Origin: Desulfoferula mesophila | Lineage (GTDB): Bacteria; Desulfobacterota; Desulfarculia; Desulfarculales; Desulfarculaceae | DNA length: 64,000 bases | Assembly: GCF_037076455.1 (NCBI RefSeq) | Contig: NZ_AP028679.1 | Coordinates: 697,501-761,500, forward strand | Direction of reading: 5' to 3' | Shown here: in pieces, positions 1 through 64,000 of the stretch | How positions within the stretch are numbered: position 1 is the stretch's first letter | Layout: each line of letters starts with the position of its first letter | Translations under genes and position numbers: made by a program | The notes under the pieces: generated by a model | The model's input: only the letters and a program-made list of their open reading frames with translations | Told to the model about the DNA's origin: nothing | The model's database searches: none

Positions 1-2
1 AG

Positions 3-449
3 GCGGCCTCGCAAAGCGGTTGCCTGGCCGAGGTGGTGGTGCTTACTCCTCAGGGGGTGATGGAACTGGCCGGTTCCTCGTGCCGCCAGGTGCGCGCGGT
101 GGCGGTCTACGCCCTGGGCGAGATGGGCGAGTCTCGGGCGGTGGAGTTGCTGGTGATTCTGCTGCAAGACCCTGACCGCCACATCCGGCGCATCGCCGTG
201 CGGGCCTTGGGCAAGATCGGAGACCCAAGGGCGCTGGAGCCCTTGGCGGCGGTTCTGGTCAATGACAACGAAGACCTGAGCGTGCGCTGCGCCGCCGCCT
301 GGGCCCTGGGTGGCCTGGGTGATCCGCGGGCCCATGAGGCGCTGCGGAGCGCGGCTAATTCCCCTCACGGCCGTCTGAACCGCGCCAGCCGCGAGGCCGC
401 CGACCGGCTGGAAGGGGCTGGGGTCAATGTCTCCAGCAGCAGCCTGTAA
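3..449 (+). CDS. HEAT-repeat protein, C-terminal part (5' end outside window)
   Basis: The frame is open to the window edge, so this is the 3' end of a longer gene; a GTG at 33 is only an internal codon. The visible 148 codons hold at least three PBS-lyase-type HEAT repeats, with the recurring pattern of a small-residue helix, then G-D/E-P/S-R-A-x-E-x-L and a second helix (for example ALGKIGDPRALEPL and ALGGLGDPRAHEAL). Such repeats form an alpha-solenoid that mediates protein-protein contact; no enzyme motif is visible. The partner and pathway cannot be told from this fragment. Stop TAA at 447-449. Confidence 0.8.
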   Translation, partial: AASQSGCLAEVVVLTPQGVMELAGSSCRQVRAVAVYALGEMGESRAVELLVILLQDPDRHIRRIAVRALGKIGDPRALEPLAAVLVNDNEDLSVRCAAAWALGGLGDPRAHEALRSAANSPHGRLNRASREAADRLEGAGVNVSSSSL

Positions 450-633
450 GATGTCGCGGGGGTGGGGGGAAGCAACGCCGGCCAATGGGGGGCCGGCAGT
501 GCGTTTTTGCTGGTGCTGGAGTGGCCTGGAGCGGCCCTGGCCCAGGCACCGCGCCCGCAGGCCCCTGGCGACCTTTACCAGGAAATGGTTAAGGCATTTT
601 TACCTGCTCGCGATCCGCTATTGAGCCCTTTCG

Positions 634-654
634 CCCGCCGGGGCCATCGGCGGG
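634..654. terminator. Weak hairpin between HEAT gene and porin gene
   Basis: Seven-base perfect stem CCCGCCG (634-640) and CGGCGGG (648-654) with a 7-nt loop, nine bases past the porin stop codon on the minus strand. On the plus strand it is followed by TTTCTC; there is no clean T tract on either side, so it may be a weak bidirectional terminator or only a 3' stabilising hairpin. Confidence 0.35.
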
Positions 655-662
655 TTTCTCGC

Positions 663-2138
663 CTAAAAAATGAACTTGCTGGTGAGCTGTAAGCGGGTGT
701 CGTCGCCGCTGGCCCCGTCCTTGTCCACCCGCTCGCCCCAAAGCAGCTCGCCGCCCAGCACCCACCAGGAGGCGGGTTGCCAGATCAGGTTGGCGCAGGA
801 ATATTGGGAGGAGTGGTAGGAGTCGTAGGGTTGGTTGTCGGCGTTGTCCACGTAAAGCCCGCCGTAGAGAATCACCGAGGTCAGGTTTTCGGTCCACCGG
901 TGCTCGTAGGCCAGGTAATAGCCCCATACCGGCAGCACTTCCAGGCTGTTGTCGGTGTCGTTGTAATAGGCGTCGGGCGGCGCGTCGTTGATGGTGGAGC
1001 CCATGCCCTGGCCGTAGGCCAGCGAAAAGGTCAGGTTGTCCCCTTTATGCAACCAGGGCAGCCCCAGGTTGCCGTTGGCCAACAGGCCCCAGCCCAACGC
1101 GCTCTCGCTGGGCCCGTTGTCCTGGCTGGCCCTGAGATCGCGCAGCAGGGCCGAGCCCTGGAACTTGAGCGGACCGGCCAGCCACTCCAGGGACGCCACC
1201 CCGTCGGGCCAGGTGGTGAGCGCGTCCGCCCCTTGGATAATGTGGTCGTCCGGGGATTCCAGGCCCAGCTTCAGGGTCAGTCCCTGGCCCACGGCGCGGG
1301 ACCAGCGCACCTGGGGCAGCCGTTGGCCCACCTCGGCGCTGGGCCCCTCGTAATCCAGGATGTTGGGCCAGGCGTCGGCGTAATGGATGGTGGACCAGGT
1401 CTGGCCGACCAAGAGATCTCCACCAAAGACGTAACGGCTCAACTCTCCGTAGGCCTCGCGCAGGCGCAGGTCCGGCGAGGCGCTTTGGGGATCGCCGAAA
1501 AAGTCCACGGAAAGAAAGGTCTTCAGGCGTCCCTCCTCCAGGGGGGTGCGGGTCTCGAACCAAAAGCGGGTGGCCTTTACGCTGAAGGTGGTCTGGCCGT
1601 CCGAGCCCTCGGCCTTGGTGGCCCCCCGGGTGACGATGTCGGCGGTCACGAAGTCGGCCGGGGAGGTAATGGCCCCGGTGTCGTGGATCAGATCGAGTTC
1701 GGCGAAGCCGCCCAGGGCCATGCGGGTCTTGCTGCCCGCCACCGCGAAGGAGCCGGGCCAATCTTCTTCGGCCTGCTTGGCCGCCTTGGGAACGGCGGCG
1801 GTCTTGGGGGCGGCGGCTTGGGCCGGGGCGGGCGTGGCGGCGGGTTGGCGCTCGGCCTTTACCAGGCCGCTCACCTGCTCCTGCAAGGCCCGCAGCATCT
1901 GTTGCTGCTGCTCAAGTTGCTTTTGCTGGGCCTGCAACTGACGTTGCTGCAGCTCGATAACCTGCTGCATCTGCCGCACCTTGGCGGCGTAATCCTGGGC
2001 CGCCTCGCCGCCGGCCGGCTGCGCCAGGGCGCTGGGCGGCGTCCCGGGCCAAAGGGCCACGGCGGCCAAAATCATCCCCACCTGCAAAATCCGGCCAAAA
2101 GATCGCCGTCCCACCCCGAAGATCTCCTTTGAGCGCAT
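663..2138 (-). CDS. DcaP-like outer-membrane porin
   Basis: 491 residues. The N-terminus has basic residues, a hydrophobic stretch at about 20-35 and a likely signal peptidase site after ALA-Q (residues 38-40). Residues 50-95 are a Gln-rich coiled coil, followed by an Ala/Pro linker and then a long segment of alternating beta strands ending in aromatic phenylalanine (KFIF), as outer-membrane beta barrels do. Coiled coil plus barrel matches the trimeric DcaP family, whose studied members import dicarboxylates; the substrate here is inferred only as a small organic anion. It is divergent from the acyl-CoA dehydrogenase gene at 2391. Start ATG at 2138 has AAAGGTG about 8 nt upstream. Periplasmic TAXI receptors in this window would need such an outer-membrane entry route. 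Confidence 0.8.
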   Translation of the reverse strand: MRSKEIFGVGRRSFGRILQVGMILAAVALWPGTPPSALAQPAGGEAAQDYAAKVRQMQQVIELQQRQLQAQQKQLEQQQQMLRALQEQVSGLVKAERQPAATPAPAQAAAPKTAAVPKAAKQAEEDWPGSFAVAGSKTRMALGGFAELDLIHDTGAITSPADFVTADIVTRGATKAEGSDGQTTFSVKATRFWFETRTPLEEGRLKTFLSVDFFGDPQSASPDLRLREAYGELSRYVFGGDLLVGQTWSTIHYADAWPNILDYEGPSAEVGQRLPQVRWSRAVGQGLTLKLGLESPDDHIIQGADALTTWPDGVASLEWLAGPLKFQGSALLRDLRASQDNGPSESALGWGLLANGNLGLPWLHKGDNLTFSLAYGQGMGSTINDAPPDAYYNDTDNSLEVLPVWGYYLAYEHRWTENLTSVILYGGLYVDNADNQPYDSYHSSQYSCANLIWQPASWWVLGGELLWGERVDKDGASGDDTRLQLTSKFIF

Positions 2139-2390
2139 CGTCCAACACCTTTGTCCCGCTGGTTAACCGGGAGGTTTGCCCCCCCTTGCTGGGGCATCAT
2201 ATAGCAATAGCCGTCGGGGAATGAAGGTTTATGCCCGGCCACGGCCCTTTTCTTCCCAGGGATCGGGTTGAGCGCCGCCGCCTTGCATCGACTAAGCGGA
2301 CGCCCATGTATTACAATCGGAATCGTTTTGCCGCCCGGCCCGGGAGGGGCCCCGGCGGAAGCGGATACGCGCAGGAAAGGGAAGATCGAC

Positions 2391-3362
2391 ATGATTGAGC
2401 AAAACGGTTCCAAGGGCGAGGGGCAAAGGGCGATACCGGTGAGCGTCATCGGAGCGGGCATCATGGGCCACGGCATAGCCCAGGTCTTCGCCCTGGCCGG
2501 GCACCCGGTCCGGCTGTACGACCCCAACTCCGAGGTGTTGGCCACGGCCCGGGAGCGGGTGCGGGCCAGCCTGGACAGCTTCGTGGGGGTGGGCCTGGTG
2601 AGCGAGGCCCAGGCCGCCCGCTGCCTGGAAAACCTAACCACCCGGGCAGACCTGGCCGCCGCGTGTGACGGGGCGGGGCTGGTGGTCGAGGTGGCGCCCG
2701 AAAAAATGGATCTCAAGCGGGAGCTGTTCGCCCGGGTGGAGCCCCTGGTGGGGGAGCGGGTTATCCTGGCCAGCAACACCTCGGCCTTGTCCATCAACGA
2801 GCTGAGCCGCGACTTGGAGCGGCCGGAGCGCTTTCTGGGCATCCACTTCTGGAACCCGCCGCAGGTCATTCCCTGCGTGGAGGTGATACCGGGTCAATAC
2901 ACCGAGGTGGCGGTGGCCGATCGGGTGGTGGAGCTCTTGAAGCTGGCGGACAAGGAGCCGGTGCGCCTGAAGCGCGACATCCCCGGCTTTTTGGGCAACC
3001 GCTTGCAGCACGCCCTGCAGCGGGAGGCCCTGGCCCTGGTGGAGCAGGGGGCGGCCGAGCCCGAGGAGGTGGACCGGGTGGTGCGCTACGGCTTCGGCCT
3101 GCGCCTGGCCCTGATGGGCCCTTTGGAGCGGGCCGACCTGGGCGGTCTGGACACAACCCTGGCGGTGCAGCGTTACCTGCTGCCCCACCTGGACCGGCGC
3201 ACCGAGGCCTCGCCGCCATTGGAGGCGCTGGTGGAGCAGGGGCGGCTGGGGGTCAAGAGCGGCGGCGGCTTCTACGACTGGCCCCCGGAAAAGGCGGCCA
3301 AACGCCAGGCCCAGCGTGACCGGGCCCTGCTGGAGATCATCAAGCTGACCCGGGAGCTATAG
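2391..3362 (+). CDS. 3-hydroxyacyl-CoA dehydrogenase
   Basis: 323 residues, close to the usual ~290 plus a short N-terminal extension. Rossmann motif GAGIMGHGIA (about residues 20-29) binds NAD; ASNTSAL and the HFWNPP segment correspond to the family's ASNTSxL and HFxNP catalytic-histidine region, and the C-terminal domain ends in the typical VKSGGGFYDW. It should oxidise an L-3-hydroxyacyl-CoA to the 3-oxoacyl-CoA in beta-oxidation or butyryl-CoA-type pathways. HFWNPPQVIP differs from the more common HFFNPxxxMxLVE, so the substrate may be unusual (hydroxy-acid or crystallin-like branch). ATG 2391 is chosen over an upstream in-frame start at 2268 because AGGAAAGG precedes it by 10 nt. Monocistronic; the convergent regulator gene ends 2 nt away. 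Confidence 0.85.
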   Translation: MIEQNGSKGEGQRAIPVSVIGAGIMGHGIAQVFALAGHPVRLYDPNSEVLATARERVRASLDSFVGVGLVSEAQAARCLENLTTRADLAAACDGAGLVVEVAPEKMDLKRELFARVEPLVGERVILASNTSALSINELSRDLERPERFLGIHFWNPPQVIPCVEVIPGQYTEVAVADRVVELLKLADKEPVRLKRDIPGFLGNRLQHALQREALALVEQGAAEPEEVDRVVRYGFGLRLALMGPLERADLGGLDTTLAVQRYLLPHLDRRTEASPPLEALVEQGRLGVKSGGGFYDWPPEKAAKRQAQRDRALLEIIKLTREL

Positions 3363-3364
3363 GG

Positions 3365-4780
<1,416 letters not shown>

Positions 4781-4791
4781 GCTTTCTCCTG

Positions 4792-4811
4792 ACAGGTGTA
4801 TAGACACTTGT
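4792..4811. promoter_or_regulatory. Candidate activator-binding palindrome
   Basis: ACAGGTGT, spacer ATAG, ACACTTGT: a 20-bp dyad with one imperfect pair. It lies 12-31 bp upstream of the activator's start codon and about 100 bp upstream of the sigma-54 promoter at 4913. That is the usual distance for an enhancer-type upstream activating site, and its position would also allow autoregulation of the activator gene. Confidence 0.5.
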
Positions 4812-4912
4812 AAATATAAACGTAAAAAAGCTATAGGGCCATTGGTATTTTCGTCTGAGGTCGAGAACCCCCAATGTCGCATTATGTTTGGTAAATTAAA
4901 TTTCCTGCCCGC

Positions 4913-4929
4913 TTGGCTCGCTAATTGCT
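4913..4929 (+). promoter_or_regulatory. Sigma-54 (-24/-12) promoter of the HybA-HybB-cytochrome operon
   Basis: TTGGCTCG, 4 nt, TTGCT. This matches the consensus YTGGCACG-N4-TTGCW at all but one position, with the invariant GG and GC exactly 10 nt apart. It sits between the divergent sigma-54 activator gene and the first operon gene, giving a predicted transcript start near 4941 and an 80-nt leader. Confidence 0.8.
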
Positions 4930-5020
4930 CTTTACCGACCAAATTATCTAACCATACGAAAACAGTGGTTATAATCCTACTGAAAGACTCGTGTATTGCC
5001 GCACTGGAAAGGAATGCCAA

Positions 5021-5935
5021 GTGGAGTTGAATAGGAGGAAATTTTTAGGGCTTACCGGGACGGCCCTGGGGGCGACGGCCCTGGGCAAGCCCGGCCGGGC
5101 CCAGGCGGCCCGCGCCTATCAGCCGCCGCCGGACGCCTACGGCTGCCTGGTGGACCTGAGCGTGTGCGTGGGATGCCGCAAATGCGAGCAGGCCTGCAAC
5201 CAGGTGAACCACCTGGCCGAGCCCGAGCGGCCCTTTGACGACCTCACCGTGCTGGACGCCAAGCGCCGCCCCGGCCCCGAGGCTTTCACCGTGATCAACC
5301 GCCACTACACCGGCCGCCGCGACGAGCGCAACCAGCTGGCCCCCACCTTCGTGAAGGTGCAGTGCATGCATTGCCAGGACCCGGCCTGCGCCAGCGCCTG
5401 CATCGTGGGGGCGCTGAGTAAAAAGCCCAACGGCGCGGTGCACTACGACGTGAGCAAGTGCATCGGCTGCCGCTACTGCATGGTGGCCTGTCCTTTCCAG
5501 ATTCCGGCCTACGAGTATCACGACCCGCTGACTCCCCGGGTGCGCAAGTGCACCTTCTGTTTCGAGCGCATCTCCCAGGAGGGGGGCAAGCCCGGCTGCG
5601 CCCAGGTCTGCCCGGTGGAGGCCATAACCTTCGGCAAGCGCTCGGAGCTGATCAAGCTGGCCAAGCAAAAGATGGCCGACGACCCCGGCCGCTACCAGCC
5701 CACGATCTACGGCGAAAAGGAGGTGGGCGGCACCAGTTGGCTCTACATCTCCCGCGAGCCCTTTGCCAAGCTGGGCTTCCAGAATCTGCCCCAGCGGCCC
5801 ATGCCGCACCTCACCGAGACCATTCAGCACGGCGTCTTCGCCTACATGTGGGCCCCCCTGTCCTTGTTCGCCCTGCTGGGCGGGGCCATGGCCGTGTTCA
5901 ACCGGCGGCGGGACCAAGGGGAGGGCGACAAATGA
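5021..5935 (+). CDS. HybA-like periplasmic four-cluster ferredoxin with Tat signal and C-terminal anchor
   Basis: 304 residues. The twin-arginine signal NRRKFLGLTG lies at the extreme N-terminus. Cysteine sets follow in order: CVGCRKCEQAC, CMHCQDPAC with CIVGA, CIGCRYCMVAC and CTFCFERI with CAQVC, enough for four [4Fe-4S] clusters in the DmsB/HybA fold. A hydrophobic helix near residues 275-293 followed by RRR anchors it to the membrane, as in HybA. It should pass electrons between the multihaem cytochrome and the HybB-like membrane partner. Start GTG 5021 has GGAAAGGA 7 nt upstream; GTG 4991 would put the Tat motif unusually far in. It overlaps the next gene as ATGA. Confidence 0.9.
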   Translation: MELNRRKFLGLTGTALGATALGKPGRAQAARAYQPPPDAYGCLVDLSVCVGCRKCEQACNQVNHLAEPERPFDDLTVLDAKRRPGPEAFTVINRHYTGRRDERNQLAPTFVKVQCMHCQDPACASACIVGALSKKPNGAVHYDVSKCIGCRYCMVACPFQIPAYEYHDPLTPRVRKCTFCFERISQEGGKPGCAQVCPVEAITFGKRSELIKLAKQKMADDPGRYQPTIYGEKEVGGTSWLYISREPFAKLGFQNLPQRPMPHLTETIQHGVFAYMWAPLSLFALLGGAMAVFNRRRDQGEGDK

Positions 5936-7161
5936 GCGCGCACAGCCACGCGGCGCCCCTGCAAGGCCGGGCCCGCTTCTGGAGCCCCGGCGCCCTGGTC
6001 ATGGCCGCCCTGGCGGTCATCGGCTTCCTGTTCGTCTTGGGCCGCTACACCGGCGGCCTGGGCGCGGTGAGCCACCTGAGCCAATCCCACCCCTGGGGCC
6101 TGTGGATCGGAGTGGACGTGGCCTCGGGCGTGGCCCTGGCCGCCGGCGGCTTCACCACCGCGGCCCTGGCCCATATCTTCGGACGCCACGCCTACGAGCC
6201 GGTGGTGCGTCCCGCCCTGCTCACCGCCTTGTTGGGCTACGTCTTCGTGTCCCTGGCCCTTTTGGTGGACATCGGCCGCTCCTGGGCCATCTGGAAGCCC
6301 ATGGTCTTTTGGAACCCCAACTCGGTGCTCTTCGAAGTGGCCATGTGCGTGATGATCTACACCGCGGTGCTGCACGCCGAGTTCCTGCCCGTGGTGGCCG
6401 AGCGCTTCCAAAAAGGCTTCGGCGCCTCGTTGGCCAACCGTTCCTGGCCGGTGGTGGCCGTGGCCGAGCTGCTGGAGGGCCTGCTGGCCTTTTTGAACCG
6501 CAACCTGAGCAAGGTGATGTGGTTGTTCATCATCGCCGGGGTGGTGCTTTCGTGCATGCACCAGTCGGGCCTGGGCTCCCTGCTGCTCATCGCCCCCACC
6601 AAGATGAGCCCCCTTTGGTACACCCCCATCCTGCCGCTGCTGTTCCTCACTTCGGCCATCGCGGTGGGCTTTCCCATAGTGGTGTTCGAAAACACCCTGG
6701 TCAGCGCCTCGTTCGAGCTTGAGGACGAGATGGACATCCTCTCGCGCATGGTGCGCATCACCATCGTGCTGTTGGGCATCTACGGGGCGCTCAAGATCGG
6801 CGACGTGATCTACCGCGGCGCGTGGCCCCTCATCTTCGACGGCTCGACCCAGGGCCGCGCCTTTATGGTGGAGGTGCTGGTCGGGGTGGTCATTCCCTGG
6901 CTCATGCTGCTGTTCCCGGCGGTGCGCAACCACCGCACCCCCCTGTTCATCGCCGCCTGCCTCATCGTGGGCGGGGTGGTCATCAACCGCATCAACGTGT
7001 TCCTGGTGGCCTACCAGCCGCCTTATCCGGTGCAGTCCTACTTCCCCTCGGTGGGGGAGATGGCCATAACCGCCGGATTCATAGCCACTCTCATGCTGGC
7101 CTATCGCTTCACCGTCTACTTCTTCCCGGTTCTTTCCCCCGCAGGAAAGGAGGCCAACTGA
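5932..7161 (+). CDS. HybB/NrfD-family quinone-interacting membrane protein
   Basis: 409 residues with about ten transmembrane helices. Family segments visible include HPWGLWIGVDV near residue 50, the second-helix GGFTTAA, and DIGRSW near 105. NrfD/HybB-family proteins carry no haem; they bind (mena)quinone and exchange electrons with the attached ferredoxin. It starts in an ATGA overlap with the HybA-like gene and ends in a TGATG overlap with the cytochrome gene, so the three are translationally coupled and should form one membrane complex. Confidence 0.9.
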   Translation: MSAHSHAAPLQGRARFWSPGALVMAALAVIGFLFVLGRYTGGLGAVSHLSQSHPWGLWIGVDVASGVALAAGGFTTAALAHIFGRHAYEPVVRPALLTALLGYVFVSLALLVDIGRSWAIWKPMVFWNPNSVLFEVAMCVMIYTAVLHAEFLPVVAERFQKGFGASLANRSWPVVAVAELLEGLLAFLNRNLSKVMWLFIIAGVVLSCMHQSGLGSLLLIAPTKMSPLWYTPILPLLFLTSAIAVGFPIVVFENTLVSASFELEDEMDILSRMVRITIVLLGIYGALKIGDVIYRGAWPLIFDGSTQGRAFMVEVLVGVVIPWLMLLFPAVRNHRTPLFIAACLIVGGVVINRINVFLVAYQPPYPVQSYFPSVGEMAITAGFIATLMLAYRFTVYFFPVLSPAGKEAN

Positions 7162-9386
7162 TGAGCGCGCGACGCAAGAAATATTTGAGCCTGTGGCTGG
7201 TGGGGCTGATGGTGGGTCTGGGCCTGGTGCTCTACGCCTACCAGGGACCCGACGCCGCCACCCCGGCCGCGCCCGCCGCGCCCAAGCCCTTCGACCCCGT
7301 GGCCGCGGCCAAGAAGTGGAAGAAGCCCCCGCCGCCTCCGCCGCCCAAGGTCAACCCCGACGGCACCCCCTGGGTGCCCGTGGATCAGGTGGCCGCCCTC
7401 AAGCTGGCCCACGAGGTCCCGCCTTTGGTGGTCAAGGCCCTGGAGGAGAGCCAGCGCCAGCGCCGCCTGCGCCTGGGCGACAAGATGCCCACGCTCAAGG
7501 ACATGAAGCGCCCCTACCTGGTGCTGGACAGCCCGGTGGTCAACCAGGAAGGCGATCAGTTCGAGGCGGTGCGCTTCATGCACCGCAAGCACGCCGCGGT
7601 GCTGCAGGACCAGTGCTTCGTCTGCCACCACGCCAAGCCGGCGGCCCCGGACGCCTCGGAGACCACCCGTTGCGTGGCCTGTCACCAGGGCTCGTTCAAC
7701 CCCGAGCTGCCCGGCCGCCTGGGGCTCAAGGCCGCCCTGCACCGCCAGTGCATGGGCTGCCACGAAAAGCGCCAGCAAGGGCCGGTGGGCTGCACCGATT
7801 GCCACGCCAAGAAGGTGCCCGACCACCGCAAGCTGGTGAAGCTGCCCGACAAGCCCGACCCCATCACCGTGACCAAGGAGTGCCTGCGCTGTCACCAGGA
7901 GCAGGCCGACCAATTGCACGGCGCGGCCCACTGGCAGTGGAAAGGCCCCTCGCCCTTCACCGTGGAGCATGAAAAGCGCATCGACATGGGCAAGGCCACC
8001 AACACCATCAACAACTTCTGCGTGGCCCTGCCTTCCAACTGGCCCCGCTGCACCTCCTGCCACGCGGGATACGGCTGGAGCGACGCCAACTTCGACTTCA
8101 ACGACCAGACCCGCATGGACTGCCTGGTCTGCCACGACACCACCGGCACCTACCGCAAGGTGCCCACCGCCGCCGGCTGGCCCTTCCTGCAGCTGGATCT
8201 CAAGAAGATCGCCCAGAGCGTGGGCCATCCCAACCGCAAGAACTGCGGCGACTGCCACTTCCAAGGCGGCGGCGGCGACGCGGTCAAGCACGGCGACATG
8301 AACGGCATCCTCTACTACCCCTCCAAGAACTGCGACGTGCACATGGGGGGTATGGACTTCGCCTGCCAGGAGTGCCACAAGACCCGCAACCATAAGATCA
8401 GCGGCCGCTCGCTGTCGCTGCCCGTGGCCGAGGGCTCGCGCACCTGCCAGGATTGCCACACCGCCAAGCCCCACCACGGCAACTCGCTGCTGGACCACCA
8501 CCTCAACCGCCACGTGGAGCACCTGTTCTGCGTCACCTGCCACAGTCCGGTTTATGCCAAGTGCCGGGCCACCAAGACCTGGTGGGACTGGTCCAAGGCG
8601 GGCCACAAGGAGCGCAAGCCCAAGAAGGACCGCTACGGCATGCCCGACTATGACTGGAAAAAGGGCGAGTTCAAGTGGAAGGAGAGCATGAAGCCCACCT
8701 ACGCCTGGTACAACGGCAAAGTGGAGCGGGTGCTGCTGGGAGACAAGATCGACACCTCCAAGGTGGTGGACATCACCAAGCCGGTGGGCGGGTTCCGCGA
8801 TCCAGACAGCCGCATCTATCCCTTCAAGCTCATGGAGGGCATCCAGCCCGCCGATGCGCTCAACAAGCTGCTGCTGGTGCCCCACCTCTACGGCCCCGGC
8901 GGCTTCTGGGCCACCATAGGCAAGACCAAGGCTCCGGTGCCCGAGAAGGTCATCGAGCAGACCTGGAACAAGGCCTTTGCCAAGGGCATGGCCGAGGCCA
9001 TCAAGGTCAACCCCGGCAACCAGGGGCTCAAGCCCTACAGCGGTCAGTACCAATGGGTGCAGACCCGCATGTACTGGGGCCTGACCCACGAGACCATGCC
9101 GGCCACGGCGGCCCTGGGCTGCGCCCAGTGCCACGAGTCCCTGGCCAAGGACAAGACCTGCTGCCGCTGCCACAAGGACGAGCGCCACGTGGACTTCAAG
9201 AAGCTGGCCCACCGGGGCACGGACTTCGAGTGGATGAAAAAGCAGGGCCGCGACGTGCACGAGCTGATCGGGAAGACCGACTACCTGGACTTCAAGGCCC
9301 TGGGTTATAAGGGCGACCCCATCGTCTACGGCGGCCGCCTGAAAAAGCTGCCCCTGGCTTCCACCATCGACCGGGAGTGCAAATAG
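7161..9386 (+). CDS. Membrane-anchored 13-haem c-type cytochrome, OTR-like core
   Basis: 741 residues. An uncleaved-looking N-terminal helix (about 8-27) is followed by an Ala/Pro/Lys-rich tether. Thirteen CXXCH motifs run from residue ~152 to ~670: CFVCH, CVACH, CMGCH, CTDCH, CLRCH, CTSCH, CLVCH, CGDCH, CQECH, CQDCH, CVTCH, CAQCH and CCRCH. The stretch around DCLVCHDTTGTY and NCGDCHFQGGGGDAVKHGD resembles the octahaem tetrathionate-reductase (OTR) family core, with extra haems at both ends and a long haem-free insert (~465-650). It probably exchanges electrons with periplasmic partners or a terminal acceptor and couples to quinone through the two upstream proteins. Last gene of the operon, followed by a strong terminator. 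The true substrate is unknown. Confidence 0.88.
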   Translation: MSARRKKYLSLWLVGLMVGLGLVLYAYQGPDAATPAAPAAPKPFDPVAAAKKWKKPPPPPPPKVNPDGTPWVPVDQVAALKLAHEVPPLVVKALEESQRQRRLRLGDKMPTLKDMKRPYLVLDSPVVNQEGDQFEAVRFMHRKHAAVLQDQCFVCHHAKPAAPDASETTRCVACHQGSFNPELPGRLGLKAALHRQCMGCHEKRQQGPVGCTDCHAKKVPDHRKLVKLPDKPDPITVTKECLRCHQEQADQLHGAAHWQWKGPSPFTVEHEKRIDMGKATNTINNFCVALPSNWPRCTSCHAGYGWSDANFDFNDQTRMDCLVCHDTTGTYRKVPTAAGWPFLQLDLKKIAQSVGHPNRKNCGDCHFQGGGGDAVKHGDMNGILYYPSKNCDVHMGGMDFACQECHKTRNHKISGRSLSLPVAEGSRTCQDCHTAKPHHGNSLLDHHLNRHVEHLFCVTCHSPVYAKCRATKTWWDWSKAGHKERKPKKDRYGMPDYDWKKGEFKWKESMKPTYAWYNGKVERVLLGDKIDTSKVVDITKPVGGFRDPDSRIYPFKLMEGIQPADALNKLLLVPHLYGPGGFWATIGKTKAPVPEKVIEQTWNKAFAKGMAEAIKVNPGNQGLKPYSGQYQWVQTRMYWGLTHETMPATAALGCAQCHESLAKDKTCCRCHKDERHVDFKKLAHRGTDFEWMKKQGRDVHELIGKTDYLDFKALGYKGDPIVYGGRLKKLPLASTIDRECK

Positions 9387-9414
9387 GCCGCAGCTAACCA
9401 ACCGACCCTGACCA

Positions 9415-9449
9415 CGGGGCTTCCGCGCGGGCGGAGGCCCCGTTTTTTT
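9415..9449 (+). terminator. Rho-independent terminator of the cytochrome operon
   Basis: Twelve-pair stem CGGGGCTTCCGC / GCGGAGGCCCCG (one G-U pair) with a 4-nt loop, followed at once by seven T residues at 9443-9449. Confidence 0.9.
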
Positions 9450-9943
9450 GGGGGGGCTACCATCCGGTAGGCCGCCAGGCGGACCCTGGCGGGGCATATG
9501 TGTTTGATTGGCCCCCGCCGGGCGGCCGCGCGCGGCCCTGCCGCGTCGGCGCGGCGGGGGAGCGTGCATCAAGCGCGGCGCGCCGTAAGTACCGCTTTGC
9601 GCCTTCAGGAAATCTGCGGGATGGGCTTGGGAGTGATGGCTTATCGGAGTGGCAGCCGGGCGGCCGATAAATCATACTAATATAGTAGATGAAGCGAGCG
9701 CGTGAGCCGAGGGACACGGGTGCGGATTACAATAATGTCTCTTGACGTGCATACAAGTTACATACAGAATAAATAAAAAACAAGCCTGGACCGGCGGGCG
9801 TCGTCTCGCCGGTGAGATCGGCACTACAAGGGGGGAGTTGGCGGCGGGTACCGGCCTCGGGGCGCGGGAGCGGCGGCAACATCGGTCCAACCCGGCATCT
9901 TGTTGAACGCCCGGCATATTTTTTCGGGCCAGGAGTCATAAAA
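9450..9943. other. Intergenic region before the CyuA cluster
   Basis: About 490 bp without a convincing gene. The first half is GC-rich with no recognisable signal. The second half is AT-richer and holds a candidate sigma-70 promoter (9742-9770) and a 7-bp leader hairpin ACCGGCG (9790-9796) / CGCCGGT (9807-9813). The predicted transcript would have a leader of about 170 nt, long enough for a regulatory RNA, but no known riboswitch was recognised. Confidence 0.5.
9742..9770 (+). promoter_or_regulatory. Candidate sigma-70 promoter with direct repeat
   Basis: TTGACG (9742-9747), 17-nt spacer, CAGAAT (9765-9770). The spacer carries CATACA twice, at 9750-9755 and 9761-9766, an 11-bp period that could be read by a regulator on one face of the helix. 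It would serve the cluster starting at 9944. Confidence 0.45.
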
Positions 9944-11257
9944 GTGCCTTTTACCGTTAAAGAAATATTGAAAATGGAGGTCGCTCCGGCCTTGGGTTGC
10001 ACCGAGCCGGTGGCCATCGCCCTGGCGGCGGCGGCGGCGGCTTCCCTGCTGCCCCAGCGGGGCTTCGATCGCCTGGAGCTCTGGGTGGACCCCAACATCT
10101 ACAAGAACGGCATCGCCGTTTCCATCCCCGGCACCGGGGGCCTGTCGGGCCTGGACATGGCCGCGGCTTTGGGCGCCCTGGGCGGCGACCCCGCCCTGTC
10201 CATGCAGGTGCTGGAGCCCATCGGCGAGGCGGCGGTGTCCCAGGCCAAGCAGGCCCTGGCCCAGGGCAAGGTCAAGGTGAACCTGCGCCGGGAGTTCGGC
10301 CTGTACATCAAGGTGGTCCTGAGCGCCGGCGAGGACCGGGCCGAGGCGGTGGTCAGCGAACTGCACGACAATATCTCCTATCTGGCCCTGAACGGCCGGG
10401 AGCTCACCGACCATCCCCTGTTGGGCGGCAAGCAGGGCAGCTCGGCCAACCAGCTCGCCCAGATGGAGCTGTGGTTCAAGGATCTGCCCCTGTCCGACCT
10501 GCTGGACATGATCGACGATTTCGACCAGGAGGACATGGACTTCCTGGAACAGAGCGTAAAGGTCAACCTCAAGCTGGCCGAGTACGGCCTCAAGCACGGA
10601 CCCGGCCTGGGCACCGGCCAGGCCCTGGAGCGTCTGGTGCGCCAGGGCCTGATCAAAAAAGACATGATCGTGGCGGCCAAGATGCTGGCCTCGGCCGCGG
10701 CCGACGCCCGCATGGCCGGGGTCAAGCTGCCGGCCATGGCTTCGGCGGGCAGCGGCAACCACGGGCTCACCGCCGTGCTGCCCATCTGGGCCTTGCGCGA
10801 CTACCTGGAGGTGGACGACGCCGAGGTGCTCAAGGCGGTGGGGCTGAGCCACCTGGTCACCGGCTACGTCAAGGCCCACACCGGACGGCTGTCGGCGGTG
10901 TGCGGCTGTTCCATCGCCGCCGGGGCCGGCGCGGCGGCCGGGGTCACCTATCTTCTGGGCGGCAGCTTGCACTACATCGCCGGAGCCATCATCAACCTCA
11001 CCTCGGACCTGGCCGGGGTGATCTGCGACGGGGCCAAGGCCAGTTGCGCGCTCAAGCTCTCCACCGCCGCGGGCACCGCGGTCCAGGCGGCCCTCTTCGC
11101 CTTGCAGGGGGTGAGCGTGCAGCCCACCGACGGCATCGTGGGCGGCACCCTGGAGCAGACCACCAAGAACGTGGGTCTGCTAAGCACCGAGGGCATGGTG
11201 GAAACCGACCGCACCATTTTGAAAATAATGCTGGAAAAGCATTTCGCCGAATACTGA
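9944..11257 (+). CDS. CyuA-family L-cysteine desulfidase / serine deaminase-like Fe-S enzyme
   Basis: 437 residues, typical for the UPF0597/CyuA (YhaM) family. Visible family signatures are ALGCTEPVAIALA near residue 18, ASAGSGNHGLTA (~266), CGCSIAAGAGAAAG (~322) and ICDGAKASCALKLS (~362), where the conserved cysteines should bind the catalytic [4Fe-4S] cluster. Known members remove the side chain of L-cysteine, giving sulfide and 2-aminoacrylate (pyruvate plus ammonia after hydrolysis). Start GTG 9944 is set by AGGAG 8 nt upstream; the longer in-frame start at 9812 runs through the leader hairpin. First gene of a cluster that also contains RidA, which acts on 2-aminoacrylate. Confidence 0.85.
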   Translation: MPFTVKEILKMEVAPALGCTEPVAIALAAAAAASLLPQRGFDRLELWVDPNIYKNGIAVSIPGTGGLSGLDMAAALGALGGDPALSMQVLEPIGEAAVSQAKQALAQGKVKVNLRREFGLYIKVVLSAGEDRAEAVVSELHDNISYLALNGRELTDHPLLGGKQGSSANQLAQMELWFKDLPLSDLLDMIDDFDQEDMDFLEQSVKVNLKLAEYGLKHGPGLGTGQALERLVRQGLIKKDMIVAAKMLASAAADARMAGVKLPAMASAGSGNHGLTAVLPIWALRDYLEVDDAEVLKAVGLSHLVTGYVKAHTGRLSAVCGCSIAAGAGAAAGVTYLLGGSLHYIAGAIINLTSDLAGVICDGAKASCALKLSTAAGTAVQAALFALQGVSVQPTDGIVGGTLEQTTKNVGLLSTEGMVETDRTILKIMLEKHFAEY

Positions 11258-11342
11258 GAGACGATCAAAAGGGGCCGCCCGCCGGGCCGCCGCCTGCCGG
11301 ACTACCGGGCCCGGTTTATGACAAACGTGTTAGGAGGCAGAA

Positions 11343-12236
11343 ATGGCCGAAAAGTTTGACGAGTTGCACTCTTCCGCCAGCGCGGATTCCGTCCGCTGGC
11401 TTTATGGCGAATACAGCAGGCAGGACCTCATGGAGATGGACCCCGTTTGTCTCAGGGCCTTGTTTCGCGAGCGGGTGCACCACACCATAGAAGTAGAGAT
11501 CTATCCCATTTTGGTGGGCGACAAGGAGCCCACCCCCATCTTCGGCACCCAGGCCCAGATCTGCTGGGAGGCGCTCGAGGCGCGGGGCTTCCCCCTGGAC
11601 GATCCGGACCTGCAATGGGGCAAGCGCTATTTGGAGCTGGCCGCCAAGATCCGGGCCGGGGAAAAAGTGAGCATCGACGAGCCGCTGCCCCAGGCCTTTA
11701 ACGCCGACGAGATGGCCGTGGTCAAAAAGCTCATTTGGGACCGCCACTCCATCCGCGACTGGGTGGCCGACAAGCCGGTGCCCGATGAGATGCTGGAGCA
11801 GATCATGGAGGCGGGCCGGGCCGCCCCCAACGGCTGCAACCTCAACGTGGTGCGCTTCGCGGTGATCAAGGAAGCCGAAGAGATGAAGATGGTCTGGAGC
11901 GACATCCCCACCCCGGCCGAGCGCTGCACCGTCATCGTGATCTGCTACGACAAGGCCATCTACGAGACCGTGGGCCACGACCGCCTGGTGCCGCACAACA
12001 TGATGCTCGACTGCGCGGCGGCCGGCGACCACATGTGCCTGATGGCCCACGCCCTGGGCCTGGGCGCGGTGTGGCTCACCTGCACCGACAAGACCGCCGC
12101 CCGCTTCAAGAAGAAGTACGGGCTGCCCGAGAACATCGAGCCGGCCATGCACCTGGCCATCGGCTGGCCCTCCGTGGCTTCCATCAAGTCGCTGCGCATG
12201 CCCCTCAAGGACATGATGCTCACCAGGGGTAACTAG
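11343..12236 (+). CDS. Nitroreductase-family flavoprotein with N-terminal extension
   Basis: 297 residues. The FMN-binding nitroreductase fold begins around residue 133 with the signature RHSIRDWVADKPVPDEML, then AAPNGCNLNVVRF and, near the end, LGLGAVWLTC, the usual FMN and NAD(P)H contact regions. About 130 residues precede it (a conserved-looking EIYPILVGDKEPTP stretch) that are not part of the standard fold. Members reduce nitro groups, quinones, enones or flavin, or dehydrogenate ring compounds; the substrate here is not known. AGGAGG lies just before ATG 11343. Co-directional with the CyuA-like and ATC-hydrolase-like genes. Confidence 0.8.
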   Translation: MAEKFDELHSSASADSVRWLYGEYSRQDLMEMDPVCLRALFRERVHHTIEVEIYPILVGDKEPTPIFGTQAQICWEALEARGFPLDDPDLQWGKRYLELAAKIRAGEKVSIDEPLPQAFNADEMAVVKKLIWDRHSIRDWVADKPVPDEMLEQIMEAGRAAPNGCNLNVVRFAVIKEAEEMKMVWSDIPTPAERCTVIVICYDKAIYETVGHDRLVPHNMMLDCAAAGDHMCLMAHALGLGAVWLTCTDKTAARFKKKYGLPENIEPAMHLAIGWPSVASIKSLRMPLKDMMLTRGN

Positions 12237-12258
12237 GGGACCGGGGAGGCGCTAGCAA

Positions 12259-12732
12259 ATGACCGAGGACATCAACCAGGTAAACATGCTGGTACGCCGC
12301 GAGATCGAGGCCCGCATGGCCGGGCCTTTGATCGAGCAGTTCTGCGAGGCCCTGGGCACCGAACGAGCCCTGGCCGAGGTGGACAAGGTAGTGCAGCGTC
12401 TGGCCAGGGAGGCCGGGGCCCAAGCGGCCCAAGCCATGGGCGGCAACTCCATGGAGCTGTTCCACAAGGCCACCGAGATGTGGAAAAAAGGCGGGGCCCT
12501 GGAGATCGAGCTGGAGGAAAGCGATTCCAGCAAGCTGGTTTTCAAGGTGACCCGCTGCCGATACGCCGAGATGTATCGTGAATTGGGCTATGAGGAACTG
12601 GGACAGGTGCTTTCGTGCGGCCGCGACGCGGCCTTTGCCCAGGGGTTCAACCCCGGCATCCGCATGAGCCGCACGCAAACCATCATGTCCGGGGGGCCCT
12701 TTTGCGATTTCAAATTCGAACTGGGGAGATAG
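12259..12732 (+). CDS. L-2-amino-thiazoline-4-carboxylate (ATC) hydrolase family protein
   Basis: 157 residues. The C-terminal signature RTQTIMSGGPFCDFKFEL matches the pattern of the ATC hydrolase family (Pfam ATC_hydrolase); the rest is helical. The founding member opens L-2-amino-thiazoline-4-carboxylate to a carbamoyl-cysteine on the way to cysteine in Pseudomonas. Many family members in anaerobes are uncharacterised, so the exact substrate is open. The neighbouring CyuA-like cysteine desulfidase makes a cysteine-related substrate plausible. No carbamoylase is visible nearby. Start ATG 12259 with GGGGAGG 9 nt upstream, 22 nt after the nitroreductase gene. Confidence 0.7.
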   Translation: MTEDINQVNMLVRREIEARMAGPLIEQFCEALGTERALAEVDKVVQRLAREAGAQAAQAMGGNSMELFHKATEMWKKGGALEIELEESDSSKLVFKVTRCRYAEMYRELGYEELGQVLSCGRDAAFAQGFNPGIRMSRTQTIMSGGPFCDFKFELGR

Positions 12733-12794
12733 GGTAGGTAAACATCCGGAGGGCTTTGAACTTTTGCGTCTAAATTAGAGGAAAGGTGGAAAGT

Positions 12795-13793
12795 ATGCGT
12801 AAACCTAAGATCAAACTCGTCGGGATCGTCGCCGTCGCGTTATTGTGCCTGGCCCTGGGCGGACAGGCCATGGCGGCTGATTCCGGTCCCCAAAAGCTGT
12901 CCATGGCCACCTTCAAGAGCGGCAGCGGCTGGTACATCATGGCCCAGACCATGGCCAAGATCATGCTGGGCACTCTGCCCCAGGGTTCCACGGTGGACGT
13001 GCTGCCCTACAGCGGCGGCGTGGGCAACCCCATGCTGTTGCACAAGGGCAAGGCCAACATCGCCCTGGGCTTCCCGGTGGAAACCGGCCAGGCCATCAAG
13101 GGTGAAACACCCTACAAGGAAAAGGCACCCGAAATCCGCATGCTGGTGGGTAACCTGGACACCTATTGGTATCTGTTCTCCGTGCGGGGCAACGTGCCGA
13201 TCACCAGCTTCGAGGAACTCAAAACCAAGAAGTTCCCCCTGCGCCTGGTGCTTTTGCCCAAGGGCAGCAGCGGCGAGTGGGCCACCAAAACGGTGCTCAA
13301 GGCCTACGGCATCACCTATGAGGACATCGAGTCTTGGGGCGGCAAGGTCACCTTCGTCTCCTTCCCCACCGCGGTGGAGATGATGAAGGACGGCCAGGCC
13401 GACGCCTTTGCCCACGTGAGCACTCCGGGCCACCCCTCCTGGACCCAGCTTTCCACCCTGACCAAGATTCGCTTCCTGCCCATGGGCGCCAAGGTGGGCG
13501 CGCAGTTGGTGGGCAAGTACGGCTACCGCATGAGCACCCTGCCCAAGGGCGCCTTCCGGGGCGTGGAAAAGCCGGTGCAGGTGCTGGGTTTCGCCACTTT
13601 GCTCATGACCACCGACAAGATGCCCAACGACGTGGCCTATAAGATCACCAAGGCCATCTGCGAAAACCGGGCCGAATTGGCGACCACCTACAAGGGCGCC
13701 GCCGCTTTCCGTCCCCAGTTGGCCCCCGATGTGCCGCTGCCTCTGCACCCCGGTGCCGAGAAGTACTACAAGGAAGCGGGATACCTCAAGTAG
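12795..13793 (+). CDS. TAXI-type TRAP transporter solute-binding protein
   Basis: 332 residues. Signal peptide MRKPKIKLVGIVAVALLCLA with cleavage near QAMAA. The mature protein has the TAXI features: LSMATFKSGSGWYIMAQTMA at the N-terminus, the GGVGNPMLLHKGKANIALG ligand loop, and a C-terminal LPLHPGAEKYYKEAG. It captures an organic anion in the periplasm for the fused permease encoded next. ATG 12795 gives a standard signal peptide and sits 5 nt after AGGTGG; GTG 12786 is a possible alternative. A very stable hairpin follows the gene, fitting the usual excess of binding protein over permease. Confidence 0.88.
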   Translation: MRKPKIKLVGIVAVALLCLALGGQAMAADSGPQKLSMATFKSGSGWYIMAQTMAKIMLGTLPQGSTVDVLPYSGGVGNPMLLHKGKANIALGFPVETGQAIKGETPYKEKAPEIRMLVGNLDTYWYLFSVRGNVPITSFEELKTKKFPLRLVLLPKGSSGEWATKTVLKAYGITYEDIESWGGKVTFVSFPTAVEMMKDGQADAFAHVSTPGHPSWTQLSTLTKIRFLPMGAKVGAQLVGKYGYRMSTLPKGAFRGVEKPVQVLGFATLLMTTDKMPNDVAYKITKAICENRAELATTYKGAAAFRPQLAPDVPLPLHPGAEKYYKEAGYLK

Positions 13794-13812
13794 AAGGTAG
13801 TTCCTTACGAGC

Positions 13813-13841
13813 CCAGGCCCCCGGCCCGGCCGGGGGCCTGG
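13813..13841 (+). repeat. Perfect 14-bp inverted repeat between binding protein and permease genes
   Basis: CCAGGCCCCCGGCC (13813-13826), one base, then GGCCGGGGGCCTGG (13828-13841). No T tract follows, so it is unlikely to terminate by itself. It probably protects the 3' end of the binding-protein message or attenuates read-through into the permease gene. Confidence 0.7.
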
Positions 13842-13863
13842 CTTCAACCAAGGATTGCGCCGC

Positions 13864-15744
13864 ATGCGACTCACGGCAAAAACTTACCTGATTTCCCTGG
13901 TGGCCATCGCCTGGTCCGTCGTCCAACTCTACAACTCCATCACCTTTGATCTGGACATTCTCCAGCTGGAGTTCATGCACCTGTCCTTTGCCCTGATCCT
14001 GGCCTTTTTGCTCCGGCCCGGCCCGGCCTGGATCAACCAAAAAAACTGGTCGGATTATCTGCTGGCCCTGGCCTCCGCCGCGGTGGGCGTCTACATGATG
14101 GCCAGCTACACCCGCATCGCCGAGCGCATCCGCTTCGTCTCCGACGTGGAGATGGGCGACGTGCTGGTCTGCGTGGTGCTCATTTTCCTGGTCTTGGAGG
14201 CGGGGCGCCGGGTGATGGGCTGGGGTCTGTCCATCCTGGGCCTGGTGGCCATCGCCTACGCCTTTTTCGGCTACCTGCTGCCGGGGGCGCTGGGCCACAG
14301 CTCGGTGACCGGCGACAGCTTCACCGAGTTCATGGTGCTCACCCAGGAGGGTATCTTCGGCATACCGCTCAGGGTCTCCACCATCTACGTGTTTTTGTTC
14401 GTGCTCTTCGGGGCGTTCCTCAAATACGGCCGCCTGGGCGAGTTCTACAACGACCTGGCGGTTTCCGTGGCCGGCGGCCTGAAGGGCGGGCCGGGCAAGG
14501 TGGCGGTGATCAGCTCCAGCCTTTTGGGCACCATCAGCGGCAGCGCGGTGGCCAACGTCTCCACCTCCGGCACCTTCACCATCCCCATGATGAAGCGGGC
14601 CGGCTATCAGCCCGCCTCGGCCGCGGCCATCGAGGCCCTGGCCTCCACGGGCAGCCAGATCGTGCCGCCCATCATGGGCGCGGCGGCCTTCATCATGGCC
14701 GAGCTGACCCAGATTCCCTACTGGTCCATCGCCGTGGCCGCCATCATCCCCTCCATCCTGTACTACATCGTGGTCTACGCGGTGGTGCACTTCGAGGCGG
14801 TCAAGCACGACCTGCAAACGGCGGAGGAAGACCGCAAGGGTTTTTGGGTCATGGCCCTGTCCAAGAGCTACATGTTCATCCCGGTGGTGGTGATCGTCTA
14901 CTATCTTTCCGCCGGCTACTCCATCACCCTGGCGGCCACCATGGCCATCCTTAGCGCGGTGGTGGTCTCGGCCATTCCCCTGATCGTCACCCGCCAGTGG
15001 AAAGAGTTCGGCCTGTTCGTCAAGGCGCTGGAAGACGGGGCCAAGGCCTGCGTGGCCGTGGCCATACCTTGCGCCATCGCGGGCATCATCGTGGGCGTGC
15101 TCACCCTGACCTCGCTGGGGCTCAAGTTCAGCGACCTGATCCTGGCTTTCGCCGGGGACAACGTGGTGTGGCTTTTGATCATCACCTCGCTGATCTGCAT
15201 GGTGCTGGGCATGGGCATGCCCACCAGCGCGGCCTACATCACCGTGGCCATCCTGGCCATTCCCGCCCTGATCAAGGGCGGGGTGCCGCCCATCACCGCC
15301 CATTTCTTCGGCTTCTTTTTCGCCAACCTGTCCATGATCACCCCCCCGGTGGCCCTGGCCGCCTATGCCGGGGCGGGCATCGCCGGGGCCAACAGCTCCC
15401 AGGTGGGCCTCAGGGCCTGCTGGATGGGCCTGACCATCTACGCCATCCCCTTCCTGCTGGCCACCTATCCCGGGCTGATGCTCATAGGCGATTGGTCCGA
15501 GATAATTTTGGACCTGGTGAAGGTGGCGTTCATCATCGTCAGTTTCTCCGCCGCGATAATGGGGGTGTTCAGCGCGCGCCTCAAGGGCTACCAGCGCGGG
15601 CTGTTCATGGCGGCGGGTGTGTTGTTGTGGGCCAGCCTGTCCTCGGTGCTGCTGAACCTGGCAGGTTTCGCGGTGCTGGCGGCGGCCCTGTTCTGCGCTT
15701 ACAAATATCGCCCGGACCAGACGACGGCCATGGGCCGGGCCTGA
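13864..15744 (+). CDS. TRAP transporter fused 4TM/12TM permease (DctQM-type)
   Basis: 626 residues, nearly all membrane helices. The N-terminal ~120 residues form the small DctQ-like part. The large DctM-like part carries the family glycine/serine-rich segments, for example GTISGSAVANVSTSGTFTIPMMK (near 225-247), GSQIVPPIMGAAAFIMAE, and LGMGMPTSAAYITVAILAIP near 455. It moves the substrate delivered by the upstream TAXI protein using an ion gradient. ATG 13864 has AAGGA about 9 nt upstream; TTG 13855 is less likely. Confidence 0.9.
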   Translation: MRLTAKTYLISLVAIAWSVVQLYNSITFDLDILQLEFMHLSFALILAFLLRPGPAWINQKNWSDYLLALASAAVGVYMMASYTRIAERIRFVSDVEMGDVLVCVVLIFLVLEAGRRVMGWGLSILGLVAIAYAFFGYLLPGALGHSSVTGDSFTEFMVLTQEGIFGIPLRVSTIYVFLFVLFGAFLKYGRLGEFYNDLAVSVAGGLKGGPGKVAVISSSLLGTISGSAVANVSTSGTFTIPMMKRAGYQPASAAAIEALASTGSQIVPPIMGAAAFIMAELTQIPYWSIAVAAIIPSILYYIVVYAVVHFEAVKHDLQTAEEDRKGFWVMALSKSYMFIPVVVIVYYLSAGYSITLAATMAILSAVVVSAIPLIVTRQWKEFGLFVKALEDGAKACVAVAIPCAIAGIIVGVLTLTSLGLKFSDLILAFAGDNVVWLLIITSLICMVLGMGMPTSAAYITVAILAIPALIKGGVPPITAHFFGFFFANLSMITPPVALAAYAGAGIAGANSSQVGLRACWMGLTIYAIPFLLATYPGLMLIGDWSEIILDLVKVAFIIVSFSAAIMGVFSARLKGYQRGLFMAAGVLLWASLSSVLLNLAGFAVLAAALFCAYKYRPDQTTAMGRA

Positions 15745-15846
15745 GAGAGCATTACGCCGGGCAGCGGTCTTGGCTCTCGAGCCCACGACCGGCGCCCCTG
15801 GACCCAAGTGTGGCATCATGCCTACCCCGAAAAGAGGTAACTAGAC

Positions 15847-17289
15847 ATGGCTAAAAATTTGCGGACCTACTTGGAGCAACTGGAGAAGGAAAGGCCGGAG
15901 GTGATCCTCAGGGTGCAAAAGCCCATGAAGGTCGCCTACGAGATCTCGGCCTTGCAGCGCAAGCTGGACGCTTTGCGCAAATATCCGGTCATCATCGTGG
16001 AACACCCCATCTTGGACAACGGAGAGGAAAGCGCCTTCCCGGTGGTCACCAACCTCACCGCCAGCCGCGAGCTGTGCGCCGAGGCACTGGGCCTGGATCA
16101 CCGCCGCATCGCCATGGACTACGCCGCCAAGGTGTCCCACCGCATCGACCCGGTGAAGGTGTCCAAGGACGAGGCTCCGGTCAAGGAAGTGATCGAGACC
16201 GGTGAGGACATCAACCTGCTCAAGTTCCCCATCCTCACCCACAACTACATGGACCCCGGCCCCTACATCGGCACCGGCTTCGTGTGCAACTACGACCCCG
16301 AGACCAAGGTGGACAACTGCTCCTTGCAGCGCATCTGGGTAAAAAGCCCCCGGCGCACCGGCTACTGGCCGGCGGTGACCAGCCACAGCATGCAGAACAT
16401 CTGGAAGTGGTGGGGCGCGGGCAAGGACATGCCGGTGGCCATCTGGATCGGCCATCACCCGGCGGGCATCTCCGGAGCCCAATCGCGCCTGGCCTATCCC
16501 GAGAGCCACTACCCCTCCATGGGCGGGGTCATGGGCGAGGCGGTCAAGCTGGTGCCCAGCGAGCTGTTCGGCGAGGACATCATGGTCCCGGCCGACGCCG
16601 AGATGGTCATCGAGGGCTACGTGCCCCGCGAAGTGTTCGAGGCCGAGGGGCCCTTCGGCGAATACCCCGGCTACATCGGCCCCCAGCGCCCCAGCCCGGT
16701 CATCGACGTCAAGTGCGTCACCTACCGCAAGGACGCCATCTACCACGGCCTGGGCGTGGGCCTGGCCGACCACCTGGTGCTTCTGGGCAACTTCCCCCTG
16801 GAGGCGCGCATCTACAACGTGGTCAAGAGCGTGGTGCCCGAGGTGATGAACGTGTTCGTGCCCATCTCCGGGCGGCGCAACCACGTCTACGTGCAGGTCA
16901 AGAAGACCCGGCCCGGCATCGGCAAGGAGGTCATCATGGCCACCCTGCCCTGCGACAGCCGCTTGAAGCACGTGTTCGTCATCGACGAGGACATGGACCT
17001 GTTCAATGAGAGCGACGTGATGTGGTCCATCGCCTACCGCAGCCAGTGGGACCGCGACCTGGTGGTGGTGGAGGGCGCGGCGGTGTTCCCGCTGGACCCC
17101 AGCGTCCCCTCGCCGGGCAACATCGGCACCCGGGGCGGCATCGACGCCACCATGCCGCCGCCCATCGGCAACGGGCTGCCCCGCTTCTATCAGATGGTCA
17201 ACAAGACTCCCGACGAGGTGGCGGCGGCCATCCAGCTCGAGGACTTCGTGGACCCCGGCCTGTTGGGCAACTACCCCTCCTCCTCCTAG
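15847..17289 (+). CDS. UbiD-family prenylated-FMN-dependent decarboxylase (copy 1)
   Basis: 480 residues, normal for UbiD. Family signatures in order: LPL/KFP-type ILTHNYMDPGPYIGTGFV, NCSLQRIWVKSP with the cofactor-binding arginine, IGHHPA, ESHYPSMGGVMGEAV, and EGPFGEYPGYIGP with the conserved glutamates of the E-R-E catalytic set. It should (de)carboxylate an unsaturated or aromatic acid using prenylated FMN made by a UbiX; a UbiX gene lies 1.6 kb downstream. AGAGGT precedes ATG 15847. The next gene encodes a tiny zinc ribbon, an arrangement repeated at the other UbiD gene in this window. Confidence 0.92.
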   Translation: MAKNLRTYLEQLEKERPEVILRVQKPMKVAYEISALQRKLDALRKYPVIIVEHPILDNGEESAFPVVTNLTASRELCAEALGLDHRRIAMDYAAKVSHRIDPVKVSKDEAPVKEVIETGEDINLLKFPILTHNYMDPGPYIGTGFVCNYDPETKVDNCSLQRIWVKSPRRTGYWPAVTSHSMQNIWKWWGAGKDMPVAIWIGHHPAGISGAQSRLAYPESHYPSMGGVMGEAVKLVPSELFGEDIMVPADAEMVIEGYVPREVFEAEGPFGEYPGYIGPQRPSPVIDVKCVTYRKDAIYHGLGVGLADHLVLLGNFPLEARIYNVVKSVVPEVMNVFVPISGRRNHVYVQVKKTRPGIGKEVIMATLPCDSRLKHVFVIDEDMDLFNESDVMWSIAYRSQWDRDLVVVEGAAVFPLDPSVPSPGNIGTRGGIDATMPPPIGNGLPRFYQMVNKTPDEVAAAIQLEDFVDPGLLGNYPSSS

Positions 17290-17313
17290 GCGGGGCTATA
17301 AAGGATAGGCGTC

Positions 17314-17496
17314 ATGATTACCATTGAGAAAGTCGGAAACCCCAAGGACGTCTGGGTCACCTGCCCGGGCTGCAAGCAGTTGTATTACATCGACCGGCTC
17401 TTCTACGAGCCGCAGTACGACAAAATCCCCCTGCACTGCCCCTTCTGCCATCTGGAGTTCGCCAAGGAGGACTCCCCCATGACCTGGGGCGAATAG
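17314..17496 (+). CDS. Small zinc-ribbon protein paired with UbiD (D-subunit-like, copy 1)
   Basis: 60 residues. Two CPxC knuckles, CPGC at about 18-21 and CPFC at about 42-45, should bind one zinc. The segment between and after them (YYIDRLFYE, LHCPFC, FAKEDSP) is shared with the 75-residue protein at 30327-30554, also beside a UbiD gene. Small CxxC proteins are known as subunit D of non-oxidative hydroxyarylic acid decarboxylases (BsdD, VdcD), where B is UbiX-like and C is UbiD-like, so it is read as an accessory subunit of the UbiD encoded 24 nt upstream. The role is inferred from context; direct sequence similarity to BsdD beyond the two knuckles was not established. Confidence 0.75.
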   Translation: MITIEKVGNPKDVWVTCPGCKQLYYIDRLFYEPQYDKIPLHCPFCHLEFAKEDSPMTWGE

Positions 17497-17605
17497 GCGG
17501 CGGTTGAGTTAAAGCAAGCCGGGGCGCGGGTCCTTAGCGGCTCGCGCCTTGGCTCCAAGCACCGCGGCCTGATGGGTTGAGCGGCGGGGAGCAACGGGTA
17601 GAGGC

Positions 17606-18847
17606 ATGGAGCGCGGCGGTTATTATCGCTGGGTGCTGATGGGCGCGGCGCTGTGCGTCAAGATGGTCATCAGCATCTACCAGTACTCCTGGTTTCTGTT
17701 CGCCTTCACCATAAACCGGCAAGAAGGCTGGTCCCTGGAGCAACTGGGCCTCACCTTCACGGTGTTCATCCTGGCCGCCACCCTGGTGCAGCCCTTTTCC
17801 GGGCTATACGCCGACGCCGCCGGTCCCCGGCGCCCCTGCCTGATGGCCTCCTTTTTGGTGGGCGCGGGCATGCTGGCCGCCTCCTACACCACCGGCCCCT
17901 GGGAGCTGTGCCTGTTCTACGGCCTGGGCGGCCTGGGGGTGGGGGCCCTCAACGGCATCTCCACCGCCACCGCCCTGAAGTGGTTTCCCCGCAAGAGAGG
18001 CCTGGCTACTGGGGTGGTGGAGTTCGGCTTCGGCGCGGGTACCTTGTTGTTCAACTTCTTTCTCCAGGACAGCCTGGAGCTGATTGGCTGGCGGGAAACT
18101 TTTTGGTATCTGTCCCTGGCCATGGCCGCGATGCTTTTGCCCCTGACCCTGCTATACTCATATCCTCCGAGGGATTGGGAGCGTCGGATGGGGGGCCCGG
18201 CGCGGACGTCCAGGGCGGCCGCGGTCCAATACCGGACGGCGCGCATGGCGGCCACCCCCCAGTGGCAAATTATCTACCTGGGCTTTACCCTTATAATCGC
18301 CACGGTGTTGATGTTCGCCTCGCACCTGAAGATGATCGCCCAGGAATTCGGCATTACGGGCTCCCTGTTCGCCCTGGTGATGGTGGCCTTTCCCCTGGGC
18401 AACGGCTTCAGCCGCATCGTGGGCGGGGTGGCCTCGGACTACCTGGGCCGCGAAAGGACCATGCTGCTGTTCTTCAGCCTGCTGGGCCTGTGCCTGCTGG
18501 CCCTGGGCCTGTTCGGAGGGCTGCCCTGGCTGTTCGTCACGGTGGTGTTCTTGGCCGGTCTGTTGGGGGGTGCGCCCTTCGTGATCTACGCGGCCGTGGT
18601 GGGCGATTACTTCGGGGCCGACAACGCCACGGCCAACTGGGGCCTGACCATAACCGGCAAGGCCTGGGCCGGGCTCATCGCCGGGTGGTTCAGCGGCTGG
18701 CTGGTGTCTCTGTCGGGCACCTATCAGACGCCCCTGTTGGTGTTGGCCCTGTGCTGCTTCGTGGCGGCGGGGCTGGCCAGCCCCCGGGTGCTCAAGGCCC
18801 CGGTGCCGCCGGGGCGCGGCGCGGCCGCGGTTTCGGCCGAGTCATGA
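17606..18847 (+). CDS. Major facilitator superfamily transporter
   Basis: 413 residues, twelve predicted helices. MFS loop motifs are visible: GLYADAAGPRRP after helix 2 (the G-x3-D-x2-GxR/K pattern) and GGVASDYLGRERT after helix 8. The layout resembles the oxalate:formate antiporter (OFA)/monocarboxylate branch, with GLGVGALNGISTATALKWFPRKRGLATG around helices 4-5. It may export a product or import a second substrate of the cluster. Starts 109 nt after the zinc-ribbon gene; a weak GGGTAGAGG precedes ATG 17606. Confidence 0.82.
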   Translation: MERGGYYRWVLMGAALCVKMVISIYQYSWFLFAFTINRQEGWSLEQLGLTFTVFILAATLVQPFSGLYADAAGPRRPCLMASFLVGAGMLAASYTTGPWELCLFYGLGGLGVGALNGISTATALKWFPRKRGLATGVVEFGFGAGTLLFNFFLQDSLELIGWRETFWYLSLAMAAMLLPLTLLYSYPPRDWERRMGGPARTSRAAAVQYRTARMAATPQWQIIYLGFTLIIATVLMFASHLKMIAQEFGITGSLFALVMVAFPLGNGFSRIVGGVASDYLGRERTMLLFFSLLGLCLLALGLFGGLPWLFVTVVFLAGLLGGAPFVIYAAVVGDYFGADNATANWGLTITGKAWAGLIAGWFSGWLVSLSGTYQTPLLVLALCCFVAAGLASPRVLKAPVPPGRGAAAVSAES

Positions 18848-18889
18848 GGCCGAGGATAAATTATAGGCTCTCGGCCAGGAGGAAAAACC

Positions 18890-19456
18890 ATGGCGGATAA
18901 CGCCAAACCGATCATCGTGGGAATCACCGGAGCCAGCGGAGTCATCTATGGGGTGCGCCTGCTGGAGGTGCTCAAACAGCTGGGATACGAGACCCATCTC
19001 ATCATGAGCGACGCCGCCCGGCTGAACCTGACCATAGAGACCAAGTACCACCCCAAGCAGGTGGAGGGCCTGGCCGACAAGGTGTACCCGGTGGGCGACA
19101 TGGCCGCCGCGGTTTCCAGCGGCTCCTTTCTCACCGAGGGCATGGTCATCGCGCCCTGCACCATCAAGACGCTCTCGGCGGTGGCCAATTCCTTCAACTA
19201 CAACCTCATCGTGCGCGCCGCCGACGTGTGCCTCAAGGAGCGCCGCCGGGTGGTGCTCATGGTGCGCGAGACCCCGCTGCACGCCGGGCACCTTCGGCTC
19301 ATGACCCAGGCGGTGGAGATCGGGGCCACCATCCTGCCGCCCATCCCGGCCTATTATCACGGGCCCCAGAGCATTGCCGACCTCATCGACCAGAGCGTGG
19401 GCAAGGTGCTGGACTGTTTCGGCATACAACATCAACTGTTCCGGCGCTGGTCCTAG
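18890..19456 (+). CDS. ubiX: UbiX-family flavin prenyltransferase
   Basis: 188 residues, full length. The N-terminal GITGASGVIYGVRLLE is the FMN/dimethylallyl-phosphate binding signature; VIAPCTIKTLSAVANSFNYN and VLMVRETPLHAGHLRLM follow as in UbiX/Pad1. It makes prenylated FMN for UbiD enzymes. It is the only UbiX in the window and could serve both UbiD proteins. AGGAGG lies 5-10 nt before ATG 18890. Confidence 0.93.
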   Translation: MADNAKPIIVGITGASGVIYGVRLLEVLKQLGYETHLIMSDAARLNLTIETKYHPKQVEGLADKVYPVGDMAAAVSSGSFLTEGMVIAPCTIKTLSAVANSFNYNLIVRAADVCLKERRRVVLMVRETPLHAGHLRLMTQAVEIGATILPPIPAYYHGPQSIADLIDQSVGKVLDCFGIQHQLFRRWS

Positions 19457-19481
19457 GCCGCGCCCTGCAAGGGAAAACGCA

Positions 19482-19874
19482 ATGAGCAAAGCCAAGACCG
19501 TTACCGCGCAAAACGCGCCCGCCGCCGTGGGGCCCTATAGTCACGCCTGTTGGGCGGGCGATCTGTTGTTCGTCTCGGGCCAGTTGGGCCTGGACCCGGC
19601 CACCGGCGCCCTGGCCGAGGGCGGGGTGGAGGCCCAGGCCCGGCAGGCCATGGCCAACTTCGCGGCGGTGCTCAAGGCCGCCGGCCTGGGCTGGAGCCAG
19701 GTGGTCAAGACCACCATCTTTTTGCAGGACATGGCCGACTTCCCGGCGGTGAACCAGATTTACGCCGAGCATTTCTCGGCCGAGGAAGGCTATCCCGCCC
19801 GGGCCTGCGTGCAGGTGGCCAAGCTGCCCGTGGGCGGCCTGGTGGAGGTGGAAGGCGTGGTATACGCGGGCTAG
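19482..19874 (+). CDS. RidA-family reactive enamine/imine deaminase
   Basis: 130 residues, complete Rid domain: GPYSHACWAGDLLFVSGQLG at the N-terminal strand, then NFAAVLKAAG, VVKTTIFLQDMADF, and the carboxylate-binding arginine in the PARACVQVAKLP segment. RidA hydrolyses 2-aminoacrylate to pyruvate and ammonia. A CyuA-type desulfidase opening the same cluster would release just this intermediate, which gives RidA a concrete role here. Start ATG 19482, 25 nt after ubiX, with AAGGGAAAA upstream. Confidence 0.9.
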   Translation: MSKAKTVTAQNAPAAVGPYSHACWAGDLLFVSGQLGLDPATGALAEGGVEAQARQAMANFAAVLKAAGLGWSQVVKTTIFLQDMADFPAVNQIYAEHFSAEEGYPARACVQVAKLPVGGLVEVEGVVYAG

Positions 19875-19887
19875 GCCCGTGGCGCAA

Positions 19888-19907
19888 GCGCCCCCTCAGG
19901 GGGGCGC
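19888..19907 (+). repeat. Intercistronic hairpin between ridA-like and gntR-like genes
   Basis: GCGCCCCC (19888-19895), loop TCAG, GGGGGCGC (19900-19907). Eight perfect pairs without a T tract; a possible partial attenuator that lowers expression of the regulator gene relative to the enzymes. Confidence 0.45.
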
Positions 19908-19942
19908 CCCAATAACCTTAATGCGCCGGGGAGGGGGGGCAA

Positions 19943-20560
19943 GTGGATCCTAGAGAAATATTCGAAGACCTCAAGCAACGGGTCATCAGCCTGGACATCG
20001 AGCCGGAGGCCAATCTGAACCTGAGCGATCTGGCCTCCTTCTACGGGGTCAGCCGCACGCCGGTCAAGGAAGCCATCATCTACCTGGAGGCCGAGGACTG
20101 GGTATATCGCAACGGCAGCCACTTCACGGTCAGTCCCCTTACCCTGGACCGCATGCGCGACACCACCGAGATCCGCCTGATGCTGGAGGTGGAGGCCAAC
20201 CTGCTGGCCATGCGGCGCATGACCCCGGCCATCCTGGCCACCCTGGACGGCATCCTGGCCGAGATCTCCGACCTGGACAAGGTGCAGGACAACGAGGAGC
20301 TATCGCGCCTGGACACCGAATTCCACCGCGTGCTCTACCAGGCCACGGGCAACAAGCAGCTGGCCGCCCTCCTGGAACGCATGCTCTCCGGCTATCTGCG
20401 CTTTTGGCGCTCCCGTCCCCACAACATCATGAGCGGCAGTTTTTTCCACCAGGCCCAGGAGATAATCCAGGCCATCAAGGACCAGAACGAGTCCAAGCTG
20501 CGCGAGTTGAGCGTGGCCCATATTAAGCAGTCGCTCAACGCCATCATGGGCATGTACTAG
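19943..20560 (+). CDS. GntR-family regulator, FCD (FadR) subgroup
   Basis: 205 residues. The short N-terminal winged helix-turn-helix covers about 1-65 (LNLSDLASFYGVSRTPVKEAIIYLE), followed by an all-helical FCD effector domain containing DTEFHRVLYQATGN, the usual metal/ligand aspartate-histidine motif. FCD regulators usually repress catabolic operons and sense a pathway carboxylate. Being the last gene of the 9944-20560 cluster, it is its likely regulator. Start GTG 19943 follows GGGGAGGGGGG. The N-terminal arm is shorter than in many GntR proteins. Confidence 0.88.
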   Translation: MDPREIFEDLKQRVISLDIEPEANLNLSDLASFYGVSRTPVKEAIIYLEAEDWVYRNGSHFTVSPLTLDRMRDTTEIRLMLEVEANLLAMRRMTPAILATLDGILAEISDLDKVQDNEELSRLDTEFHRVLYQATGNKQLAALLERMLSGYLRFWRSRPHNIMSGSFFHQAQEIIQAIKDQNESKLRELSVAHIKQSLNAIMGMY

Positions 20561-20561
20561 G

Positions 20562-20842
20562 TCCGGCTTCGCCAGACTCCGCATGGCGGCGTTGCGGGCT
20601 TCGCTCACCTCCTCGACGTATTAGCCTATACGCCTGCGGGGTTCGCTTGCCCGACGCCTTGCTCTGCGGCGCCTGGCTGTGCCGGGTCCGGCTTCGCCAG
20701 GCAGTGCCAGGCTGCGTTGTCGGCGTCGCTCGCTCCTCGGCGTATGTAAAAATACGCCTGCGGGGTTCGCTTGCCCGACGCCTTGCCTGGCCCTCCCTGG
20801 CTGTGCCGAATCCGGCTTCGCCAGGCAGCACCAGGCGGCGTG
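20562..20842. repeat. About 125-bp tandem repeat, 2.3 copies
   Basis: Units begin with TCCGGCTTCGCCAG at 20562, 20687 and 20811 (third copy partial). The most conserved block, TACGCCTGCGGGGTTCGCTT onward through CCCGACGCCTTGC, occurs in copies 1 and 2. Each full unit has a small dyad; in copy 2 it is GGCGTAT / ATACGCC around GTAAAA. The block fills the gap between the convergent gntR-like and ilvD-like genes and carries no supported gene. Confidence 0.8.
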
Positions 20843-20851
20843 GTCTGTCCC

Positions 20852-22522
20852 TCAGTCTCGGTGGCGAATGACCGCCCCCTGGTCGGCCGAGGAGGCCAGG
20901 CGGGCGTAGACGGCCAGGTAGCCGCTGGTGAATTTGCGCGGCGGGGCCTGCCAGGCGGCCTTGCGCCGGGCCAGTTCCTCGTCGCTCACCGCCAGGTGCA
21001 GGCGGCCCGCCGGGATGTCGATCGTAATCTGGTCGCCGTCGGCCACCAGGGCCAAGGGACCGCCCTCGGCCGCCTCTGGTGAGACGTGGCCCACGAAGCA
21101 GCCGTTGTTGGTGCCCGAGAAACGCCCGTCGGTGACCACCGCCGTGCTCAGGGCCAGGCCCTTGCCGTAGAGCAGCTTCATGGCCTTGTACATCTCGCGC
21201 ATGCCCGGACCGCCCTTGGGCCCCTCGTAGCGGATCACCACCACCTCGCCCGGCCCCACCTGGTCGGCCAGGATGGCCTGGTTGGCTTCCTCCTCGCAGT
21301 CGAAGCAGCGGGCCTTGCCCTTAAACACGCGCATCTCGGGCTTGATGGCCGCCGGCTTGGTGATGCCGGTGCGGGGGGCCAGGTTGCCTCGGAGCACCGC
21401 CAGCCCGCCACCCACCTCCCAGGGGTCGTCCAGGCCGCGCAGCATGGGGTGCTCCTGAATCTGGACGCTTGCCAGGTTTTGGGCCAGGGTTTGCCCGGTG
21501 ACCGTGAGGGTGTTGCCGTCCAGCAGGGGCAGCAGGCGCTTGAGCACCGCCGGCACCCCGCCCGCCGCGTGGAAGTCGCCCAGGTTTTGGGGAGCGGCGG
21601 GGTTCATCTTGGCCAGGTGGGGAGTCTCCTTGGCCAGGCGCTGGATATCGGCCATGCTCAGTTCGAACCCGGCCTCGTAGGCCACCGCCGGCAGGTGCAA
21701 CACCGTGTTGGTGGAGCCGCCGATGGCGCTGCTCAGCCGCATGGCGTTGGCCAGGGAGGCGGGGGTGATGATTTGGCGGGCGGTGAGATCCTCCTCCACC
21801 ATGGCCACGATGCGCCGCCCCGCTTCCTGGGCCGCGCGCAAACGGTCGGCGAAATAGGCGGGGATGGTGGCGCTGCCCGGCAGGCTCAGGCCCAGGCCTT
21901 CGGCCAGGCAGCACATGGTGTTGGCGGTGCCCAAAAAGGAGCAGGAGCCGCAGGTGGGGGCCACCGCGTCTTCCAGGCGGTACAGCTCCTCCTCGCTGAT
22001 CTTGCCCCGGCTGAGCATGCCCATGGCCTCCACCAGGGAAGTGGTGTCGCTGGGCCGCCCGTCGAATTCGCAGCCCCCGGCCATGGGCCCGCCCACCACC
22101 AGGATGGCCGGCAGGTCCAGGCGGGCGGCGGCCATGAGCATGCCGGGCACGATCTTGTCGCAGGAGCCCAACAGCACCACCGCGTCCAGGCGGTGGGCCT
22201 GAATCATGATCTCGATGTCGTTGGCGATGAGGTCGCGGCTGGGCAGGATGTAGTGCATGCCGTCGTGGCCGTTAGCCAGACCGTCGCAGGCGGCGATGAC
22301 CCCGAACTCCACCGGGGTGCCCCCGGCCTGGCGGATGCCTTGCTGCACGTACTCCGACACCCGGCGCAGGTTGTAGTGGCCGGGCACCACCCGGTTCCAG
22401 GAGTTGGCTATGCCGATCAGGGGCCGTTCCAGGTCGTAGTCGCTGTAGCCCATGGACTTGTACAGGGCGCGCATCTTGGACCATTCGGGCCGGGCCAGGA
22501 TTTTTTGGCTGCGTGGTTTCAT
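20852..22522 (-). CDS. ilvD: Dihydroxy-acid dehydratase (IlvD/Edd family)
   Basis: 556 residues, the usual IlvD length. Fe-S and Mg-binding signatures are present: CDGLANGHDGMHYILPSRDL, GSCDKIVPGMLMAAARL and APTCGSCSFLGTANTM; the C-terminal VTDGRFSG and the typical ending SADQGAV are intact. IlvD makes 2-oxoacids from 2,3-dihydroxy acids in valine/isoleucine synthesis. A catabolic paralogue acting on a sugar acid is possible, because it sits 22 nt behind an AbfD-like gene and not with other ilv genes. Start ATG 22522. Confidence 0.85.
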   Translation of the reverse strand: MKPRSQKILARPEWSKMRALYKSMGYSDYDLERPLIGIANSWNRVVPGHYNLRRVSEYVQQGIRQAGGTPVEFGVIAACDGLANGHDGMHYILPSRDLIANDIEIMIQAHRLDAVVLLGSCDKIVPGMLMAAARLDLPAILVVGGPMAGGCEFDGRPSDTTSLVEAMGMLSRGKISEEELYRLEDAVAPTCGSCSFLGTANTMCCLAEGLGLSLPGSATIPAYFADRLRAAQEAGRRIVAMVEEDLTARQIITPASLANAMRLSSAIGGSTNTVLHLPAVAYEAGFELSMADIQRLAKETPHLAKMNPAAPQNLGDFHAAGGVPAVLKRLLPLLDGNTLTVTGQTLAQNLASVQIQEHPMLRGLDDPWEVGGGLAVLRGNLAPRTGITKPAAIKPEMRVFKGKARCFDCEEEANQAILADQVGPGEVVVIRYEGPKGGPGMREMYKAMKLLYGKGLALSTAVVTDGRFSGTNNGCFVGHVSPEAAEGGPLALVADGDQITIDIPAGRLHLAVSDEELARRKAAWQAPPRKFTSGYLAVYARLASSADQGAVIRHRD

Positions 22523-22544
22523 GGCTGGCGTCTCCCCCGCTGGC

Positions 22545-23990
22545 CTAGACCAGGCCCAGCATGTTTTTTACCCGGGCCACCTTTTGCTCGAGGTCGGCCT
22601 GGCGGCCGATCATGATGCGCTGGGCGGTGGGCGGCCCGGCCCCGTGCATGGACTCGATCAAGTAGCCCACTGCCCCGGCCCCGGCCACCAGGTTCTCGAT
22701 GAGCCGCAGCACCTTCATGCGGTCCACCACCGGGAAGTCGGGGTTGGCGGCCAGGTACTTCTTGATGTAGGGCCCGGCCACCGGGTCGTTGAGGTCGGCC
22801 GCCGAGGGCATGGTGCCCAACAGGCCCCCGGCCACGTCGGTGGCCAGGCGGGCCAGCTCGTAGGGGAAGCGGGTCACGTTGAGCTTGCACACGTTGGCCA
22901 ACAGCAGGTTGACCAGGTAGTTGCCCGCCGCCGTGGCCTCGCCGGTGGCCGAGCAGGCGATGCCGCAGGAGAAGATGGTCTCGTTGAGGTGGATCATCTC
23001 CACGATCTTGTCCTTGATGTGGCTGGCCCCGGCCACCCCGTTCATCTGGGCGATGAGCGCGGTGGCCCCGATGAGGGCGTCGCCCACCCCCACCTTGCAG
23101 CCGCCGTAACTCTGGCGGTGGTAGGAGGCGAAGCGCTCCACCAGGGTGCCGGAGAAATCCACCTCGCCGTCCAGGAACACCCGCTCGTCGGGCACGAACA
23201 CGTCCTCAAAGACGGTCATCACCTCCTGGCCGCCAAAGGGATTGCCCACGTCCAGGGGGTCGGCCTCCAGCTTGCGGGTGTCGCTGGCCTGGCGCCCGTA
23301 GATGTAGCGCACGCCCTCGGCATTGGTGGGCACCGCGCAGCACACCGCCCAGGCCTCCTCGCCCGGCCGCATGGTCAGGGTGGGCATCACCAAGATCTCG
23401 TGGGAGTTGAGCATGCCGGTCTGGTGCAGCTTGGCCCCGGAAATGACCACGCCCCCCGGGCGGCGCTCCTTGACCCGAAGGAACAGGTCCGGGTCCACCT
23501 GGTCCTTGGGCCGCTTGCCCCGGTCGCCCTTGGGGTCGGTCATGGCCCCGTCCACCACCAGGTCGTTCTGCTGAATCCAGCTCCAGTAATCCTTGAAGCG
23601 CTGGTGATAGTCGGTCCCGTGCTTTTGGTCGCACTCAAAGGTGGTGCTGTAGATGGCGTTGGCCGCGTCCAGGCCCACGCAGCGCTGAAAACAGCAGGCG
23701 GTGCCCGCGCCACAGTAGCGCTGCATCTTCACCTTGTTCACCAGGTCCTCGGCGCTTTGGTGCAGGTGGGTGAAGCGGTTGATCTCGGCCTTGCACAGGG
23801 AGGACTCCACGCAAAAAAGGTCGCGGGTGGCCGGGTCGTGGGCCGCGTCAAAGGTGAAGGCCACCGCCTTTTGCGAAGGCTGGACCAGGCCGTGTTCGCC
23901 CAGGTCGCCGGATTTGCGGCCCAGCATGTGGGCTTCCAGCTTAAGGTCCGCCACTGACTCCAGATATTGTTTGCCGGTTTTAAGGGCCAC
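22545..23990 (-). CDS. 4-hydroxybutyryl-CoA dehydratase-type Fe-S/FAD enzyme (AbfD-like)
   Basis: 481 residues, full length for the 4-hydroxyphenylacetate 3-hydroxylase/AbfD superfamily. The four [4Fe-4S] ligands of AbfD (C99, C103, H292, C299 in Clostridium) have clear counterparts at C100, C104, H291 and C298, with identical internal spacing, so this is the dehydratase branch and not the flavin hydroxylase branch. It should dehydrate 4-hydroxybutyryl-CoA to crotonyl-CoA or isomerise vinylacetyl-CoA. Start GTG 23990 follows AGGAGG. It is the first gene of a two-gene unit with ilvD. Crotonyl-CoA would lead to the 3-hydroxyacyl-CoA dehydrogenase reaction encoded at 2391. Confidence 0.9.
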   Translation of the reverse strand: MALKTGKQYLESVADLKLEAHMLGRKSGDLGEHGLVQPSQKAVAFTFDAAHDPATRDLFCVESSLCKAEINRFTHLHQSAEDLVNKVKMQRYCGAGTACCFQRCVGLDAANAIYSTTFECDQKHGTDYHQRFKDYWSWIQQNDLVVDGAMTDPKGDRGKRPKDQVDPDLFLRVKERRPGGVVISGAKLHQTGMLNSHEILVMPTLTMRPGEEAWAVCCAVPTNAEGVRYIYGRQASDTRKLEADPLDVGNPFGGQEVMTVFEDVFVPDERVFLDGEVDFSGTLVERFASYHRQSYGGCKVGVGDALIGATALIAQMNGVAGASHIKDKIVEMIHLNETIFSCGIACSATGEATAAGNYLVNLLLANVCKLNVTRFPYELARLATDVAGGLLGTMPSAADLNDPVAGPYIKKYLAANPDFPVVDRMKVLRLIENLVAGAGAVGYLIESMHGAGPPTAQRIMIGRQADLEQKVARVKNMLGLV

Positions 23991-24035
23991 GCCGCCTCCT
24001 CGTTTTTTGTTGCGCCGCCGCGCAATTGCATGGCT

Positions 24036-24051
24036 TCCGGCGAACGCCGGA
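24036..24051. promoter_or_regulatory. Perfect dyad upstream of the AbfD-like gene
   Basis: TCCGGCG, AA, CGCCGGA: a 16-bp perfect inverted repeat 46 bp upstream of the GTG start. It may be an operator or a leader hairpin. Confidence 0.35.
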
Positions 24052-24121
24052 CCTGTCTATCTTAGCCACAGGCGGGCCTTGCTGGCCAGGGTTTGTTGCG
24101 TGGGGGCGGTGGCCAAAGGAG

Positions 24122-24150
24122 AGGGGCCGCCGCGCGGTGCGACGGCCCCT
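24122..24150 (-). terminator. Probable terminator hairpin after the metallohydrolase gene
   Basis: AGGGGCCG (24122-24129) pairs with CGGCCCCT (24143-24150) around a GC-rich inner loop. It lies 23 nt past the stop of the 24173-25096 gene on the minus strand; only a weak pyrimidine run (CTCCTTT) follows. Confidence 0.5.
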
Positions 24151-24172
24151 ATGGCCGCGAGGCGGGAGACTC

Positions 24173-25096
24173 TCAGTCCAGGGCCAGGGTCATGCCCACG
24201 GTGGTAAAGGGGCAGCGGGCCCCCAGGCGGTTGCGCAGCGTCTGCTGGGCCAGGGCCCCGGTGCAATGCATGGGCAGCACCAGTCCGGGGTTCTCCTCCA
24301 GCAGCCCGGCCACCACGCCCTCCAGTTGGGCCGCGTCCAGGAAATTCAGGTGCAGTCCGCCCACCAGGGCGTAGAGCGGCACGCCGGGGCAGATAGCCTG
24401 GGCCGCGGCGATGGTGTTGAATACCCCGGCGTGGCAGCAGCCGGTGATGACCACCAGGCCCCGTCCGGCCAGGTTGACCACCAGGGCCTGGTCGTCTTCC
24501 AGGTTGTCGGGCTGCCACTGGCCGTCCTCGCGGCGCAGGCCGCCGGGCCAGAGCACGTCGCGCGGGCTTTGGCGGGGGATGCCGCCGCTGACCCACAGGC
24601 CCGGTCCCAGGGGGGTGGGGCTGTCGGCCAGGATGGGCCGGGCGCCCAGCCAGGCGGCGGTCTCCTCGCGGTCCAACACCCAGGGCCCGGCCACCTGGCC
24701 GCCGGGTTTTTTGACCCCCCGCTCGCCAAAGGTGCGCGGGTGGGTGATGAGGGGCGCCTTGATGTCGTAGGCCTCGGTGATATCGCGCAAGCCGCCGTAA
24801 TGGTCGATGTGTCCGTGGCTGAGCACCAGGTAGTCGGCCTGGGCCGGGTCCAGGCCCAGCAGCCGCAAGTTGTTTAAAAGCGCCGGGCCGCCCCGGCCGA
24901 AGTCATATAGCAGGCGGGTGGTCTCGCCGCCGGGGCCCTCCACCTCCAGCCAGGCGGAAAACCCCTGGGCGCCCAGCAGCATGGACTGGGGGCCGGGCGA
25001 GGGATAGCGCAGAGGCCCCGAGCTGGGCAGGAATATGTCCACGTTGTTGTCCACCACCACGGTGAAGCTCAGGCGCACGGCTTGTTCGGCGGGCAC
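24173..25096 (-). CDS. Metallo-beta-lactamase-fold hydrolase
   Basis: 307 residues. The zinc site is given by SHGHIDHYGG (about 98-107), the HxHxDH motif; further candidate metal ligands are TGCCHAG (~220) and the C-terminal PMHCTG. The layout resembles the MBL subgroup annotated as methanopterin/dihydropterin-phosphate synthase-like proteins; many are uncharacterised. Start GTG 25096 is supported by AGGGAG 7 nt upstream. It is 76 nt behind the TAXI binding-protein gene and may be the last gene of that operon. The substrate is unknown. Confidence 0.78.
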   Translation of the reverse strand: MPAEQAVRLSFTVVVDNNVDIFLPSSGPLRYPSPGPQSMLLGAQGFSAWLEVEGPGGETTRLLYDFGRGGPALLNNLRLLGLDPAQADYLVLSHGHIDHYGGLRDITEAYDIKAPLITHPRTFGERGVKKPGGQVAGPWVLDREETAAWLGARPILADSPTPLGPGLWVSGGIPRQSPRDVLWPGGLRREDGQWQPDNLEDDQALVVNLAGRGLVVITGCCHAGVFNTIAAAQAICPGVPLYALVGGLHLNFLDAAQLEGVVAGLLEENPGLVLPMHCTGALAQQTLRNRLGARCPFTTVGMTLALD

Positions 25097-25172
25097 GGCG
25101 TTTCTCCCTGCTGGGCGCGGGGCGGGCTCCAAGTCGCGGGGCCCGCCCCGGGGTTGAGGCGAGGCCGGATCG

Positions 25173-26147
25173 CTACTTGATCCAGCCCTTTTCCTTGTAA
25201 TACTTCACGGCGCCCGGATGCATGGGGATGCCCACGTCCTTGGCCATGTCCTGGCGCTTGCCCAGCCGCATGGCCTTGATCATCTTGCCGTAGCGGTCGA
25301 AGTTTTGGTCGATGCTTTTCACGATGGCGTAGGCCACCTCGTCGGGCATGTCCTTGTTGGCGATGACCACCACGTTGGCGATGATGCCGGGCATCTCCTG
25401 ATCCACGCCGGGATAGCTGCCCTTGGGCAGGGTGTAGGGCTCCAGACCCTTGTGGCTCTTGACCAGCTTGTCGATGACTTCCTCGGACAGGGGCAGCATC
25501 TTGATCTTGCGCTGGCTGGCCGCGTTGAGGATGGGCGGCGCGGGGTAGGCCATGGCCCCGTAGAGGATGGCGTCGATGTGGCCGTCGATGAACTGCTTGC
25601 CCGCCTCGGCGAAGCTCAAAAAGCGGGTGTCGATGCTCTTGAAGCTAAGCCCGTAGGCCTCCAGCACGTAGCGCGAGACCACCGCGATGGCGCTGCCCTT
25701 GGGGCCGGGGGTGACCTTCTTGCCCTTGAGCTGGGGGATGTCGCTTATGCCCGAATCGGCGTTGACCACGATCTGGCTGGGCTCGGGGAAGATGACCGCC
25801 AGTTCGCGGATGTTGTTGAGCTTGCCCTGCTTCTTGAAGTACTCGATGCCCTGCCAGGCCTCGGCGGCGGTGGTGGAAAAACTGAAGGCGGCGTTGATCT
25901 TGCCGGCGTTGGTGGCGATAACGTTGGCCGCGCCGCCTATGGGCATGGTGGAACCCTTGAGCTTGGGGTTGGCCTTGATGGTGTCTTCCACCATGGCCGT
26001 GCCCAGGGCCTGCCACACTCCGCCGGCCGGAGCGGTGCCCCAGCGGATGTCGTAGGCCCACGCGCTGGGGACTCCGACGCTCAATACGCCCAGGGCCAGG
26101 AGCAGGCTCAGGGCCAGGCAAGTCGCCAACCATTTTTTAACAGCCAT
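25173..26147 (-). CDS. TAXI-type TRAP transporter solute-binding protein (copy 2)
   Basis: 324 residues. Signal peptide of about 30 residues (MAVKKW, hydrophobic core, cleavage near SAWA-YD). The mature start IRWGTAPAGGVWQALGTAMV and the GGAANVIATNAGKINAAFS loop are the TAXI ligand-binding features; the end MHPGAVKYYKEKGWIK parallels the copy at 12795. Start ATG 26147 is fixed by AAGGAGG. It is encoded 14 nt after its fused permease. Its sequence is clearly distinct from copy 1, so the ligand probably differs. Confidence 0.9.
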   Translation of the reverse strand: MAVKKWLATCLALSLLLALGVLSVGVPSAWAYDIRWGTAPAGGVWQALGTAMVEDTIKANPKLKGSTMPIGGAANVIATNAGKINAAFSFSTTAAEAWQGIEYFKKQGKLNNIRELAVIFPEPSQIVVNADSGISDIPQLKGKKVTPGPKGSAIAVVSRYVLEAYGLSFKSIDTRFLSFAEAGKQFIDGHIDAILYGAMAYPAPPILNAASQRKIKMLPLSEEVIDKLVKSHKGLEPYTLPKGSYPGVDQEMPGIIANVVVIANKDMPDEVAYAIVKSIDQNFDRYGKMIKAMRLGKRQDMAKDVGIPMHPGAVKYYKEKGWIK

Positions 26148-26161
26148 TGGGGGCCTCCTTG

Positions 26162-28072
26162 TTAGTCGGGGATAACGGTTAAGGGAGATTTTTTTCTCCG
26201 GTAAAGCTGCCACAGCACCAACAGGGCCAGCAGGGCCAGCCCGGCCAAGCTGTAGGCTTTTACCGGCATGATCAACAAAATTCCGATGACAAAGGCCAGG
26301 CCGCGTTCCGGGGTGTTGAGCTTGCCCAATAGATAGCCAACCCCGGCCACCGCGAAGCAGGCCGCGCCCAATATGGCGGTGCCCATGTCCATGGCCATCT
26401 TCCCCAGAGGCCCTTCCAAGAGCAGGCTCTGGTCGTAGGCGAACATGAAGGGCACCACGAAGGCCACGATGCCTATGCGGGTGGCGGCCCAGCCCGTCTT
26501 CCAGCCGTCGGCCCCGGCTATGGCCGCGGCGGTGAAGGCGGCGGCGGCCACCGGTGGGGAGATGAGCGACAGGCAGGAGAAGTAGAAGGCGAACAAGTGG
26601 GCCACGTGGGCGGGCAGGCCCAGGGCCATCAGGGCGGGGATCACCGTGGCCACCTGCACGATGTAGGCCGGGGTGGTGGGCATGCCCGCCCCCAGGATCA
26701 GGGCGATGACCATGGCCATCATCAGGCCCAAGAGCAGGTGCCCGCCGGCCAGGTCCACGAAAGCGGTGCCCAGGCGGTTGCCCAGGCCGGTGAGGTCCAC
26801 GCTGCCCACGATGATGCCCGCGGCGGCGGTGGAGATGGTAACGATGAGCATGCCCTTGCAGCCCGCTTCCAGGGCGTTCAGGATGCCCGCCAGGTTCAGG
26901 CGGGTGGTCTTGCGCAACTGGCAGATGACCAGGGCCGAGACCACGCCCACCCCGCCGGCCATGCTGGGGCTGTAGCCGGCCACCAGCATGTAGATGAGCA
27001 GCGCCAGGGGGATGAGCATGTGGCCGTAGTCGCGCATGGTCTGGCCGGGGGTGACGTCCACCTTCAGGCCCGGCAGGCGGTTCTTGCGGGCCTCCAGGTC
27101 CACGGTGATGAACACGCTGATGTAGTAGAGCACCGCCGGGAACAGGGCGTAGTAGATGATGGTGGAGTAGGGGATGCCCGAGAAGGCGCTCATCACGAAG
27201 GCGGCCGCGCCCATCACCGGGGGCATGATCTGCCCGCCGGTGGAGGCCACCGCCTCCACCGCCCCGGCGAACTCGGGGCGGTAGCCCGCGTTTTTCATCA
27301 TGGGGATGGTCACCACCCCGGTGGTGGCCACGTTGGCCGCGCCGCTGCCGGTGATGGTGCCCATGAGCGAGCTGGCCACCACGGCCACCTTGGCCGGGCC
27401 GCCCACCATGTTGCCGGTGAGGGTGGTGGCCAGGTTGCTGAAGAGCATGGCCCCGCCGGTGTGCAGCAGCACCGCCCCGAAAATGACGAACAGGGCGATC
27501 TCCGTGGCCGACACCCCCAGGGGGATGCCGAAGATGCCCCCCAGGGACAGGTAGTTGAAATCAACCATGTCCTTGAAGGTGACCGCCGAGGTGTGGAAGG
27601 GACCCCAGAGGTAGGGCCCCAGCAGGGGGTAGATGAGAAAGGCCAGCACCACGAAGAACAGGCCCTTGTTGAACATGCGCCGGGTGGCCTCCAGCACGAT
27701 GAGCACCATGGCGATGCCCAGGGTCATCTCCCAGGGGGAAAGCTCGGTGATGAAGGGGAAGCGCTCCTCGGTGACCCAGTCGTAGTTGAGGGCCAGGTAG
27801 GCGGTGGCCGCCCCGGACACGAACAGGAACACCCAGTCCAGCCAGGAAGGCCGGGGCTTGCCCTTGGCCCGGATAAGGCCGGGGCGTACCAGAAACAGCA
27901 GGATCAACCCCAGGCCCAGGTGGATGGCCCGCTGGATGAGGGCGTCGAAGGCCCCGAACAGGGCGGTGTATATCTGGAACAGGGCCAGAACCGCCGCCAC
28001 CAGGGTGGCGCTTTTGGCCTGCCAGGACTTGGCCCTCCAATATTCGCGCCAGCTTTTGCGCTCCTCGCTCAC
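26162..28072 (-). CDS. TRAP transporter fused permease (DctQM-type, copy 2)
   Basis: 636 residues with many membrane helices. A DctQ-like N-terminal part (~1-190) is followed by the DctM-like domain with GTITGSGAANVATTGVVTIP, ASTGGQIMPPVMGAAAFVMS and LGAGMPTTPAYI. The GTG start at 28072 shares a GTGA overlap with the stop of the molybdenum hydroxylase gene, showing translational coupling; AAGGA lies about 11 nt upstream. It imports the ligand bound by the TAXI protein at 25173. Confidence 0.9.
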   Translation of the reverse strand: MSEERKSWREYWRAKSWQAKSATLVAAVLALFQIYTALFGAFDALIQRAIHLGLGLILLFLVRPGLIRAKGKPRPSWLDWVFLFVSGAATAYLALNYDWVTEERFPFITELSPWEMTLGIAMVLIVLEATRRMFNKGLFFVVLAFLIYPLLGPYLWGPFHTSAVTFKDMVDFNYLSLGGIFGIPLGVSATEIALFVIFGAVLLHTGGAMLFSNLATTLTGNMVGGPAKVAVVASSLMGTITGSGAANVATTGVVTIPMMKNAGYRPEFAGAVEAVASTGGQIMPPVMGAAAFVMSAFSGIPYSTIIYYALFPAVLYYISVFITVDLEARKNRLPGLKVDVTPGQTMRDYGHMLIPLALLIYMLVAGYSPSMAGGVGVVSALVICQLRKTTRLNLAGILNALEAGCKGMLIVTISTAAAGIIVGSVDLTGLGNRLGTAFVDLAGGHLLLGLMMAMVIALILGAGMPTTPAYIVQVATVIPALMALGLPAHVAHLFAFYFSCLSLISPPVAAAAFTAAAIAGADGWKTGWAATRIGIVAFVVPFMFAYDQSLLLEGPLGKMAMDMGTAILGAACFAVAGVGYLLGKLNTPERGLAFVIGILLIMPVKAYSLAGLALLALLVLWQLYRRKKSPLTVIPD

Positions 28073-30327
28073 GCGTTGTCCATCCTTTGCTGCCGCCGCT
28101 GGCGGTTCAAGATTTGCCACAGGGTCTCGCCGGCCACCGGGTTGCTGTAGGTGGGCTCGCCCAGGACGGCGGCCACCGCGTTGTGCACCGCCGGGGCGGT
28201 GGAAAGCAGGGCGGGCTCGGCCACCCCCTTGGCTCCGTAGGGGCCGGTGGGCTCGGGATCCTCCACCACCCGCACCACCACCTCCGGCGCGGGCCAGGCG
28301 TGGGGGAGCTTGTAGTCCAAAAAGTGGGGGTTGACGATGCGCCCTTGGTCCAGAAGGACCTGCTCGCTCACCGCGTAGCCCAGGCCCATCATGGCCGCGC
28401 CCTGAATCTGGGCGGCCAGGTTCACCGGGTGGATCACCTTGCCCACGTCATGGCAGGCCACCAGGCGCAAAACCTCCAGGCGGCCGGTGAGCTTTTCCAC
28501 CGCCACCTGGGCCGCGTGCACCGCGAAGGCGTAGGTGGCATAGGGCGCGCCCTGGCCGGTGACCGGGTCCAGCTTGCGGGTGGGCGGGTCGAAGGTGCCC
28601 TCCACCTCCAGGGGCTCGCTGAGCAGGCGCCGCGCCGCCTGGGCCAGCTCCCAGGCCCGGCCCTCCATCCACAACTGGCCGTCGCGCCAGCTGGCCTCGC
28701 CGGAGCCGTCGGCCCGCTGGGCCAGCTCCACCAGGCGCTGGCGCAGGGCCGCCCCGGCCCGCTGCACCGCGCTGCCCACCACGTAGGTGAGGCGGCTGGC
28801 GGTGGAGGGGCCGGAGTTGGGGCAGGTGGAGGTGTCGCCGGCGACCAGCTCCACCTGATCCGCGTCCAGGCCCAGCTCCTGGGCGGCGATCATCTTCATG
28901 GTGGTGGATGCGCCCTGGCCGCCGTCGCCGGTGCCCACCAGGAGGGTCACCTCGCCCTGGTCGGAAAGCACCAGGCGGGCCGCGCCGGGGTTGGGCAGGC
29001 CGGTGAGGCCGATGCCGTAGTAGGTGGCCCCCAGGCCCCAGGCGGTGAGCCAGTCGGGGTCGTTCTCGCGGGGATGGGGGGACAGCTGGGCTTGGGCCTG
29101 CTCCACCTGCTCCAGGCATTTGGTGATGCCCACCGAGGCGGTGAGCTCCTGGCCCGCGGCGGTGCTGTCGCCGGGCTCCAGGAAGTTGAGCCGCCTTATC
29201 TCGGCCGGGGTCTTGCCGCAGGCGGCGGCCACCAGGTCCATCTGGCATTCGTGGGCGATGGCCACCTGGGGCACCCCGAAGCCGCGCATGGCCCCGCACA
29301 CCGGGTTGTTGGTGTAGACCAGGCGGCCGTGCGACTCCACGTTGGGCACGTTGTAGGGGCCGGCGCAGTGCACCACCGCCCGGGTCAGGATGGAGGGGCC
29401 GTAGGAGGCGTAGCAGCCGGTGTCGGCCAATATCTCGGTTTTGACCGCCACCAGGCGGCCCTCCTTGGTGGCCCCGGTGGTCATGGTCACTACCATGGGG
29501 TGGCGCTTGGTGCTGGTCTGGAAGGACTCCTCGCGGCCATAGGTCATGCGCGCCGGGCGGCCAGTAAAGTAGGTGGCCATGGCGCAGAAGTATCCCGGCG
29601 AGAGCCCCTGCTTGTCCCCGAAGTAGCCGCCGATGGTGGCGCAGATGATGCGCAGGCGCTCGGGGGGCAGGGCCAGGATGCGGCTCAGCATACTCTGGTC
29701 CAGGTGGGCGTGCTTGGTGGGCAGCTTGATCACCAGGACCTCGCCCTCCCACCAGGCCAGGCCCGCCTCGGGCTCCAGATAGGCGTGCTCGATCATCTGG
29801 GTGCGGTAGGTGCGCTCGATGACGATGTCGCAACCGGCCAAGGCCGCCGCTCCCTCGCCCCTGAGCAGGCCGCGCTCGAACACCAGGTTGCTCTCGCCGT
29901 TGACCACCGGCGCGCCGGGGGCCAGCGATTCCTCCGGGGTGAACACGCCGGGCAGGAGCCGGTAGTCGGGCTTGACCAACCGGGCGGCGGCCTGGGCCTG
30001 CTCCAGGGTATCGGCGGCCACCAGGGCCAGGGGGTCGCCCACCCGGCGCACCTTGTCCACGCACAGGGCCGGTTCGTCCTTGAGGCGCGGGCCCAGCATC
30101 ACCTCGCCGGGCAGATCGGCGGCGGTCCATACCCCCACCACGCCGGGAGCGGCCTTGGCCGCGCCGACGTCCAGGCCTATCAACTCGGCGTGGGCCACCT
30201 TGCTGCGGGCCACGGCCAGGTGCAGGGCGCTGTCGGGCTGGTGGTCGCCGGCATAGAGAGCCTTGCCGGTTACCTTGTCCCAGGCGTCGAATTTGAGTAC
30301 CGGACGGCCGATGCTGTCCTCGGCCAT
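28069..30327 (-). CDS. Molybdenum hydroxylase large subunit (xanthine dehydrogenase / 4-hydroxybenzoyl-CoA reductase alpha family), orphan
   Basis: 752 residues, normal for the Mo-binding subunit. The N-terminal hammerhead domain (KFDAWDKVTGKALYAGD, ADLPGE) is followed by the molybdopterin domain with TIGGYFGDKQGLSPGYF in place of the usual GGFGGK, CGAMRGFGVPQ, GDGGQGASTTMKMIAAQE, and the catalytic glutamate in GAKGVAEPALL. The family hydroxylates or reductively dehydroxylates ring compounds. No FAD subunit or 2Fe-2S subunit gene is adjacent, which is unusual. It sits in a TGATG overlap with the zinc-ribbon gene upstream and a GTGA overlap with the permease downstream, so it is an integral member of the uptake/decarboxylation operon. 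Confidence 0.88.
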   Translation of the reverse strand: MAEDSIGRPVLKFDAWDKVTGKALYAGDHQPDSALHLAVARSKVAHAELIGLDVGAAKAAPGVVGVWTAADLPGEVMLGPRLKDEPALCVDKVRRVGDPLALVAADTLEQAQAAARLVKPDYRLLPGVFTPEESLAPGAPVVNGESNLVFERGLLRGEGAAALAGCDIVIERTYRTQMIEHAYLEPEAGLAWWEGEVLVIKLPTKHAHLDQSMLSRILALPPERLRIICATIGGYFGDKQGLSPGYFCAMATYFTGRPARMTYGREESFQTSTKRHPMVVTMTTGATKEGRLVAVKTEILADTGCYASYGPSILTRAVVHCAGPYNVPNVESHGRLVYTNNPVCGAMRGFGVPQVAIAHECQMDLVAAACGKTPAEIRRLNFLEPGDSTAAGQELTASVGITKCLEQVEQAQAQLSPHPRENDPDWLTAWGLGATYYGIGLTGLPNPGAARLVLSDQGEVTLLVGTGDGGQGASTTMKMIAAQELGLDADQVELVAGDTSTCPNSGPSTASRLTYVVGSAVQRAGAALRQRLVELAQRADGSGEASWRDGQLWMEGRAWELAQAARRLLSEPLEVEGTFDPPTRKLDPVTGQGAPYATYAFAVHAAQVAVEKLTGRLEVLRLVACHDVGKVIHPVNLAAQIQGAAMMGLGYAVSEQVLLDQGRIVNPHFLDYKLPHAWPAPEVVVRVVEDPEPTGPYGAKGVAEPALLSTAPAVHNAVAAVLGEPTYSNPVAGETLWQILNRQRRQQRMDNA

Positions 30328-30554
30328 CAGCTTTTCTCCCGGCCGGGGCGGTAGATGGTCTCGGGCTTCAGGCCGCCGGGCACCTTGGCCACCGCCGCCG
30401 AGTTGACGCTGCCGGAGATCACCAGGGGGCTGTCTTCCTTAAAGAAATACACGCCGCAGAAGGGGCAGTGCAGCTCCACGGGCAGGGAGTAGAGCAGCAT
30501 GTCCGCGTAGTATTCGCGGCCGCAGGAGGGGCAGGTAACGCTGAAGATGTCCAT
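30327..30554 (-). CDS. Small zinc-ribbon protein paired with UbiD (D-subunit-like, copy 2)
   Basis: 75 residues. CPSC at 8-11 and CPFC at 32-35 form a zinc ribbon. The core shares the order CPxC, YYxDxLxY, LHCPFC, F-x-KEDSP with the protein at 17314-17496; a 35-residue polar tail is extra. It starts 1 nt after the UbiD stop and overlaps the molybdenum hydroxylase start by one base. Placed as a candidate D subunit of a UbiD complex; the role is inferred from recurrence and position. Confidence 0.78.
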   Translation of the reverse strand: MDIFSVTCPSCGREYYADMLLYSLPVELHCPFCGVYFFKEDSPLVISGSVNSAAVAKVPGGLKPETIYRPGREKS

Positions 30555-30555
30555 C

Positions 30556-31944
30556 TCAACCCTCCAGGTAGTCGTCCAGGTTAAGGTTTTGCCGCAGCTG
30601 TTCGGGCACCTCTCCCCGGCGGGGGAAGGGGCGGTCCAGGGGCCGGGTGGCGTCGATGACCATGCCCGAGGTCTTGATCTCGTGGCGCAGGCTGGGGTCC
30701 AATACCTGGCCTTGCAGGTTTCTCAGGATGCTCAGGTCCTGGTCGGCCTGCACCCGGCTGGACAGGGCCCACATCACCTGGGCCAGATCCTCGGGGTCCA
30801 CGTCGTCGTCCACCACGATCACGTGCTTGATGAAGTTGCTGGCGCTGATGGCGGCCAGGGCGGCGCGCATGGGCTCGCCCTCGGTCTTCTTTTTCAGGCT
30901 GATGATCAGGTTGAAAGGCCCGCCCGAGCCCACCCAGCAGGTCTTGATCACGCCCGGCGCCGCCTGCTTGGCCCGCTGGTAGATGCTGGCCTCGATGGGC
31001 AGGTGGGCGTTGATGTGCTCGCTGTAGCAGGGGAAGATGTCGATGATGGTGGGGCGCTGGCGGCCGTACACCGCGCTGATCTCCACCACCCAGGAAAGGC
31101 GCTGGGGCCCGGCGTAGCCGGTGAACTCGCCGAAGGGCCCTTCAACGCAGCGCTTGCCCGCCAGGATGCGGCCTTCCAAGACCAGCTCCGCCTCGGAGGG
31201 CACCAGCAGCTCCTCGCCGAAGCTCAGCGAGGGGATCAGCCCCAGGGGTTCGCCCATGACCCCGCCGGCCACCGCGTATTCGTCGGCGTCCAGGGGGGTG
31301 AGCAGCGCTCCGGTGAGGTGGAAGGCCGGATGATGGCCCAGCACCACCGCGATGGGCAGGTCGCGCCCGGCGGCCTCGGCCTCGGCGAAGTAGGCCGACA
31401 GATGGCGGGGCGACATGTAGATGGCCAGGTGGGTGGGGTCCAGGTACTGCATGCGGTTCCAGGAGACGTTGTAGCGCCCCTGGGGGCTGCGGCTCACCAC
31501 GATGGGGGTGAAGTAGGGGCCGCCGTCCAGCTCGGTATGGCGGATCAGGGGCAGGCGGGTGAGGTCGATGTCCTCGCCCTGCCAAACCCAATGGCGCACC
31601 GGGGCCTCTGGCAGGGCCACCCGCACCGGCTCCAGGCTTTTGCCGGAAAGCTCCAGCATGCGCTCGATCAGGGGCATGCGCTGGCCGGTGTCCAGGCCCA
31701 GGGCCAGGGCGATCTTGCGGAAGGTGCCAAAGGTGTTGTTGAGGATGCGGCAATCGGTGGGGCGGCCCTCAAGGTCGCGCACCTGCTCGAAGAGCACCGC
31801 CGGGTAGCGCTTTTGGCTCTCCAGGGCGTCCACCACCGCGGCGCTTTCGAAGGCGGCGGGCTCCACCGGGCGGCGCACCGTTACCAGCTCCCCCGGAGCC
31901 TGGGCGGCCAGGGTCTCCAGCCAAGATGTCAGGTCCATTGCCAT
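30556..31944 (-). CDS. UbiD-family prenylated-FMN-dependent decarboxylase (copy 2)
   Basis: 462 residues. The UbiD series is present: LPLIRHTELDGGPYFTP, NVSWNRMQYLDP, LGHHPA, YAVAGGVMGEP, EGPFGEFTGYAGP and the C-terminal KTSGMVIDATRPLDRPFPRR. It is only moderately like the copy at 15847 (for example NVSWNRMQ against NCSLQRIW), so the two probably act on different acids. No UbiX is adjacent; the one at 18890 is the nearest. ATG 31944 with AGGAAG upstream. Second gene of the operon led by the GntR regulator. Confidence 0.92.
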   Translation of the reverse strand: MAMDLTSWLETLAAQAPGELVTVRRPVEPAAFESAAVVDALESQKRYPAVLFEQVRDLEGRPTDCRILNNTFGTFRKIALALGLDTGQRMPLIERMLELSGKSLEPVRVALPEAPVRHWVWQGEDIDLTRLPLIRHTELDGGPYFTPIVVSRSPQGRYNVSWNRMQYLDPTHLAIYMSPRHLSAYFAEAEAAGRDLPIAVVLGHHPAFHLTGALLTPLDADEYAVAGGVMGEPLGLIPSLSFGEELLVPSEAELVLEGRILAGKRCVEGPFGEFTGYAGPQRLSWVVEISAVYGRQRPTIIDIFPCYSEHINAHLPIEASIYQRAKQAAPGVIKTCWVGSGGPFNLIISLKKKTEGEPMRAALAAISASNFIKHVIVVDDDVDPEDLAQVMWALSSRVQADQDLSILRNLQGQVLDPSLRHEIKTSGMVIDATRPLDRPFPRRGEVPEQLRQNLNLDDYLEG

Positions 31945-31959
31945 GGGGATGATGCTTCC

Positions 31960-32661
31960 TTATTTCCAGTAGGTGGCCATCTGGGCCACGTGGCGGGCCA
32001 TGGTTTCTTGCGCCGAGTCCGGGTCGTGGCGGCGCACCGCTTCGAATATCTCGACGTGCCCGTCTATGCCCAGGGTGCGCAGCTCGGGAGGCAGGTGATG
32101 CCGGCGCACGTTGGTGTAGAGCAAGGGAACCAGGGCCCGCGAGATAAGGTTGAGCACCGTGTTGCCGCAGGCGTCGGCCAACACCAGGTGAAAGTCCAGG
32201 TCGCTGATGCTGCGGGGGCGATCCTCTTCCACCACCTGTTGATAGGTGGTTATGGTGTCTCCCAGCCTCCGGAGGTCTTCCTCGGAGGCCAGCCGGGCGG
32301 CCAGCGCGGCCACCTGGGGTTCGATGACCAGGCGGGCCTGGGTAAGGTCGGCGATGCTGGCCTTGCCCAGGCGCAGCATCAGGGTGAGAGCCTCGCCCAC
32401 CGGCTCGGGGCTGGGCTCGCACACGAACACCCCGCCTCCGGCCCCCCGGCGGCTGGTCAACAGGCCCATCTGCTGCAGGCTGATCATGGCCTCGCGCACC
32501 GGCACCTTGCTGACCCCCAACTGGCGGGCCAGTTCGCTCTCCGTGGGCAGGCGGTCGCCCACCTTCAGTTCCCCGGCCAGGATCAGGTTGGTGATCTGTT
32601 CCCTTACGCTGTCGGAAACCCGCCCATGCTTGACGCTTTCCAGAGATATTTTGCCGCTCAA
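31960..32661 (-). CDS. GntR-family regulator, FCD (FadR) subgroup
   Basis: 233 residues. Winged helix at about 12-80 (LPTESELARQLGVSKVPVREAMISL, the GntR signature) and an FCD domain with LDFHLVLADACGN and HxxIFEAVRRHD for the metal/ligand site. A perfect AACCTAAT/ATTAGGTT dyad lies 55 bp upstream of its start, a likely autoregulatory operator. It heads the UbiD/zinc ribbon/Mo hydroxylase/TRAP operon and most likely represses it until substrate arrives. Confidence 0.92.
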   Translation of the reverse strand: MSGKISLESVKHGRVSDSVREQITNLILAGELKVGDRLPTESELARQLGVSKVPVREAMISLQQMGLLTSRRGAGGGVFVCEPSPEPVGEALTLMLRLGKASIADLTQARLVIEPQVAALAARLASEEDLRRLGDTITTYQQVVEEDRPRSISDLDFHLVLADACGNTVLNLISRALVPLLYTNVRRHHLPPELRTLGIDGHVEIFEAVRRHDPDSAQETMARHVAQMATYWK

Positions 32662-32716
32662 TTTCTCATCCCGTTTTTGGGGCCGCCGCCCGGGCGTTTT
32701 GGGGGCGTCCGTGAAT

Positions 32717-32732
32717 AACCTAATATTAGGTT
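32717..32732. promoter_or_regulatory. Candidate GntR operator
   Basis: AACCTAATATTAGGTT is a perfect 16-bp palindrome in an AT-rich patch directly upstream of the GntR gene. The half site TTAGGTT is repeated twice more at 32742-32753 (ATTAGGTTAGGTTCC), which suggests cooperative binding. Confidence 0.65.
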
Positions 32733-32821
32733 TTATTAGATTAGGTTAGGTTCCACTAAGTGGTCAAGAAGCAATATTGTACGATTTACGAGCGCCTTTA
32801 GGGCAAATTTTGGGGGCAAAG

Positions 32822-32858
32822 CAAAAAAAACTAAGGGCCGCCCCGGATGGGACGGCCC
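32822..32858 (-). terminator. Terminator of the LarA-like gene
   Basis: On the minus strand GGGCCGTCCC pairs with GGGGCGGCCC (one U-G pair in RNA), followed by TTAG and a run of eight T residues. It separates the livHMGFK-larA unit from the GntR-led operon. Confidence 0.85.
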
Positions 32859-32884
32859 GAAATGCTTGGGAAAATTAAATCCGG

Positions 32885-34165
32885 TTAGATGGGGAACACC
32901 GTGTAGCGGCCATAGGGCACAAAAGCTACCTTGGCGTCGGGCCCATGTTTTTTCATGGCCGCGTCAAAGGCTTCTTGCAGGCTGGCGGTGACTTCGAGGC
33001 CTACCCCCTTGGCCATGGGCAGGTTTTGCTCCATGGTCACCACCTGCACGTCGCGCTGCATCAGGGCCCGGTACAGGGGGTACCAGATGCAACCGGCCCA
33101 CAGCTCGCGCTCGCCCTTGACCAGGGCGGTCAGGGCCTTGACGTGGTTGGCCTCGTTGGCGGGCATGTAGTCTTGCATCAGGTCCATGAGGGCGAAGCCG
33201 GGCCAGTCGCCGTAGCCGGGGCAGGGGCTGCAGAAGATGATGCTGCTGTCCTCATGGGTCAGGGGCAGCATGTTGACGATGGCCCAGTTGGTGTGGAAGA
33301 AAAGGTGGTTGGTGGGCGCGGTGGAGCCGGTGATCACGATGTCCGGCGCTTCTTCGGGCTCGAACTTGTAGATGTTGTCATAAAAAGACACCGCGGCCAT
33401 GTGGGATTCCACCGGGTCGCCGGCGTTGACGTAGATGATGTCCCAGTTGTTGGCCACCACCACGTTGATGCCCACGTCCACGCCCACCAGGTCCAGGGCC
33501 TCGTATTTGTCCTGCTGCATGCGGCAGTAGTTGTTGCCGGGCAGGCAATCCGGGGCCAGGCTCATGATGTGGTTGCTCTCGATGGTCTCGTTGCCCGACA
33601 CGGCGGGAATGATCATGCCCGAGCCGCCGTAGCCCCACAGGGTGGCCTGGGTGGTGCTGATGGTGATGACCACGTCGGCCTCGGCCACCACCTTGAGCAC
33701 CCACAGGGGGGTTCCCGCCGTGGTGGTGCCCAGATACACGTAGTTATCCGGGTCGCTCACGTCGTTGCACTGCACCGGCACGTTCTTGGACATGACCTCG
33801 GCGCCCAGCTTTTCGGCGATTTCCTCGGGCGAGAGGGGGGGCACCTTGCCGCAGCCGATGGCGATGGAGGCGCTGCCGCCCACCGCGCTCACCATGTCCA
33901 GCAGGGTGGGCAAAAACAGCTTGGCCTGGGCGGCGCGGAACTGGTTTTCGGTGATGATGCACACCTTGCAGCCCGGGGTGAGCAGCTGGGAAAGTTTGCG
34001 GCCTCCCACCGGGTTCTCCAATGCCTGGAGCATGGTGGCCACGGGATCGGCCAGGGCCGGGGGCTCTTGGGCCGCGTAGGTGGTCAGATTTTGGTCCGGG
34101 ACTTCTAGCTCCAGAACTACTCCGAGTTCCTCGGCCGTTTCGTACGGCACTTTGATTAGGGCCAT
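32885..34165 (-). CDS. LarA-like (DUF2088) nickel-pincer-type racemase family protein
   Basis: 426 residues, the length of LarA. The N-terminal DUF2088-like half includes CIITENQFRAAQ, SIAIGCGKVPPLSPEEI and GTTTAGTPLWVLKVVAEADVVITI; the C-terminal half holds the TGSTAPTNHLFFHTNWA segment. LarA enzymes use a nickel-pincer nucleotide to racemise lactate or other 2-hydroxy acids; the cofactor-making LarB, C and E genes are not in the window. Substrate and even cofactor use are uncertain. ATG 34165 is preferred over the longer frame start (34225) because it gives the usual family N-terminus. It lies 212 nt after livK and ends at a strong terminator. Confidence 0.72.
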   Translation of the reverse strand: MALIKVPYETAEELGVVLELEVPDQNLTTYAAQEPPALADPVATMLQALENPVGGRKLSQLLTPGCKVCIITENQFRAAQAKLFLPTLLDMVSAVGGSASIAIGCGKVPPLSPEEIAEKLGAEVMSKNVPVQCNDVSDPDNYVYLGTTTAGTPLWVLKVVAEADVVITISTTQATLWGYGGSGMIIPAVSGNETIESNHIMSLAPDCLPGNNYCRMQQDKYEALDLVGVDVGINVVVANNWDIIYVNAGDPVESHMAAVSFYDNIYKFEPEEAPDIVITGSTAPTNHLFFHTNWAIVNMLPLTHEDSSIIFCSPCPGYGDWPGFALMDLMQDYMPANEANHVKALTALVKGERELWAGCIWYPLYRALMQRDVQVVTMEQNLPMAKGVGLEVTASLQEAFDAAMKKHGPDAKVAFVPYGRYTVFPI

Positions 34166-34377
34166 GTATCGCGCTCCGTGTTCTTGAGGTTCAACGGACG
34201 CCGGCCTTCGTGGGCGGCGTCCCATGGTGTATCCGCTATTGATGTTTTTATACTATCAAATACCGCGGCACGCCGAATCCCCAAATCCATTCGGGCAGAC
34301 AATTTTCCTAAATTCCTGAGAGGCGAGAGGGCGCCGCGGCGCCTCAGACAAAGCCGGGACGCCGCGGCGGCGAGGAG

Positions 34378-35655
34378 CTACTGAACCAGGAAGGGCTGCC
34401 CCACGCTGTTGATGCCGCGAGCGCCCAGGTAGGGGGTGGTCCAACGGCCCAGGTTGGCGATGATCTTGGGCACCACGCTGGAGCCTTCCTTGACGATCTC
34501 GCCGATGTACATGGGCTGGACCAGGTCGTGGTTGACGTCCAGCTCAACCGGACCGCGCGGGCTGTCCAGCTTCATGTGCTCCAGGGCCTTTACGATCTTG
34601 GCCGAATCGGTGTCGCCGCCGGTGGTCTTCACCGACTTGAGGATCATCTGGCCGGCGTCGTAGCCATGCACCGAGCTCATGGACACCGAGACGTTGGGGT
34701 CGTTCTTGGTGAACTTGTCGTAGGCCTTTACGAACTCCTTGTTCACCGGGTTGTCCAGGGTGATGGCCCAGTTGAAGCCGCAGTGCCAGCCCAGGGCCGC
34801 GTCCTTTTGAGCCATTAGAAGGTTGCGCTCAAAGAACCAGCCGGTGGTGGTCATCTTGACCTTTTTATTGAGGCCGAACTGGGCCGCCTGGCGGCAGTAG
34901 TTGACCGCGTCGTTGCCCGCGAACCAGCCGAAGTAAACGGGCGCGCCGGACTTGGACAGCTTGGTCAGGTAAGGGGCATAGTCCTTTTCGTTGAGCGGCG
35001 GGTAGGCCGAGCCCACGATCTTGCCGCCCTTGCCCCGGAAGGCCATGGTGAAGGCCCAGACCTCGTGGTGCCCGGCGGCGTAGTTGGCCCCGCCCACGAA
35101 GCACTGGTCGCCCAGGTTGTCCTTGACCCATATTCCGGTGGGATGGGCGAAGATCCAGTGGCTGATGGAGGAGCGGAATACGTAGGGGCTGTAAAGGTTG
35201 CCCGACAGCTCCACGTTGCCCGCGGTGGGGATGATCATGGGGACCTTTTTCTCGTTGGCGTAGTTGCGCATGGCCACGCACACCGCGCTGCTCACCGGCC
35301 CCACCAAGAAGTCCACCTTGTCCTTGTCCACCAGCTTGCGGGTCTTGGTCAGGCCCACGTTGGGCTTCATCTCCGAGTCTTCCTTGATGACCTCGAATTT
35401 GCGGCCCTTATACGCTCCGCCCGCCTGGTTCAGCGCCAGCTCCAGTCCGGCCACCACCCGGTCGCCGATGACCTTGTAAGCCCGGGAGAAGGGCAGAACA
35501 ACCCCGATCTTGATGGGGCCCGAGCCGCCGGCGGCAAAAGCGGGCGCGCCGCTCAAAAGGTTGCCGGCCATGCCGCTGAGCGCGGCGGCCCCGGCCACAG
35601 TGGCCGACTTTTTCAGGAAACTTCTTCTGGTGACGTCCTTTTTCTTTTCCTCCAC
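34378..35655 (-). CDS. livK: Branched-chain amino acid-type ABC transporter substrate-binding protein with Tat signal
   Basis: 425 residues. Twin-arginine signal TRRSFLKKSATVAGAAALSG, an Ala-rich core and cleavage near PAFA. The mature protein follows the LivK/LivJ periplasmic-binding fold: IKIGVVLPFSRAYKVIGD, then VDFLVGPVSSAVCVAMRNYA. Deltaproteobacterial Liv-type receptors also bind aromatic or aliphatic carboxylates, so an amino-acid ligand is not assured. Last liv gene, 91 nt after livF. Confidence 0.88.
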   Translation of the reverse strand: MEEKKKDVTRRSFLKKSATVAGAAALSGMAGNLLSGAPAFAAGGSGPIKIGVVLPFSRAYKVIGDRVVAGLELALNQAGGAYKGRKFEVIKEDSEMKPNVGLTKTRKLVDKDKVDFLVGPVSSAVCVAMRNYANEKKVPMIIPTAGNVELSGNLYSPYVFRSSISHWIFAHPTGIWVKDNLGDQCFVGGANYAAGHHEVWAFTMAFRGKGGKIVGSAYPPLNEKDYAPYLTKLSKSGAPVYFGWFAGNDAVNYCRQAAQFGLNKKVKMTTTGWFFERNLLMAQKDAALGWHCGFNWAITLDNPVNKEFVKAYDKFTKNDPNVSVSMSSVHGYDAGQMILKSVKTTGGDTDSAKIVKALEHMKLDSPRGPVELDVNHDLVQPMYIGEIVKEGSSVVPKIIANLGRWTTPYLGARGINSVGQPFLVQ

Positions 35656-35746
35656 GATTCCCTCCTTTTTTTCTTAATGCATTAACCGGCCCCCGGAGAT
35701 GCCTCCCGCCACGGAAAATGCTCCGGGGGAATTTTCTCGTTTTGCC

Positions 35747-36484
35747 CTAGCCGGGAGCCTCGCATTCGGCCACCGAGGTGGACACGCCCAGGGTTTGGAT
35801 CAAAATGTCCTCGTTGCAGGCCAGCTCCTCGGTGGTGCCGCTGAAGCGGATCTCTCCCTTTTCCAGGATGTAGTGCCGGTCGCAGGCGCTTAGGGCCATC
35901 TTCACGTTTTGCTCCGAAAGCAGGATGGTGATGCCCGTGGTCTTGATGTCCAGGATCAGATCCCTGAGCTCCTGCACCACCAGGGGGGCCAGCCCCTCGC
36001 TGGGCTCGTCCATGAGCAGGATGGAGGTATCGCCCAGCATGGCCCTGGCGATGGCCAGGAGTTGCCGCTGACCTCCGCTGAGGCCCCGCACCTTTTGATG
36101 GCGCTTTTCTCCCAGGATTGGGAAGCGGTCGTAGGCGGTTTGGATCTGGGCCGGGACATCCTGGCCCCGCTGGGCCACCAGGGCCAGGCGCAGGTTTTCC
36201 TCCACCGTGAGCTTGGGGAACACCCCGCGTCCCTGGGGGCACAGACGCACCCCCTGGCGGAACACGTCGTGGGGCTTGAGCTTGGTCAGCTCCACCGAGC
36301 CGTTAACCAGGATGGAGCCGGAGCGGGGAGGGGTGAGCTGCATCACCGAGCGCATGAGGGTGGTCTTGCCCGCACCGTTGCGCCCGATGAGAGACACCGC
36401 CTCGCCTTTGGCCAGCTCCAGATTCACGCCGTGCAGCACGTGGCTGAGCCCGTAGTAGGTGTGCACATCACTTAGTTGCAACAT
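35747..36484 (-). CDS. livF: Branched-chain-type ABC transporter ATP-binding protein LivF
   Basis: 245 residues. Walker A GRNGAGKTT, the LSGGQRQ signature, Walker B ILLMDEPSEG and the LivF-typical EGLAPLVVQEL. Energises uptake together with LivG. Two nucleotides separate it from livG. Confidence 0.95.
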   Translation of the reverse strand: MLQLSDVHTYYGLSHVLHGVNLELAKGEAVSLIGRNGAGKTTLMRSVMQLTPPRSGSILVNGSVELTKLKPHDVFRQGVRLCPQGRGVFPKLTVEENLRLALVAQRGQDVPAQIQTAYDRFPILGEKRHQKVRGLSGGQRQLLAIARAMLGDTSILLMDEPSEGLAPLVVQELRDLILDIKTTGITILLSEQNVKMALSACDRHYILEKGEIRFSGTTEELACNEDILIQTLGVSTSVAECEAPG

Positions 36485-36486
36485 GG

Positions 36487-37221
36487 CTACAGCCCCCCCA
36501 GGTACACGCGCTGTACTTCCTCGTTGGCTTCGATTTCACTGGGCGGCCCCTCGGCGATCTTTTCGCCGTAATGGATCACCAGGATGCTGTCGGATACCTT
36601 CATGACAAACTCGATGTCGTGTTCGATGAGCACGATGGTCACCCGTTCCGAGAGCCTCTGGATCAGCTCGATCATGGACAGGCTCTCAAAGCGGCTCATG
36701 CCCGAGGTGGGTTCGTCCAGCATCAACAGGGCCGGATCGGTGGCCAAAGCCAGGCCGATCTCCAGCTTGCGCTGGTCGCCGTAGGAGAGCTCCTGGGCCA
36801 GGCGGTCCTGGTGCTCGGCCAGGCCGGTCCACCCCAGCACCTCGTCGGTTTTCTCCTCCAGGCGGTCGGCCGGGGAGAGGCCCCGCCAAATGCTGGAGCG
36901 GCGCTCCAGGCGCGACTGCACGGCCAGCTCCAGGTTTTGGCGCACGCTGAGCTTCAGGAAAAAGTTGTTTATCTGGAAGGAGCGGGCCAATCCCAAACGC
37001 GAGAGCTGGTGAGGCTTGGCGCCGGTGATGTCCTTGTCCTGGAAGGTCACCTTGCCTTCGTCAGGAGGGAAGCGGCCGGTGATCACGTTGAAAAGGGTGG
37101 TCTTGCCCGCTCCGTTGGGCCCGATGATGGCCTTGAGCTCGCCCTGGCGCACCTGGAAGTTGAGGTGGTTGAGGATAAGCAGTTGGCTGAAGCTTTTGCT
37201 GAGGTCCTGCACGTTGAGCAT
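36487..37221 (-). CDS. livG: Branched-chain-type ABC transporter ATP-binding protein LivG
   Basis: 244 residues. Walker A GPNGAGKTTLFNVITG (LivG-type), ELSYGDQRKLEIGLALA as signature, Walker B LLMLDEPTSGMS and the H-loop IEHDIEFVM. ATG 37221 is chosen because GGAGG sits 7 nt upstream, inside the end of livM. Confidence 0.95.
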   Translation of the reverse strand: MLNVQDLSKSFSQLLILNHLNFQVRQGELKAIIGPNGAGKTTLFNVITGRFPPDEGKVTFQDKDITGAKPHQLSRLGLARSFQINNFFLKLSVRQNLELAVQSRLERRSSIWRGLSPADRLEEKTDEVLGWTGLAEHQDRLAQELSYGDQRKLEIGLALATDPALLMLDEPTSGMSRFESLSMIELIQRLSERVTIVLIEHDIEFVMKVSDSILVIHYGEKIAEGPPSEIEANEEVQRVYLGGL

Positions 37222-37223
37222 GG

Positions 37224-38183
37224 CTATTTCCTCCACCACCGGATCTTGGAGGCGATGCCCATCACCCCGCTGGGCGCGAAGATGATCGTTAGCACGAAGA
37301 AAAAGCCGATGAAGATCATCCAGTTTTCGGTGAGGGAACTAAGCTCGTCACCCAGCAGGATGATGATGGCCCCGCCCAAGACCGGCCCTACCAGGGTGCC
37401 CATGCCCCCCAGCACGGACATGAGGATCAGGTCGCCGGACAGGCTCCAGTGCAGCATGCCCGGAGACACGAAGTCCTGGTAGGCGCCAAAGAGCACCCCG
37501 GCCACCGTGGCCAGGCACGCCGAGATTATGTAGCTCTTGATCTTCATCTTGCGGATGTTGTAGCCCAGGTAGCTCACCCGCTCGTCGTTTTCGCGGATGG
37601 CCACCAGCACCTTGCCGAAGGGGCTGGTGATTACCCGTCTACAGATAAAGTAGGTGGCCACGAAAAACAGCAGCACCAGGTAGTAGAACCCGTAGGGCCG
37701 GGTGACCTCGGCTATCCACAGGCCGGGGATGCCCACCGTGGCCTTGGCTATGCTGATGCCGTTGTCGCCGCCGGTGACCGTGGTCATGTTGAAGGCGGCC
37801 AGATAGAAGAACTGGGCAAAGGCCAGGGTGAGGAACACGAAGAAGATGTCCTTGGTCTGGGTGGAAAAGAAGCCCACGAACAGGCCCACGATGAGGGCCG
37901 CTGCCAGGGCCACCAAGAGCACCGGGGCCAGGTTGGTGGTCAGGTTGTTGATGGTGAAGGCGGCGGCATAGCCCCCCAGGCCGAAGAATAGGGCGTGGCC
38001 CAGGCTGACCAGGCCGGTGTAGCCGGCCAGGATGTCGAATCCCAGGAGCATGATCCCGAAGATTAGAACCTTGGTGAACAGGTCCAGGTAGTAGTCGGAG
38101 AACAGGGCCGGAGAGCCCAGGGGGAGCAACACCAACAGCAGCAGCACCGCCAAGAGATAGATTCGTTTAGCACCCAACATCAT
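37224..38183 (-). CDS. livM: Branched-chain-type ABC transporter permease LivM
   Basis: 319 residues, about nine membrane helices. LivM signatures include GYTGLVSLGHALFFGLGGYA and, near the C-terminus, GMLHWSLSGDLILMSVLGGMGTL with the EAA-like GGMGTLVGP loop. Forms the membrane channel with LivH. ATG at 38183 or 38180. Confidence 0.94.
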   Translation of the reverse strand: MMLGAKRIYLLAVLLLLVLLPLGSPALFSDYYLDLFTKVLIFGIMLLGFDILAGYTGLVSLGHALFFGLGGYAAAFTINNLTTNLAPVLLVALAAALIVGLFVGFFSTQTKDIFFVFLTLAFAQFFYLAAFNMTTVTGGDNGISIAKATVGIPGLWIAEVTRPYGFYYLVLLFFVATYFICRRVITSPFGKVLVAIRENDERVSYLGYNIRKMKIKSYIISACLATVAGVLFGAYQDFVSPGMLHWSLSGDLILMSVLGGMGTLVGPVLGGAIIILLGDELSSLTENWMIFIGFFFVLTIIFAPSGVMGIASKIRWWRK

Positions 38184-38226
38184 TGCCTCAGCCCTTTATG
38201 AACGCGCTTGGTGACACCCATGGCTT

Positions 38227-39093
38227 CTACTCCGTCTCCGGCACCAGGCCGGAGGGGCGGAACAGCAGGATGGCGGCCATTACGATGTAGATGGCGGCGT
38301 CGGCAAAGCCGGTGAGGAACACCGCTCCCAACTGGACGGCCTGGCCTATGATCAAAGCTCCGATCACCGCTCCGCGTATGCTGCCCAGGCCGCCCACGAT
38401 AACCACGATGAAGGCGTCGATGATGATGTCCACGCCCATCTGGGGATAGACGGTGCGCATGGGGGCCACCACCGCCCCGCCCACCGCCGCAAAGGCGGCG
38501 CAGACCACGAACACCACGGTGAACACCTTGCGGGTGTCGATGCCGTGGGCCTCCAGGGTTTCGATGTCCTCGGTGCCCGCCCGCACCACCACGCCCCAGC
38601 GGGTCTTGGAGATCAAAAGCCAGATGGCTATGGCCAGGACGATGCTGAACACCAAAACGAACAGGCGGTAGGTGGGGTAGTAGACCCCGAAAAGATTGGT
38701 GGCGCCGGCCAGGAAGCCGGGCATTTCTATGGAGTAGATGTCGTTGCCCCAGATGAACTTGATGGCGTTTTGCACGATGAGGCTGATGCCGAAGGTGAGC
38801 AGCAGGTGATGCAGGGGCGGTCGGCCGTACAGGGGCCGCAGGGAGAAGAATTCAATGACAAAGGCCACCACCCCCACCGCGATGGGCGCGGCCAAAAGGC
38901 CCAGCCAGAAGTTGCCGGTGAAGGCCACCACCGTGTAGCCGAAATAGGCGCCCAACATGTACAGCGAACCATGGGCGAAGTTGAGAACCTCCAGCATGCC
39001 GAAGATGATGGTAAGGCCGCCGGCCACCAGCATGAGGACCATGCCCAGAGTCAGGCCGTGCAATATGGTAGTTATCAGGGTTGAAAAATCCAT
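38227..39093 (-). CDS. livH: Branched-chain-type ABC transporter permease LivH
   Basis: 288 residues, about eight helices. LivH features are GLTIIFGMLEVLNFAHGSLYMLGAY near the N-terminus and VVIVGGLGSIRGAVIGALIIG near the C-terminus. First gene of livHMGFK. The promoter is expected in the 545-bp region upstream. Confidence 0.95.
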   Translation of the reverse strand: MDFSTLITTILHGLTLGMVLMLVAGGLTIIFGMLEVLNFAHGSLYMLGAYFGYTVVAFTGNFWLGLLAAPIAVGVVAFVIEFFSLRPLYGRPPLHHLLLTFGISLIVQNAIKFIWGNDIYSIEMPGFLAGATNLFGVYYPTYRLFVLVFSIVLAIAIWLLISKTRWGVVVRAGTEDIETLEAHGIDTRKVFTVVFVVCAAFAAVGGAVVAPMRTVYPQMGVDIIIDAFIVVIVGGLGSIRGAVIGALIIGQAVQLGAVFLTGFADAAIYIVMAAILLFRPSGLVPETE

Positions 39094-39326
39094 CAGTGCC
39101 GCCGCGCTCCAAAGGTGTCGTCTGGTAGGAAGCCTGCCTGGGCCCCGGCCGAACCAGGGGAATGTCCTGCGGTGGCCCGCTGCCCCTGCCGTGTGGGCAA
39201 TCCGGCGCTCACTGTACGAATCGTCGCCCTGGGGCGAGCGCCCTGGTGGACGGGTTTATGCCACGGCAAAGACAGGTCCGCCGGACCCGGCGGATATTCC
39301 GCCAAATATTTTCGATGTCCGCCTAG

Positions 39327-39343
39327 TATTCACCTGGTGAATA
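39327..39343. promoter_or_regulatory. 17-bp perfect palindrome upstream of livH
   Basis: TATTCACC, T, GGTGAATA: eight perfect pairs around one central base, about 235 bp upstream of livH. Typical size for a dimeric repressor or activator site. Confidence 0.55.
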
Positions 39344-39519
39344 GTGCGGTTCTTTTCAGTGTAGAGCTATGATGGGGCACGGCCTAAAAAAACAGCCGAT
39401 ACCAAGGGCAAAATTCGGGAACAGCGAAGAGCGTGGTGCGAAGCCGGCAACGAGCTAGGTAGGTTATTCGATTGGCGCCGGCGGAGAGTGAAAATCAACT
39501 GTTGTTTTGCTTGCCCTTT

Positions 39520-39544
39520 GCATAGTTCGCAATATGAACTATGC
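39520..39544. promoter_or_regulatory. Inverted repeat at the liv promoter
   Basis: GCATAGTTC (39520-39528), 7-nt spacer, GAACTATGC (39536-39544). It begins about 12 bp downstream of the -10 element, so a bound protein would block the transcript start; it could alternatively fold in the leader RNA. Confidence 0.55.
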
Positions 39545-39556
39545 GTTTCTTAAATT

Positions 39557-39586
39557 ATGATAGTAAAGTGACGCCATTTGTGTCAA
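39557..39586 (-). promoter_or_regulatory. Sigma-70 promoter of the liv operon
   Basis: Read on the minus strand: TTGACA (39586-39581), 18-nt spacer, TATCAT (39562-39557). The -35 box is a perfect consensus; the patch is distinctly AT-rich against the GC-rich background. Confidence 0.65.
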
Positions 39587-39638
39587 GGCAAAATTATGGC
39601 CGCCGCCCCGGGCCGGTGGCGTCTGGGATTTTCACGGG

Positions 39639-41462
39639 CTAGGCGCAGCGGGGCAGGGCGAAACGTCCTTGGTGGTGCAGCCGGAAATAGGCTTGGGCCT
39701 CCTCGGGGCCCAGGTAGCGGGCCAGGTACTTGGGGTCGGCTTCCAAAAGATCGGCGGCCATGAGGCAGTCCAGCGCGTCGCCGAAGGCGGGGTCCACGTT
39801 CCAACCCACGGCCTTGGCCGCCAGCTTGGTGTACTGCTTGATGAGGATGGGCAGACCCCAGCCGCTGGGCTCTATGTCGCCGATCATCTCCGACAGCTCG
39901 TCCAGGTCCGCCACTTGACGCAGCCACTCCTCGGGGTGTCTCTGCGCCTGGCGGGGCCACTGGGGCGGGCGCCGGGGCGCGGCCAGCCCGGCCAGGGGCG
40001 AGGGGTAGTTGTGGTCCAAAAAGCGCTGGATCAGGCGGCGGGACAGGGGGCTGAAGCGGTTGGAGATGCTCACCGGGCCCAGGATGTAGCGGTAGCGGGG
40101 CATGGCGGCGATGAGGTGGCCGATGCCCTTCCACAGCAGGAGCAGGCCCGAATAGGAGCGCTGGTACTTGGGGTCCAGGAAGGAGCGCCCCAACTCGATG
40201 GCCGGGTCGCAACGGTTGAAAAACTCCGGCTGGTAGTCGAACAGGGTGGCGGTGTAGAGGCCCCGCGCCCCCCGGCGGGACAGGATCTTATCCACCAGGC
40301 CCAGACGGTAGCCCCCGGCCAGTTCCTGGGCCTCATGGTTCCACAGGCACAGATGCAGGTAGTAGTCGTCAAAGCGGTCCAGGTCGCGGGTCTGGCCGGT
40401 GCCTTCGCCCACCTGGCGGAAGCTCAACTCACGCACCCGGCCCACCTCGTCCAACAAGCGGGGGGCCTGGCGTCCCCGCGCGTAGAGCACGGTGAACTCG
40501 CCGCTGGTGATGAGCTTTTGCGCCGGAGGCAGGGCCGCCACCTCGGCGGCGGCCGACAGGCGGCGGGCCGGGGCCGGGGGAGGCATCAGCCCGGCGGGCG
40601 GCTCGGGCGGCTCCTCTTCGGGCCGGCCCTTTACCGCGCCCAACAAATACACCCGCCGCCGCAGATATTCGCTGGCCTCGCGGGAGCCGGCGCGCGCGGC
40701 CAGGCGCTTGTAGGGGATGGGCGAGCCGATGCGCGGGCGCACCTCGCTGCCGATCTTGTTGACCAGCTCGCGGGGCAGCAGGGCGGTGCGCAGGCGGGGG
40801 TGAGCCAGACCGGCCACCTGGAACAGGGCGCTGTTGCGGCCGGGGAAGAACACCGGCAGCACCTTGGCCTTGGCCCGCCGGGCCAAACCGGCGGCCATGG
40901 GGCTCCAGGAGGGATCTTCCACCCGCCAGCGCCCCCAGGCCAGGCTGGACACCTCGCCGGCGGGAAACACCACCAGCATGCCGCCCTGTTCCAGCCAGCG
41001 CAGAGCGTCGCGCAGGGGGCGGAAGTTTTGCTCCACCGCCTGGCCGGAGGCGAAGGGGTCCACCAATAGGAACATGTCGCGCAACTCGGGCACTCGGCTG
41101 AGAATATAGTTGGCCATCACCTTGACGTCCGGGCGCACCTTGAGCAGCAGGCGGGCCAGGATGAGACCCTCCAGGGCGCCGTAGGGGTGGTTGGCCACCA
41201 CCACCACCGGGCCCTTGGCGGGCACCCGCTTGAGCTCCAGGTCCGACACCCGCCAGGCCACGCCCATTTGCCTGAGCACCGCGTCGATGAAAGCGGCCTG
41301 GCCCTGCTGGGCGGGGTTTACTTGGCGATAGATGGCCTCCAGGCGGGCCAGGTAGAACAGGCGGCTGATGGCCGCGCCCATCTTGTCGGCCACGGGTGCG
41401 GGTACGGGCCGGGGCCAGTTGAAGGCGGGCCGGAAAATAGCTTCCGCGCTGCTGGGTGGCAT
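39639..41462 (-). CDS. Bifunctional acyltransferase, OlsF-like (PlsC-type O-acyltransferase fused to OlsB-type N-acyltransferase)
   Basis: 607 residues. The N-terminal half is a PlsC-type acyltransferase with NHPYGALEG in place of NHxxxxD at about 90 and FPAGEVSS at about 167. A proline-rich linker (~285-305) leads to a C-terminal GNAT/hemolysin-like N-acyltransferase with RVRELSFRQVGEGTG, DRFDDYYLHLCLWN and ELGRSFLDPKYQRSYSGLLLLW, as in OlsB. This order matches OlsF, which makes ornithine lipids without phosphorus. The acceptor amino acid is not shown by sequence. GGAGGAATCCC precedes ATG 41462. Divergent from the molybdopterin oxidoreductase gene. Confidence 0.82.
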   Translation of the reverse strand: MPPSSAEAIFRPAFNWPRPVPAPVADKMGAAISRLFYLARLEAIYRQVNPAQQGQAAFIDAVLRQMGVAWRVSDLELKRVPAKGPVVVVANHPYGALEGLILARLLLKVRPDVKVMANYILSRVPELRDMFLLVDPFASGQAVEQNFRPLRDALRWLEQGGMLVVFPAGEVSSLAWGRWRVEDPSWSPMAAGLARRAKAKVLPVFFPGRNSALFQVAGLAHPRLRTALLPRELVNKIGSEVRPRIGSPIPYKRLAARAGSREASEYLRRRVYLLGAVKGRPEEEPPEPPAGLMPPPAPARRLSAAAEVAALPPAQKLITSGEFTVLYARGRQAPRLLDEVGRVRELSFRQVGEGTGQTRDLDRFDDYYLHLCLWNHEAQELAGGYRLGLVDKILSRRGARGLYTATLFDYQPEFFNRCDPAIELGRSFLDPKYQRSYSGLLLLWKGIGHLIAAMPRYRYILGPVSISNRFSPLSRRLIQRFLDHNYPSPLAGLAAPRRPPQWPRQAQRHPEEWLRQVADLDELSEMIGDIEPSGWGLPILIKQYTKLAAKAVGWNVDPAFGDALDCLMAADLLEADPKYLARYLGPEEAQAYFRLHHQGRFALPRCA

Positions 41463-41713
41463 GGGATTCCTCCAAACCGTGCATGGTCGGTTTCAGCGAG
41501 AGGGCCTCTTGGAGAGCCTCCCTCGGGTTAGTTAGTTCTAGGACGGACAGATGACGATCGGGTGGAGGGCGTATTGCATTTTTTAGACAATGCGGGACGT
41601 GCAACCGGAGGCCCGGCGGCGGGTTTTGTCAGGAAGGAGCCGGGTGGGTTATATTGAAAACTGTCGGGCCAACGGCCCGAGCCAAGGGCGCTTTTCGGCG
41701 AAAGGAAGCAAGG

Positions 41714-43744
41714 ATGGATTCTTGGCGACCCAGCGTTTGCCCCTTTGACTGCCCCGACACCTGCGGCCTTTTGGTGCGGGTAAAGGAGGGGCGGGCCACG
41801 GCGGTGAAGGGCGATCCGGAGCACCCCTTCACCCAGGGCTTTATCTGCCAGAAGATGGCCCAGTACCCCGCCCGGGTGCATCACCCCCAGCGGATCACCA
41901 AGCCCCTGCTGCGGGTGGGCCCCAAGGGCGAGGGGCGGTTCAAGGAGATAGGATGGGATCAGGCCCTGGCCCTGGCCGCGGCCAAGCTGGAGGAGACGGC
42001 GGCCAAACACGGCCCCGCCGCCATCCTGCCCTATTCCTATGCCGGGCACATGGGCCATTTGCACCGCAACGCGGGCCACGCCTTTTTTCACCGCCTGGGG
42101 GCCAGCAAGCTGGGGCGCACCATCTGCAGCAGCACCGCCTCGGCGGGCTTTGCCTACAGCCTGGGCACCGGACCGGGCACCGACCTTAGCCACAGCCGTT
42201 TGTCCGACCTGATCATCGTGTGGGGCTGCAACGTGTTGACCACCAACCTGCACGCCTGGCCCTGGTTCCAGGAGGCCCGGCGGGGCGGGGCCCGCCTGGT
42301 GGTCATCGATCCCTACGCCAACCAGACCGCGTTGAAGGCCGACACCCACCTCAAGCTGCGGCCGGGCAGCGATGCGGCCCTGGCCCTGGGCCTGATGCAG
42401 GTGCTCATCAACGAGGAGTTGCTGGATCACGAGTTCATCGCGGCCCACACCCTGGGCTTTGCCGACCTGCAGGCCCGGGCCGCCGAGTATCCGCCGGAGC
42501 GGGCGGCGGAGCTGACCGGGGTGAGCGCCGCAGAGATCGTGGAACTGGGCCGGGCCTATGGCCGGGCCCGGGCACCCTACATCCGCACCGGTTGCGGCCC
42601 CGCCCGCCAGTTGGCGGGGGGCATGGCCATGCGCACCATCGCCCTGCTGCCCGCCCTGGTGGGGGCCTTCGAGCGCCCCGGCGGAGGCATCCTGCGTAGC
42701 GTGGGGGCGGGGGCCTGCCTGGACCTGTCGCGCCTCACGGCGGAAGAGCTTTCCCCGGCCGGCACCCCCACGGTTAACATGGTCCAGCTGGGCGCGGCCC
42801 TGGCCCCGGAGGCCCCCCGGCCCCTGCACCTGCTGTGGGTGTATCTGTCCAATCCGGCGGTGGTGGCCCCGGACAGCTCGGCGGTGCTCAAGGGCCTGGC
42901 CCGGGAAGACCTGTTCCTGGTGTGCCAGGAGATGTTCATGACCGAGACCGCCCGCTGGGCCGACCTCATCCTGCCCGGCGCCGGCTCCCTGGAGATCACC
43001 GAGCTCTACACCTCCTACGGCCACCGCTACGTGCAGATGGCCAAGCCGGTCATCGCGCCGGTGGGCCAGTGCCGCTCCCTGTGGTCGGTGTTCCAGGAGA
43101 TGGCCGGGCGCATGGGCTTTGACGAAGAGGTGTTCACGGCCGACGAGGAGCAGCACATCTCCTGGATGCTTGATAGCGGCTCCCCTTGTTTGGAGGGCAT
43201 AACCCTGCAGAGCCTGTCCGCCGGCCGCCCCCTGCTGGCCAACATCCCGGCCAACCCCTACGAGCGGGGCTTTCTCACCCCCTCGGGCAAGGTGGAGTTC
43301 TACTGCGAGGCCCTGGCCGCCCAGGGCCTGGACCCCCTGCCCGACGGCGCGCCCAGCCGCGAGGACGACCACGGCGGGGTCTATCCCCTGCAACTCATCA
43401 CTCCGCCGCGCAAGCAATTTTTGAACTCCACCTTCAACGAGCTGGAGGCCCAGCGGGAGCGGGCCGGGGAGGCCGAGATTTACCTGCATCCGGACGACGC
43501 GGCGGCCCGGGGCATCGTTGACGGCGGATTGGTGAGGGTGTTCAACGGCCGGGGCGAGTGCCTGCTCAGGGCCAAGGTGTCAGAGGCGGTGCTGCCCGGC
43601 GTAACCGTGGCCGAGGGTCTGTATTGGGGAGCCCATACCCCCGGCGGCACGGGCATCAACCATCTCACCTCCCAGGCCCTGGCCGACCTGGGCGGCTCCA
43701 GCGCCTTTCACTGCAACCAGGTGGAGGTGGCTCCGGCCCCCTGA
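41714..43744 (+). CDS. Molybdopterin (bis-MGD) oxidoreductase
   Basis: 676 residues. The N-terminal [4Fe-4S] motif is CPFDCPDTC followed 27-28 residues later by ICQK. The segment GRTICSSTASAGFAYSLG near 145 is where the Mo ligand would lie; a cysteine or serine ligand is possible and selenocysteine is not encoded. VWGCNVLTTNLH and the C-terminal molydopterin-dinucleotide-binding domain (LITPPRKQFLNSTF, HPDDAAARGIVDGG) are complete. No Tat signal, so it is cytoplasmic. Substrate not identifiable. ATG 41714 is favoured by AAAGGAAGC just upstream. An SDR gene follows 155 nt later. Confidence 0.85.
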   Translation: MDSWRPSVCPFDCPDTCGLLVRVKEGRATAVKGDPEHPFTQGFICQKMAQYPARVHHPQRITKPLLRVGPKGEGRFKEIGWDQALALAAAKLEETAAKHGPAAILPYSYAGHMGHLHRNAGHAFFHRLGASKLGRTICSSTASAGFAYSLGTGPGTDLSHSRLSDLIIVWGCNVLTTNLHAWPWFQEARRGGARLVVIDPYANQTALKADTHLKLRPGSDAALALGLMQVLINEELLDHEFIAAHTLGFADLQARAAEYPPERAAELTGVSAAEIVELGRAYGRARAPYIRTGCGPARQLAGGMAMRTIALLPALVGAFERPGGGILRSVGAGACLDLSRLTAEELSPAGTPTVNMVQLGAALAPEAPRPLHLLWVYLSNPAVVAPDSSAVLKGLAREDLFLVCQEMFMTETARWADLILPGAGSLEITELYTSYGHRYVQMAKPVIAPVGQCRSLWSVFQEMAGRMGFDEEVFTADEEQHISWMLDSGSPCLEGITLQSLSAGRPLLANIPANPYERGFLTPSGKVEFYCEALAAQGLDPLPDGAPSREDDHGGVYPLQLITPPRKQFLNSTFNELEAQRERAGEAEIYLHPDDAAARGIVDGGLVRVFNGRGECLLRAKVSEAVLPGVTVAEGLYWGAHTPGGTGINHLTSQALADLGGSSAFHCNQVEVAPAP

Positions 43745-43899
43745 GAAATTCCCCGGCGCGGCACAAATCGCTGGACTCCGGCCCGGCGGGTGGGCAAACT
43801 GGGCGAGCCGGACCCGGAGCCCTCCCCGGTCGGGAGCGGGGCGCCGGTGCGGCTATTTCAGCAACGAGAACCTGGGTAGAGCATCTAGAGGAGAAGAGA

Positions 43900-44685
43900 A
43901 TGTTACAGATAAAGGACGCGGTGGCGGTCATAACCGGCGGGGCCAGCGGCATCGGCCTGTCCCTGGCCCAGTATTGGGCCTCCCAGGGCGGCAAGGTGGT
44001 GCTGGCCGACCTGTTCCCCGAGGCGCTGGAGCAGGCGGCGGCCCAGGTTGAGGGGCCGGTGCACACCGTGGCCTGCGACGTGACCAAGGAGGAGGACAAC
44101 GCCCGTCTGGCCGCCGAGGCCATCGAGGCCTTCGGGGCCATCAACCTGGTGGCCCCCTTCGCGGGCATCATCAAGGACGGCCTGTTCCTGTCCCCGGACC
44201 GCGAGAGCGGCAAGGTTGCCCGCAAGATGCCCTTGGAGCAGTTCGAGAGCGTGATCAAGGTGAACCTCACCGGGGTGTTCCTCACCGCCCGCGAGTGCGG
44301 CGAGCAGATGGTCAACCACGGCTGCCGGGGCTTGATCTGCTTCATCTCCTCCACCGGTTCCCTGGGCACCGCCGGGCAGATCAACTACGCCTCCACCAAG
44401 GCGGCCATGTCGGTGATGCCCAAGGTGCTCACCGGCGAGTTCATGCGCCGGGGTCTGTCGGAGCGCATCCGTTGCGTGGCCGTGGCCCCGGGCTACGTGG
44501 GCACGGCCATGGTCAAGGGCATGAACCAAAAGGCCTTGGAGAAGATCGTGGACGAGGTGCCCATAGGGCGGCTCATCGAGCCCGAGGAGGTGGCCTCCCT
44601 GGTGGGCGAGCTGTATCGCAACGAGGCCCTCAGCGGCGAAGTGTACTTCATCCACGGCGGTCTGCGCCTGGGCTCCCGGGGCTAG
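43900..44685 (+). CDS. Short-chain dehydrogenase/reductase
   Basis: 261 residues. Cofactor motif TGGASGIG (11-18 region), substrate-side FAGI replacing NNAG, catalytic serine in ISSTGSLG and the YASTK active-site pair. C-terminal APGYVGTAMVKG as in FabG-type enzymes. Oxidises or reduces a hydroxy/keto group with NAD(P)H. ATG 43900 has AGGAG 8 nt upstream; longer in-frame starts overlap the upstream oxidoreductase gene. Co-directional with the molybdenum enzyme. Confidence 0.85.
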   Translation: MLQIKDAVAVITGGASGIGLSLAQYWASQGGKVVLADLFPEALEQAAAQVEGPVHTVACDVTKEEDNARLAAEAIEAFGAINLVAPFAGIIKDGLFLSPDRESGKVARKMPLEQFESVIKVNLTGVFLTARECGEQMVNHGCRGLICFISSTGSLGTAGQINYASTKAAMSVMPKVLTGEFMRRGLSERIRCVAVAPGYVGTAMVKGMNQKALEKIVDEVPIGRLIEPEEVASLVGELYRNEALSGEVYFIHGGLRLGSRG

Positions 44686-44721
44686 CCGGGCCGCCTTCGC
44701 CCTCAAGGCCCTAAAAACTTT

Positions 44722-44748
44722 GCTGCCGCCGGTACTCCCGGCGGCAGC
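44722..44748. terminator. Bidirectional terminator between SDR and HD-GYP genes
   Basis: GCTGCCGCCGG (44722-44732), 5-nt loop, CCGGCGGCAGC (44738-44748). On the minus strand AAAG and five T residues follow; on the plus strand TTGCTT. It lies between two convergent genes. Confidence 0.75.
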
Positions 44749-44768
44749 TTGCTTGGGGCGCGGGGCCG

Positions 44769-46016
44769 TCAGGACAGGCGGCAGGAAATCCTTTCCTGGT
44801 AGAACTCGCCGGCCCTGGCCTGCTGGTCGGCCACCAGGCGGGAAATGCGGTCGAAATCCTGGCCCACCAGATCCACGAATTGCCGGTCCAGGTGATCTTC
44901 ATAGGCCATTTTGTCCAAGATGGACATGACCTTGTCCTTGGGCAGGGCCTCGCGGTAGGGCCGCCGCTCGGTGAGGGCGGTGAACACGTCGGCCACGGCC
45001 ATGATGCGCGCCCCCAGGCTCAGGCTGTGGCGGTCGTGGTGAAAGGGATAGCCCGAGCCGTCCAGCTTTTCGTGGTGAAAGGCGGCCCACTCGGCGATCT
45101 GCTGCATGCCGTTTACGCTGTTGAGCACCTCGTAGGTGTTGTAGGTGTGCGATTTCATAACCGCCATCTCCACCTCGTCCAGCTTGCCCGGCTTTTCCAG
45201 GATGTGGTTGGGCACGGCCATTTTGCCCACGTCGTGCAGATAGCCCGCGATCTCCATCAGCTTGACTTCTTCCCGGCTGAAACCATGCGACCGCGAAATT
45301 CGCCTGGCCGCCGCCGCCACGCCGGAGGAATGGGTGGCGGTGAAGCTGGAGCGGAAGTCGATGACGTTGCGGAAGAGCTTGGCCACCTCCTCCACCATGT
45401 CCAGGCCCACGTCCGCCTTGTTGTAGGGCCCCCGGTTGAGCAGCAGGGAATACATGCGCGGCGCAGCCAGGTCCAGCCAGAACTCCTCGTGCTCGGAGGC
45501 CTCCAAGAAAAGCTCCACCACTTGGGGATGGATGGTCTTGCCGCGTAACTGCTTGATGCGTTTGGTGATCTGCTGGTGCTGGTGCAGGATGTAGAGGTTG
45601 CGGTCCACCCAACGCTCCACATGGTCGGCCAACAGGATGGCCTGGGCGTTGAAGGCGGCAGGGTTTTCCAGCGACTCGTCCCAATCCTCCCACGGGCGGT
45701 GGTGATAGAGCACCGCGCTGGCCTCGTTTTCCAGCCAGGGCACGCTCTTGAACAACAGCCAGCCCCGGATGCAGTGGTCCTCGGTATCCTGCCCCTCGAA
45801 GCGGTGCAGGGTTTGCATCTCCTCCACCGAGTTGGCCCCGATGTCGTGCAGCACCGCGGCGGAGAACATGTTCTCCAGGCTTTGCTGGTTCAGCCCCGCC
45901 ACCCGCCCCATTTCCCAGACGATGAAGGCGGTCCTAAGCTGGTGCTGGAACAGCTCCGGATTGGCCAAATCCATGGCATTGGACAGGGATAGGATTATGT
46001 TGCCGAGATTGACCAT
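44769..46016 (-). CDS. Tandem HD / HD-GYP domain protein, probable cyclic-di-GMP phosphodiesterase
   Basis: 415 residues. A first HD-like domain holds AAVLHDIGA (~53-61) and YHHRPWEDWDES (~104-115). The second is a full HD-GYP domain: THSSGVAAAAR, YLHDVGKMAVP, SHTYNTYEVL and HHEKLDGSGYP, the residues that bind the metal centre and c-di-GMP. It has no membrane segment and no receiver domain, so the first HD domain may be the sensor. Monocistronic. Start ATG 46016 has only a weak Shine-Dalgarno sequence (GTGAG). Confidence 0.85.
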   Translation of the reverse strand: MVNLGNIILSLSNAMDLANPELFQHQLRTAFIVWEMGRVAGLNQQSLENMFSAAVLHDIGANSVEEMQTLHRFEGQDTEDHCIRGWLLFKSVPWLENEASAVLYHHRPWEDWDESLENPAAFNAQAILLADHVERWVDRNLYILHQHQQITKRIKQLRGKTIHPQVVELFLEASEHEEFWLDLAAPRMYSLLLNRGPYNKADVGLDMVEEVAKLFRNVIDFRSSFTATHSSGVAAAARRISRSHGFSREEVKLMEIAGYLHDVGKMAVPNHILEKPGKLDEVEMAVMKSHTYNTYEVLNSVNGMQQIAEWAAFHHEKLDGSGYPFHHDRHSLSLGARIMAVADVFTALTERRPYREALPKDKVMSILDKMAYEDHLDRQFVDLVGQDFDRISRLVADQQARAGEFYQERISCRLS

Positions 46017-46206
46017 AAAGGCTCACCGCGCGCTTGCACCCCTCGATTTTAGCCGGCGGCCGCATGGACGCGAGGGGATCGTGCCAGGTGAACACCTTAA
46101 TGGCGTAGGGAAGTGGCAAGCGGCAACCGGTCGGCATTGGTAGCTTATATGTAAGCAAACAGGCTCTATAGATAATCATGATATATTGCGACCTATCTAG
46201 GCGGTA

Positions 46207-46260
46207 GGACTAATTCTGAAGGGCGGGGAACTATTTTTAAATAGTAGTTCCTTTTAGTCC
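46207..46260. repeat. Nested inverted repeat
   Basis: Outer arms GGACTAA (46207-46213) and TTAGTCC (46254-46260); inner arms GGAACTA (46227-46233) and TAGTTCC (46245-46251). The core is AT-rich. It lies about 190 bp upstream of the HD-GYP gene. Confidence 0.6.
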
Positions 46261-46297
46261 GCTCGAAGCGCCGGCCGTGTCCGGGGCTCCCGAATGG

Positions 46298-46331
46298 AAA
46301 GGCCCGGACGCTTCTGGAGAGCGTCCGGGCC
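46298..46331 (-). terminator. Terminator of the OFA-type transporter gene
   Basis: Minus-strand stem of 12 perfect pairs, GGCCCGGACGCT / AGCGTCCGGGCC, with a 7-nt loop, followed by TTTCC, 33 nt beyond the stop codon. Confidence 0.7.
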
Positions 46332-46363
46332 TTCGCAGGCCAGGGAAGCGGCCTTTATGTCGC

Positions 46364-47728
46364 TTACTTGATCATCCGGCGGTAGCTGCTCCTGTGGCCC
46401 AGGCCGGGGCGGCCGGTGGCCAGGGGGCCGGGGCGCACCATGGAGGTGAGGGCGGAACCGGCCCGGGGGGCGGCGGCGGGCTGGGGCACCGGCGCCTCGG
46501 CCTCCACGCTCACCGGCTTGTCCAGCACCACGGTCATGCCCGCGCCCAGGATCAGCAGGACGGCGGCGGTGAGGTAGGCGGACTCGTAGGAGCCGGTGGC
46601 GGCCACGATCATCTGGGAGACCCGGGGCAGCACGAAGCCGCCCACGCCCCAGGCGGTGAAGACCAGGCCGTAGTTGACCCCGAAGTTCTTGAGGCCGAAG
46701 TAGTCCTTGGTGGCCGAGGGGAACAGGGAGAGGTTGGTGCCGTAGTTGAAGCCCACCAGGGCGGCGGCCATGACCATCACGATGGCCTGCTCCTTGCCCA
46801 CCATCATCAGGGAGAACAGCAGCAAGGACTGGAAGCAGAGCATGATGGCCAGGGTCTGGGTGCGCCCGATCTTGTCGGAGAGGATGCCGGCCACGATGCG
46901 GCCGCCCGCGTTGCCCACGGCCATCAGGGCCACCACCACCCAGGCCATGTCGCCCAGGCTGGCCTTGGCCATGCCGGCCACGTTGCCGATGATCATCAGG
47001 CCCGCGCCCGCGCCCACGAAGTAGGTGAACCACAACAGGTAGAAGCTCTTGGTGCGCAGCATGGCCGAGGGGGCGAAGTCCAGGCCCTTGGCCTGGACAG
47101 CGGCGCTGCCTGCGGGCTTGGCCTCGGGGCTGTAGCCCGCGGGCGGATTGACCAAAAACTGGGACAGGCCGCAGACCACCACGATGAAGGCGCCGCCGAA
47201 GATCATCATGGCCGCGCTGAGGCCCACCGTGTGGATCAGGTAGCTGCTAAGGGGAGCGATGTACACCGAGGCCAGGCCGAAGCCCGAGACCACCAGCCCG
47301 GCGATGAGGCCGGTCTTGGCGGCGGGGAACCACTTGATGGCCGGAGGGGTGGCCGAGGCGTAGCCGAAGCCCAGGCCGGTGCCGGTGAGCACCCCGAAGC
47401 CCAGGATCCACACCCACAGGGAGTAGGACTGGCTGATCCACATCAGGCCCAGGCCGGTGAGCACCCCGCCGATAAGCGCGGTGATGCGCGGCGAGAACTT
47501 GTCTTGCAGGCGGCCGGCGAAGATCATGCTGAAGGCGAAGGCCAGGCAGCACACCGCGTAGGGGTCGTTGAGGGAGGAGAGGCTCCAATCAAAGCGGCCG
47601 TCCCCGGCCACGATGGAGTCCTTGATGGCCATCTTGAACATGCTCCAGGTGTAGAGGATGCCCAAGGCCAAGTTGATGCCGATTCCCGCCGTGGCCACCG
47701 ACCATCCGCGGTTCTTAACCTTCTCCAT
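46364..47728 (-). CDS. OFA-family MFS transporter (oxalate/formate antiporter-like)
   Basis: 454 residues, twelve helices. OFA signatures are present: LGILYTWSMF in helix 1, AGRLQDKFSPR in the helix 2-3 loop, GLGFGYASATPPAIKWFP in helix 4-5 and LSDKIGRTQT in the helix 8-9 loop. Family members exchange small monocarboxylates or dicarboxylates. It is preceded upstream by a Cache-domain two-component system, which may sense the same carboxylate and control it. It ends at a clear terminator. Confidence 0.86.
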   Translation of the reverse strand: MEKVKNRGWSVATAGIGINLALGILYTWSMFKMAIKDSIVAGDGRFDWSLSSLNDPYAVCCLAFAFSMIFAGRLQDKFSPRITALIGGVLTGLGLMWISQSYSLWVWILGFGVLTGTGLGFGYASATPPAIKWFPAAKTGLIAGLVVSGFGLASVYIAPLSSYLIHTVGLSAAMMIFGGAFIVVVCGLSQFLVNPPAGYSPEAKPAGSAAVQAKGLDFAPSAMLRTKSFYLLWFTYFVGAGAGLMIIGNVAGMAKASLGDMAWVVVALMAVGNAGGRIVAGILSDKIGRTQTLAIMLCFQSLLLFSLMMVGKEQAIVMVMAAALVGFNYGTNLSLFPSATKDYFGLKNFGVNYGLVFTAWGVGGFVLPRVSQMIVAATGSYESAYLTAAVLLILGAGMTVVLDKPVSVEAEAPVPQPAAAPRAGSALTSMVRPGPLATGRPGLGHRSSYRRMIK

Positions 47729-47892
47729 GGCTCTACCTCCCTCCGGGCCGCGCCCTGTGCTTTTGGTTTCGCCCTTTCTTAGTTCAAATATCGGGCCAAG
47801 GAGAGGTTTTGCGGGGATAGATACGTATTGTCTGATGGTTACAATAAAAAACCGCCTCGGCCCGGCGGCGCGGGAGCGGCGGAAAACGGCCC

Positions 47893-47929
47893 AAAAAGTA
47901 GAAGAATCTCTAGATTGGTGGAAGTTCTT

Positions 47930-47934
<5 letters not shown>
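47893..47934 (-). terminator. Terminator overlapping the response-regulator stop codon
   Basis: Minus strand: AGTAGAAGAA, 18-nt loop, TTCTTCTACT, then TTTT. The stem starts at the TAG stop codon of the regulator itself (47930-47932). Confidence 0.65.
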
Positions 47935-49315
<1,381 letters not shown>

Positions 49316-49321
49316 GGTCTC

Positions 49322-51538
49322 CTATCCGTGGGAGTCGTAGCCCCAGTAGGCCGAGGCGGGCAGCTCCATGGTGAACATGGCCCCGCCCCAGCGGCTTTGG
49401 CTCACGCTGAGCTTGCCGCCGTGGTCGCTGACGATGCGGTGGCACAGGCTCAGGCCGATGCCCGAGCCCTCGCGCCGCCCGGTGAAAAAGGGGTCGAACA
49501 CCTTTTCCCGTAGCGCCGGGGGCACGCCGGGGCCGGAGTCGGACACCCGGATGACGATGCGGTCCAGCTCCAGGGAGGAGTCCAGGCCGATCTTCTTCTC
49601 ACCTTCCGCCTCGGCCAGGGCCTGCACCGCGTTGGTGATCAGGTTCATGAGCACCTGCTCCAAAAGCTGGCGGTCGGCATGGGCCAGGGGCAGGCTCTCG
49701 GCCAGGGAGGCCTCCAGGGTCACGCCTGCCTTGCGCAGGGTCACCGCCGAAAGCTCCATCACGTTGCCCACCACCTGGTTCAGATTGAGCAAGGACACCT
49801 TGGGGGCGGTGGGGCGGCTGAAGTCCAGCACCCGCTTGATCACCCCTTCGATGCGCTCGCTGGCCGCGCGCATCTTGGTCAAGATGTCCTCCACCTCGGC
49901 CATGCCCTGGGTCTTGCCGCTCAGGGCGCTGAGGTAGAGGTTGATGCCCGACAGGGGGTTTCTTATCTCGTGGGCGATGCCCGCGGCCACCCGGCCCAGG
50001 GAGGCCATCTTGTCCTGGATGCTCACCAGGCGCTCCAGTTCGCGGGCCTTGGTGATGTCGAGCATGATGATCAGCCGGGCCCGGTGGCCCTGGTATTTGA
50101 TGCCCCCGGCCCGGCAGTGCACCCAGCGGGCGCCTGTGCCCTGACCCTCGGCGGCGGCGAAGCCCAGGTCCAGGTCTTGACCCTCTTCGGCCCGGGGCTC
50201 GCCGCCATTGTCCGGGGCGGTGGCCAGGGCCAGGAATTTGGCCAGGCGGGGATCGCTGGCCGGTCCCAGGGAGGCCAGCTCAAAGGGTGTGTCGGCCGGG
50301 CCCAGAATGCGCCGGGCCTCGGGGTTGCAATACACCGCCCGGCCGCTTTGGACGATGGCGATGCCCACCTGGGCGTTTTCCACCAGGGTGCGGAAGCGGC
50401 GCTCGCTCTCGGCCAGGGCCTGGTCCATCTCCCGGCGGCGGGTGATGTCCTCGTAGGTGCACAGCACCCCCACCACCCGGTCCTGGGGATCGCGCAGGGG
50501 GATGCGGTTGGCGTCCATCCACAGGGTGGCCCCGCCCGGCCCCTCCTGGGGCTCTATGATGTGGTGTTGGGCCCTGCCGGAGTTCATCACCCCTTGCTCG
50601 GCCCGCTGCAACAGGGCCGCCTCGGCCGGGGGCCGGGGCAGCTCGTAGTCGCGCAGGCCCTTGATCTGGGAGGGCTCGGACAGGCTAACGTGGGCCGCGA
50701 AGGCCCGGTTGCAGCCCAGATAGCCGCCCTGGCGGTCCTTCCAGAAGATGAGCTGGGGGATGTTGTCCATGACCAGGCGCAGCATGCCGCGGGAGCGCTC
50801 GGTCTCCACCTCGGCCTGGCGGCGGCGGCGCTCGGCGGCCAGGCTTTGCAGGAGGATGTAGAACTCGATCACCGCCACGATGCCCATGATGCCCAGGCCC
50901 ACCCAGGTGAGCCGCCCGGTGATCACCGCCATCTGCTGGGACACGTCCTCCACGTAGATGCCGGTGCCCACCACCCAGCCCCAGGGCGCGAACTCCTTGA
51001 CAAAGCTGACCTTGGGCACCACGTGGGCCGGGTCGTCCTTCCACTGCCACATGTAGTCCACGTAGCCCTGGCCCCCATGCCGGCGCACCACCCGCACCAC
51101 CTCGGAGAACAGGCGTTTGCCGTGGGGGTCCTGGAATCCGGCCACGTTTCGCCCCTCCAGGTCGGGGCGGTAGGGGTGCATCACCATGCGGGGCTCCAGG
51201 TCGTTGACCCAGAAGTAGTCCTTGCCCTCGGAGCCGTAGCGCATGGCCCTGAGCTGGGCCTTGGCCTGCTCTTGGGCCTGCTGCCGGGTAAGCAGGCCCT
51301 TTTCCTGCCGGGCGTGGTAATAGGCCAGCACGTCCCAGGCGCTCTGGGTGAGCTCGCGGATCATCTCCCGCTTGCGTTCCATGAAGGCGTTTTCCACGGC
51401 GGGCAGGATCAGCGCGAACAGGGCGGCGGAGAACAGCAGGATGGTGAGCACCGATGGCAGCACCAGGCGCAGCAGGGCGCCGGGCCACCAGCGGCCGGGG
51501 ACGGAGCCGGCTGGTTGTGGCGCGTCCAGGGCGAACAT
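49322..51538 (-). CDS. Membrane sensor histidine kinase with Cache and PAS domains
   Basis: 738 residues. Two transmembrane helices (about 24-48 and 207-230) flank a periplasmic single-Cache domain (KDYFWVNDLEPRMVMHP, APWGWVVGTGIYVEDV). Two PAS domains follow at about 250-375 and 380-480, then HisKA with AAGIAHEIRNPLSGI (phospho-histidine) and a HATPase with NLITNAVQAL, DSGPGVP and GSGIGLSLC. Single-Cache domains usually bind small carboxylates. It pairs with the NtrC-type regulator and neighbours an OFA-family carboxylate transporter. Confidence 0.92.
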   Translation of the reverse strand: MFALDAPQPAGSVPGRWWPGALLRLVLPSVLTILLFSAALFALILPAVENAFMERKREMIRELTQSAWDVLAYYHARQEKGLLTRQQAQEQAKAQLRAMRYGSEGKDYFWVNDLEPRMVMHPYRPDLEGRNVAGFQDPHGKRLFSEVVRVVRRHGGQGYVDYMWQWKDDPAHVVPKVSFVKEFAPWGWVVGTGIYVEDVSQQMAVITGRLTWVGLGIMGIVAVIEFYILLQSLAAERRRRQAEVETERSRGMLRLVMDNIPQLIFWKDRQGGYLGCNRAFAAHVSLSEPSQIKGLRDYELPRPPAEAALLQRAEQGVMNSGRAQHHIIEPQEGPGGATLWMDANRIPLRDPQDRVVGVLCTYEDITRRREMDQALAESERRFRTLVENAQVGIAIVQSGRAVYCNPEARRILGPADTPFELASLGPASDPRLAKFLALATAPDNGGEPRAEEGQDLDLGFAAAEGQGTGARWVHCRAGGIKYQGHRARLIIMLDITKARELERLVSIQDKMASLGRVAAGIAHEIRNPLSGINLYLSALSGKTQGMAEVEDILTKMRAASERIEGVIKRVLDFSRPTAPKVSLLNLNQVVGNVMELSAVTLRKAGVTLEASLAESLPLAHADRQLLEQVLMNLITNAVQALAEAEGEKKIGLDSSLELDRIVIRVSDSGPGVPPALREKVFDPFFTGRREGSGIGLSLCHRIVSDHGGKLSVSQSRWGGAMFTMELPASAYWGYDSHG

Positions 51539-51648
51539 GAACCATGCTCCCGAATGGATAAAGGGTGATGCCCCCCGGCATCACCCCTCACATGGTTTCA
51601 TTTTGCCGCCGTAATATCAAGCGGGGAAATGGCTGGTGAATGGGTGGT

Positions 51649-52701
51649 CTAAATGCGCTCTCTCACCACGTGGAACTCAATGGAAGCGGCGGTCACCCGG
51701 CTGGTGCCGGAGTAGATCAGGCTGACGGTCCACAACCCTTGCAGGCTAAGCACCACCGCCGGGCTCCAGAGGGTGTCCAGGCCCAGGGCCAAGGAAGGCG
51801 CGGCCCCGGCCGTCACCACCGGGAAAACCAGGCTGATCAAAATGCCGTAGGCGATGCCCATCAAGGCCATGATCTGGTAGGCGCTCAGGCGGCCGCCGCC
51901 CCGGTAGTCGGCCCGGAGCGTCTCGGAGACGGCCCGCCACAGGCCGCCGGCGATCAGGCACAGCCACAGGGCCCCGGTAAAGGCCCCGTTGAGATATAGA
52001 TAAAGGGAAACGAGGCCCGCCGCGCCGTTGACCACCAGGGTGAGCATCTGCACCGGAACCACGGCCAGGCCGTCCAGGCCTGCTTCGTAGGAGATCTTCT
52101 TGGTCTCGCCGCTGAACACCAGGTGCCAGTGCTTGAACACCGTCTGCACCCAGTCGGGGCAGGCCACCAGGGCCCGGCCGTAGCAGCAGCCGAAGCTGAG
52201 GCAGGCCAGGCGACCCAGGCCTTCGCCCAGGGTGTAGCAGATCACCAGGGCGGCCAGCACCGGGGTTACCTGCAGGGCCTGGGCGGCCTCGCGGTCCAGG
52301 CAGGCCCGGGCCAGCAGGGTGAGCCAGGGGGCCAGGAGGATGGCGGCGAAGCCAGCCCCGGCCACGGTGAGGGTGGCCGGCTTGTGCTCCACCCAGCGGG
52401 CCACCAGGCGGGCGGCCGGGGCGCTCAGGGAAATGAGCGGCAGCATAACCACCATCACCTGAAAGGGGCTGATGCCCAGCGAGCCCAGCATGATAAGCAT
52501 CAGGGCCGCGGCCAACAGCACCGCGTTGGCGGTGAACATGCCGTAAAAGGTAAGGTTGACCCCCCGCCAGCGGCCGCCGTGGGATTCGCCCACCGGGATG
52601 GCCGCCGCTATCTGCCAGCGCTCGCCGGGCAGGCGGCGGCTCCACCACAACAGCCCCGCGAACAGGGCCCCCAGCCCGGCAATGAAAACGATCTTGTCCA
52701 T
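51649..52701 (-). CDS. Lgt-like (prolipoprotein diacylglyceryl transferase family) membrane protein
   Basis: 350 residues with about eight to nine helices. The segment GEGLGRLACLSFGCCYGR (~158-175) resembles the Lgt G-R-x-G/A-C-F-x3-GCCYG signature of Lgt-like paralogues, and VPVQMLTLVVN matches the later H/P-VQ-L region. It is longer and more divergent than canonical Lgt, so a different phospholipid-dependent transfer is possible. ATG 52701 with GGGAGG 5 nt upstream. It follows psd by 17 nt, so the two and the unknown 814-residue gene form one unit. Confidence 0.65.
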   Translation of the reverse strand: MDKIVFIAGLGALFAGLLWWSRRLPGERWQIAAAIPVGESHGGRWRGVNLTFYGMFTANAVLLAAALMLIMLGSLGISPFQVMVVMLPLISLSAPAARLVARWVEHKPATLTVAGAGFAAILLAPWLTLLARACLDREAAQALQVTPVLAALVICYTLGEGLGRLACLSFGCCYGRALVACPDWVQTVFKHWHLVFSGETKKISYEAGLDGLAVVPVQMLTLVVNGAAGLVSLYLYLNGAFTGALWLCLIAGGLWRAVSETLRADYRGGGRLSAYQIMALMGIAYGILISLVFPVVTAGAAPSLALGLDTLWSPAVVLSLQGLWTVSLIYSGTSRVTAASIEFHVVRERI

Positions 52702-52718
52702 CACTTCCTCCCGGAAGC

Positions 52719-53735
52719 CTAACTGCGGGCCGTGGCCCGGCCGATTTGTTCGCGCACCCTGACCTCGGTTTCCACCAGGGGGCGGCCGAAGCCGGTGGAG
52801 AAGCGGCTCACCGCGTTGGACGAGGTCTGGTTGTCGATGAGGTCCTGGTCAAAGTCCAGGCGGCCCGGCTGGAACAGGAGCACCACCGTGCTGGAGCCGG
52901 GCTTGAACAGGCTCTTGGGCTGGCCCTTTTTGAGCATCAGGCCGGGCATCATGGGCTGGGGGTCGTTGTAATACTCGTCGCTGTAGCGCTGGCGAATCTC
53001 CCCCACCATCAGGGCCACCACCTCCACCACGGCCACCAGGCCCACGCCCGAGCCGCCGATCACATCGGTGTCGATGATGGTGACCATGCGCATGTTCTTG
53101 GAGTAGGGGTCCACCAAGTTGACCACCGCGCCGGGGTTGCAGGAGTGGTAGTGCCCGGCGATGGGGTAAAAGTCCACCACCCGGCCGCTCACCGGGGTGT
53201 GCACGTAGTGGTACTTGTCCGGGGTCAGGCGGCACAGGGCGTAATCGCCGTCCTTGAAGGCCTCCAGCCAGCGGGTCTTGAAGTCGCCCAACAGCTCGTG
53301 GAAGGTGAAGAACTTCTCCTTGATAAACAGCAGGGAGTGGGCCCCGAAGGAGCCCAGGAGCACCCGGGAGTCGGCCGGGGCCACCACCGCCGCCGGGTCC
53401 GGGTTCATGGGCCGGGTATCCCAATAGCGGATCTTGCGGGTGAACAGCTTGCCCGGGGTGTCCAGGGTGTCCGGGTCGTCCAGGCACTCGCTCAGGTCCA
53501 CCCCCCAGGAGCGCACCGCCTCGGTGGTGGCCCTGAGGCGCACCCCCAGCATGGCCTCGAAGTTCAAGAGGCCCAGCAGGCTGGAGCCCCGGGCGCTGGT
53601 GATGGCCTTGAATACGCTGGGTGTTTTTTCGCGTACCTCGGAATAAAGGAAGTTAACCAAACGGTCGGCAAAGAGCCGTTCGGTGCGCACCTGGCGGCTA
53701 TGCCTGTCTATATATTGGTGCGTGGTCAAGCTCAT
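52719..53735 (-). CDS. psd: Phosphatidylserine decarboxylase
   Basis: 338 residues. Pyruvoyl-type decarboxylase features: PADSRVLLGSF, CRLTPDKYHYVHTPVSGRVV, and the self-cleavage region FKPGSSTVVLLFQPG, in which the serine of GSST becomes the pyruvoyl group. Makes phosphatidylethanolamine. The N-terminal ~120 residues are longer than in short proteobacterial Psd proteins. ATG 53735 has GGAG 7 nt upstream and lies inside the 3' end of the upstream gene (38-bp overlap). Confidence 0.9.
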   Translation of the reverse strand: MSLTTHQYIDRHSRQVRTERLFADRLVNFLYSEVREKTPSVFKAITSARGSSLLGLLNFEAMLGVRLRATTEAVRSWGVDLSECLDDPDTLDTPGKLFTRKIRYWDTRPMNPDPAAVVAPADSRVLLGSFGAHSLLFIKEKFFTFHELLGDFKTRWLEAFKDGDYALCRLTPDKYHYVHTPVSGRVVDFYPIAGHYHSCNPGAVVNLVDPYSKNMRMVTIIDTDVIGGSGVGLVAVVEVVALMVGEIRQRYSDEYYNDPQPMMPGLMLKKGQPKSLFKPGSSTVVLLFQPGRLDFDQDLIDNQTSSNAVSRFSTGFGRPLVETEVRVREQIGRATARS

Positions 53736-56142
53736 GATTGGGCTCCATGGACGCCGCGCCCGCCGGTGATTCCTGTCCGGGCCGCTCCTGAAAATCGATA
53801 ACCGTTAAAAGCAAATTGACTAGCAGGGATACCTCCTCGGCCCCGGCCCGCCCGTCCAAGACCGGCTCCTTGAGCCCGGCCAGCAGGGCCCGGGGCTCCC
53901 GTCCGCCCAGGATGCGTCCCAGGGCCCGGCGGGAGGAGGGATGGTTTTCCAGGGCCTTGAGGCCCCGGCCGCTCATATCTTGCTCCAGCACCCGCCAGGC
54001 CTCGCCCAGATGGCGGCGCCTGAGGCCGGTGCGGTAATAGTCTTCCGTCGCCTGGTTGAAGCGGCGGGCGTCGGCCCGAAGGGCGTCCCCCGCCCCCAGT
54101 TCGCTCAGGATGCCGTGGGTGAGCCGGCCCAGGGCCGAGGCCTGCCCCGGACGGGCCAGGCGTTCTTCCAGGTCTGCCAGGGTGTCGCCCAGGCCCAGGC
54201 ACTCGATGATCTCCGCGGCCTCCCGCCGGATGAAGCGCAGGCAGCCCAGGTGGTATTGGGCCAGCTTGACCCGCAGGTAGCCGGGGTAGCGGCGGCTGGG
54301 GCGGGTCTCGGCGGTGTCCTTGAGAATGGCCTTGAGCAGCAGGTTGGGGGTGTCCTGGCGCACGAAGAAGGTGGGCAGGCCGATGGCCGCGGCAAAAAAT
54401 ATCTGGCGCCGCTCGCTCTCCACCACGGGGTCGTCGGGCACCTGGGCGTGGCTCAGGCGGCCCCGGGCGATCAGGGCGAAGGCCAGCGCCGTGACCAGGC
54501 GCTGCATATCCACCGCCCCGGCCAGATCCCGCTCCAGGCTGTAGAAAAGGCTGTAGTGGCGGCCCTCGAAACCGGCGAAGCCGTGGGTGGCCACCTCCCG
54601 CTGGCGGTGCAGCATATAAAGGGGCATGGAGGGATCGAACACCCCCAGGGAGGCCAGATCCGCCTTGAAACGCTGGTGGTTGCCCAGGCGGCCGTCCAGG
54701 GCCGGACTCTGCTTGGTGCTCATCAGGCACACCAGGTAGTCCATGAGCCGAAAGTCGGGCAGGCAATCGCCCCTGAGGCCGAAAAGCTTGGCCAGGGGCT
54801 GGTCCAGCCAGGGGGGGCCGAAAGGGGTGAGCCGAAGCCCCAGGGGCCGCACCTTGAGGTGGGCCTTTTTGCGCCAGCGCCGCCAGATCATGCGCAGATG
54901 GGTGTAGTCCAGCTCAAAGGGCAGGAAGCTGAGCACCTTCTCCGGGTGGAAGTCGGCAAAGGCCAGGCGATAGGGCGCGGCGCTGTAGGTGCCCACGAAC
55001 AGGGGCAGGAAGTGCTCCACGCACTTGGTGACCAGGTCGCCCAAATATTTTTCGTGGGCTGGCTGCAGGGCGCCCTGGGCCACGGCCCGGCTCAGCCTTT
55101 GGCTGCCCAGGCTCACGTGGGTGCCGTTGTTGGCCAGGCTGATGTTGCTGGCGCTGGGCAGGGTCACCAGATTGTTCAGGATGATGCCCGCCTCCTTGAG
55201 GCGGTGCAGGCCGTTGAACTGGGCCCGCGAGAGCACCTGATGGCACAGGTGCATGTAGCGCTGCTTGTCCTCGCCCTGGTTCCAGCCCGACAGGCAGGGG
55301 TTCATGAACAGTTCGCGATAAAAGGCGTCGGAGATGCACTGGGAGAGCTGCTTCTGGCGCACCGGGGGGTGTGGCGAGAAGTACACCGCCACCCTTTGGC
55401 CGCTTTCCTCCAGGCCCAGGCGGGTCTCGGCGTGGCGGGCCAGGAGGTGGGTGAGCAGGTAGCGGCGGCAGGTCTCGGCCGCCGCCTGGCTTCCCGCGCC
55501 GGGGGCTTCGGGACGGCTCAGGTGGAAGGAGAAGGTCTCGGGCGAGGTGTTGTCGGACAGATAGTGCTCGGCCAGGGCCCGGCTGCGTCCCCGCACCCGG
55601 GGCGGCAGTTCGTCCCCCCGGCCCAGGACGTCCACCAGGGCCAGCTTGAGCAGATAGCTCACCGGCAGGCGCAGGCGGCCGCCGGGGCAGGAAAAGCGCC
55701 CCGCGTCGGAGCGCAGGGAGCCCAGGGGCTGCTTTTTGTCGGCCAACAGGTCGCTTTCCCAGGCCTGGCGGGCCAGGGGCGAGAGCCGCCTGGGGTCCAG
55801 GCGCACCCAGGAGTTTTCCCAGAGGTTGCGGGGGTTGGCCTGCAGCCACTCTTCCAGTTCGTTGATGATCCGCCGGGGCATCTCCCCCGAGCGCTCACGC
55901 TTGACCATGTTGCGGTAGTAGTTGGATTCCACGATGGAGCGGGGCAGGTCCACCGCCTCGGCGGAGCCCAGCACCCCGGCCTGCAACTCGTTTTCGCAGC
56001 CGCAGGTGGCGTCGCCCAGGGAAAAGGGCAGGCTGGCGGCCAGGGCCTCGGGCGTGTCGAGCGCCACTCCGGCCCGGCGCAGCAATTCGGCCGGGCTGTG
56101 GCCGCCGGGATAGGGCCAACCGTGCAGGGGAATGGGGCTCAC
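53698..56142 (-). CDS. Large conserved-looking protein of unknown function upstream of psd
   Basis: 814 residues; not recognised. No signal peptide, membrane helix or nucleotide-binding motif is evident. Features that look conserved rather than random: DATCGCENELQ (44-54), IVESNYYRNMVKRE, ENSWVRLDPRRLSPLA, VRQKQLSQCISDAFYRELF, WNQGEDKQRYMHLCHQ, and the Asn-rich SNISLANNGTHVSLGSQRLS. Many Arg/His residues and a C-terminal helical third. GTG start at 56142 with AAGGAGA about 10 nt upstream. Its last 38 bp overlap psd, which points to coupled synthesis with phosphatidylserine decarboxylase and the Lgt-like protein. Confidence 0.8.
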   Translation of the reverse strand: MSPIPLHGWPYPGGHSPAELLRRAGVALDTPEALAASLPFSLGDATCGCENELQAGVLGSAEAVDLPRSIVESNYYRNMVKRERSGEMPRRIINELEEWLQANPRNLWENSWVRLDPRRLSPLARQAWESDLLADKKQPLGSLRSDAGRFSCPGGRLRLPVSYLLKLALVDVLGRGDELPPRVRGRSRALAEHYLSDNTSPETFSFHLSRPEAPGAGSQAAAETCRRYLLTHLLARHAETRLGLEESGQRVAVYFSPHPPVRQKQLSQCISDAFYRELFMNPCLSGWNQGEDKQRYMHLCHQVLSRAQFNGLHRLKEAGIILNNLVTLPSASNISLANNGTHVSLGSQRLSRAVAQGALQPAHEKYLGDLVTKCVEHFLPLFVGTYSAAPYRLAFADFHPEKVLSFLPFELDYTHLRMIWRRWRKKAHLKVRPLGLRLTPFGPPWLDQPLAKLFGLRGDCLPDFRLMDYLVCLMSTKQSPALDGRLGNHQRFKADLASLGVFDPSMPLYMLHRQREVATHGFAGFEGRHYSLFYSLERDLAGAVDMQRLVTALAFALIARGRLSHAQVPDDPVVESERRQIFFAAAIGLPTFFVRQDTPNLLLKAILKDTAETRPSRRYPGYLRVKLAQYHLGCLRFIRREAAEIIECLGLGDTLADLEERLARPGQASALGRLTHGILSELGAGDALRADARRFNQATEDYYRTGLRRRHLGEAWRVLEQDMSGRGLKALENHPSSRRALGRILGGREPRALLAGLKEPVLDGRAGAEEVSLLVNLLLTVIDFQERPGQESPAGAASMEPNHELDHAPIYRQA

Positions 56143-56291
56143 TAGGTCTCGTCTCCTTGGGCTGGTCTCGGCCTCCAGTGCACCCTTGCGCCGGGTCCGG
56201 CCGGACCTTTGCCTTATTAGACGTTTTATTTACTCTAGTTAGCCCATGCCTGAGTTACAGGCCTGTGAACAACGGGAGGAGAAGTGATGGC

Positions 56292-56322
56292 AAAAAAAGG
56301 GGCGGCGCGCCTGCGCCACCCC
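56292..56322 (-). terminator. Terminator of the acetoacetyl-CoA synthetase gene
   Basis: Minus-strand stem GGGGTGGCGC / GCGCCGCCCC (one mismatch or wobble) followed immediately by seven T residues. Confidence 0.85.
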
Positions 56323-56342
56323 TGGGTTGGCTGAGGAAAACC

Positions 56343-58295
<1,953 letters not shown>

Positions 58296-58631
58296 TAGCA
58301 TTCCTCCCTACCCAAACGATGCCGAACCCTAACGCCGGTTCCGCCGGCGGGCGGACCTGGACGTTTACCAGAATGTAACCCCAGAGCCGTTAGCACCTTA
58401 GCAAGCCTGGCGCCGGAAGGCAAAAAAAACCTCCGCCATGTCGGGAACGAAGCAGGGCGCCGGGGGCCGGGCCGGGAACCTATCGGCAATGCCAACAGTA
58501 ACATACTAAAAACATAGGTATAACCAGTTTGACTCCCCGCCGGGGCCGGGATATAGGCGTAAGTTCCACGAAATGTTTGCACAATTCAACCATGGACCCC
58601 GAGGGGCCTTTATAGCGTTAGGAGTACGGCG
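58296..58631. other. Divergent promoter region, acetoacetyl-CoA synthetase / double-cubane protein
   Basis: 336 bp without a supported gene. GC-rich at the left, with an AT-rich patch at 58487-58530. A plus-strand sigma-70-like promoter is proposed at 58529-58557. No palindrome of note was found. Confidence 0.45.
58529..58557 (+). promoter_or_regulatory. Candidate sigma-70 promoter of the double-cubane-type gene
   Basis: TTGACT (58529-58534), 17-nt spacer, TATAGG (58552-58557). Predicted start near 58564, a leader of about 68 nt. Confidence 0.4.
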
Positions 58632-59909
58632 ATGGCAAGTGAACACGAGGCCATGTGGCGGGAGTTGGGCCTGGACCTGGCCGCCCACGACCAGTTGTTG
58701 CAGGTTTTGGGCGATGGCTACGGTCAGATCTTCCTTTCCCAACAAGAGCGCCCCGAGGGCATGGAGTACTTCAACTTCGTGATGAGCGAGGTGCACGGCC
58801 TGCGCATCAAGGAACTGGTGGACGGCAAGGCCGAAGGCAAGAAGGTCATCGGCTCCTTCTGTGTCTTCGTGCCCGAGGAGATCGTGGTGGCCGCCGACGC
58901 CACCCTGGTGGGGCTGTGCACCGGGGCCGACTTTGCCACCGAACTGGTGGACCAGGTTTTGCCCCGCAACACCTGCGCCCTGATCAAGAGCGCCTTCGGC
59001 TTCAAGCTGGGCAAGGTCTGCCCCTACATGGAGTCGGCGGACATGATCGTGGGTGAGAACACCTGCGACGGCAAGAAGAAATCCTACGAGACCCTGGGCA
59101 CTTTGGTGCCCAACCTCTACGTCATGGACCTGCCCCAGGTGAAGTCTTCCGAGGGCCGCGCCCTGTTGGCCGCCGAGTACGAGCGCTTTAAGCAGGCGGT
59201 GGAGGAACTGACCGGCAAGGAGATCACCGCCGAGCGCCTGGCCCATGGCATCCAGGTCGTCAACGCCAAGCGTGAGGCCCTGCACCGGCTCTACAAGCTG
59301 CGCGCCGCCGACCCGGCCCCCATCTCCGGGCTGGACGCCCTGTTGATCAACCAGGTGTCCTTCTACGACGATCCGGTGCGCTTCACCCAATCGGTGCACA
59401 AGATCTGCGACGAGTTGGAAGCGCGCATCGCGGCGGGCCAGGGGGTGGCCCCCCAGGGAACCCCACGCCTGCTGTTCTCCGGCTGTCCCATGGCCGTGCC
59501 CAACTGGAAGCTGCCCTGGGTGGTGGAAAGCTCCGGCGCGGTGGTGGTGGGCGAGGAGTCCTGTGTCGGCGAGCGCGGCACCCGCAATCTGACCGAGCCC
59601 CAGGGCCAGGACCTGGCCTCGATGATGGACGCCATCGTGGAGCGCTACTGGAAAATCGATTGCGCGGTGTTCACCCCCAACCCCGACCGCCAGGAGCACG
59701 TCAAGCAGATGGCCGCCGACTACAAGGCCCAGGGGGTGATCCACTACGGCCTGCAGTTCTGCCAGCCCTATCAGATGGAAGCCCTGCCCCTGGAGAAGAA
59801 CCTGGAGGCCGGCGGCCTGCCGGTTTTGCGGGTGGATACCGACTACGGCATGGAAGACGTGGAACAACTCAAGACCAGGGTGGAAGCCTTCCTGGAAATG
59901 CTCGCCTGA
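58632..59909 (+). CDS. Double-cubane cluster protein / 2-hydroxyacyl-CoA dehydratase D-family protein (YjiM-like)
   Basis: 425 residues, a single-subunit member of the HgdB/FldC/BcrC superfamily. The signature CPYMESADMIVGENTCDGKK (130-149) is that of the YjiM/double-cubane branch and not of the heterodimeric dehydratases. Further cysteines at 77, 96 and 115, and in SGCPMAVPNW, GEESCVGERG and QFCQPYQME, can hold an [8Fe-9S] double cubane or [4Fe-4S] cluster. Such proteins need an ATP-driven reductase (YjiL/HgdC-like) to supply low-potential electrons; none is encoded nearby. ATG 58632 has AGGAG 8 nt upstream. The physiological substrate of this branch is not known. Confidence 0.83.
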   Translation: MASEHEAMWRELGLDLAAHDQLLQVLGDGYGQIFLSQQERPEGMEYFNFVMSEVHGLRIKELVDGKAEGKKVIGSFCVFVPEEIVVAADATLVGLCTGADFATELVDQVLPRNTCALIKSAFGFKLGKVCPYMESADMIVGENTCDGKKKSYETLGTLVPNLYVMDLPQVKSSEGRALLAAEYERFKQAVEELTGKEITAERLAHGIQVVNAKREALHRLYKLRAADPAPISGLDALLINQVSFYDDPVRFTQSVHKICDELEARIAAGQGVAPQGTPRLLFSGCPMAVPNWKLPWVVESSGAVVVGEESCVGERGTRNLTEPQGQDLASMMDAIVERYWKIDCAVFTPNPDRQEHVKQMAADYKAQGVIHYGLQFCQPYQMEALPLEKNLEAGGLPVLRVDTDYGMEDVEQLKTRVEAFLEMLA

Positions 59910-59915
59910 TATTCC

Positions 59916-59947
59916 GAGTCGGGCCCGGGCTTTACCGGGCCCGACTC
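59916..59947 (+). terminator. Long hairpin after the double-cubane-type gene
   Basis: GAGTCGGGCCCGG (59916-59928), 6-nt loop, CCGGGCCCGACTC (59935-59947): 13 perfect pairs, beginning 7 nt after the stop codon. No T tract follows, so termination may need Rho or be partial. Confidence 0.55.
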
Positions 59948-60071
59948 CCCCCGCCGCCCAAAAGGCGTTGCTATCGCCTCGCCCGCCTTGATAGAGTGTT
60001 GCCTGACTCAACGCATCGTGTCCCAACCAGGATCCGGAGGGGGAATCCGGACCCGCTGGAGAGACGCGTTC

Positions 60072-61553
60072 ATGAACCGAGAAAACGAGGACAACCACGT
60101 CTGCGCGGTGGAGCGCCTCAGCGGCTCCCAGGGCATGGCCGGTTCGGCCATGAGGGTGCTCTCCGGGGCGGCCGACCTGGGCGACCTGGTGGACTTCCTG
60201 GCCCTGGTGCTGGACAACGTTTATTCCGGCATCATCGTCTGCGATTCCGACTGCCGCATCGTGTTCATGAACCGGGTCTACGGCGAGCTGTTGGGCGCCG
60301 ACCCCAAGGCGGCGGTGGGCGACTACCTGGACAAGTACTTCCCCCACACCCGCATGCCCCAGGTGCTCTCCACCGGCCGCTCGGAGCTGGCCCAGCGCTG
60401 CTCCCTCAAAACCGACATGCCCATGCTGGTCAACCGCATCCCCCTGAGGATCAAGGGCCAGGTGGTGGGGGTGATCCTCCAGACCATCTTCCGCGACTAC
60501 ACCGCCATGACCGACCTCATCTCCCGCCTGCAGGGCCTGGAGAGCGAGGTCAAATACTATAAAAAGGGCCTGGACCGGCTGCTCTCGCCCCTGTATGGCT
60601 TCAACAACATCCTGGGCTCCAGCCCCCTCCTGGCCGGGGTCAAGGCCGTGGCCGCCAAGTACGCCCGCACCGAGGCCCCGGTACTCATCACCGGGGCCAC
60701 CGGCACCGGCAAGGAGATGTTCGCCCACGCGGTGCACCGGTCCTCGCCCCGGGCCGCCGGTCCCTTTGTCTGCGTCAACTGCGCGGCCATCCCCCGCGAG
60801 CTGTTGGAGTCGGAGCTGTTCGGCTATGAGTCCGGGGCGTTCACCGGGGCCAGCCGCAAGGGCAAGGTGGGCCAGATCCAGCTGGCCCACACCGGCACCC
60901 TGTTTTTGGACGAGATCGGCGAGCTGAGCCCCAAGGCCCAGGCCACCTTGTTGAGGGTGTTGGAAACCAAGACGCTCGAGCGCCTGGGCGGGGTGAAGCG
61001 GGTGGCCGTGGACTTCCGCCTGGTGGCGGCCACCAACCGCGACCTCAAGGAAATGATGAGCCGGGGCGAGTTCCGCGACGACCTGTATTACCGCCTCAGC
61101 ACCATGGCCGTGGAGATCCCCGCCCTGAGCCGCCGCCGGGAGGATGTTCCGGTGCTGGTGGCCCATTTCCTCACCGCCTTGGAGCATCCCCAGACCGAGG
61201 TGGGGCTCCAGGCCATGGAGGCGTTGCAAAACTATGCCTGGCCCGGCAACGTGCGCGAGCTTAAAAACGTCATAGAACGGGCGGTTAGCCTCAGCGAGGG
61301 CCGCAGGATAGACCTGGAGCACCTACCCCGGGAGATCTTGACCAGCGATTTGGAAGAACGCCAGGTGTGCGAAAATCCGGACACCACCCTGGCCGAGCAG
61401 ATGGCCTGTTTTGAAAAACGGGTCATGGAGCATGCCCTGGCCTTCAATAAGGGTAACATGACCAAGACCGCTAAAATGCTGGGAATTTCTCGTTCCACCC
61501 TCTATGAAAAGTGTCGCCGCTACGATCTGGGCGACACCGAGAAAGCCTCTTAG
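60072..61553 (+). CDS. PAS-domain sigma-54-dependent transcriptional activator
   Basis: 493 residues. One PAS domain at about 30-145 ([21 protein letters not shown]), AAA+ with Walker A GATGTGKE, intact [14 protein letters not shown], and a C-terminal Fis-type HTH ([20 protein letters not shown]). ATG 60072 is chosen because GGAGAG lies 8 nt upstream and the preceding frame is GC-rich spacer. A strong sigma-54 promoter (61741) lies just downstream, ahead of the 2-oxoacid oxidoreductase operon, so that operon is its likely target. Confidence 0.92.
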
Positions 61554-61573
61554 GCCCCTCCAAGACGCCTTTT

Positions 61574-61591
61574 TGTCCGGAAAACCGAACA
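61574..61591. promoter_or_regulatory. Candidate upstream activating site
   Basis: TGTCCGG, AAAA, CCGAACA: a near-perfect dyad (one mismatch), also of the TGT-N12-ACA form. It lies 150 bp upstream of the sigma-54 promoter at 61741, a suitable enhancer distance, and just behind the activator gene. Confidence 0.45.
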
Positions 61592-61740
61592 TGTCCGCGA
61601 TTCCGTACAGTCAGATCACGCTACCCGGTAATGGTTATCGGCCTGCCCGGTGATGTCTCATGGTGAACTTACTGCCTATTATCTTGAAAAAACTAGCCGA
61701 TCGGTCGTTCGCCTCAGCTCGGGGGAGCATGGCAACATTT

Positions 61741-61757
61741 TTGGCATGTTTCTTGTT
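61741..61757 (+). promoter_or_regulatory. Sigma-54 (-24/-12) promoter of the 2-oxoacid oxidoreductase operon
   Basis: TTGGCATG, 4 nt, TTGTT against YTGGCACG-N4-TTGCW: one mismatch in each half, with correct spacing. Predicted start near 61768; GGAGGAAG then precedes ATG 61819. Confidence 0.65.
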
Positions 61758-61818
61758 ATTACTTTCGCAAAGACCGAGGAAAGGGCCCCATCATTCGTAA
61801 TTTTGGAGGAAGAATGCA

Positions 61819-63462
61819 ATGACAACCTACCGGGTTTCGCGAAAGGACTTTGTGGTCCCCCGGTGTTCCGACGCATGCCCCGCCGGGGTTGACGTCCCCC
61901 GCTACATTCGGGCGGTCAGGGACGGCAACTTCGACCAGGCGGTGGCGGTGCTGCGTGAGCGCCTGCCCCTGCCGGTGGTTTGCGCCGACGCCTGCTTCGC
62001 CCCTTGCGAGGACGTTTGCGCCTACAAGCAGTTCGGCGACCCCATTGCCATCCGGGCCATAAAACGGGCGGCGGTGGATCACGGCGGCGAGGCTTGGAAG
62101 AGCCAAAAGGCCAAACCGGAAGCCAGCGGCAAGAAGGCGGCCATCGTGGGCGCCGGCCCGGCGGGCCTCACCGCGGCCTACTATCTGGCCGGCAAGGGTC
62201 ACCAGGTAACCATCTTCGACGCCTTCCCCAAGCCTGGCGGCATGATGCGCTACGGCATCCCCAGCTACCGCTTGCCCGAGGCCCGCTTGGACCGCGACGT
62301 GGAAGAAATCCTGGGCCAGGGGGTTGAGTTCAAGGGCTCCACCCTGGTGGGCAAGGACGTGGACCTGGCCCAGTTGGCCAAGGACTTCGACGCGGTTTTC
62401 GTGGCCAGCGGCGCCAACTCCTCGGCCCGCATCCAGCTTGCCGGTTCGGACAAGCAGGGGGTGCTCTGGGGTTGGGAGTTCCTGCGCGACGTGGCCCTGG
62501 AACAGGCCCCGGCGGTGGGCCAAAAGGTGGTGGTGGTCGGCGGCGGCAACGTGGCCATCGACGTGGCCCTGACCGCCAAGCGCCTGGGCGCCAAAGAGGT
62601 TCAGCTCTTCTGCCTGGAAAGCCGCGCCGAAATGCCCGCCCATCCCTGGGAGGTCAGCCTGGCCGAGGACGAAGGGGTGATCATCAACAACTCCTGGGGC
62701 CCCAAAGAGGTGGTGGGCGAAGGCAAGGCCAGCGGCGTGTCCTTCAAGGCCTGCACCTCGGTGTTCGACAAGGGCGGCAAGTTCAGCCCCATCTATAACG
62801 AAGGCGTCACCACCCAGGTGGAGGCGGACACCGTGATCCTGGCCATCGGCCAGAGCCCGGTGCTGGAGTTCGTGGACGCAGCCGGGGTGGAAACCGCGGG
62901 CAACCGCATCCAGGCGGGAGCCGACCAGGCCACCGGCGCCAAGGGCATCTTCGCCGGCGGCGACGTGGTCACCGGACCGGCCTCCATCATCGGCGGGGTG
63001 GCCCAGGGCCGCCGGGCCGCCGAGGCCATGGACAAGTATCTGGGCGGCGACGGCGACATCTCCGAGGTGTTGGCCGCGCCCGAGGATGAGGTGGAACTGA
63101 CCCCCCTGACCGGTCAGATCCTGTCCCGCCAAAAGACCCCCCATATGCACGTCTGGGAGCGCGGCGACAACTTCGACCAGGTGGAGCTGCCCATGAGCCC
63201 CGAGGCGGTGACCGCCGAGGCCAACCGCTGCCTGCAGTGTGACGCCCGCACCTTCGAGGTGATCCTCAACACCGAGTACTGCAAGGAGTGCGGCTACTGC
63301 GCCGAGGTGTGCGGAGTGGAAACCTTTGGACCAGCCGAGTTCTTCAACGTCAAGGGCTATCGCCCCATGGAGGTGAAGTCTCCCAAATGGTGCGTGGGCT
63401 GTTTCAAGTGCTTCTTCTCCTGCCCTGATTTCGCCATCGACGTCGTCGAAAAGAACGCGTAG
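61819..63462 (+). CDS. GltD-like NAD(P)H oxidoreductase subunit with C-terminal ferredoxin domain (PadH-like)
   Basis: 547 residues. N-terminal Fe-S region with CSDACPAG (16-23) and CADACFAPCEDVC (~55-67), FAD site GAGPAGLTAAYYL (~112), PGGMMRYGIPSYRLP, and a second dinucleotide site GGGNVAIDVALTAKRLG (~237). A C-terminal 2x[4Fe-4S] ferredoxin has CKECGYCAEVC and CVGCFKCFFSC. It would connect NAD(P)H with the ferredoxin-type 2-oxoacid oxidoreductase whose alpha subunit follows after 18 nt. The pairing is like phenylglyoxylate:NAD oxidoreductase (PadEFGHI) of Azoarcus. The substrate 2-oxoacid cannot be told. First gene behind the sigma-54 promoter. Confidence 0.87.
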   Translation: MTTYRVSRKDFVVPRCSDACPAGVDVPRYIRAVRDGNFDQAVAVLRERLPLPVVCADACFAPCEDVCAYKQFGDPIAIRAIKRAAVDHGGEAWKSQKAKPEASGKKAAIVGAGPAGLTAAYYLAGKGHQVTIFDAFPKPGGMMRYGIPSYRLPEARLDRDVEEILGQGVEFKGSTLVGKDVDLAQLAKDFDAVFVASGANSSARIQLAGSDKQGVLWGWEFLRDVALEQAPAVGQKVVVVGGGNVAIDVALTAKRLGAKEVQLFCLESRAEMPAHPWEVSLAEDEGVIINNSWGPKEVVGEGKASGVSFKACTSVFDKGGKFSPIYNEGVTTQVEADTVILAIGQSPVLEFVDAAGVETAGNRIQAGADQATGAKGIFAGGDVVTGPASIIGGVAQGRRAAEAMDKYLGGDGDISEVLAAPEDEVELTPLTGQILSRQKTPHMHVWERGDNFDQVELPMSPEAVTAEANRCLQCDARTFEVILNTEYCKECGYCAEVCGVETFGPAEFFNVKGYRPMEVKSPKWCVGCFKCFFSCPDFAIDVVEKNA

Positions 63463-63480
63463 CCCAGGGAGGTTTATGCG

Positions 63481-64000
63481 ATGAAAAGATTTTTGGAAAC
63501 AGGCAACTTCGCCATCACCGAGGGCGCCATCCTGGCCGGATGCCGCTTCTTTTGCGGCTATCCCATAACCCCGGCCACCGAGCTGGCCGAGGCCATGAGC
63601 AAGCGGCTGCCCCAAGAAGGCGGAGTATATCTGCAGGCCGAGGACGAGTGCGCGGCCATGCACGTTTGCATCGGGGCCTCCCTGGGCGGCATGAAAGCCA
63701 TGACCGCCACTTCGGGTCCCGGTTACATCCTTTACGCCGACCCCTTCGGCTGGGCCTTGGGCTGCGAGATGCCCCTGGTGGTGGTCAACTCCGGCCGGGT
63801 GGGCCCGGTCAGCGGCATCACCGGCGCGCCGGGCCAGGGCGAGTTCTACCTCACCCGCTACCCCACCCAGGGCGGCAACTTCGAGGCCATCACCCTGGCC
63901 CCCAACTCGGCGCAGGAGGCCATGGCCATGGTGGTGGAGGCCTTCTATCTGTCCGAGCGCTTCCGCATGCCCGTCACCGTGCTGGGCGACCAGCTCATCA
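63481..64000 (+). CDS. 2-oxoacid:acceptor oxidoreductase alpha subunit (3' end outside window)
   Basis: The 173 visible codons cover the N-terminal pyrimidine/domain-I part: FAITEGAILAGCRFFCGYPI, TPATELAEAM, QAEDECAAMHVCIGASLGG and TATSGPGYILYADPFGWA, all signatures of PorA/KorA/PadG-type subunits. It oxidatively decarboxylates a 2-oxoacid to an acyl-CoA together with a TPP-binding beta subunit that should lie just downstream. ATG 63481 follows AGGGAGG by 8 nt; an ATG at 63476 is out of frame. Confidence 0.9.
   Translation, partial: MKRFLETGNFAITEGAILAGCRFFCGYPITPATELAEAMSKRLPQEGGVYLQAEDECAAMHVCIGASLGGMKAMTATSGPGYILYADPFGWALGCEMPLVVVNSGRVGPVSGITGAPGQGEFYLTRYPTQGGNFEAITLAPNSAQEAMAMVVEAFYLSERFRMPVTVLGDQLI

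Follow-up and report, generated by a model that had tools for sequence, protein, structure and literature searches.

Within the 64,000 nucleotides of Desulfoferula mesophila DNA that were analysed (the window), two genes for UbiD-family (de)carboxylases are each followed by a gene for a very small protein with two cysteine knuckles, which raises the question of what so small a protein does for the enzyme encoded beside it. The first enzyme, UbiD1 (480 aa; 15847..17289, plus strand; Pfam PF01977/PF20695/PF20696), is followed after 24 nt by ribbon 1, a 60-aa CPxC-x21-CPFC protein with an N-terminal extension (17314..17496, plus strand). The second, UbiD2 (462 aa; 30556..31944, minus strand; all three UbiD domains of Pfam), is followed after 1 nt by ribbon 2, a 75-aa CPxC-x18-CPFC protein with a C-terminal tail (30327..30554, minus strand). 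The catalytic residues of UbiD1 are R162 and E267-GPFG-E272 (the ERE motif); alignment places their equivalents in UbiD2, where the motif is present as well. Both ribbons carry CPxC, YYxDxLxY, LHCPFC and F-x-KEDSP in that order. An earlier interpretation made from the letters alone (the sequence-only reading) had given the coordinates, lengths, gaps and motif order of both pairs exactly, and it was also right that the UbiDs are clearly diverged (31% identical) and yet the partner is kept, ribbons 1 and 2 being 51% identical across 43 residues (BLASTP E = 1e-13).

The neighbours of pair 1 include a TAXI/TRAP transporter, an MFS transporter, UbiX, RidA and a GntR regulator. The TRAP permease lies upstream of the pair (13855..15744, plus strand; Pfam PF06808), with a TAXI-type binding protein nearby (12786-13793; Pfam PF16868), and the UbiX flavin prenyltransferase (18890..19456, plus strand; NCBIfam TIGR00421 and NF004685, both above cut-off) is the likely source of prFMN for the window UbiDs. 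Pair 2 has a GntR/FCD regulator upstream (31960..32661, minus strand; Pfam PF00392 and PF07729), TAXI/TRAP genes and, directly downstream of ribbon 2, the large subunit of a molybdenum hydroxylase (28069..30327, minus strand; Pfam PF02738, PF20256, PF01315), the ATG of which overlaps the TGA of the ribbon gene (TGATG). No medium or small subunit of this hydroxylase was seen among the scanned genes around window 28069-30327. In distant genomes, molybdenum hydroxylase or TRAP homologues again adjoin ribbon-UbiD pairs, and it is plausible that a (hetero)aromatic acid is imported by TRAP and then decarboxylated. Between the two UbiD clusters, the window also holds genes for an IlvD-type dehydratase (20852-22522) and an HpaB-type flavin hydroxylase (22545-23990).

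Compared with their homologues, the ribbons have low dN/dS values (NG86; about 0.02-0.2 for ribbon 1 and 0.14-0.5 for ribbon 2), and thus both are real genes under purifying selection, which is stronger on ribbon 1. The four cysteines, as CPxC-x(18-21)-CPxC, are constant in all 33 members of the family that we collected, all of them proteins of less than 110 aa, and most members have a phenylalanine four residues past the last cysteine. The KEDSP stretch, which had been offered as the signature of the family, turned out to be local, being present literally in only 5 of the 33. Three layouts are found: an N-terminal extension in type 1 ribbons and the alphaproteobacterial forms, a C-terminal tail in type 2 ribbons and their kin, and minimal ribbons of about 48-52 aa with no tails. 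The AlphaFold2 model of ribbon 2 is zinc-ribbon-like over residues 1-40 (pLDDT about 90) and ends in a loose tail; its antiparallel strands (3-7, 14-18, 27-29 and 36-38) carry both knuckles, so that the small protein, as modelled, has the zinc-ribbon fold. Among the matches listed for this model by Foldseek and VIA-align there were only generic ribbons and no E under 0.001, the best structural matches being mostly ribbons and zinc fingers, all low-scoring. None of the curated Pfam or NCBIfam families takes the window ribbons above cut-off; the MJ0042-type/Zn_ribbon_4 models (TIGR02098, PF13717) are among the nearest generic ones and stay below theirs. A plasmid search with ribbon 1 gave one chance match inside a kinase and nothing else.

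To ask where such ribbons reside, a profile of the ribbon alone was run against 395 genomes of the phylum. It recovered 22 intact ribbons (at least 41 bits) and one remnant, in nine genomes. The background, presumably of the MJ0042/Zn_ribbon_4 type, scored at most 36 bits and consisted mostly of domains within longer unrelated proteins. A ubiD gene adjoins 21 of the 22 intact ribbon genes, a count to be read with the knowledge that the profile was built from ribbons beside ubiD and could therefore overlook members located elsewhere. Scanning named genomes with a DNA pattern gave at least 118 loci, a sample that favours genomes using TGC codons and ribbons with a histidine before the third cysteine; these loci were scored with a ribbon profile made before the scan. 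Among the matches listed, a gap separates 18 loci of at least 46.7 bits from the rest, at 36.4 bits or less, and ubiD lies beside the ribbon at 17 of the 18 (one truncated at the edge of its locus) and is missing at locus L069, while none of the look-alike loci listed below the gap has a ubiD. The two scans overlap in some organisms. Profile matches under about 37 bits were considered as members and rejected, as they are either parts of longer, unrelated proteins or small ribbons with no ubiD nearby. Both tabulations thus place the ribbon almost always beside ubiD, and the sequence-only reading of the small protein as a conserved UbiD partner is borne out.

The usual order is UbiD and then ribbon, often overlapping or a few nucleotides apart, like VdcC-VdcD, and where a genome has several pairs (two to six), each pair retains a ribbon of its own. 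Among the hosts are Deltaproteobacteria, marine Alphaproteobacteria, an Acidobacterium and a Thermincola (Bacillota); the earlier assignment of the family to anaerobes is not established, given the relatives in marine Alphaproteobacteria and an Acidobacterium. The genome from which the window comes also has a decayed third pair, with UbiD and ribbon remains side by side: about the first 68 UbiD residues run into the remains of a ribbon (locus L214, around 3450-3850; C1:2888449-2888850 of that genome), as if a deletion had taken the middle of the pair. The single ribbon of the profile scan that has no neighbouring ubiD is on contig 69 of a genome designated G198 (locus L211, 1087-1359). It is near-identical to a paired ribbon on contig 154 of the same genome and has as its neighbours genes similar to those for the medium and small molybdenum hydroxylase subunits; since two UbiD paralogues in G198 lack a ribbon of their own, it may serve in trans.

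Viewed from the side of the enzyme, the association is confined to one part of the UbiD family. In a first tree of 76 UbiDs, the ribbon-linked ones fell almost all in one branch. Because this sample was biased towards ribbons, we gathered the UbiD inventories of the window genome and three relatives with large UbiD sets, 121 genes in all. The smallest split containing both window UbiDs in the resulting 168-row tree (a quick search, with a support of only 82 for the deep split) comprises 40 rows, of which 32 have a ribbon. For the four inventoried genomes, a ribbon is present at 13 of 21 UbiD genes inside the branch and at 1 of 100 outside it (Fisher p = 2.7e-11, a value that is optimistic in that related genes are treated as independent). 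In the sole case outside the branch, the ribbon precedes two tandem ubiD genes, and the second of these is itself a branch member. No ribbon adjoins the other eight UbiDs of the branch, one of them reaching the end of its contig, so the partner may be dispensable there or supplied from elsewhere. As both window UbiDs are in one ribbon-rich branch, their pairs look like old paralogous pairs and not like separate recruitments; of the "two independent pairs" described earlier, the two pairs stand and the independence does not. Two genomes of the same phylum, G035 and G198 (3.7 and 4.5 Mb; loci L239-L325), have 56 and 61 UbiD-domain matches, an unusual expansion of decarboxylases, and their ribbon sequences are shared with groundwater MAGs.

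Ribbon and UbiD have also diverged together. Their pairwise distances correlate with r = 0.82 over 33 pairs, where the best of 5000 permutations reached 0.29, and with r = 0.47 over 17 distant representatives, a value as high as which occurred in 0 of 5000 permutations, as expected for co-inherited partners. The UbiD columns specific to the branch cluster at UbiD1 positions 234-250, just before the Glu-Glu loop, and 156-161, just before the catalytic arginine, and so flank the ERE residues. On alignment grounds this suggests that they sit where a VdcD-like ribbon would touch, and common descent by itself would also be expected to yield such columns.

The closest precedent for a partner of this kind is the D subunit of the hydroxyarylic acid decarboxylases, which the sequence-only reading had invoked as a protein of uncertain role. 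That description is outdated: VdcD, a four-cysteine (CxxC/CxxC) zinc ribbon, binds the VdcC hexamer 6:6 and is strictly required for its activity, VdcC alone showing little or none; excess D outperforms sub-stoichiometric D, the contact face of VdcD supports the loops bearing the catalytic ERE motif, and deletion of its proline-rich tail costs under 10% of the yield (PMC8379154). VdcD, BsdD and ShdD (NF041205; PDB 7ae4 chain a) resemble our ribbons in being CxxC...CxxC proteins of about 70 aa encoded right behind a UbiD homologue, and the VdcD spacing, CPxC-x21-CxxC, is close to that of the window ribbons. Recognition as VdcD nevertheless failed. Neither window ribbon matched NF041205 at its cut-off of 30 bits (the BsdD control scored 108.8 bits), no member of the family matched it at E 0.001, and hhalign, with single or profile inputs, aligned only 7-9 columns around the CPxC knuckle with a probability of 3-7%, a stretch too short to speak for or against homology. 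VdcD was absent among the matches listed for the ribbon 2 model, which has no bearing on kinship. On the enzyme side, the window UbiDs score 234 and 261 bits with the VdcC model NF041204, below its cut-off of 650, and in both the 76- and the 168-row trees VdcC is placed apart from the ribbon branch, in a well-supported branch of its own. G198 carries both systems, with about 2.5 kb between a UbiD-ribbon pair and a true VdcC-VdcD pair. The VdcC residues that are salt-bridged to VdcD (E31, R133, D173) are not conserved in the ribbon branch, so a ribbon contact would differ in detail. With only about 35 alignable residues, the family would seem, by sequence, to be either separately recruited or highly diverged from VdcD. 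The analogy with BsdD/VdcD is the best available, and it is as an analogy that the earlier proposal of a D-subunit family may be kept.

We consider it probable that the small protein is a dedicated structural and allosteric zinc-ribbon subunit of one branch of the UbiD decarboxylases. What is observed is that the genes are adjacent, that the ribbon is restricted to one UbiD branch and co-diverges with its enzyme, that the four cysteines are invariant and that selection is purifying; to this come the VdcCD precedent, the size, knuckles, gene position and type of partner that the two systems share, and the branch-specific columns. What we infer is the metal, the complex and the activation: the four cysteines would bind one zinc, and the ribbon would dock on its own UbiD near the loops that bear the catalytic Arg-Glu-Glu triad, holding these ERE loops in their active arrangement, working on UbiD as VdcD does on VdcC. 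If the ribbon keeps the loops in this way, UbiD alone should be inactive or weak. The N-terminal tail of type 1 and the C-terminal tail of type 2 may provide secondary contacts, since VdcD can lose its tail with little effect on activity. A model of UbiD1 and ribbon 1 read through as a single chain, with both stops set to glycine, had a pTM of 0.77 and a pLDDT of 68-78 for the ribbon and holds no docking information. Several findings weigh against the proposal: eight UbiDs of the branch stand without a ribbon next to them, two ribbons lack a ubiD neighbour, the VdcC residues bridged to VdcD are not kept in the branch, and HmfF, the nearest enzyme of solved structure, has no small subunit in its PDB listing.

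The alternative that survives best, unlikely as we find it, is that the ribbon aids prFMN loading or oxidative maturation and stays outside the working enzyme. Small UbiD-linked proteins of such a kind do exist, as LpdD binds reduced prFMN (a prFMNH2 chaperone) and helps to activate UbiD, while PhdC is a prFMN maturase that matures the radical form; like the ribbon, both are accessory proteins tied to UbiD decarboxylases, and a UbiX gene lies near pair 1. A general helper, however, should serve many UbiDs, whereas the ribbon is tied to one branch, co-diverges with it and is held as one copy per pair in genomes with several pairs. In addition, LpdD is a Pba3/4-like dimer and PhdC an HpaC-like flavin reductase, folds unrelated to the zinc ribbon, and neither is a zinc ribbon in its published description.

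Two CPxC knuckles would suit iron as well as zinc, and the gene behind the ribbon in pair 2, as in several relatives, encodes a molybdenum hydroxylase, so one might imagine a rubredoxin-like protein coupling UbiD to a neighbouring redox enzyme. We regard this as improbable, because many ribbon loci have no molybdenum hydroxylase in the stretch examined, UbiD decarboxylation needs no net redox, and the ribbon sequence is nearest to generic zinc ribbons, not to rubredoxin. Nucleic acids and proteins are common ligands of zinc ribbons, and the protein could in principle be a DNA- or protein-binding regulator of its operon; this reading is just as improbable, given that a GntR/FCD regulator is already beside UbiD at several loci and that a branch-specific co-divergence with the enzyme is not what one would expect of a regulator. 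The notion of a LysW-like carrier, with the substrate attached to the C-terminal residue of the ribbon while enzymes act on it, draws on a superposition of the ribbon 2 model on LysW (35 residues, 1.3-1.4 A, Z 2.6-2.8) and on the C-terminus of ribbon 1, TWGE, which we take to be reminiscent of the LysW end, and it is the least credible of all, as the family does not conserve the C-terminal glutamate at which LysW carries its substrate (type 1 ribbons end in E, N, Q or A, and other members quite differently), many unrelated ribbons reach an equal or higher Z, itself low, and no LysX-kind ligase was seen among the annotated neighbours.

A zinc-ribbon subunit of a UbiD, as we propose here, is of a kind already known from VdcD. 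As far as our searches reach, three things are new: the ribbon family, which we did not find described in the literature; its confinement to another UbiD branch; and the fact that the curated libraries apparently lack it. A bolder reading, to which we would give a little less than an even chance, is that zinc-ribbon activation of UbiD has at least two origins, one being VdcD with VdcC and the other an undescribed family with a separate UbiD branch acting on putative (hetero)aromatic acids, so that a whole annotated branch would seem to be inactive when expressed without a small gene (about 50-75 codons) missed by the curated libraries. If so, UbiD enzymes would have come repeatedly to the solution of recruiting a zinc ribbon beside the catalytic triad. 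Active preparations of some UbiD decarboxylases are hard to obtain, and many of their small neighbours have been stated to be of unknown role (PMC8379154, PMC10865409); for one UbiD branch, a recognisable and previously unnamed partner is now available, which, if the proposal is true, would aid in finding enzymes that (de)carboxylate furan, pyrrole or pyridine acids. The nearest solved structures for both window UbiDs are those of HmfF, the furan-2,5-dicarboxylate decarboxylase (PDB 6h6v), whose PDB listing has no small subunit, and then VdcC (7ae4).

Two loci in G035 are also of note. On contig 75 (locus L029, 656-2125), the EGPFGE motif of a ribbon-linked UbiD reads NGPWVDF, without its glutamates, and the ribbon is nevertheless kept; judging from these residues, this UbiD is possibly inactive or a non-catalytic subunit. 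On contig 182 (locus L251, near 597), a UbiD from outside the branch has a different small ribbon (YRCVRCGYILYVDKGGKAPGYCPNC...) about 15 nt behind it, which may be another zinc protein associated with UbiD.

What the first reader, a model, noticed from the sequence alone, without database searches (positions are those of the whole stretch)
53698..56142. 814-residue unknown protein overlapping psd
A large soluble-looking protein with no recognised domain precedes phosphatidylserine decarboxylase with a 38-bp overlap, followed by an Lgt-like membrane protein. The conserved-looking cysteine/asparagine/histidine blocks suggest an enzyme. The trio could be an undescribed phospholipid-modification or lipid-attachment system.
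Basis: partly seen in the sequence, partly recalled or inferred. Interest (0 to 1): 0.68.

Follow-up and report, generated by a model that had tools for sequence, protein, structure and literature searches.

The report
Three-gene phosphate-linked lipid module
An unknown 814-residue protein is locked together with two lipid-enzyme relatives in a conserved three-gene unit of anaerobic bacteria that often sits beside phosphate-starvation genes, so it probably helps remake the membrane when phosphate is scarce.

Summary
The 814-aa protein (BIG) matches no Pfam or NCBIfam family and no solved structure, and overlaps psd by 38 bp; an Lgt-like gene follows. The trio is real and unusually tight: BIG, Psd-like and Lgt-like lie in the same order on one strand in 49 of 50 loci (the exception is cut by a contig end). 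Among 98 relatives, strong Psd-like and Lgt-like orthologues occur in exactly the same 20 genomes; BIG is in 18, and the other two contigs end at psd. BIG is highly conserved (114 invariant columns in 49 sequences) and present in 43 of 395 genomes of the phylum. Psd-like keeps the catalytic Asp/His/His/Ser. Lgt-like keeps the diacylglyceryl-transfer Arg/Arg/Glu/Arg network but has lost other essential Lgt residues, two of them replaced by cysteine. Canonical psd and lgt genes exist elsewhere in the genome. New: neighbours are enriched in phosphate-starvation genes (Pst/PhoU in 7 of 50 loci, seven families, against 0 of 80 controls). Best reading: a phosphate-limitation lipid-remodelling module that moves diacylglycerol onto a phosphorus-free head group and decarboxylates it. 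The head group and BIG's reaction are unknown; BIG's fold could not be predicted.

The parts
53698..56142 (-). BIG: 814-aa protein of an unassigned family, first gene of the trio
52719..53735 (-). Psd-like gene, 338 aa, PF02666; second gene
51649..52704 (-). Lgt-like membrane protein, 351 aa, PF01790; third gene
53698..53735 (-). 38-bp overlap of BIG and psd; the two ORFs overlap in 44 of 49 loci (lengths depend on the first-start rule, so they are upper bounds)
55981..56004 (-). BIG block CGCENELQ (residues 47-54); G48, E50 and E52 invariant
55102..55131 (-). BIG block NNGTHVSLGS (residues 338-347); N338, N339, G340, H342, S347 invariant
52887..52901 (-). Psd-like PGSST (residues 279-283), aligned with the E. 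coli LGST self-cleavage motif with one extra residue
52177..52215 (-). Lgt-like GRLACLSFGCCYG (residues 164-176): R165 = E. coli R143; C168, C173, C174 stand at N146, E151, L152
51913..51936 (-). Lgt-like residues 257-264: R257, E261, R264 = E. coli R239, E243, R246

Best explanation
The trio is a lipid-remodelling module used when phosphate is limiting. SHOWN by sequence: fixed three-gene linkage; Psd-like and Lgt-like are extra paralogues that keep catalytic residues; phosphate-starvation and phosphorus-free-lipid genes are enriched next to it. INFERRED: the Lgt-like enzyme takes the diacylglyceryl group from phosphatidylglycerol, releasing glycerol phosphate (so phosphorus is recovered), and places it on a phosphorus-free amino-acid-like acceptor. 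Psd-like then decarboxylates this phosphatidylserine analogue to an amine lipid that can stand in for phosphatidylethanolamine. BIG, a cytosolic protein, makes or activates the acceptor or finishes the head group. Which acceptor, and which reaction BIG performs, is unknown.
For: Linkage: same order and strand in 49 of 50 loci; strong orthologues of Psd-like and Lgt-like in the same 20 of 98 genomes, BIG in 18 of these and the other two cut by contig ends; pairwise distances of the three proteins correlate, r 0.68-0.79, 0 of 999 permutations as high for each pair (43 loci). Not housekeeping: 19 of 20 trio genomes have a second PF02666 gene, against 1 of 78 non-trio genomes with two; the own genome has a canonical short psd next to an ORF that I read as pssA and a canonical lgt. 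Catalysis: Psd-like keeps D90, H144, H147 in 49 of 49 and S254 in 48 of 49; Lgt-like keeps R143, R239, E243, R246 in 48 of 49, residues that passages of PMC4728403 describe as intolerant to mutation. Phosphate context: with E. coli Pst/PhoU queries, 7 of 50 trio loci against 0 of 80 control loci (p=0.00095), in seven different families. Pfam confirms, near the trio, PhoU, PBP_like_2 (PstS-type), PhoH, alkaline phosphatase, polyphosphate kinase, diacylglycerol kinases, PAP2, MGDG_synth, GT4 glycosyltransferases, metallophosphoesterase and Zn-dependent phospholipase C. In L058 a PHP-GT4-type gene lies between psd and lgt-like; in L089 a metallophosphoesterase and a GT4 follow the trio, like the plcP-agt order described in PMC4796936 (passages).
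Against: 33 of 50 loci, the window's included, show none of the 13 phosphate/lipid markers. The E. coli Pho-box consensus is not enriched upstream of BIG. Pst was picked after seeing the loci, and the other markers were taken from trio loci themselves, so the 17 of 50 against 0 of 80 figure is biased. Lgt-like lacks H103 and E151, both essential in E. coli Lgt. Psd-like has R at the phosphate-contacting Y137, which passages of PMC7952604 give as a normal 15% variant, so it does not argue for a phosphorus-free substrate. BIG has no fold or reaction assigned (the structure job gave pLDDT 34).
Confidence: 0.45

Rival explanations
1. Protein lipidation: the Lgt-like protein attaches diacylglycerol to a cysteine of a particular protein or peptide, BIG is the partner or substrate, and Psd-like adjusts the lipid supply.
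For: Lgt's known acceptor is a protein cysteine; the R143/R239/E243/R246 network is kept; BIG has invariant cysteines.
Against: H103, Y26, N146 and E151 are not kept; a canonical Lgt exists in the genome; no small acceptor gene is conserved next to the trio; a decarboxylase has no clear role.
Confidence: 0.15
2. Conditional phosphatidylethanolamine route: Psd-like is just a second phosphatidylserine decarboxylase, and BIG and Lgt-like tune or turn over phospholipids to release phosphate.
For: All catalytic Psd residues are kept, and R at position 137 occurs in ordinary PSDs.
Against: A canonical psd is already present in 19 of 20 trio genomes, and strict linkage with two other genes suggests a dedicated substrate.
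Confidence: 0.2
3. BIG is a glutamine-synthetase/gamma-glutamyl-cysteine-ligase-fold amidoligase that builds an amide in the head group.
For: By eye, G.E.E near the N terminus and NNGTH resemble motifs of that fold (recalled); one of 49 members hits PF00217 at 0.048 (the member and place).
Against: Profile comparison with E. coli GshA, YbdK and 26 glutamine synthetases gives E 0.13-0.43, about what psd and lgt give (0.36 and 0.49).
Confidence: 0.08
4. The phosphate neighbourhood is chance or indirect, and the trio makes a lipid for another purpose (for example an ether lipid or a stress lipid).
For: The window locus itself is flanked by a CoA ligase and a two-component pair; neighbours vary between genomes.
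Against: Pst/PhoU loci beside the trio in seven families, 0 of 80 controls.
Confidence: 0.2

Closest known systems
Phosphatidylserine decarboxylase (PF02666)
   Same: Family match, catalytic Asp/His/His/Ser kept
   Different: PGSST instead of LGST, a separate orthologous group, locked to BIG and Lgt-like, canonical copy elsewhere
Prolipoprotein diacylglyceryl transferase Lgt (PF01790)
   Same: Weak but above-cut-off match; R143/R239/E243/R246 network kept
   Different: H103, Y26, N146, E151 lost; three invariant Cys in the signature motif; canonical copy elsewhere
plcP-agt and ornithine-lipid remodelling under phosphate limitation (PMC4796936, PMC5193443; passages read)
   Same: Phosphate-linked lipid genes next to glycosyltransferases and phosphatases
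   Different: No BIG, Psd-like or Lgt-like component is mentioned in the passages seen; a different chemistry is implied

Membership tests
Phosphatidylserine decarboxylase | PF02666 match over cut-off | tested here: met
   130.1 bits against 22
Phosphatidylserine decarboxylase | Asp90, His144, His147, Ser254 (E. coli numbering) | tested here: met
   49, 49, 49 and 48 of 49
Phosphatidylserine decarboxylase | LGST self-cleavage motif | tested here: inconclusive
   PGSST with one extra residue
Phosphatidylserine decarboxylase | Decarboxylates phosphatidylserine | not testable with these tools
   needs an enzyme assay
Lgt | PF01790 match over cut-off | tested here: met
   33.1 bits against 24.9
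Lgt | R143, R239, E243, R246 network | tested here: met
   48 of 49 each
Lgt | H103 and signature motif GRLGNFINGELWG with N146 and E151 | tested here: not met
   H103 is mostly V/A/I; N146 and E151 are Cys
Lgt | Transfers diacylglyceryl to a lipobox cysteine | not testable with these tools
   needs an enzyme assay
Phosphate-limitation lipid remodelling operon | Phosphate-regulon or phosphorus-free-lipid genes adjoining | tested here: met
   Pst/PhoU 7 of 50 against 0 of 80; not in the window locus itself
Phosphate-limitation lipid remodelling operon | Pho box upstream | tested here: not met
   E. coli consensus not enriched; the local consensus is unknown
Phosphate-limitation lipid remodelling operon | Induction by low phosphate, phosphorus-free product | not testable with these tools
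   needs culture and lipidomics
Glutamine-synthetase / GCS fold | Profile similarity of BIG | tested here: not met
   E 0.13-0.43

The most novel reading that the evidence does not exclude
Lgt-type chemistry used for bulk membrane lipid synthesis: under phosphate starvation the Lgt-like enzyme transfers diacylglycerol from phosphatidylglycerol to a free amino-acid thiol (or hydroxyl) prepared by BIG, and Psd-like decarboxylates it. This would give a phosphorus-free, thioether- or ether-linked phosphatidylethanolamine analogue, a lipid class not known to me, with the phosphorus recovered as glycerol phosphate.
Probability: 0.17. Interest if true: 0.9.

Novelty: new variant of a known kind. Interest (0 to 1): 0.66.

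Why it matters
Replacement of phospholipids in anoxic, phosphate-poor settings is known from glycolipids and ornithine lipids, but two lipids in a phosphate-limited sulfate reducer remained unidentified (passages of PMC5193443; that species was not tested for the trio here). A tight three-gene module with a large unassigned protein gives a direct genetic handle on a possible new lipid and lipid biomarker, and a first functional context for a protein family with no annotation.

Tried and rejected
Profile comparisons with GshA, YbdK and glutamine synthetases were negative; no GCS2 family member was found in 60 relatives. Viral contigs, plasmids and phages hold no relative of BIG. The one genome-contig scan, with a single protein, found only one contig (83% identical), so presence outside this phylum is untested. 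The E. coli Pho-box scan upstream of BIG was negative. A profile search for distant BIG relatives in 395 genomes of the phylum added only two fragments. I considered a fusion of psd and lgt-like from long ORFs in L073 and L076 and took them for frame artefacts; not followed further. Literature: searches showed no paper on this trio in their listings; only open-licence PMC papers are searched.

Full report
Observation. The window carries three minus-strand genes in a row: BIG (53698..56142, 814 aa), psd-like (52719..53735, 338 aa) and lgt-like (51649..52704, 351 aa); BIG and psd share 38 bp. BIG has no family in Pfam, NCBIfam or PDB sequences at E<=1. Scanning 49 members one by one gives only isolated single-member hits, and a profile of the 49 gives no credible PDB match. 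It has no transmembrane stretch.

Where it lies. The window is part of a 4.48-Mb single-contig genome. One relative's contig is 3,655,731 bases, which I recall as the size of Desulfarculus baarsii; species names are otherwise hidden, and the phylum name (Desulfobacterota) is my inference, helped by the MAG title of L002.

Distribution. BIG is found in 18 of 98 relatives and in 43 of 395 genomes of the phylum, 38 of 245 genera, always as one copy except one gene split over two contigs (G018). A profile search of the same 395 genomes adds only a piece at a contig end (G064) and a 28-codon relic (G418). The family is compact: 114 columns are invariant in 49 sequences, and the lowest pairwise identity among 43 members is 41%.

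Linkage. In 49 of 50 loci (window included) psd-like and lgt-like follow BIG on the same strand; L082 ends inside the region. Psd-like directly follows BIG in 48 of these 49; L059 has a 2.5-kb gap. Other genes lie between psd-like and lgt-like in a few loci (L058, L068, L078, L080, L081, L088). Strong orthologues of Psd-like (E<1e-69) and Lgt-like (E<1e-73) occur in the same 20 of 98 genomes. BIG is in 18 of these; in G015 and G017 the contig ends just beyond psd. Distances of the three proteins correlate (r 0.70, 0.79, 0.68), as for a unit that travels together. Any genes inherited together would correlate, so this is supporting evidence only.

Extra paralogues. PF02666 genes number two or more in 19 of the 20 trio genomes, but in 1 of the 78 others (G015 has only the trio copy). 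The own genome's second psd is short and adjoins an ORF that I read as pssA. The own genome also has a canonical lgt at 1.8e-57 beside the trio's weak 4.6e-8 match.

Catalytic residues. Aligned with E. coli, Psd-like keeps D90, H144 and H147 (49 of 49) and S254 (48 of 49); LGST becomes PGSST; Y137 is R in all 49. Passages of PMC7952604 name these residues and give R137 as a 15% natural variant. Lgt-like keeps R143, R239, E243 and R246 (48 of 49 each). At Y235 the commonest residue is T (34 of 49), a change that is partly active in E. coli. H103, Y26, N146 and E151 are replaced, N146 and E151 by Cys. Passages of PMC4728403 tie the kept residues to diacylglyceryl transfer and E151 to phosphatidylglycerol selection, and report that H103 and E151 mutants are inactive. 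So Lgt-like may still move diacylglycerol, but not as a standard Lgt.

Neighbourhood. I compared 50 trio loci with 80 control stretches of 19 kb from the same set of genomes. E. coli Pst/PhoU queries hit 7 of 50 trio loci and 0 of 80 controls (p=0.00095). The seven loci belong to seven families. Other markers used queries taken from trio loci and are biased: PHP-GT4-type 4 of 50 and 0 of 80, PIN-PhoH 4 and 0, LMW-phosphatase/ArsC-like 6 and 2; at least one of 13 markers in 17 of 50 and 0 of 80. I chose 30 neighbours for Pfam; 28 matched a family. A scan of 100 same-strand neighbours lists GT4, DUF2062, PhoH, phosphonate-binding protein and diacylglycerol kinase among its 25 commonest families; none of these is in the top 25 of 87 control genes. 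The names PHP, Agt, PlcP, PhnX and PhnA are my reading; Pfam gave GT4, metallophosphoesterase, HAD hydrolase and phosphodiesterase. The window locus itself shows none of the 13 markers.

Mechanism. Shown: linkage, conservation, retained residues, phosphate context in part of the loci. Inferred: phosphate-limitation lipid remodelling in which Lgt-like moves diacylglycerol to a phosphorus-free acceptor, Psd-like decarboxylates it, and BIG prepares or finishes the head group.

Verdict. A real conserved module, not described in any paper listed by searches, probably in lipid remodelling. The general reading is fairly likely; the exact chemistry is open.

Noticed in passing
L181:8061-8150: A 28-codon relic of BIG's conserved core in a genome without the trio, same genus label as the carrier L065; suggests loss.
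   Followed up: partly
L088, between psd-like and lgt-like: A 133-aa ORF that looks like a transposase piece lies between the genes, and the lgt-like ORF is short (286 aa); possibly interrupted.
   Followed up: no
L068, L080, L081 (between psd-like and lgt-like), L065 (after): A small protein inserted in or after the trio; Pfam finds dksA/traR zinc fingers in 4 of 100 neighbours.
   Followed up: no
L058, L061, L071, directly after lgt-like: A DUF2062 membrane protein follows the trio in three loci.
   Followed up: partly
window 47930-51538, minus strand: A sensor kinase and an NtrC-type regulator (names from reading the ORFs) lie directly downstream of lgt-like on the same strand.
   Followed up: no
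window 58632-59909, plus strand: An ORF that I read as a 2-hydroxyacyl-CoA dehydratase-type subunit lies about 2.5 kb from BIG; not tested.
   Followed up: no
L059, 2.5 kb between BIG and psd-like: The only locus with a gap between BIG and psd-like; it holds two reverse ORFs.
   Followed up: no
neighbours in 10 loci (cluster c10): GGDEF/EAL signalling proteins recur beside the trio.
   Followed up: no
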